Shown: piece after piece, positions 1 through 20,852 of the stretch
Position numbering within the stretch: position 1 is the stretch's first letter
Layout: every line of letters starts with the position of its first letter
IMG/VR virus record: IMGVR_UViG_3300024344_000157
Coordinates: 1-20,852 of that record
From: a virus
Direction: 5' to 3' (one strand)
Length of the DNA stretch: 20,852 bases
The notes under the pieces: model-generated
What the model was told of the DNA's origin: nothing
The model's input: the letters and a program-made list of their open reading frames with translations, nothing else
The model's database searches: none
Translations under genes and position numbers: made by a program

Positions 1-601
1 CATGAGTTAATGTAACATCTTGGTCATCTCCTAAATTAATTACAGCCTCATCTGCAAGATAAAGATCACTAAATTCTAAGGAGGTTGTACCTAATGCAGC
101 ACCGTCAGAAGCATCTGGAACAAATGCAGTTGTGGCAGTTATTGTAGTTCCCTGGACTGTACTTGATCCAGTAAGCGCACCAGTAACAGCTAATGTACCA
201 GCGATAGTAGCATTTTCGTCAATATCAAGTGTATCTATATGTGCAGTACCATCTATATAAAGATCTTTAAATTCGTTTGATGCACCACCTAAATCTATAT
301 CATTATCTGTTATAGGCAGAATAGATCCATCTTGGATACGAACTTGTTGTGTAGCAGTAGAACTAACTTCCGTATAAAATTCTATGTGATTATTAGTAGT
401 ATCTATCAGTACAGCATTCTTCTGGTCTGCATCTGCTATACGATCTATGGGTGGGCCTTCTGCTGCCGTACCGTCATGTGAGTGACCCGTGGAATTGTTG
501 AATGCTGCTAGTACTTGGTTAAACTCTGCATTAAGAGGAGAAGCAGAAACTACCTCACCACTAACTATCTGTGCTGTTGATTGTCTAGTATATCCTGCCA
601 T
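1..601 (-). CDS. Tail fibre / tail-attached structural protein, N-terminal 200 residues (partial)
   Basis: Open minus-strand frame that starts with ATG at 601-599 and runs off the left edge without a stop. The start overlaps the stop of the upstream nozzle gene as TAATG, which fixes the start. The N-terminus (MAGYTRQSTAQIVSGEVV, then LNAEFNQVLAAFNNSTGHSHDG) is the type of virion-attachment segment common on marine podovirus fibres. It is followed by short beta-type repeats with Asp/Gly/Leu spacing: DIDLGGASNEFKDLYIDG near residues 98-115, and again LGTTSLEFSDLYLADEAVIN near 170-189. Such EF-DLY repeats are typical of fibre shafts. The receptor-binding C-terminus lies outside the window, so host-recognition domains cannot be assessed. 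It is the last gene seen in the structural module and is translationally coupled to the nozzle gene. Fibre role is family-based; the frame itself is certain. Confidence 0.8.
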   Translation of the reverse strand, partial: MAGYTRQSTAQIVSGEVVSASPLNAEFNQVLAAFNNSTGHSHDGTAAEGPPIDRIADADQKNAVLIDTTNNHIEFYTEVSSTATQQVRIQDGSILPITDNDIDLGGASNEFKDLYIDGTAHIDTLDIDENATIAGTLAVTGALTGSSTVQGTTITATTAFVPDASDGAALGTTSLEFSDLYLADEAVINLGDDQDVTLTH

Positions 602-2709
602 TATCTGTATCCTGCATCCTGATAAGTTATAGAAAACCCACTAATGCTGTAGGGTGCTTGGGTTCCTGTTGATGTTATAACTAAAGAAATTGCCCTACCT
701 GATCCTTGAATATTTGTTTCCAGTATGGGACTAGATGATCCATCGAAGCTAAAAGTAGAATCGTATGTTGCCCCTGTAGTAGTATACCTTGCTAATGCTC
801 CTGCTGTTGTTAATGAGTATGTATTTGGATCTGGAACATTTGGATCATCCCAATCATACGATATACCTAAATTAATTGTAGAACTCCCCTCTGGTCGGGT
901 AAATAATGATAGATGTTGAAATATTTTGCGTTTTTCGGTAGAGTCGAAATATAGAAATGGCGATGCGTAAACAGCAGTAACATCAGCAGTATTGAATGTA
1001 TTGCCACTTTCCTGCTTAAATATTTCACCATTGCCATCCCCGTGTAACACTGTTTCTACTTTATTTATTAAACCGCTTGTAGCTACAAATGCTCTTATAC
1101 CTAATAATTCACCAAACTCCCATCCGACTCTTCTATCTGCAAACCGTAGACCCCCTACTATACCTGCTGTATCTGACGCTGCCGTACTAGTAGAAGGAAA
1201 GAAATACCTAAATTGAGATTTGTTTCTTATAACTACAGATGTCATATTATCTAGATCGTGGCTACTGGGTAAACCTTGCAGTAATTGTTGTATAGGTTTA
1301 GAAATAGTTTGCAGTTCTATGTCACCAATTCTTGCCGTACCTTGGATAGGCCGAATACCATCAGACGCTAGAAATAAAACATCTCCACCTATTTCCATTA
1401 TACTATCTGTAGCAATACATCCTACATTACTGGTTACGTCTTGTATAGCAAATGTGGTGGTTGCATCTGCTACTATTTTTTTAATTTCGCTTTCCCCAAA
1501 TACAAATAGTGCATCTCTAAACGGGGCAATACCTACGACACTAAAGCCCATGTCCAATACATTTGCAGACCCAGTAAAATCATCATCATCACCAGCTGTC
1601 GTATATAAAACATAACTAGACCCACCTGCACCTGCACCTGTTGGAAAACCTGCATAAAATACTCTATTAGAAAACAACGCAGATACTTTTGCACCTTCAG
1701 GGTCTTTAGGATCTGTGTTTGCAGTATGCGTAGTAAATGTAGACCCTGTAATTTTACACGGTAAATTCACACCATCTGTTAATACAACGCTTACTTCGCT
1801 TTCTAAGTCGTTAAATGAATGCCGTACTTTAGACACACCTATTGATGATCTAAATGAATGTACTCTTGTCCAACCTCCTGTAGTATATTTCCATATTGTG
1901 TAGTATTGGCTATATTTAGCTGTTACTGAACTACCGCCACCTGTTGCACTGCTGGTTGCAGCTGAAGTAAACGTAAGAGTATACTGATTTGCATTTGGCA
2001 CTGTTGCAACAGTCATCTCTACACTATTTGGTGCTATACCTCCAACTGATGATATACCCGATAAAGTAACGAAGTTGCCTACGGACAAACCATGTGCAGT
2101 GTGAGCAACAGTTATGATAGCACTTTCATCTGTAGTGGTTATAGGGTTTGCACCTAAAGTAAATGTTTTTGCTGCCGATACGTCAAAGTATTTAAATGTT
2201 ACTGAGCTACCCCCGTCACTGCCTGAACCACTGGCGTTAGACGTAAATGCAACTGTATAACTATTAGCATCAACAACAGATGCAACAGTCATTTCTACAT
2301 CGTTTGGCGTTATGCCGTTTACAGCATCTGAACCTGAGAATATAACTCTGTCGCTTACTGCTAAACCGTGACTAGTGTGGGCTACAGTAATTGTAGAGCT
2401 TCCACTGCTGGTAGTAAAAGGATCAGTTCCTAAAGATCCAGTATAATCACCATCATTTCTTCGTATAGCGTAAGGTGTACCTTCTAATATAAACAACCCT
2501 ATTACAGACCCTACTCCTGTTACACTCCCATAACTAGAGTCATATGATGTATAACCGTTAATTCTTCTGTACCCACCAAACTGAGATATTTCCATATTTA
2601 ACATACGTAATGCAGCGCCAGGGAAAGACGTAGCTAGTGTAAGTGCATCCTCATTAGTATATAAACCACCACGACTGCTTACGGTAACATCTCTTAGCGC
2701 ATCTACCAT
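601..2709 (-). CDS. Tail nozzle / stabilisation protein (P22 gp10- or T7 gp12-like role), 702 aa
   Basis: Large minus-strand gene directly after the adaptor gene, with start and stop overlapping as TAATG. The N-terminal segment has the PGAALRMLNMEISQFGGYRRINGY pattern (split here: PGAALRMLNMEIS then QFGGYRRINGY, residues 30-53) seen in phage stabilisation/nozzle proteins. Residues about 290-560 read as repeated short beta blades (LFVFGESEIKKI, VLFLASDGIRPIQG), consistent with the beta-propeller of nozzle proteins that extend the portal-adaptor channel and close the tail tip. Two copies of a domain of about 83 residues (residues 93-175 and 185-267, period 92 aa) are inserted before the propeller; each has an AHT-HGL motif. 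Family assignment rests on order (adaptor then nozzle then fibre) plus sequence style. Low Cys, high Ser/Thr/Gly composition fits a virion protein. Confidence 0.75.
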   Translation of the reverse strand: MVDALRDVTVSSRGGLYTNEDALTLATSFPGAALRMLNMEISQFGGYRRINGYTSYDSSYGSVTGVGSVIGLFILEGTPYAIRRNDGDYTGSLGTDPFTTSSGSSTITVAHTSHGLAVSDRVIFSGSDAVNGITPNDVEMTVASVVDANSYTVAFTSNASGSGSDGGSSVTFKYFDVSAAKTFTLGANPITTTDESAIITVAHTAHGLSVGNFVTLSGISSVGGIAPNSVEMTVATVPNANQYTLTFTSAATSSATGGGSSVTAKYSQYYTIWKYTTGGWTRVHSFRSSIGVSKVRHSFNDLESEVSVVLTDGVNLPCKITGSTFTTHTANTDPKDPEGAKVSALFSNRVFYAGFPTGAGAGGSSYVLYTTAGDDDDFTGSANVLDMGFSVVGIAPFRDALFVFGESEIKKIVADATTTFAIQDVTSNVGCIATDSIMEIGGDVLFLASDGIRPIQGTARIGDIELQTISKPIQQLLQGLPSSHDLDNMTSVVIRNKSQFRYFFPSTSTAASDTAGIVGGLRFADRRVGWEFGELLGIRAFVATSGLINKVETVLHGDGNGEIFKQESGNTFNTADVTAVYASPFLYFDSTEKRKIFQHLSLFTRPEGSSTINLGISYDWDDPNVPDPNTYSLTTAGALARYTTTGATYDSTFSFDGSSSPILETNIQGSGRAISLVITSTGTQAPYSISGFSITYQDAGYR
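1909..2433 (-). repeat. Tandem duplicated domain inside the nozzle gene (2 units, 276-bp period)
   Basis: Residues 93-175 and 185-267 of the 702-aa protein align with a 92-residue offset. Shared elements in order are ITVAHT-HGL, a V/F-SG turn, GI-PN-VEMTVA, an AN-YT-FTS strand, and a G-SSVT-KY end. The HGL-x-V-G/D pattern resembles small beta modules found in phage hub and fibre proteins. The DNA copies have diverged, so the duplication is not recent. Confidence 0.75.
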
Positions 2710-3425
2710 TAAGGGTTACCATGTGGAACATTCAGTAGACGATTAACGCGAGTATCTCTTACATCTACAAATCTATTTATAAGAAGAGTACGCATTCTTT
2801 CTATGCCTTCGTCAAACTTTGCCTTTGCTATTGCTGCCTGTTGAGAATTGTCCCTAAAGATAAAGCAGTGATATAACGCACCATCTAATACAACGTGTTT
2901 GAATGCGTCTGGTACACTCATTGTATCTGTAGATGCAGATAAATCTGTTGCATATGCAAAGTAATCATAACTTACACTGTAGGCTGCATCAGGTACAGGG
3001 GTAAATCCTACTTTTGTGTCTAGTGTTCTGTATACATATATAGGCTGATCCCTGTCTCCAGTACCTGCTTCTGCATCCCTTTCAAAGTATCTTCTATTAT
3101 ACGAGTCATAGTTTAATAGTTTTAACACTCTGGCAGAATAGTTATTGTCTGCATCATAATTTATTCTAAACGAATCCCAATCTGCTATTTTTAAATCTGT
3201 AGCCAATGAATATTGATTTGTACCTGCTACAAGTGTAATTGTGCCTGTACTATGATTAAACGGAAACTCAAATTCTTTTTGTGATATTTCTTGTAAAGAC
3301 GCATTTACTGCATCTTTTACTAATGCCCTAAAGCCAGTGGCGGTTGCAAAATCTGTGGAAGTAAGCTCCACTTCATTCAACCGCCTCAACGTATCATTAA
3401 CTAATGTAATAAAAGTTGTAGCCAT
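2709..3425 (-). CDS. Head-tail adaptor (SU10 / T7 gp11-like neck protein), 238 aa
   Basis: The protein begins MATTFITLVNDTLRRLNEVEL and has an N-terminal helical part (LVNDTLRRLNEV; ALVKDAVNASLQEISQ). A beta-rich middle follows (residues about 55-170, with TITLVAGTNQYSLATDLK and the YYFAYATDLS-like segment), then a C-terminal helix (AIAKAKFDEGIERMRTLLINR). This helix/beta-barrel/helix plan matches adaptor proteins that form the 12-mer ring below the portal in short-tailed phages. Length is usual for the family (about 190-240 aa). It lies between the capsid genes and the nozzle gene and shares a TAATG overlap with the latter. The RBS is weak (TTGGA six bases before ATG at 3425). A hairpin in the 58-nt gap upstream separates it from the capsid genes. 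Function is by homology style and position. Confidence 0.75.
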   Translation of the reverse strand: MATTFITLVNDTLRRLNEVELTSTDFATATGFRALVKDAVNASLQEISQKEFEFPFNHSTGTITLVAGTNQYSLATDLKIADWDSFRINYDADNNYSARVLKLLNYDSYNRRYFERDAEAGTGDRDQPIYVYRTLDTKVGFTPVPDAAYSVSYDYFAYATDLSASTDTMSVPDAFKHVVLDGALYHCFIFRDNSQQAAIAKAKFDEGIERMRTLLINRFVDVRDTRVNRLLNVPHGNP

Positions 3426-3447
3426 ATCATATCCAAATTAAGATAAA

Positions 3448-3475
3448 GGGGTAGCCCAAACTAATGAACTACCCC
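3448..3475 (-). terminator. Hairpin between decoration and adaptor genes, probable weak terminator
   Basis: On the minus strand GGGGTAG (3475-3469) pairs perfectly with CTACCCC (3454-3448) across a 14-nt loop, and TTTATCTT follows. It sits in the only sizeable gap between capsid genes and tail genes. A partial terminator here would lower tail-gene expression relative to capsid proteins. The T-tract is interrupted, so this may instead be an RNA-processing or stabilising stem. Confidence 0.45.
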
Positions 3476-3483
3476 AAAATCTA

Positions 3484-4008
3484 TTATGCTAATGCATCCC
3501 TTGCGGCAGCGGCAGCTTCTGCTCCAGATTCATTGCAATCAATGAGTGTAGCATATACACGCAACCTACCTGTAGCAGGGGCTGCTCCAGCAATCAGACA
3601 GTCAATCGTATCTGTAGTAGATACAAATTGAGTGTAAGTTGAAGCTGCAGAACCTACAACAGTGTTGGTTTGACCGTTTGTACCAGCTGCACAGAAACCA
3701 GTTGATGTAATATTAGCACCATCAACGATATCGTCACCTGCTGCAAAGTCCATATCTAAAGTGCAACTTGAAGTAAACGCTTTCATTACTTCTGCACCAG
3801 CATTAATTACAAGAGTACCTGCTGGAATTTCAAGAAGTTGAAAGATATCACCGTCTGCACCAGAATATCCTTTTGCAACCAAGTCATCAATATCAAGATA
3901 TGCCTCAACATTATACATACTATGGTTCATGCTTACCCCTGGAAGGGCTGCAATAGTACTGGCTCCTACACCTGTAGTAGAGGAGCTTGTCATATCATAA
4001 GTAGCCAT
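3484..4008 (-). CDS. Putative capsid decoration / head-fibre-like structural protein, 174 aa
   Basis: Small protein encoded 12 nt downstream of the major capsid gene. A strong RBS (GGGAG, 7 nt before ATG at 4008) overlaps the end of the capsid gene, so the two are co-transcribed. The sequence is rich in Ala, Ser, Thr, Asp and Gly, with predicted beta strands and no catalytic motif: MATYDMTSSSTTGVG at the start, GDIFQLLEIPAGTLVINAG in the middle, GRLRVYATLIDC near the end. The C-terminus is Ala-rich (GAEAAAAARDALA). Four cysteines (SSC, GFC, IDC, IDC) are unusual for a phage structural protein and could form disulphides or be buried. Proteins of this size immediately after the coat gene are usually decoration or cement proteins; that role is inferred from position and composition only. 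Confidence 0.6.
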   Translation of the reverse strand: MATYDMTSSSTTGVGASTIAALPGVSMNHSMYNVEAYLDIDDLVAKGYSGADGDIFQLLEIPAGTLVINAGAEVMKAFTSSCTLDMDFAAGDDIVDGANITSTGFCAAGTNGQTNTVVGSAASTYTQFVSTTDTIDCLIAGAAPATGRLRVYATLIDCNESGAEAAAAARDALA

Positions 4009-4020
4009 GATTTATCTCCC

Positions 4021-5085
4021 TTAACCAGCTATGTTATAATGGGCGCGAACAAGAGCTTCAGGACGAAGAATCTTGCGACCATATAAATGCATACCACGAA
4101 CGATGTCAGCAAAGCTGTCATTGTCACGATATGTTTCTACCTTCTCTACCTGAGAAGCAGAGGCAACGGCAGAGTCATGTCCTGCAACAATCGCTCCATA
4201 GTGTGCGCTTGAACCATTGGTATCTACTGTACCTGGGCCAGTTCCTATAGATGGAAGATTGTTAGACATATAAACTCTAAAACCACGAACCATGCCAGAG
4301 ATAATACGTCCATTTCTTAGAATGTCCGTGCTACCTGAAGAAAAGTCGTTACTTAATAGTTTAGAGTTTTCATCGTTTAGCTGTTCTGCAAACACAGGAT
4401 CGACAACAACCCATCGACCATCACGGTCTACGTTTTGCTGATCAAGTAAACGAGCCATACGGTTTAGCACTTCCAAAGGAGTTGCTTCACCAGTAGATCC
4501 GTCTGCATGAGTTGCAATAGAGTCAGTAGTAGCACCACCCGACACAAAACTTGCGCGAGAGACTAACATAGAAGCTAGTAGACCTGTAGCAGCAACAGTG
4601 CTGATTGGGTCAGTACCAGATTTACTAGCAGCAGTTCCAGCAGTAGCAGCAACAGAACTAATAGTTGCTTGTTGGAAACCAGACAAGTATCCTAGTACAT
4701 CCATGTCAAATTGATCTTTTAGGCGATAACCTGCACGATCACTTGCCATTGACTCAAAGTTCACATGAGAATGTGCTTCTTCGATGTCGTCAATTTTAAA
4801 AGCAAAGTAGTTTGCTTTGTCTACAACGAGCGTGAAATCTTCGTCATCGAGATCCTGTGGAGTTACTTGAGTTCCACGGGCATACTCTTTAACGGTAATT
4901 TCAGGCTCTTTGATGATACGAACTGTATCACCGAAGTTTGCGATTTCACCAAAGTAATCACTGTTGGTGATATCTTCTACGACGCTAGTTTTACGAAAAG
5001 CCGACTGAACTTTTTTACTGTAAATTACAGGTGAAAAGTTACCATTCGGGAGGTTTCCGTAACCAGCAGCTGTCTTAAAAGCCAT
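4021..5085 (-). CDS. Major capsid protein, 354 aa (HK97-fold type)
   Basis: Forms the icosahedral head shell. The 354-aa product lies immediately after the scaffold gene and before the decoration-like gene. It has the look of a P22/SU10-type coat: an N-terminal arm (MAFKTAAGYGNLPNGNFSPV), a beta-rich E-loop-like segment (GDTVRIIKEPEITVKEYARG, residues about 53-72), a long spine helix (YRLKDQFDMDVLGYLSGFQ, about 122-140), an Ala/Ser/Thr-rich stretch (about 141-200), and an A-domain with DGRWVVVDPVFAEQL. The start at 5085 is supported by the strongest RBS in the window: GGAGGA, 5 nt upstream. A consensus-like promoter about 190 nt upstream (5278-5305) and a structured leader give this gene its own transcription, as expected for the most abundant virion protein. 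No protease gene and no obvious N-terminal delta domain are seen; scaffold is a separate gene. Confidence 0.88.
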   Translation of the reverse strand: MAFKTAAGYGNLPNGNFSPVIYSKKVQSAFRKTSVVEDITNSDYFGEIANFGDTVRIIKEPEITVKEYARGTQVTPQDLDDEDFTLVVDKANYFAFKIDDIEEAHSHVNFESMASDRAGYRLKDQFDMDVLGYLSGFQQATISSVAATAGTAASKSGTDPISTVAATGLLASMLVSRASFVSGGATTDSIATHADGSTGEATPLEVLNRMARLLDQQNVDRDGRWVVVDPVFAEQLNDENSKLLSNDFSSGSTDILRNGRIISGMVRGFRVYMSNNLPSIGTGPGTVDTNGSSAHYGAIVAGHDSAVASASQVEKVETYRDNDSFADIVRGMHLYGRKILRPEALVRAHYNIAG

Positions 5086-5202
5086 TGATTCCTCCGTTAT
5101 AGCTTATATCACGTAAGTACAGGGCATTTTCTATATGTGGGTGACCTCGTAACTAAGAGGGGCCAACTAGTAAAATGGTAGCCAACCTACTTCTTCTTCT
5201 AT

Positions 5203-5232
5203 TATAAAAATATATGATTTTGCATTTTTATA
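5203..5232. promoter_or_regulatory. AT-rich 9-bp stem-loop in the capsid-gene leader
   Basis: TATAAAAAT (5203-5211) and ATTTTTATA (5224-5232) are perfect inverted repeats with a 12-nt loop. It lies in the transcribed leader between the predicted capsid promoter and the capsid RBS. It has no GC stem, so it is unlikely to terminate transcription; a role in mRNA stability is possible. Confidence 0.4.
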
Positions 5233-5255
5233 TACGTAGCTGTTCTAGACAGGGG

Positions 5256-5275
5256 TATATCATGCAAGTGATATA
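5256..5275. promoter_or_regulatory. Perfect inverted repeat at the predicted capsid-promoter start site
   Basis: TATATCA (5256-5262) and TGATATA (5269-5275) are a perfect 7-bp inverted repeat with a 6-nt spacer. The predicted +1 of the minus-strand promoter at 5278-5305 falls at about 5271, inside the right arm. It could be an operator for a dimeric repressor or activator, or a 5'-end hairpin that protects the capsid mRNA. Confidence 0.5.
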
Positions 5276-5277
5276 TA

Positions 5278-5305
5278 GTTATATTTAATTAATTTATTTT
5301 GTCAA
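5278..5305 (-). promoter_or_regulatory. Sigma-70-type promoter for the major capsid gene
   Basis: On the minus strand a perfect -35 TTGACA (5305-5300) is followed by a 16-bp AT-rich spacer and a -10 TATAAC (5283-5278, 5 of 6 to consensus). It lies 7 nt or more beyond the scaffold stop codon and reads towards the capsid gene, leaving a leader of about 185 nt. Confidence 0.75.
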
Positions 5306-5312
5306 CAATTAT

Positions 5313-6185
5313 TTACATTGCTGCACCAGAAATGTCGTAAATAAAGGTTCCATTACGTATAGATGCCGTAATTGCTTCTTCATTTGCGTCATATTCTCTA
5401 CCTGACATCTTTTGAACATCAGATTCTTTAAACCCACCCCTTTTATTTGCACCAGTATCTGCTCTAGGAGTACCCTTTACAGATACGCTGTCCGCTGCAT
5501 TTGTAGGTGTAGATGTTTTTTTAGTTGCCTTTCTTTCTGCCTTATAGAGCGTGATTGCTTTTGCACAACCATAAGCATCTGTGTCATTTTCGTAAAGTGC
5601 ATCCTGTACCCATTTCGGCTGTACTGATGCCCATTCATGAAAGGCAGGGTCTTTACGTATATTATCGTAGTCAGGGTGAAAGGTGTGTAACTCAGTTTCT
5701 GCTTTTTCACGAACTACATTCTTACGCATTTCCTGTAGCTCTTTCATTTCTTTTTGCAGATCGTCTGACATTTCTCCAGACTTTTTAATTGCAATCGACT
5801 CCATCATCTTTGCAACATCTGGGTATTTTTTAGACCATGTAGCAATCTCTGCTTCTGACTTAGGCAGATTTACAGATTTTTTAGTTAAGTCATTTATTTG
5901 AGACTGTAGCTTCTTTATCTGTTTTTTATGATCGTCCTGTACACGTTGATTGTGCCTACGTAAATCACCGTATCTTTTCTTGAACGTAAGTTCTTCAGCA
6001 TCTAAGGTTTCGTTTTCTTCCTCATCTGCTTTTATCTCTTCCTGTTCTTGCGTCAGGGCATCTCGTTGAGCTATTAGTTCTTTTAACTCTGTCTCTTCGT
6101 CTATGTCTCTTTTGTATTTTCTTTTGGTATTTACAACGTGTCCTTTAATATTGGACGTATCTTCAATTTGTTCTTCGATTGCCAT
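5313..6185 (-). CDS. Capsid scaffolding protein, 290 aa
   Basis: Highly charged, Lys/Glu-rich protein encoded directly upstream of the major capsid gene, the usual place for a scaffold that templates procapsid assembly and is then lost. Residues about 30-165 are strongly helical with coiled-coil character (LKELIAQRDALTQEQEEIKA; HKKQIKKLQSQINDLTKK; LQKEMKELQEMRKN). A Trp-containing folded segment follows (FHPDYDNIRKDPAFHEWASV, residues about 170-190). The C-terminal 60 residues are polar and probably flexible (ATKKTSTPTNAAD) and end in a helix plus short tail (YDISGAAM), which could hold the coat-binding part. Start ATG at 6185 has a good RBS, GGAG 7 nt upstream. No protease motif is visible, so it is not an obvious protease-scaffold fusion. 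Confidence 0.8.
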   Translation of the reverse strand: MAIEEQIEDTSNIKGHVVNTKRKYKRDIDEETELKELIAQRDALTQEQEEIKADEEENETLDAEELTFKKRYGDLRRHNQRVQDDHKKQIKKLQSQINDLTKKSVNLPKSEAEIATWSKKYPDVAKMMESIAIKKSGEMSDDLQKEMKELQEMRKNVVREKAETELHTFHPDYDNIRKDPAFHEWASVQPKWVQDALYENDTDAYGCAKAITLYKAERKATKKTSTPTNAADSVSVKGTPRADTGANKRGGFKESDVQKMSGREYDANEEAITASIRNGTFIYDISGAAM

Positions 6186-6218
6186 TAGTATTCTCCTAGC
6201 ATCAGGGGCCTCAAGTAG

Positions 6219-6251
6219 CCTTTCACCGCGAAAGGGGTATCGGGTAGCCCG
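6219..6251. promoter_or_regulatory. Two adjacent small hairpins upstream of the scaffold gene
   Basis: CCTTTC (6219-6224) pairs with GAAAGG (6230-6235) across a 5-nt loop. CGGG (6241-6244) pairs with CCCG (6248-6251) across 3 nt. Both lie in the 78-nt gap between the 422-aa internal-protein gene and the scaffold gene. No T-run follows on the minus strand, so a terminator is unlikely; processing sites or translational control are possible. Confidence 0.35.
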
Positions 6252-6263
6252 TAAAGTTTAACG

Positions 6264-7532
6264 TCACGTAGTTGATGTTGGTGACATTAAACTATTCTTA
6301 ATTGGAATTTCTTTATCAATACCTTCTATTTGCATTGTTTGCTTTACTAGATCCTTAAGATCAGGAAATGTTTTTTGTTTTTTACTTGAATCTTCATCTG
6401 CACTTCCAACCTCTTCTCCTGCCTCTACACCTGCATCTACTGTATCTTCTATATTACCAGGAACTGTTTCAGAAAAATCAATTATATCTTGTGCAATTCC
6501 AGATAGTTGATCTCCTATTGCTCCTGATATATCCAATCCAAATGGACTTCCACCTATTCCTTCTTTTCCAGTTGCTGCATTTATAACATTACCTATTGCC
6601 AATGTTGCTGCAATAGCTGGACTTACGCCACTTAAAATTCCAGCTAACGTATTTGTAAATCCTACAACGCCAGGGTTTTCTGTTTGGAAACCTTTTTCTG
6701 TAAGTTCGTTAAGATCTAACTGCGCTGATGTAGGATCGTGTTCGTGTCTAGCGTTTGCTACCGCGTCTACAAATCCAACCTTGTCTGGGGTTGCATCAAG
6801 TGCTTGCAAACCTTTTTCATTATTGAGTAACCCATAAGTTCTAGCTTGAGCTAATTCTGCATTTGAAAAATCTTTAGTCACTCTGTCGTAAAGATCAGCA
6901 TACTCTATAGGTTTTTCAATTCCCACAATATTTTGAGTTGCCTCTTGCATTTCTGTTAAACCTTCTTGTAATTCTTGCATTTCTTCTGGTGTAGCTACTC
7001 CAAGTCCTGTCTCATCATCTTCTCCTGCAACTCCTCCTCCTACTCCATCATTGGGGCCAGAGGGTTCCCCCATCCCTCCCATCATCATTTTTAATACATT
7101 ATCTTCTTCTTCTATTTCTTCCTTATCTTTGCCATCAAAATCTACTTCTATTACATTATCCTCAAACAATTCCATCTGTTCGTCCATATTGTCTTCTTTA
7201 TCATCTTCTTCTTGATCGGACATATCATCTTGCATTGCCTGTATGTCTACTTCTACAATTTCTAATTGAGGCTTATCTTGCTCTTTTGTTTCAACAGGCT
7301 CACCGTCCTCATCTACCTTATGCAGTCTGCCATCTTGTTGCATAGACATAAGACCACATTTCGCCATCATATGCATCTCTTCTAGATGTTTTATACCCCA
7401 ATACCGTACAACATCAGCAGGTATTACATACTCACCCTCTGATAGCATTACAGGTATATCGTCAGCTACTTCTTCTTCTAAAGAGCCAAACGGCACTTTG
7501 TTCTCCTCAAAGGGTTTGTCGTAGTTCATCAT
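6264..7532 (-). CDS. Internal virion / ejection-type protein with LSEGEYVIPADVV domain, 422 aa
   Basis: The start is placed at ATG 7532. An in-frame TTG at 7547 would lengthen it by five residues, but its GGAG is exactly the RBS for 7532 (9-nt spacing). The gene overlaps the end of the 1512-aa gene by 26 nt. Residues 25-70 carry DDIPVMLSEGEYVIPADVV followed by RYWGIKHLEEM and a Cys-containing AKCGLMSM segment, a pattern I recognise from structural genes of marine phages but without an assigned biochemical role. Residues about 100-146 are extremely acidic. Residues 150-170 are Met/Gly-rich. Residues about 289-321 form a hydrophobic, Ala/Gly-rich helix pair (LAGILSGVSPAIAATLAIGN) able to enter a membrane. 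The C-terminus is polar. Position between the large internal protein and the scaffold suggests an ejected internal protein; that is inference. Confidence 0.6.
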   Translation of the reverse strand: MMNYDKPFEENKVPFGSLEEEVADDIPVMLSEGEYVIPADVVRYWGIKHLEEMHMMAKCGLMSMQQDGRLHKVDEDGEPVETKEQDKPQLEIVEVDIQAMQDDMSDQEEDDKEDNMDEQMELFEDNVIEVDFDGKDKEEIEEEDNVLKMMMGGMGEPSGPNDGVGGGVAGEDDETGLGVATPEEMQELQEGLTEMQEATQNIVGIEKPIEYADLYDRVTKDFSNAELAQARTYGLLNNEKGLQALDATPDKVGFVDAVANARHEHDPTSAQLDLNELTEKGFQTENPGVVGFTNTLAGILSGVSPAIAATLAIGNVINAATGKEGIGGSPFGLDISGAIGDQLSGIAQDIIDFSETVPGNIEDTVDAGVEAGEEVGSADEDSSKKQKTFPDLKDLVKQTMQIEGIDKEIPIKNSLMSPTSTT

Positions 7533-10500
7533 TTGATTGTTCTCCAAGATTTAAGTCTGACATTTGACTGTCTATGTCTAGCTCTTCTTCTGTTGTGTCT
7601 AAATACAGGGGCATCTCACTTGCACCACCTGCCTCACTTCTATCTCTTGAGTATTGGTCTGCTTCCTCTACAGTATCAAATCGTGGAAACTCTAGATTAG
7701 GGTTTCTTGCCTCAAAGTCCATCGCTGCAATCATTGCATCCTGCCCACTTAATTCTTGTGGTATATTTGTTTTTTTGTCTTTATATATAGTAGGATGTAA
7801 TACAACTGTACCATCCTCTAGTGTAGAAGACGTAGACTTTTCTGTTGCTTCCCTAGTTATGGGCGTAGTGTCTAATTCTGTTTGAGGTAATTCTTCTCGT
7901 ATAGACTCTCCCTGATCTAGCGGTACAAGTTCTGCGTCCTGCTCCACTTCATCGGACTCTATTTCTATTGTTTCTTTAGTGTCTTTCGGTATGAATTGAT
8001 TAATACTAGTTATCGTTGCTACTGGCCCTATGTATGAAGCTAAAACATTAGTATCATTTAAAGTTGAAAACTTTGCAGAAAGTTCTTTACTTATTTTTGT
8101 AGGATCTTTTGGATCAAATGTAATTGCTTTAAGAGTGGTTATATACTCGTTTGGCTTACCTACTTTAAATATATCTTTAATTTTTTTAGATGACCCTTTT
8201 ACGACTTGTTTTGCTAACACGGGCGGTAATGTTGCCTGAGAAAAAGGTTGCCTTACTACCTTATCTTTCGCCTTGCCTTGAGCAGTAAACACATTTTTCA
8301 TCTCATCATTTACAGGAATTGTTAAAAATACATCTCCTACTTCATTTGCCTGTTCATTTATTCTAAGAAGAAATCGTGATATGTAGCCCCCACTTGCTTC
8401 TGTATCTTTCCATGATGATATATTAGTGTCATCAAAGGCTGCTTCCTTTGCCCATTTATTTCCAAATTCTTTTTGATATTCTGCCCTACCTTGTGGCGTA
8501 TTTGGAGCATATGTAAACTTTTTAAATCTGGTTGTTTTTTCTATGCCCTCTGCGAATTGATATTCAGATAAATTATTAAATATAAGAGAGGCTTTGCCAT
8601 CAGGTTTGAATGCCAAAGATGCAGTAAGATTATATGATTCTTTGGCTGCCTTGAAAGCAGTGTTGCCGTATGCGTTACTGAATATTAAATCTACATAGCC
8701 AAGAACTACGTCTATGTTTTGATTATCAACATCTCCTTTTGTATATTTTATAACAGAATCTTTTACGTTAATATATGTTTCTAATAGTTCTTTTATATTT
8801 GGATTTTGGGGAAGTACGAAACCCTCTACAACAGGGGGAACGTGCATACTTAGCGATTTACCCAGAGTTAAAAATTGTAAAGGAATAGCACCTTTAGGTG
8901 GTGCAGATGTCGCTCCAGCCATTGTTCCTTGATATAATTTTTTCTTACCTGTAATTATATAGTTACTGGAACTTACGCCATCTTCAAATACATATGCATT
9001 GTTATATAGGGGCTTATCATACACAAATGCATTTTGGTTCATATCCCCACCATATATGGGGCCTACTGAACTATATTGTGATACTCCCTCTACTTTCTTA
9101 TAATTAACGCCATCAGGTAGTTGCTTAAAAGTCCAGTTATTACTACCAAAAGGGTCTAGCATAAATTTTACTTTTTCTTTTACGCCCTTTTTCTTTAATA
9201 CTTTATCAACAGCTACTGCTTGCTTTCTAGTGTATGAAGGTAGGGGGGTAGTACCCAATGGTAGATTTGTTGGCGCGGAAAGTTCTTCATCTGTCTGTTC
9301 TTTTCCAATTCCCCACTTTTTTTTCTGTTTTACTATCTCTTGAGAAAAAGGAATTTCTCCTTGCTCAATCGCCTCACTTAATTCTTTTCCTAGTATTTCT
9401 TCGCTAGATGCTCCTGCTGCTTTTGCTTTGTAATAAGCACTAGGGGTTAAAGTAGTGCCTTGTATCAAACTGGGATAAGGTTGTTGAAACGTCAGTTCCC
9501 CTTGACTAAATCTTTGAAAACCGCCTGTAGGATCAAAGCCCTGCTTCTGTGCTTTATATTCAGGAGTGCTTCTATATTTAGCAAGTAATATTTGTAGTGG
9601 CTCATTTATTTTGTTTGGGCCATCTCCAGAAGGAGAGAAGGTAAGTTCTTGCAGATCTTTTTCGTTTATTGGAGTAGGTTTTACTGCAACGGCATCATGT
9701 ACATCTATAGAGTCTTGTAAACTTTTTGATATATTACCCCATCTAGAACCATACGTATTAATAAAGTTATCAACTGCGTCATCAGCATTCATCCCAACAG
9801 CTTTAGTGGCCCTCTCTACAGTGTCTAGCAATTCTTCTTGGTTCATTCTGAATTGTGCTAGTGCTTTTTTAACCCCTTGCATATATGCTATGGGGTTTTT
9901 ATTATATGCATCCATAAGCACACTACGGGCTGCTTCATTTTTTTCACTAACTAACGAAGACCAATCTTCTATAGAATTAGAAGGTACATCAAAGAAAGAG
10001 GTTGAGTTAGGTTTATATCCACCCATAGCCCTAAAAGCACCAGACCCTCCAGCATCAAGTTGTATTAACTGAGCTTTGCCAGTTCCTAATTTTTTTCCAA
10101 ACGCTACATTATCTTTAGCTAAACCTATTGCATCCCAATCTTTCATAATGGCTGCGGCAACGTGTATTCTTCCCATGTCTTCTGGGTCTACAAAATCAAC
10201 TTTATAGGGTTCTATGTCCTCAATAAATTCTGATAGAATGAATACTTTTCCTTTACCATCTATATTTGCGTGTATTACTTTAACGTCTGGGGTTTTTGTA
10301 CCTGTTATTTGATACGCTTTAGCAGTTATAGCTTCTTGAGCAGCTTGCTCTGGATTATCATAATATTTAGCAATATACTCTATACCTGTTGCTTTATCTT
10401 TTATTTTAGCACCATCTGCTGAACCACCAGGTTTTGGCCCTATCGTTTCAAATTCTTCAAATTGAACCATATCAGAATCTTTTGCTTTTTTCAAATCATC

Positions 10501-12045
10501 TAGGACAGTTGCCGTATCCTGAAATTTTTTCTCAAATTCTGGGTCAGGAGACATACTCGAAGTTTCTAATATTGGATGGTCGTTTAAAGTAGTTTTATTT
10601 ATTTTTAAAGTGTCTGCCATCTCGTTTGCTTCTACCATATATTTATCAATATTTTTGTTTTGTAAATAGGTAAGGTAGTTAGATGCAAATTTTTTATCTA
10701 TTTGTTCAGTACTTGCTAATAGGTTTCCTTTTAAAACAAAACTTTCTTCTTCTTCTAACACATTAAATAAATCTTTATAATTATCTGGAGTTTTAGCATT
10801 TTTTACTGCTTTTAAAAACTCAATCTCGTCACTAGCAGATGGCACACCCTTAAATGGAAATGCGTCTTGTGCGTCTTCTGGTTTAGTTTTATATTTTTCT
10901 AGAAACTCTTCAGGTGTCATAGGTTTAACAGAATCAACGGCTTTTAAAATAGATTCTGGTACATTTGATTTATCTTGCTCTCCCAGTTCTTTTGCTAATT
11001 CAGAAAGTTCGTCATCAAATGGATCTTCTATTTCTGGTGGTTTATTTTCTTGTATAGATTTTAATAAGTTTTCCTCTATATCTGGTGCTTTTAGTGCTAA
11101 TTCTGTTTGTTTATCTACGGGAAGTTTTTCTGCTTCTGTTACAGGTGTTCCTAAAGGCTCTTCGTCTGTTGGTTTTGGCTCAACAGCTTTATCTAGCTCT
11201 TTATTAATTTCTGGCGATAACTTTTCTTTTACGGCTTCATATTTATTTGCCGTGTCTTCACCTTTAGCTTTTGCAAATGCCATCTTACGCATGGTATTTA
11301 ATTTTATAATACCTCTAACTGCACTCTCTGAAAGACCTAAAGCTATTAATGTTTCTATCCCGTTATTAACACGGTTTTCAAATTCTGTATTGTTAGGATT
11401 AGTAGCGAGTATTCTACCTAAAGTTTCTAACGCCTCTAAGTTATTTTCTTTAGATATATCTTCTACAAAATTAAAAAAGTTTTCTTCGTCTGGTGACATA
11501 CCGCCAAAACCAACTAGCGCATCTGCTGTTGCTGTTGCTACTAGGGGCCTAAAGCCTAAAGCTACTTGAAATATTCTTGCAAAGCCTATTGCAGGAACTG
11601 CATAACTAACCATTTCACCACCTGCTGTTCCTAATTTTCCTATAGTTTCCATTAAACGTCTGCCCCCTGCATCTTTCTCTGGGGCCTGTTCACTAGCAAA
11701 TTTTAAGAACTTACCTGATACACTTTTGCTAAGAGTATCTACGTATTCTTGATCCAACGCACCTACAAATGATGCAAAGTTTCCTCCTATCTTTCCTAGA
11801 CCGTGGAGTAGTCCAAAGGCTATAGATGTAGGAACCATGTACGTCGATTTAAGAGCAGCCTCTAAAGAAATAGTTTGAGGTACTTTTTCTTTTTCCGTAT
11901 CTAACTCTGTTAAAGTTTGTGCTATATTATATAATGGAGATCCCTTTGTAGATCTTCTTAGTCTGTCTTCTCTTCTAAGACGCTCTAGGGCTGATTCTAA
12001 ATTGCGGCGTGGTTCTTTAGCCATTTTATTGTTTTTTCCCATCAT
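7507..12045 (-). CDS. Giant internal virion protein with kinase-like domain, 1512 aa
   Basis: Largest gene in the window, in the slot where short-tailed phages keep ejection/internal proteins. The N-terminus is basic (NLESALERLRREDRLRRSTK). Residues about 64-97 and 145-182 are hydrophobic and Gly/Ala-rich (SIAFGLLHGLGKIGG; VSYAVPAIGFARIFQVALGF), suggesting membrane interaction. Residues about 280-520 are charged and linker-like. Residues 535-680 look like a protein-kinase-fold domain (see separate entry). Residues 1000-1350 are a mixed alpha/beta region I do not recognise. Residues 1411-1480 hold a small motif found near the ends of other phage virion proteins: LHPTIYKDKK, then PRFDTVEEADQYSRDRSEA. 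The C-terminus is acidic. Start ATG at 12045 (or the adjacent 12042) overlaps the 69-aa gene; ATG 12024 just after that gene's stop is a possible alternative, and no RBS is decisive. Ejection role is inferred from position and build; enzymatic activity is untested. Confidence 0.65.
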   Translation of the reverse strand: MMGKNNKMAKEPRRNLESALERLRREDRLRRSTKGSPLYNIAQTLTELDTEKEKVPQTISLEAALKSTYMVPTSIAFGLLHGLGKIGGNFASFVGALDQEYVDTLSKSVSGKFLKFASEQAPEKDAGGRRLMETIGKLGTAGGEMVSYAVPAIGFARIFQVALGFRPLVATATADALVGFGGMSPDEENFFNFVEDISKENNLEALETLGRILATNPNNTEFENRVNNGIETLIALGLSESAVRGIIKLNTMRKMAFAKAKGEDTANKYEAVKEKLSPEINKELDKAVEPKPTDEEPLGTPVTEAEKLPVDKQTELALKAPDIEENLLKSIQENKPPEIEDPFDDELSELAKELGEQDKSNVPESILKAVDSVKPMTPEEFLEKYKTKPEDAQDAFPFKGVPSASDEIEFLKAVKNAKTPDNYKDLFNVLEEEESFVLKGNLLASTEQIDKKFASNYLTYLQNKNIDKYMVEANEMADTLKINKTTLNDHPILETSSMSPDPEFEKKFQDTATVLDDLKKAKDSDMVQFEEFETIGPKPGGSADGAKIKDKATGIEYIAKYYDNPEQAAQEAITAKAYQITGTKTPDVKVIHANIDGKGKVFILSEFIEDIEPYKVDFVDPEDMGRIHVAAAIMKDWDAIGLAKDNVAFGKKLGTGKAQLIQLDAGGSGAFRAMGGYKPNSTSFFDVPSNSIEDWSSLVSEKNEAARSVLMDAYNKNPIAYMQGVKKALAQFRMNQEELLDTVERATKAVGMNADDAVDNFINTYGSRWGNISKSLQDSIDVHDAVAVKPTPINEKDLQELTFSPSGDGPNKINEPLQILLAKYRSTPEYKAQKQGFDPTGGFQRFSQGELTFQQPYPSLIQGTTLTPSAYYKAKAAGASSEEILGKELSEAIEQGEIPFSQEIVKQKKKWGIGKEQTDEELSAPTNLPLGTTPLPSYTRKQAVAVDKVLKKKGVKEKVKFMLDPFGSNNWTFKQLPDGVNYKKVEGVSQYSSVGPIYGGDMNQNAFVYDKPLYNNAYVFEDGVSSSNYIITGKKKLYQGTMAGATSAPPKGAIPLQFLTLGKSLSMHVPPVVEGFVLPQNPNIKELLETYINVKDSVIKYTKGDVDNQNIDVVLGYVDLIFSNAYGNTAFKAAKESYNLTASLAFKPDGKASLIFNNLSEYQFAEGIEKTTRFKKFTYAPNTPQGRAEYQKEFGNKWAKEAAFDDTNISSWKDTEASGGYISRFLLRINEQANEVGDVFLTIPVNDEMKNVFTAQGKAKDKVVRQPFSQATLPPVLAKQVVKGSSKKIKDIFKVGKPNEYITTLKAITFDPKDPTKISKELSAKFSTLNDTNVLASYIGPVATITSINQFIPKDTKETIEIESDEVEQDAELVPLDQGESIREELPQTELDTTPITREATEKSTSSTLEDGTVVLHPTIYKDKKTNIPQELSGQDAMIAAMDFEARNPNLEFPRFDTVEEADQYSRDRSEAGGASEMPLYLDTTEEELDIDSQMSDLNLGEQSNDELRQTL
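10006..10443 (-). other. Kinase-like (HipA / PI-kinase-like fold) domain within the 1512-aa protein
   Basis: Residues about 535-680 show kinase landmarks in the right order. They are a glycine-rich loop GPKPGGSADGAKI (536-548), a candidate ATP-binding Lys in YIAKYY (K560), and a helix-C Glu in QAAQEAITAKAYQITG (E571). A hinge-like strand FILSEFIED (602-610), a catalytic-loop-like segment DWDAIGLAKDN (636-646) and a metal-binding-like QLDAGGSGAFRAMGG (662-676, D664) follow. The D-x-D...DN then LDxGG arrangement is closer to HipA/phosphoinositide-kinase-like enzymes than to canonical Ser/Thr kinases (no HRD or DFG). All key positions seem filled, so an active enzyme is plausible. Confidence 0.55.
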
Positions 12046-12235
12046 TTATAACATTGGCCTTTAACTTTAGTAATTGATCTAGTATAGATATCTGGCCTTG
12101 ATACCTGTGTATTTCTACGGGAGAATCTGCATACGAAAGATTAGCAACTGCCCTTTCTCTTATGTAGCTTATGTGCTTTTCCAATTCTTCATATCGGGGA
12201 TGCGTAACTATATCCCGTAGTTTTTTGTACTCCAT
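12026..12235 (-). CDS. Small conserved helical protein next to portal, 69 aa
   Basis: Begins ATG at 12235, overlapping the portal stop as TAATG, so it is translationally coupled to portal. The sequence is helical and amphipathic: MEYKKLRDIVTHPRYEELEK, then a central helix, then IHRYQGQISILDQLLKLK. The THP...L and YQGQI-xL-xx-LL pattern is one I associate with short proteins beside portal genes in several phage groups. Its function is not known to me; a portal or head-vertex accessory role is possible. Its end overlaps the start of the 1512-aa gene by 20 nt if that gene begins at 12045. The gene is certainly in a coding position: frame, coupling and composition all agree. Confidence 0.7.
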   Translation of the reverse strand: MEYKKLRDIVTHPRYEELEKHISYIRERAVANLSYADSPVEIHRYQGQISILDQLLKLKANVINDGKKQ

Positions 12236-14370
12236 TATTGTAGTAATCCTGGGGGTAATCCTGCATTAGGTGGCGGTTCCTGCATCTGTTGTTGCTGTTG
12301 AGGTGCTTGTGGAGGATTACCTGAAAACTGTGGTTCTCCTGGTACTGGTACTCCACCTACACCTATGTTAGCATTACCTGCCCCTGTCATATCCATCTCG
12401 CCCTGTGGCGGTTGTTGTGGCCCTTGCTGTTGTTGCATCAAATATGTTTGCCTCAACATTTCCTCTGGTGTATTTGTAACTTTATTTGGATCTAGCATCA
12501 TCGACTTAGCTATCTCACGTATTATGTAAGGGAACTTAGCAAACGGTGCAAGTACAGGATTACTCGTTATTTGCAAGAAGGACATAAGCCGTTGTGACCT
12601 TACCTCGTTTTGCATCAGGCTTTCTAGTCCTCTAGCTTTAACTTCTAGGTCACCCTTTATGTCTTTGTTGTAGTTAAACTGCATATTGAACGCGAACATA
12701 GCCTGACCTAGTGGGCGTAGCATATAGTCATCAAAGTTTTTAACAACAGTTTTTATAGAACCTGCTGCTGCCCCCATCAACATAGAGATACCAGCTGCCG
12801 TTCTACCTACTCCCGAAACACCAGTTTGCCCGTGTGAAAATGACGGTATGCCTGTTGACTCATCAGCTAACACTCTGGCTTTATCAAACAACTGCATATT
12901 TTCGTTACTTACGTTAGGAAACTTAGTGCCAAATATAGCCTGTCCAGGCGCACCGCCTTGTCTTCTAAATACTTTTCCTGGGTATACTGTAAGATCTTGT
13001 CCTGGGGTTAAATTAGTTTCATCTACCTCTATAAGCAAGTTGCCAGACAAAACTGCATTATCCACTGCCATACGCATAAACCCATTCATCAGGGTCTGTG
13101 TATCATCCATGTTTTCGCCAACGCCAATACCAAAGAAGGCATATGGATTTAATTCATACGGAACAGCACAGTAAGGTATGCGTTTTGGTAGAAATGGATT
13201 GACCACAAACCGTAGCACTTCGCCATTACATATCCATACGTTTACCTGTAGTTCGTCTACCTCGCTGTATTCTTCTGGTATATCTATGCCAGATTCTTCT
13301 ACAAGTTCTCTGTCCATTACACCCCAATACTCTAGGGCTTCATATCTGTGTGTGTCGTACCCACGGGAACTTTCCTCATCCTGAGAATCAAGTAAGCTGG
13401 ATTCCCACCATTTTATGTTGTAGTTTTGGCCTTTTTCTATAGCCTCTGCAATAGAATCTTCTCTAAAAAATGGTCTGGTTCGTAAATTTCTTAATTGTGT
13501 TTTGGTAAGTTTGTGACGCTCTATTACGTAGTCGCACTCTTCTATATTAGATGCATCAGGGTCAGGATAAAAATTCCAAGAAGACACATGAGATACTTTA
13601 GGAACTGTCTTAATTGTTGGATCGTATTGCCCATCATCATCCCAGTTTGCATACTCTTTGGTTGTAGCAAACGGCCCTTTGAGTACACCAGTGCCAAACA
13701 GAGCGCATTCAAATGCAGTATTTCTAAGGTGCATACTGGCATCTGATTCTTCTAGCTGATCTTTTATCTGTTTTTCCATCATTTTTGCAGCGACCATTGC
13801 AGGATGAAAATTAACAGAAGATTGAGTTATGCCAAACCCCTCATTAAGTGTGTCTACATTTTCCAGTGCGTCTTTTAGTGGGCCTAGCTTTTCAGACAGG
13901 TCGCTTAATTCCGTAGCACCAGGAGGTAAAACTTTACCATCACCATCATAACCGTATAGATCTTTTGGCATTTCTCCTAAATCTACATCTTTAGGTTCAT
14001 TAGGATCAAAATTTACAGTTTCTGCTACGCCCTCTGGTAAAATTGTGGGTTCAATAGACAGAGGAAACTCGTTGTTTGCAAGTAATACATCTACTAATTG
14101 ACTGTACGCTGCTAATACTTTTGTCTTTGTTACTTTTATAAATACGCGAGATTTTTCTGCTTCAGTAAACTGTACATCAGGAGAGTATACGCCCCTATAG
14201 TTTTTATATGCACGTATCCAGTTTGACTCTTCCTGATATTTTGCATCTTCTGCCCTAGAAAATAATTTTTCTATATGATCAGTTATACCAGAAGCATCTT
14301 CAGTTTCTTGGTTACCATCTTCTAAATAGGAACTGGTGCTATCGTCTAAAAATTCTGTTTCGTCAGCCAT
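12235..14370 (-). CDS. Portal protein, 711 aa
   Basis: Forms the dodecameric ring at the unique vertex through which DNA enters and leaves. Encoded 13 nt after the large terminase stop, the standard order; an AAGG RBS lies 6 nt before ATG 14370. The body matches large podovirus portals: an acidic N-terminus, ESNWIRAYKNYRGVYSPDV (about 49-67), RVFIKVTKTKVLAAYSQLVD (about 75-94), then a wing region with DPDASNIEECDYVIER (about 271-286). The stem/crown region contains FGIGVGENMDDTQTLMNGFM and TAAGISMLMGAAAGSIKTVV. At 711 aa it is close to SU10/P22-type length. The last 69 residues (643-711) are low-complexity Gln/Pro/Gly (for example PQAPQQQQQMQEPPP), probably a disordered tail or the end of the barrel, and are hard to align. 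Confident from content and position. Confidence 0.85.
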   Translation of the reverse strand: MADETEFLDDSTSSYLEDGNQETEDASGITDHIEKLFSRAEDAKYQEESNWIRAYKNYRGVYSPDVQFTEAEKSRVFIKVTKTKVLAAYSQLVDVLLANNEFPLSIEPTILPEGVAETVNFDPNEPKDVDLGEMPKDLYGYDGDGKVLPPGATELSDLSEKLGPLKDALENVDTLNEGFGITQSSVNFHPAMVAAKMMEKQIKDQLEESDASMHLRNTAFECALFGTGVLKGPFATTKEYANWDDDGQYDPTIKTVPKVSHVSSWNFYPDPDASNIEECDYVIERHKLTKTQLRNLRTRPFFREDSIAEAIEKGQNYNIKWWESSLLDSQDEESSRGYDTHRYEALEYWGVMDRELVEESGIDIPEEYSEVDELQVNVWICNGEVLRFVVNPFLPKRIPYCAVPYELNPYAFFGIGVGENMDDTQTLMNGFMRMAVDNAVLSGNLLIEVDETNLTPGQDLTVYPGKVFRRQGGAPGQAIFGTKFPNVSNENMQLFDKARVLADESTGIPSFSHGQTGVSGVGRTAAGISMLMGAAAGSIKTVVKNFDDYMLRPLGQAMFAFNMQFNYNKDIKGDLEVKARGLESLMQNEVRSQRLMSFLQITSNPVLAPFAKFPYIIREIAKSMMLDPNKVTNTPEEMLRQTYLMQQQQGPQQPPQGEMDMTGAGNANIGVGGVPVPGEPQFSGNPPQAPQQQQQMQEPPPNAGLPPGLLQ

Positions 14371-14383
14371 GTTTTACCTTCTC

Positions 14384-15952
14384 TTAATATCCAAATACTG
14401 CATCAGCAGGTTTAAAAGTTTCTATAGCTGATGTTGAAGGATCTAAATCAAATATATTTCTAGGCACTGGTCTAGATTGTAGTCCATATCTTAATGCATC
14501 GTATAAATGGTCTTCTGAATGTGTATCTATATCCTCTGGGTTTCTTTTGTCTAACGGTAAAATAGGCAACTGTGCAATTAAATTTGTACACGTATTAAAT
14601 ATCTGTATCCCAGGCATATCTGTATCTTCATCTACACGCAACAGTCTGTGTACCTCATTTTTACCGCTTACCCTACTTCCTTTACTTCTATCTGATGGCC
14701 TAAATCTACAGCCTTCTAGTATCATTTGCTCTGCAAGGCTAGGGCCTGTATCGCCTCGTTTGTGCCAACATGAAGAGTCTAAAACTCCATACGCCATCTT
14801 ACCGTCTTGGTTTTCTAAATTCAATATAATTCTAGCCAACTCTACCGCCAAAACTTTTCTTACGTACAATTCTCTGTATACAACTAATGTATCATCTGGC
14901 GTAACCGCAAACCATAATACGGCAGAATAAGATCCGTACCCATAGTCACAGGCCCTAAATTTTCTCCACCCACTAGGTATATCATACGGTTGTATTACGT
15001 GGGTCTTTCTATCAAACTCTGTAAATGCAGCGCCCTCTGCAATATCCCAACTTCCGTATAGTAGTTGTTTTCTTTGTACCTCTGGCAGAGACAGTAGCAT
15101 TGTTTCGTAGTCACCCTCATTGTAAAGATATGGATTATCCTTTAAACTGGCTGGTATAAACCTTCTTTGAAACAATGGCTCCCCTGCTCTACTGTGACCT
15201 TTCGGGTATCTTAATACCTCCTTTGTTTCGGAATCTCTAGCCCAAAACGATTTGTTTGGGGTTGATGGATCTATAAACATCTTCTTAACCCAAGAATGTC
15301 CTGGCCCTCCTGGGTTTGTAGTCGCTCTCATATATACTTTTATCTCAGGGTTTGTTGACCTTAATCGAGATCTGAGATAATCCCAAGGAAACGCTGTAGG
15401 ATATTGCGTAAGCTCGTCAAAACCCACGTACGAAAAGCTTTGACCTTGGTAACGAAGTACGTCTTTATCCTGTTCCAAGTACGTGAGCCAAATTCTCGCA
15501 CCTGATGGAAAAGTCCATTGACTTTTTCTTTCAGACCATTTGGCCCCACGATAAAACTTCGGATATAGTTCCGTAGACTTGTGAATAAGTTCCCTAAGTT
15601 CGTCATTTGTTCTCCTAAGTATAAGTGCGCTATGATCAGACTGTTTACAGTACCTCAATGGGTCTATTAATAGCGCAAAACTTTTACCTCCTCCAGCAGC
15701 ACCCCCGTACAGTACTTCTCTTTCTGGTGCATCTATAAACTCTTGTTGTGGCCCCTTGTTTAACGTAACATAACTAGTATTAATCTGTTCTTTTTGTTCT
15801 TCGCTAGGCGAGGAGTTCGTCTGCCCATTCGGTGTCGATTCTATCTCCTCTTTGTTCAACTGAAGCGTAGAGGATTTTTTCTTGGATGCTTTTCTCTTTT
15901 TGGGCGTACTCTTTCGCTTTGGAGGCATAATGTTTGTACGATTGGACTGCAT
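14384..15952 (-). CDS. terL: Terminase large subunit (TerL), 522 aa
   Basis: ATP-driven DNA packaging motor and headful/end-cutting nuclease. The ATPase part has Walker A GGAAGGGKS (83-91), Walker B-type SYVGFDE (174-180) and a coupling-type motif TTNPGGPGHSW (211-221). The C-terminal RNase H-like nuclease has acidic residues in place: FRACDYG (D336), YGVLDSS (D392) and SEDHLYDALRYGL (D481/D485). The first 60 residues are an extra Lys-rich, probably disordered extension (KRKSTPKKRKASKKKSS) absent from compact TerL proteins. Its coding sequence overlaps the upstream HTH gene by 149 nt in another frame. Start ATG 15952 follows a GA-rich purine stretch; ATG 15928 is an alternative with no RBS. 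The next gene is portal. Assignment is very secure. Confidence 0.93.
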   Translation of the reverse strand: MQSNRTNIMPPKRKSTPKKRKASKKKSSTLQLNKEEIESTPNGQTNSSPSEEQKEQINTSYVTLNKGPQQEFIDAPEREVLYGGAAGGGKSFALLIDPLRYCKQSDHSALILRRTNDELRELIHKSTELYPKFYRGAKWSERKSQWTFPSGARIWLTYLEQDKDVLRYQGQSFSYVGFDELTQYPTAFPWDYLRSRLRSTNPEIKVYMRATTNPGGPGHSWVKKMFIDPSTPNKSFWARDSETKEVLRYPKGHSRAGEPLFQRRFIPASLKDNPYLYNEGDYETMLLSLPEVQRKQLLYGSWDIAEGAAFTEFDRKTHVIQPYDIPSGWRKFRACDYGYGSYSAVLWFAVTPDDTLVVYRELYVRKVLAVELARIILNLENQDGKMAYGVLDSSCWHKRGDTGPSLAEQMILEGCRFRPSDRSKGSRVSGKNEVHRLLRVDEDTDMPGIQIFNTCTNLIAQLPILPLDKRNPEDIDTHSEDHLYDALRYGLQSRPVPRNIFDLDPSTSAIETFKPADAVFGY

Positions 15953-16214
15953 TCTGTCTATCTCTCTCTTTAGTTATTAGTTTATGTAGTGCCTGATACG
16001 TTATGGTTCTCCCCGTCTTGGCAGATAGCCACCTAGAAACTTCCCTGTAACTGCAAGTCTTCAAATATTCTTTGGCCTCAAGTAGGGCATCTAACTGCTC
16101 CTGTATAGGCAACAGTATAGTATTATCATTCGGATCAGCCTCATACCCAAACGGTATCTGTCGGCTCTTCCTTACAACTGACCTCCAAGTATTTTTAGTG
16201 GGTGTTTCTTCCAT
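15804..16214 (-). CDS. HTH DNA-binding protein adjacent to terminase, 136 aa
   Basis: The start is placed at ATG 16214; the longer frame begins with TTG at 16265 deep inside the TerS gene and is not favoured. It overlaps TerS by 20 nt and TerL by 149 nt. The N-terminal half contains IPFGYEADPNDNTILLPIQ followed by a helix and then SYREVSRWLSAKTGRTITYQ and ALHKLITKERDR. The segment SYREVSRWLSAKTGRTI looks like the turn and recognition part of a helix-turn-helix. This IPFGY-LPI-EQL-REV-WLS-KTGR pattern recurs next to terminase genes in marine phages, sometimes annotated as small terminase or resolvase-like HTH. The C-terminal 50 residues are a charged helix. A DNA-recognition role in packaging alongside TerS is likely but inferred. 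RBS is weak; translational coupling to TerS is probable. Confidence 0.65.
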   Translation of the reverse strand: MEETPTKNTWRSVVRKSRQIPFGYEADPNDNTILLPIQEQLDALLEAKEYLKTCSYREVSRWLSAKTGRTITYQALHKLITKERDRQNAVQSYKHYASKAKEYAQKEKSIQEKILYASVEQRGDRIDTEWADELLA

Positions 16215-16608
16215 TATCTTTTTCGTCGTCTTCTTCTTCGTATTTCGGCTCTGCCTTTGGTGCAAACATTATCATGCTTTGTGGCTCTGCCTGTACAGAT
16301 ATGCGTTCCGTTTTAACTATGCCCGTTCTATCTAAAATTTCACGGGCTGCCGATATTCTATCCCGATTGCCCAAGGCGGTTGGGTCAGTCAATACGCCCG
16401 TCATTGCCATCGCTGCCATAGGCCCATTAGACGCTAGATACATTTGCGTCCTGTCTATTATTTCGTTCTGTAGTGTCTGTAATACGGTGCTGGTTTTAGT
16501 GTTTTCGCTATACCCTGCAATCTTCATAGCAGTACGTATGTTGCCGTTGGCATCGTCAAACAGGCAGTCTAGGAATGTTCTCTGTCTATCTGTTAGTTCT
16601 TTTGCCAT
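16195..16608 (-). CDS. terS: Terminase small subunit (TerS), 137 aa
   Basis: Recognises phage DNA and regulates TerL. The N-terminus MAKELTDRQRTFLDCLFDDA, followed by NGNIRTAMKIAGYS (residues 22-35), is the classic small-terminase helix-turn-helix pattern: L-x-x-RQ-x-FLD, GN...A...AGYS. The middle is helical (oligomerisation region, about 40-75). The NRDRISAAREILDRTGIVKTER segment (two parts: NRDRISAAREILDR and TGIVKTER, about 81-102) is also typical. The C-terminus is very acidic (EEEDDEKDNG), as often seen where TerS contacts TerL. Start ATG 16608 overlaps the preceding 257-aa gene by 23 nt. Length is normal for the family. It is one of two HTH proteins before terL. Confidence 0.75.
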   Translation of the reverse strand: MAKELTDRQRTFLDCLFDDANGNIRTAMKIAGYSENTKTSTVLQTLQNEIIDRTQMYLASNGPMAAMAMTGVLTDPTALGNRDRISAAREILDRTGIVKTERISVQAEPQSMIMFAPKAEPKYEEEDDEKDNGRNTH

Positions 16609-17359
16609 TAGATTTTCTAGCTTTCTTTTGTTTGTAGTCCTGCATTATTCGGGCAATGCGCTGTCTTTGCGCTCTAGTTATATTGCCACCGCCCTTCATG
16701 CCAAGTGGCTTCTTGAATTTAGTGGTTGCACCTAGTCTGGAAGTCATGCCCCCCATACGCAAGTCGGGCCTACCTGCTGGATACGCAAAGTGACCCTCTG
16801 ATTTGTAGCCTACGTCAGAATCAGGATCGTCAATGTCATCTGGTATATCTTCAAATCTTATTTCGCGGCCCAGTAGACTGCTTACAAGTTTTTCTACTAT
16901 ACTTTGATCTCCATCTTCTTCTAATTCTACATAGGGCATACGATCTTGCGGCCCACCATATTGCATAGGTTTAGTATTAAATTTTTTTTGTGTTGCTTTT
17001 TTACTTTCTGATTCATCAACTAGTTCGACAGGTTTTTTATTATTATTTTTTAAGGGCGTAGGTTGCCCATCTAAGTTATTAAGAAGTTTTCTATTTTGTG
17101 CTAATCTATTTTTAATTCTATTACTCATTTGTTGTTGAGTAAGTTTTTTTTCAGGTGGGTTTTTATTTAATATGTTTTTATAGTCATTTAACTCTGAACC
17201 CATACCCAAGTTGTTTAAACGTCTGGTTATTTTATTTGCCCTAGATTTTAAACTTTTTATTTCTCTTTCATTTTTTTGCATTTGTAAGGCAGTTAAATTA
17301 CCGCTATTGTTTAATTTTTCTAGCTTAAATATTTTGTCCATTATTTCTTCGTATGTCAT
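16586..17359 (-). CDS. Hypothetical protein with LVSxLLGRxxRFxDxP motif, 257 aa
   Basis: Not recognised. Start ATG 17359; stop lies inside the TerS start region (23-nt overlap). The N-terminal 100 residues are basic, Asn/Lys-rich and helical (FKLEKLNNSGNLTALQMQKN; REIKSLKSRANKITRRLNN) with coiled-coil character. A polar linker leads to residues 154-173 (IVEKLVSSLLGREIRFEDIP), which match residues 147-166 of the 184-aa protein encoded just upstream in the same operon. A D-rich stretch follows (DDIDDPDSDV), then a Gly/Met-rich and strongly basic C-terminus (GGGNITRAQRQRIARIMQ, then Lys/Arg-rich end) that could bind DNA or RNA. Position immediately before TerS suggests a role in packaging or early assembly, but nothing identifies it. 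Confidence 0.6.
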   Translation of the reverse strand: MTYEEIMDKIFKLEKLNNSGNLTALQMQKNEREIKSLKSRANKITRRLNNLGMGSELNDYKNILNKNPPEKKLTQQQMSNRIKNRLAQNRKLLNNLDGQPTPLKNNNKKPVELVDESESKKATQKKFNTKPMQYGGPQDRMPYVELEEDGDQSIVEKLVSSLLGREIRFEDIPDDIDDPDSDVGYKSEGHFAYPAGRPDLRMGGMTSRLGATTKFKKPLGMKGGGNITRAQRQRIARIMQDYKQKKARKSNGKRTNR

Positions 17360-17374
17360 GTTGCTAAACCCTGT

Positions 17375-17929
17375 TTATCTTTCTGTAAAATCAAAATCAA
17401 CATCAGTAAAATCAACATTACTACTGGTATTTGGTACATCTGCAAACCGCACCTTACGGCCCAACATATTACTTACAAGTCCTTCCGCTACATTAAGATT
17501 TCTATCCGTAGGCATTGTACCTCCTACTGTTTGATTATCCGATACATTCTGTATATTTGCATCTAACTCTGCCCTTATTGCCTCATTTCTATTTTCTGCC
17601 CTTTCTGCCATCTTAAGAGGGTCATGCCATCTATGAAATGCAGATTCTTTAAACCAGCCTTTGGGCAGCTCTCTGTTTTTAGTTTCCTCAGACATTTTCT
17701 TTAAACGATCCAGTTTGTTTTGCGCCCACCATAAACGCCTCTGTCCAAAAGGATCATCTATGCCTGGGTCTACCAGATCCATCATAGCTGATGAGTTTTT
17801 TCTCTTTTTATTTTGGCCCCCAAGTTTTTTTCCAAAATTCGGCATAGGAGGCAAAGAAGGTGTAGTTATAGTTCTACTTACTTTATTTCTTAAACGTTTT
17901 CTTAATTCTTGTGCTGATGGAGTAGGCAT
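17375..17929 (-). CDS. Hypothetical protein with LVSxMLGRxxRFxDxP motif, 184 aa
   Basis: Not recognised. Start ATG 17929 is preceded by GGGAGA, 11-13 nt upstream. The N-terminal 45 residues are Arg/Lys/Pro-rich (MPTPSAQELRKRLRNKVSRT). The middle has Trp-rich helices (GQRRLWWAQNKLDRLKKMSE; GWFKESAFHRWHDPLKMAER). Residues 147-166 (VAEGLVSNMLGRKVRFADVP) repeat the motif of the adjacent 257-aa protein, with 11 of 20 identities, and an acidic Asp/Phe tail follows (DFTDVDFDFTER). The shared motif next to an acidic tail suggests that both proteins dock on one partner, or that one gene derives from the other by partial duplication. It is the first gene after the terminator at 17961-18013. Confidence 0.6.
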   Translation of the reverse strand: MPTPSAQELRKRLRNKVSRTITTPSLPPMPNFGKKLGGQNKKRKNSSAMMDLVDPGIDDPFGQRRLWWAQNKLDRLKKMSEETKNRELPKGWFKESAFHRWHDPLKMAERAENRNEAIRAELDANIQNVSDNQTVGGTMPTDRNLNVAEGLVSNMLGRKVRFADVPNTSSNVDFTDVDFDFTER

Positions 17930-17960
17930 ATTTTTATTTTCTCCCTATATAAATTAAACT

Positions 17961-18013
17961 AAAAATAAAAAGGCAGGGCATTCGCACTAATAAGGACTAC
18001 GAACAACCCTGCC
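17961..18013 (-). terminator. Rho-independent terminator upstream of the packaging genes
   Basis: On the minus strand GGCAGGG (18013-18007) pairs with CCCTGCC (17978-17972). An inner TTCG/CGAA pairing shortens the loop. TTTTTATTTTT follows directly. It lies between the 96-aa gene and the 184-aa gene, so it could end or attenuate transcription from the promoter at 18466-18494. Confidence 0.65.
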
Positions 18014-18070
18014 GTACCCTACCGTCTGTCCAAACCTAGACCACAACAAACCTCGCAAGAATCCGCATAG

Positions 18071-18361
18071 CTAGGTTGGCTGGTCTTCTTCCTCTTCCTC
18101 TTCCGATGAAAGTATGCCCTTACTATCCGTATATCCCTCTTCACGCAATAGCCTACATACTTTGCCCAACGTCAAATTACGAGAAGGAAACATTTCCCGC
18201 AACGCCACCCAGATATAGTACTGGTCGCTAGTAGGTAAGGATAAAGGGTCAATTAAAAACCCCCTCTCCAATACGCGATAGAATCTTTCCAGTAAATAGT
18301 TACCTGAGTCTGAATATAGTTGTATGGATTTAGATTTATTTGTCAAGTTATTTTTTTGCAT
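18071..18361 (-). CDS. Small acidic-tailed hypothetical protein, 96 aa
   Basis: Start chosen at ATG 18361, which has an AAGG RBS 7 nt upstream. The longer in-frame ATG at 18409 has no RBS and would add 16 residues. Product is helical: LYSDSGNYLLERFYRVLERG, then DQYYIWVALREMFPSRNLTL and GKVCRLLREEG. It ends in a run of Glu (SSEEEEEEDQPT). The C-terminal half (WVALREMFPSR...KVCRLLREEGY) could be a small winged-helix or transcription-regulator-like fold, but no family is recognised. It is the first gene downstream of the strong minus-strand promoter at 18466-18494 and is followed by a terminator, so it could be expressed apart from the structural genes. Acidic tails of this kind occur on DNA-mimic or polymerase-binding phage proteins; this is only a suggestion. 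Confidence 0.55.
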   Translation of the reverse strand: MQKNNLTNKSKSIQLYSDSGNYLLERFYRVLERGFLIDPLSLPTSDQYYIWVALREMFPSRNLTLGKVCRLLREEGYTDSKGILSSEEEEEEDQPT

Positions 18362-18465
18362 TAACTTACCTTTTTTACTTGACGGATGACCCTTTATGTG
18401 GTATAACATTCGTTATCGAATAGGGGAGGGTAAATATATACACCTACTACTCCGCAAGTATTATT

Positions 18466-18494
18466 ACTATATTTAATATTCCGCGATATGTCAA
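18466..18494 (-). promoter_or_regulatory. Strong sigma-70-type promoter for the minus-strand module
   Basis: On the minus strand, -35 TTGACA (18494-18489, perfect), a 17-bp spacer and -10 TATAGT (18471-18466, 5 of 6). It reads toward the 96-aa gene and the packaging/structural genes, with the start expected near 18459. Host sigma-70 recognition is implied. Confidence 0.75.
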
Positions 18495-18636
18495 CGTTTT
18501 GTGTACGAGCCGTGTGTGTATATGATAATATGCGACAAAGTGGTTGACACTTCATTTTACCTATCCGTTGCACACTCCATATATAACGTACGTAGGATGG
18601 GCGGTGGCCCCTGCCCGTATGCGTTAAAGCTAAAAA

Positions 18637-18780
18637 ATGCCTTTATTGCGTGTAATTATGGCGCATTTTACGCAATGTAGGCTATGTATTGCCTTATTTT
18701 GTGCGTTATTGTGTATTTATGCCCTATGTTTTACGTGGTGTAGTGTCGGTTTTCTGGCGCAACGGTCAAAAAGTGCTTAA
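18637..18780 (+). CDS. Possible 47-aa Cys-rich membrane peptide spanning a tandem duplication (uncertain)
   Basis: An ATG at 18637 opens a 47-codon frame ending TAA at 18778-18780. The product has seven cysteines and a hydrophobic segment of about 25 residues (LCIALFCALLCIYALCFTWC then SVGFL), followed by a basic end (AQRSKSA). The two 38-bp direct repeats are 63 bp apart, exactly 21 codons, so they encode aligned peptides (LLRVIMAHFTQCR and LLCIYALCFTWCS). Against it: no convincing RBS, whereas neighbouring plus-strand genes have clear ones. It may be a chance open frame in a control region, a decayed gene, or a small holin-like/toxin-like peptide. Confidence 0.25.
   Translation: MPLLRVIMAHFTQCRLCIALFCALLCIYALCFTWCSVGFLAQRSKSA
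18643..18743. repeat. Diverged 38-bp direct repeat pair, 63-bp period
   Basis: Units 18643-18680 and 18706-18743 both run from TTATTG through a TTATG-type middle to TTTTACG and end in GTAG. Unit 1 also contains the inverted repeat ATTGCGT (18645-18651) / ACGCAAT (18670-18676), which is degenerate in unit 2. Could be iteron-like binding sites or a coding duplication. Confidence 0.5.
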
Positions 18781-18904
18781 AAAAAACATAACCCCCTGGT
18801 CGATATACCGGCACTGGAAAACTTTTTTTATTTTTTATTTGATTAATAGATAAAACTAGATTACGGTTTGCATATCTTCAATCAATCGCAAGGGAGTTAA
18901 AGCG

Positions 18905-19189
18905 ATGATGACAGAAAGCAAAGTAGCCAAGATACTGGGCAAGAAACGAATGGAAATTGTGGATGAAGTTTTTATCCAGAATTATTCTGATACTGATTTC
19001 CTTGTCGAAGTAGTTTTGAAGGAAGGCTATTACTTTGATGGTCACTTCACAACTGGGTGCATCCAATCATTTGAGCAAGGCTATGAGACACTAGCTAATT
19101 ACTGGTCCGATTTTATCGGTTACTTTGATCACTGGGTGCATGATCCCGTGTTTTACTTTGAGAAGCAGGGCCAGTACGGCTACTGGTAA
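18905..19189 (+). CDS. Small hypothetical protein, 94 aa (first gene of plus-strand operon)
   Basis: ATG 18905 is supported by AAGGGAG, 8 nt upstream. The product starts with a short basic helix (MMTESKVAKILGKKRMEIVD) and is otherwise acidic and very aromatic: EGYYFDGHFTTGCIQSFEQG, WSDFIGYFDHWVHDPVFYFE, ending in KQGQYGYW. One cysteine, no signal peptide, no membrane segment, and no family recognised. The aromatic/acidic make-up and small size are typical of early phage proteins that bind host enzymes, but no target can be named. The gene is followed after 8 nt by a G/C hairpin with a T-tract that leads directly into the next gene's RBS. Confidence 0.7.
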   Translation: MMTESKVAKILGKKRMEIVDEVFIQNYSDTDFLVEVVLKEGYYFDGHFTTGCIQSFEQGYETLANYWSDFIGYFDHWVHDPVFYFEKQGQYGYW

Positions 19190-19197
19190 TTTTTAAC

Positions 19198-19237
19198 GGG
19201 GGGTTTATATGCCCCCCTCACTTTTTTATAGGAGAAA
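19198..19237 (+). promoter_or_regulatory. Hairpin, T-tract and RBS cassette, copy 1
   Basis: GGGGGG (19198-19203) and CCCCCC (19212-19217) form a 6-bp GC stem around TTTATATG. TCAC and a run of T (19222-19227) follow, then ATAGGAG as RBS 9 nt before ATG 19244. It resembles an intrinsic terminator fused to a ribosome-binding site and is nearly identical to copy 2 at 19454-19496. Confidence 0.7.
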
Positions 19238-19243
19238 CAAACC

Positions 19244-19444
19244 ATGACTACACCTCATATCAACTACTACGATCAAGACTCTTCATTTATCACTAAGAGT
19301 ACGGATTATGAAACGATAGCGCATTATTCTAAGATAGCCGATGCAAACCCTAGTTTAAGGCAAGATGCTATTAACTGTGGTATGACTGTGGAAGAGTTCG
19401 TTTTAGATGCATGGCCTGTAAAACGATACGTGCCAAGTTCTTAA
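19244..19444 (+). CDS. Small hypothetical protein, 66 aa
   Basis: ATG 19244 has a GGAG RBS 9 nt upstream within the repeated hairpin cassette. Product MTTPHINYYDQDSSFITKST, then a helical part (YETIAHYSKIADANPSLRQD) and a C-terminal segment CGMTVEEFVLDAWPVKRYVP. The pattern of a short helix, then a turn and an M-T-x-EEF helix, could be a compact helical fold of HTH type, but it is not a recognised family. The protein is soluble, slightly acidic and lacks a membrane segment. It sits between two copies of the same regulatory cassette, so its level is probably set separately from its neighbours. Confidence 0.65.
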   Translation: MTTPHINYYDQDSSFITKSTDYETIAHYSKIADANPSLRQDAINCGMTVEEFVLDAWPVKRYVPSS

Positions 19445-19453
19445 CATTAACAT

Positions 19454-19496
19454 GGGGGGGGGTTTATATGCCCCCTCACTTTTTCATAGGGGAAAC
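19454..19496 (+). promoter_or_regulatory. Hairpin, T-tract and RBS cassette, copy 2
   Basis: A run of nine G (19454-19462), TTTATATG, CCCCC (19471-19475), TCAC, TTTTT, then CATAGGGG as RBS 7 nt before ATG 19500. The block from TTTATATG to GAAACAAA matches copy 1 except for C-run length (5 versus 6) and a few substitutions. The G-run differs in length (9 versus 6), a homopolymer that could vary or be miscalled. Confidence 0.7.
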
Positions 19497-19499
19497 AAA

Positions 19500-19706
19500 A
19501 TGATTAAGATAGAACGCAATACGCGAAATGCTCATTTACTAGATAAACTAGAAATTGATGCGGATGTAATGCATCGCAACGGTGTAACCTACAAGGCGCA
19601 ACTGCTTGACGCCTTAGAAAGTAATCTGAATTTAAGGCGGGAGGTATTGCGCTTATCGCGTAGTCAGTCAAGTCTAGAAACTGTAGTGAAGGCGATAGGA
19701 AAATGA
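19500..19706 (+). CDS. Small helical hypothetical protein, 68 aa
   Basis: Start is ATG 19500, 7 nt after the AGGGG RBS of the repeated cassette. A longer in-frame ATG at 19452 would translate the hairpin itself and is rejected. The product is helical and basic: MIKIERNTRNAHLLDKLEID, ADVMHRNGVTYKAQLLDALE, SNLNLRREVLRLSRSQSSLE. The last half looks like an amphipathic or coiled-coil helix suited to dimerisation. Function is unknown. Its stop overlaps the start of the 36-aa membrane protein as ATGA, so the two are translationally coupled and probably act together. Confidence 0.65.
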   Translation: MIKIERNTRNAHLLDKLEIDADVMHRNGVTYKAQLLDALESNLNLRREVLRLSRSQSSLETVVKAIGK

Positions 19707-19813
19707 TTATTGAAACGATGCACGAGCTAGTATTGTCGCATGGGCATATATTAGCAATAGCGTTTGCTGTAATGGTTGTATGGTTATTCTGTAATATCGG
19801 AAGGGATCTATAA
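19703..19813 (+). CDS. Single-pass membrane microprotein, 36 aa
   Basis: ATG 19703-19705 overlaps the preceding stop as ATGA. The frame closes at TAA 19811-19813. The product begins MIIETMHELVLSHGH, has one hydrophobic helix at residues 16-30 (ILAIAFAVMVVWLFC) and ends with a short NIGRDL tail. Coupling to an upstream gene, correct length and a clean transmembrane helix argue that it is real although very short. Candidate roles include a small inner-membrane modulator (superinfection exclusion, lysis timing or inhibition of a host membrane protein). No sequence family is recognised. Confidence 0.55.
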   Translation: MIIETMHELVLSHGHILAIAFAVMVVWLFCNIGRDL

Positions 19814-19836
19814 TAATATAAAACTTACTTAAACTA

Positions 19837-19944
19837 TCAACCCCCCTTGATTAATTTCTTGGGGGGTTTTTTTATGGGCAATGGGAACGCTTGTATTAAT
19901 TGCCATTGTCTCTCTATTTCTTTTAGTTTTTCTTCTCTTGTCAT
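19837..19944 (-). CDS. Possible 35-aa basic peptide downstream of the gp88-like gene (uncertain)
   Basis: ATG at 19944-19942 directly follows the stop codon of the gp88-like gene (TAAATG) and has AAAGG 11 nt upstream. The peptide starts with a charged helix (MTREEKLKEIERQWQLIQ) and ends in a Lys/Pro-rich tail (PIKKPPKKLIKGG), stopping with TGA at 19837. Its last third is the antisense of the plus-strand terminator hairpin, so the Pro and Gly codons come from the C- and G-runs. Helix-like composition and coupling favour a real gene; small size and terminator overlap weaken it. Confidence 0.4.
   Translation of the reverse strand: MTREEKLKEIERQWQLIQAFPLPIKKPPKKLIKGG
19839..19873 (+). terminator. 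Rho-independent terminator of the plus-strand operon
   Basis: AACCCCCC (19839-19846) pairs with GGGGGGTT (19861-19868) across a 14-nt loop, and seven T follow (19867-19873). It ends the operon 25 nt after the 36-aa gene. On the minus strand the hairpin is followed by only a weak T-tract, so termination of the gp88-like transcript here is possible but less efficient. Confidence 0.85.
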
Positions 19945-20601
19945 TTAGTGTTTTACCTTTCTTGTGCGTCCATTCTTTTTGACTGCTTCAATAATAATAT
20001 TAGGTGTTTCAAAATTATAACATATCATGCACGTTTTACACTGCTGGCCCGTGCAATTCTGCTCTTCAACTTTATGATCACTCCAAACATTATTAAATAC
20101 CTTATGAAAAAATTCTGGAATATCTTTTTCATACTTAACTTTATTAATAATCGGATTGGAATAAACTAAAATAATATTATCTGGGGTTTTCATTTTCTTG
20201 GCAACTGATCTAACAATAGGTATTCGCTTAGTCCATATTGCTATTTTACAATGTGGATTTTTTAGGGCCAAGTTATAAATATTAATTAAATGATTGTCGT
20301 TTATTAGTTCGCCGTGTCCGTCAATTCTTAGGTAAGCATCTAATAAAAAAGGCAACCTATCACTAGATAAAATAGAACTAGATAAAAGATTGCTGTTATC
20401 TTGTAGTGCCGGTTGCATATTTTTACGATAGGAACCCAGCATTTCTTGACTGTAACATCTAGTACAAATTACGTTATCTTTACCGCTGTTGTATTGTGTT
20501 ATACAAAATTCATTCGTGACTGTATTTGTATTGATGGCCCGTAAACTATCCAGCTTTCCAGTCATTTTAGAAATATGTATTTGGTTTGGATCTCTTGGCA
20601 T
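19945..20601 (-). CDS. Cysteine-rich phage protein resembling the gp88 family, 218 aa
   Basis: Start set at ATG 20601 with GGAG 9 nt upstream; an in-frame TTG at 20616 overlaps that RBS and is rejected. Cysteines cluster twice: C33, C46 and C49 (EFCITQYNSG, NVICTRCYSQ) and C183, C188, C191, C194 (NCTGQQCKTCMICY), spacing CX4CX2CX2C. Between them lie segments typical of a TIM-barrel-like fold: FLLDAYLRIDGHGELINDNH (about 85-104) and KIAIWTKR (119-126), then VRSVAKKMKTPDNIILVYSN. This layout resembles mycobacteriophage gp88-like proteins and is broadly reminiscent of radical-SAM-like phage proteins; the function of that family is not known to me. The clusters may bind zinc or an iron-sulphur centre. 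The gene is more AT-rich than its neighbours, opposite in strand, and has its own promoter: a moron-like acquisition. Confidence 0.6.
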   Translation of the reverse strand: MPRDPNQIHISKMTGKLDSLRAINTNTVTNEFCITQYNSGKDNVICTRCYSQEMLGSYRKNMQPALQDNSNLLSSSILSSDRLPFLLDAYLRIDGHGELINDNHLINIYNLALKNPHCKIAIWTKRIPIVRSVAKKMKTPDNIILVYSNPIINKVKYEKDIPEFFHKVFNNVWSDHKVEEQNCTGQQCKTCMICYNFETPNIIIEAVKKNGRTRKVKH

Positions 20602-20642
20602 TTTGTATTTCTCCAATAGATATGTTTATAAAAAGTAATTAG

Positions 20643-20671
20643 TTTATATCGTACATATTATATTATGTCAA
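20643..20671 (-). promoter_or_regulatory. Sigma-70-type promoter for the gp88-like gene
   Basis: On the minus strand, -35 TTGACA (20671-20666, perfect), a 17-bp spacer and -10 TATAAA (20648-20643, 5 of 6). Transcription would start near 20636, about 35 nt before ATG 20601. It is one of the best promoters in the window. Confidence 0.8.
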
Positions 20672-20700
20672 ATAGTTTTTAACTTTCTTTTTTATATATA

Positions 20701-20755
20701 TTTAACTCCAACCAAATAGTGAACGGAGTTTAACAGAAAAAAATAATCCCGTCAA
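20701..20755 (-). promoter_or_regulatory. Second weak promoter overlapping an inverted repeat, possible operator
   Basis: TTGACG (20755-20750), a 17-bp spacer and TAAACT (20732-20727) form a weaker minus-strand promoter. AACTCC (20704-20709) and GGAGTT (20725-20730) are inverted repeats 15 nt apart, and the right arm covers this -10 box. A regulator bound here could control both divergent genes. Confidence 0.3.
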
Positions 20756-20779
20756 TTAAAAAAAAAATAAAATAATTTA

Positions 20780-20808
20780 TTGACAATCTAATTTAATTAT
20801 GAGATAAG
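20780..20808 (+). promoter_or_regulatory. Probable sigma-70 promoter for the gene leaving the right edge
   Basis: TTGACA (20780-20785, perfect), a 17-bp AT-rich spacer and GATAAG (20803-20808, 4 of 6). It reads into the ATG at 20846. Confidence 0.5.
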
Positions 20809-20845
20809 ATATATACATTCAATAAAAAAATAAGGAAAGCAAAAA

Positions 20846-20852
20846 ATGACAT
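20846..20852 (+). CDS. Start of a plus-strand gene, cut by the window edge
   Basis: ATG 20846-20848 follows AAGGA (20833-20837) at a usual RBS distance and lies about 40 nt after a plausible promoter. Only two codons are visible, so nothing can be said of the product. The 229-nt gap before it (20617-20845) holds the divergent promoters and an inverted repeat. Confidence 0.45.

What the first reader, a model, noticed from the sequence alone, without database searches (positions are those of the whole stretch)
10006..10443. Kinase-like domain embedded in a giant internal virion protein
The 1512-aa protein sits where short-tailed phages keep ejected internal proteins, yet residues 535-680 carry a full set of kinase-like landmarks: GGSADG loop, K560, E571, DWD at 636-638, N646 and LDAGG at 663-667. 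If active and injected with the genome it would be a phosphorylating enzyme delivered at infection, before any phage gene is expressed. It could act on host targets or on the phage's own proteins, as proposed for polyvalent phage proteins.
Basis: partly seen in the sequence, partly recalled or inferred. Interest (0 to 1): 0.7.

Follow-up and report, generated by a model that had tools for sequence, protein, structure and literature searches.

The report
HipA-like kinase in phage head protein
A marine virus of bacteria carries, inside a very large protein encoded among its head-building genes, a kinase-fold enzyme with every key catalytic residue intact, and hundreds of other phages carry the same uncatalogued module, often fused to head proteins and toxin-like enzymes, so it is probably an enzyme packed in the virus particle and used on the host at the moment of infection.

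Summary
The kinase-like domain is real. Residues ~529-727 of the 1512-aa ORF (7507-12045, minus) belong to a large family: a profile built without the window and its nearest relative finds it at E=1.8e-27, and K560, Y578 and D638 are kept in 116/116 relatives (E571 115, N646 114, D664 114). The catalytic Asp is D638, not D636. AlphaFold2 (94 sequences) gives a confident two-lobed kinase fold (pLDDT 87, pTM 0.85); all listed PDB matches are kinases, the highest TM-score among them to HipA-like CtkA. Profile comparison ties the family to HipA, but HipA hallmarks (FDR motif, catalytic-loop His) are absent, so it is a separate HipA-like family. No Pfam, NCBIfam or PHROG model fits. Of 79 full-length relatives, 27 carry MuF, 4 minor-capsid and 1 portal domain; 22 carry an ADP-ribosyltransferase. 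One relative is recorded as phage-particle associated. The window is an HMO-2011-like podovirus; the cultured relatives examined lack this gene, so it looks like accessory cargo between portal and coat genes. Best reading: a virion-packaged, injected HipA-like kinase. Fold and catalytic residues are shown computationally; packaging, injection, activity and target are inferred. Prior art: HipA-family kinases between portal and coat in five 'Gratiaviridae' phages (2021), read as superinfection immunity.

The parts
7507..12045 (-). 1512-aa ORF carrying the kinase-like domain; probable true start at M8 (12024)
   Evidence: the ORF listing; homologues L137 and L138 start at the equivalent of M8
9601..10533 (-). 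segment modelled by AlphaFold2 (residues 505-815); kinase fold, pLDDT mostly 85-97 for residues ~535-775
9865..10461 (-). homologous core of the kinase-like domain (residues 529-727)
   Evidence: HMM matches
10411..10428 (-). GGSADG loop (residues 540-545) between beta1 and beta2; G541 116/116, S542 110/116, G545 108/116
10366..10368 (-). K560, predicted ATP-binding Lys on beta3; 116/116; aligns with HipA K181
10333..10335 (-). E571, predicted alphaC Glu; 115/116; aligns with HipA E203
10132..10134 (-). D638, predicted catalytic Asp (counterpart of HipA D309 by pattern); 116/116
   Evidence: pattern compared with HipA columns
10108..10110 (-). N646, predicted metal-binding Asn of the catalytic loop (counterpart of HipA N314 by pattern); 114/116
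10054..10056 (-). D664, predicted metal-binding Asp of the DxGG motif (counterpart of HipA D332 by pattern); 114/116
10021..10035 (-). FRAMG motif (residues 671-675), family signature [FY]RAxG; R672 113/116, A673 114/116
11476..11868 (-). N-terminal conserved Gly-rich hydrophobic stretch (residues 60-190) found only in the window's own phage clade
7984..9216 (-). C-terminal region conserved in the clade (residues 944-1354); no family match, model uninformative (pLDDT 31)
12235..14370 (-). portal protein, SU10/HMO-2011 type, 65% identical to HMO-2011
12026..12235 (-). 69-aa ORF between portal and the kinase protein, in the position of HMO-2011 gp50
   Evidence: position only; no sequence match
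6264..7547 (-). 427-aa ORF, N-terminus matches HMO-2011 gp49, which in HMO-2011 follows portal/gp50 directly
5313..6185 (-). 290-aa ORF, equivalent of HMO-2011 gp48, between gp49 and coat (scaffold position)
4021..5085 (-). major coat protein (64% identical to HMO-2011 coat)
14384..15952 (-). terminase large subunit

Best explanation
Residues ~529-785 form a catalytically competent HipA-like kinase domain inside an accessory protein of a marine HMO-2011-like podovirus. The protein is made late with the head genes, packaged in the head, and enters the host with the DNA. There the kinase uses Mg-ATP (K560/E571 hold the phosphates, N646 and D664 the metal, D638 acts as catalytic base) to phosphorylate a host target, most likely a protein Ser/Thr as HipA does, before phage genes are expressed. 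Shown by computation: homology, fold, conservation of catalytic residues, purifying selection, gene position, family fusion to head proteins. Inferred: packaging of this particular protein, injection, catalysis, protein rather than small-molecule substrate.
For: Family match E=1.8e-27 in a leave-out profile. K560, D638 116/116; E571 115; N646, D664 114 of 116. AlphaFold2 pLDDT 87.2, pTM 0.85 with kinase order of elements. PDB fold search: 195 hits at E<=1e-3, all 50 listed are kinases, highest listed TM-score 0.51 to HipA-like CtkA. HipA_C Pfam model rings in 44 of 94 relatives at E<=0.1, best 7e-7, while nearly all other families ring once; profile-profile comparison with HipA probability 92%, p=5.4e-7, column-shuffled controls below 1%. 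dN/dS 0.17 for the domain versus L005, about 0.2-0.3 in the clade. Delivery: gene between portal and coat in the window and in L138, and directly after portal in several unrelated phages; 27/79 full-length relatives carry MuF, 4 minor capsid protein 2, 1 portal; architecture MuF - kinase - ADP-ribosyltransferase seen directly (L121, L109; L123 with minor capsid protein 2); fHe-Yen8-01 homologue annotated 'phage particle associated protein'. Precedent: T4 Alt, a packaged and injected ADP-ribosyltransferase (described in PMC5512222).
Against: The window clade is a long branch (2.28 changes per column) and has lost some near-invariant family residues (D631 to A, W633 to I, R662 to Q), so its activity could have changed. 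It lacks detectable MuF, portal or ADP-ribosyltransferase domains itself. No mass spectrometry exists for this phage. The only particle evidence is an annotation note on a distant homologue whose underlying data I could not find. TM-scores to solved kinases are modest.
Confidence: 0.55

Rival explanations
1. The domain has the kinase fold and uses ATP but does not phosphorylate proteins: it modifies a small molecule or nucleotide, or AMPylates or otherwise modifies targets, perhaps in NAD/ADP-ribose chemistry given its partners.
For: Frequent fusion to ADP-ribosyltransferase (22/79), NUDIX (7/79) and WGR (6/79) domains; a NUDIX or nucleotide-phosphatase gene lies two genes downstream in phages Jeremy, ST4 and Mecenats66. 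Kinase-fold enzymes with other chemistry are established (SelO, SidJ; own knowledge).
Against: Conserved K/E/D/N/D set matches ordinary phosphotransfer; nearest named families are the protein kinases HipA and CtkA.
Confidence: 0.2
2. The kinase acts in the producing cell late in infection (superinfection immunity or host envelope change), not after injection, as proposed for the HipA-family kinase of 'Gratiaviridae' (PMC8008677).
For: Late-gene position between portal and coat, the same argument as in PMC8008677.
Against: Direct fusion of the domain to MuF, minor capsid and portal proteins in relatives and the particle-associated homologue point to the virion; that proposal did not consider packaging in the passages read.
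Confidence: 0.1
3. The domain is a regulatory or structural module: an ATP-binding or self-phosphorylating module that keeps neighbouring effector domains off in the head or helps translocation, with no host substrate.
For: It lies in the middle of proteins, with a median of 631 residues before and 411 after, between head and effector domains.
Against: Full catalytic set conserved, which pure scaffolds often lose; some relatives are short or nearly stand-alone (L021, 245 aa; L026 second ORF, 507 aa).
Confidence: 0.13
4. Chance resemblance to a kinase.
For: No database model matches the window domain on its own.
Against: Leave-out profile score 93 bits versus at most 7.7 in 2000 shuffles; confident kinase-fold model.
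Confidence: 0.01

Closest known systems
HipA family kinases (PF07804 HipA_C; PF20613 HipA_2; H. pylori CtkA as a solved HipA-like relative)
   Same: Kinase fold; Lys, alphaC Glu, catalytic Asp, loop Asn and metal Asp in the same order; statistically supported remote homology.
   Different: No FDR motif, no His in the catalytic loop (NWDxxGxxxDN instead of NxDxHxxN), DxGG...[FY]RAxG signature after the metal Asp, no HipA N-terminal subdomain, no HipB-like partner; embedded in giant phage proteins.
HipA-family kinase of 'Gratiaviridae' gut phages (Benler et al. 2021, PMC8008677)
   Same: HipA-like kinase encoded between portal and major capsid genes.
   Different: Reported in five phages and explained as late-acting superinfection immunity; no fusion to head proteins or packaging discussed in the passages read. 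Whether it is the same family could not be tested here.
T4 Alt and MuF- or polyvalent-type injected effectors (PMC5512222, PMC9503650)
   Same: Large proteins encoded in head modules, fused to MuF or portal and to ADP-ribosyltransferases, predicted to be packaged and injected; relatives of this domain sit in just such proteins.
   Different: The kinase domain here is not named in the passages read (no 'HipA' in either paper); the window protein has no detectable MuF, portal or ADP-ribosyltransferase domain.
Protein kinase clade of polyvalent proteins (Iyer et al. 2017, PMC5512222)
   Same: Kinase domain in large proteins of invasive elements.
   Different: That clade is a Ser/Thr/Tyr kinase group that lost the whole C-terminal subdomain and keeps the His-Asp pair; the window family has no catalytic His and a predicted helical C-lobe.
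Phage T7 Gp0.7 protein kinase
   Same: Phage kinase that modifies host proteins early in infection.
   Different: Expressed from an early gene after DNA entry, not packaged, and assigned to another kinase family in PMC8008677.

Membership tests
Kinase-fold (protein-kinase-like) superfamily | Two-lobed fold: beta sheet plus alphaC, then helical lobe with catalytic loop and two strands | tested here: met
   AlphaFold2 pLDDT 87.2, pTM 0.85, expected order of elements; listed PDB fold matches are kinases
Kinase-fold (protein-kinase-like) superfamily | Conserved ATP Lys, alphaC Glu, catalytic Asp, loop Asn, metal Asp | tested here: met
   K560 116/116, E571 115, D638 116, N646 114, D664 114 of 116
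Kinase-fold (protein-kinase-like) superfamily | ATP-dependent phosphotransfer | not testable with these tools
   needs biochemistry
HipA family (PF07804) | Sequence match to the HipA_C profile | tested here: inconclusive
   44 of 94 relatives match at E<=0.1, best 7e-7, but the window domain does not; HH probability 92%
HipA family (PF07804) | FDR motif and NxDxHxxN catalytic loop with His | tested here: not met
   Conserved in the 11-sequence HipA set, absent from the family alignment
HipA family (PF07804) | HipB-type antitoxin encoded next to it | tested here: not met
   Neighbours in the window are head genes; 69-aa ORF upstream has no Pfam match
Polyvalent-protein kinase clade (PMC5512222) | Conserved His-Asp pair with insert, Glu before strand 2, loss of C-terminal subdomain | tested here: not met
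   No conserved catalytic His; helical C-terminal lobe predicted. Judged from the text only; the paper's alignment file is not held
Head-packaged injected phage effector (MuF/Alt type) | Encoded in the head module with portal, terminase and coat | tested here: met
Head-packaged injected phage effector (MuF/Alt type) | Fusion to a head-structural domain | tested here: inconclusive
   Not found in the window protein, found in 27 (MuF), 4 (minor capsid) and 1 (portal) of 79 relatives
Head-packaged injected phage effector (MuF/Alt type) | Present in purified virions | not testable with these tools
   Only an annotation note on the fHe-Yen8-01 homologue
Conserved ejection protein of short-tailed phages | Conserved at the syntenic place in close relatives | tested here: not met
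   No homologue in the HMO-2011, CRP-345 or phiM6 regions; whole-protein search of 50,697 phage records finds only the kinase domain, in two other phages

The most novel reading that the evidence does not exclude
A widespread, so far unnamed class of virion-packaged HipA-like kinases, built into head proteins and often paired with an ADP-ribosyltransferase in one polypeptide, so that many unrelated phages phosphorylate (and ADP-ribosylate) host targets before any phage gene is expressed. The window holds a divergent marine branch of it.
Probability: 0.45. Interest if true: 0.8.

Novelty: new variant of a known kind. Interest (0 to 1): 0.62.

Why it matters
Injected effector enzymes are the first thing a phage does to a cell, and known catalytic examples are mainly ADP-ribosyltransferases such as T4 Alt. 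A conserved kinase module that recurs in head proteins across phages of Proteobacteria, Actinobacteria and others, with no model in Pfam, NCBIfam or PHROGs, would add phosphorylation to that first strike, give hundreds of 'hypothetical' head proteins a testable activity, and offer another explanation for the HipA-like kinases reported between portal and capsid genes in gut phages. The pairing of kinase and ADP-ribosyltransferase in one polypeptide is directly testable in cultured phages.

Tried and rejected
Direct PDB sequence searches with the domain alone and the family profile found no kinase. Window domain alone against Pfam, NCBIfam and PHROGs: no match; a weak DUF4473 hit at 232-268 is below cut-off and ignored. 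Idea that the whole protein is the standard podovirus ejection protein: rejected by synteny with HMO-2011. Idea that it is the known polyvalent-protein kinase: rejected on the missing His and the present C-lobe. C-terminal region 944-1354: no PDB match, AlphaFold2 model worthless (pLDDT 31), so no function assigned and no fold search run on it. Looking for relatives of the N- and C-terminal parts without the kinase: only the same small clade came back, and every member long enough has the kinase. In one search the L005 row was taken from a spurious second hit; its values are discarded and replaced. HipA and E. coli alignment in the catalytic loop is by pattern, because the significant profile alignment covers only the N-lobe. 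No paper on fHe-Yen8-01 is held; no paper linking HipA-like kinases with ADP-ribosyltransferases in phages found.

Full report
What is there. The finding lies in a 1512-aa ORF on the minus strand, 7507-12045. Whole-protein tblastn against 50,697 phage records returns only two records, and both match exactly the kinase-like segment (residues 522-678) inside otherwise unrelated giant proteins: Enterobacter phage phiT5282EW (2253 aa) and Yersinia phage fHe-Yen8-01 (2146 aa). That behaviour is that of a mobile domain.

Family. Using the phiT5282EW copy as query brings in Pseudomonas, Aeromonas, Morganella, Gordonia and actinobacterial phages. A profile-guided scan finds 249 relatives in viral contigs and 29 in bacterial genome contigs. 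Across 116 distinct domains K560, Y578, D638 and G541 never change; E571 is kept in 115, N646, D664 and A673 in 114, R672 and K678 in 113. D636 is Asn in 111, so D638 is the catalytic Asp. With the window and L005 left out of the profile, the window still scores 93 bits (E=1.8e-27); the best of 2000 shuffles scores 7.7. No Pfam, NCBIfam or PHROG model covers the family; the only consistent signal is HipA_C, in 44 of 94 members at E<=0.1 (best 7e-7), with HipA_2 in 8.

Fold. AlphaFold2 on residues 505-815 with 94 sequences gives pLDDT 87.2 and pTM 0.85. Elements follow the kinase order: three strands with K560 on the third, helix C with E571, two strands, helix E, the D638...N646 loop, two strands, D664, then a helical lobe. 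PDB fold search gives 195 hits at E<=1e-3; all 50 listed are kinases, the highest listed TM-score (0.51) being the HipA-like kinase CtkA. Among viral models the best hits are members of the same family, including one annotated as an HK97-type portal protein and several annotated as ADP-ribosyltransferases. Profile-profile comparison with HipA gives probability 92% and p=5.4e-7 against below 1% probability for ten column-shuffled controls, aligning K560 with HipA K181 and E571 with E203; the match is significant in the N-lobe only. HipA hallmarks FDR and NxDxHxxN are absent. So it works like a HipA-type kinase by fold and residues, but is not a HipA family member by its defining motifs.

Delivery. 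The window is a podovirus of the HMO-2011 type: portal 65% identical to Puniceispirillum phage HMO-2011, with terminase, coat, adaptor and tail genes matching in order. In HMO-2011 the order is portal, gp50, gp49, gp48, coat. In the window the 427-aa ORF matches gp49 and the 290-aa ORF matches gp48; the 1512-aa gene is an extra between the gp50 and gp49 positions, with no counterpart in the HMO-2011, CRP-345 or phiM6 regions examined. It is therefore accessory cargo in the head module, not the usual ejection protein. The same place also holds other extra genes in relatives (a methyltransferase after the gp49-like gene in CRP-345; an HNH-type ORF before the coat gene in MW202701).

Evidence for packaging comes from the family. 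Of 79 full-length relatives scanned, 27 carry Phage_Mu_F, 4 Phage_min_cap2 and 1 Phage_portal, all head-structural domains; 22 carry ADPrib_exo_Tox, 6 ART, 7 NUDIX, 6 WGR (counts of the two ART-type models overlap in part). Direct examples: L121 has MuF 188-318, kinase 669-866, ADP-ribosyltransferase 1030-1218; L123 has minor capsid protein 11-355, kinase 564-760, ADP-ribosyltransferase 924-1077. In Gordonia, DSL-LC01 and Pseudomonas juntendi elements the gene lies directly after or near the portal or minor head gene. The fHe-Yen8-01 protein is noted as phage particle associated. From established knowledge (T4 Alt, MuF effectors; described in PMC5512222 and PMC9503650) such proteins are packaged and injected. 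For the window's own protein this remains inference.

Is it active? In the window's clade the domain is under purifying selection: dN/dS 0.17 versus L005 and about 0.2-0.3 for other pairs. All relatives of the rest of the protein that are long enough keep the kinase. Against this, the clade is a long branch (2.28) and has lost D631, W633 and R662, which are near-invariant elsewhere. I put about 0.97 on the kinase fold, 0.75 on ATP-dependent catalysis of some kind, and 0.55 on the full statement of a packaged and injected protein kinase.

Known or new. HipA-family kinases between portal and capsid genes were reported in five 'Gratiaviridae' phages and read as late-acting superinfection immunity (PMC8008677). 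The polyvalent-protein literature describes injected ADP-ribosyltransferases and a different kinase clade (PMC5512222). I found no paper that names this family, its fusion to MuF or portal domains and ADP-ribosyltransferases, or proposes a packaged HipA-like kinase; the library holds only openly licensed papers, so this is not proof of novelty. I rate it a new variant of a known kind (injected head effector) with interest 0.62.

Noticed in passing
L026 202-4578 and 5110-6630; L027: Two ORFs carrying this kinase domain lie in tandem in the same viral contig (1459 aa and 507 aa), with divergent copies.
   Followed up: no
L008 8739-9587, L009 7747-8502, L011 10262-11005: A gene annotated NUDIX hydrolase or nucleotide phosphatase lies two genes downstream of the kinase/ADP-ribosyltransferase gene in three phages, which hints at a shared nucleotide or ADP-ribose pathway.
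   Followed up: no
window 7507-12045 versus L137 8001-12353: Mosaic protein: residues 1-330 about 90% and 1351-1512 84% identical to L137, but the middle only 24-55%, which points to recombination within the gene.
   Followed up: partly
window residues 631, 633, 662: Near-invariant family residues Asp631 (114/116), Trp633 and Arg662 are replaced (A, I, Q) in the window protein while the catalytic set is kept; D631 and W633 are also lost in L137 and L138. Possibly a changed substrate or regulation.
   Followed up: partly
relatives (e.g. L116 residues 361-426): A WGR domain occurs in 6 of 79 kinase proteins, with an ADP-ribosyltransferase in L116.
   Followed up: no
window 601-2709 and 2-601: End_beta_barrel (endosialidase beta-barrel) match E=1.3e-13 in the 702-aa ORF; the next, truncated ORF has a weak endosialidase tail-spike match.
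   Followed up: no
window 19945-20616: ORF matches Pfam GP88 (E=1e-6), above its cut-off; function unknown.
   Followed up: no
L118, L119, L129, L134: Pseudomonas syringae-group genomes carry kinase-family proteins of 560-773 aa; the L118 one has a C-terminal NUDIX domain. Not checked whether they lie in prophages.
   Followed up: no
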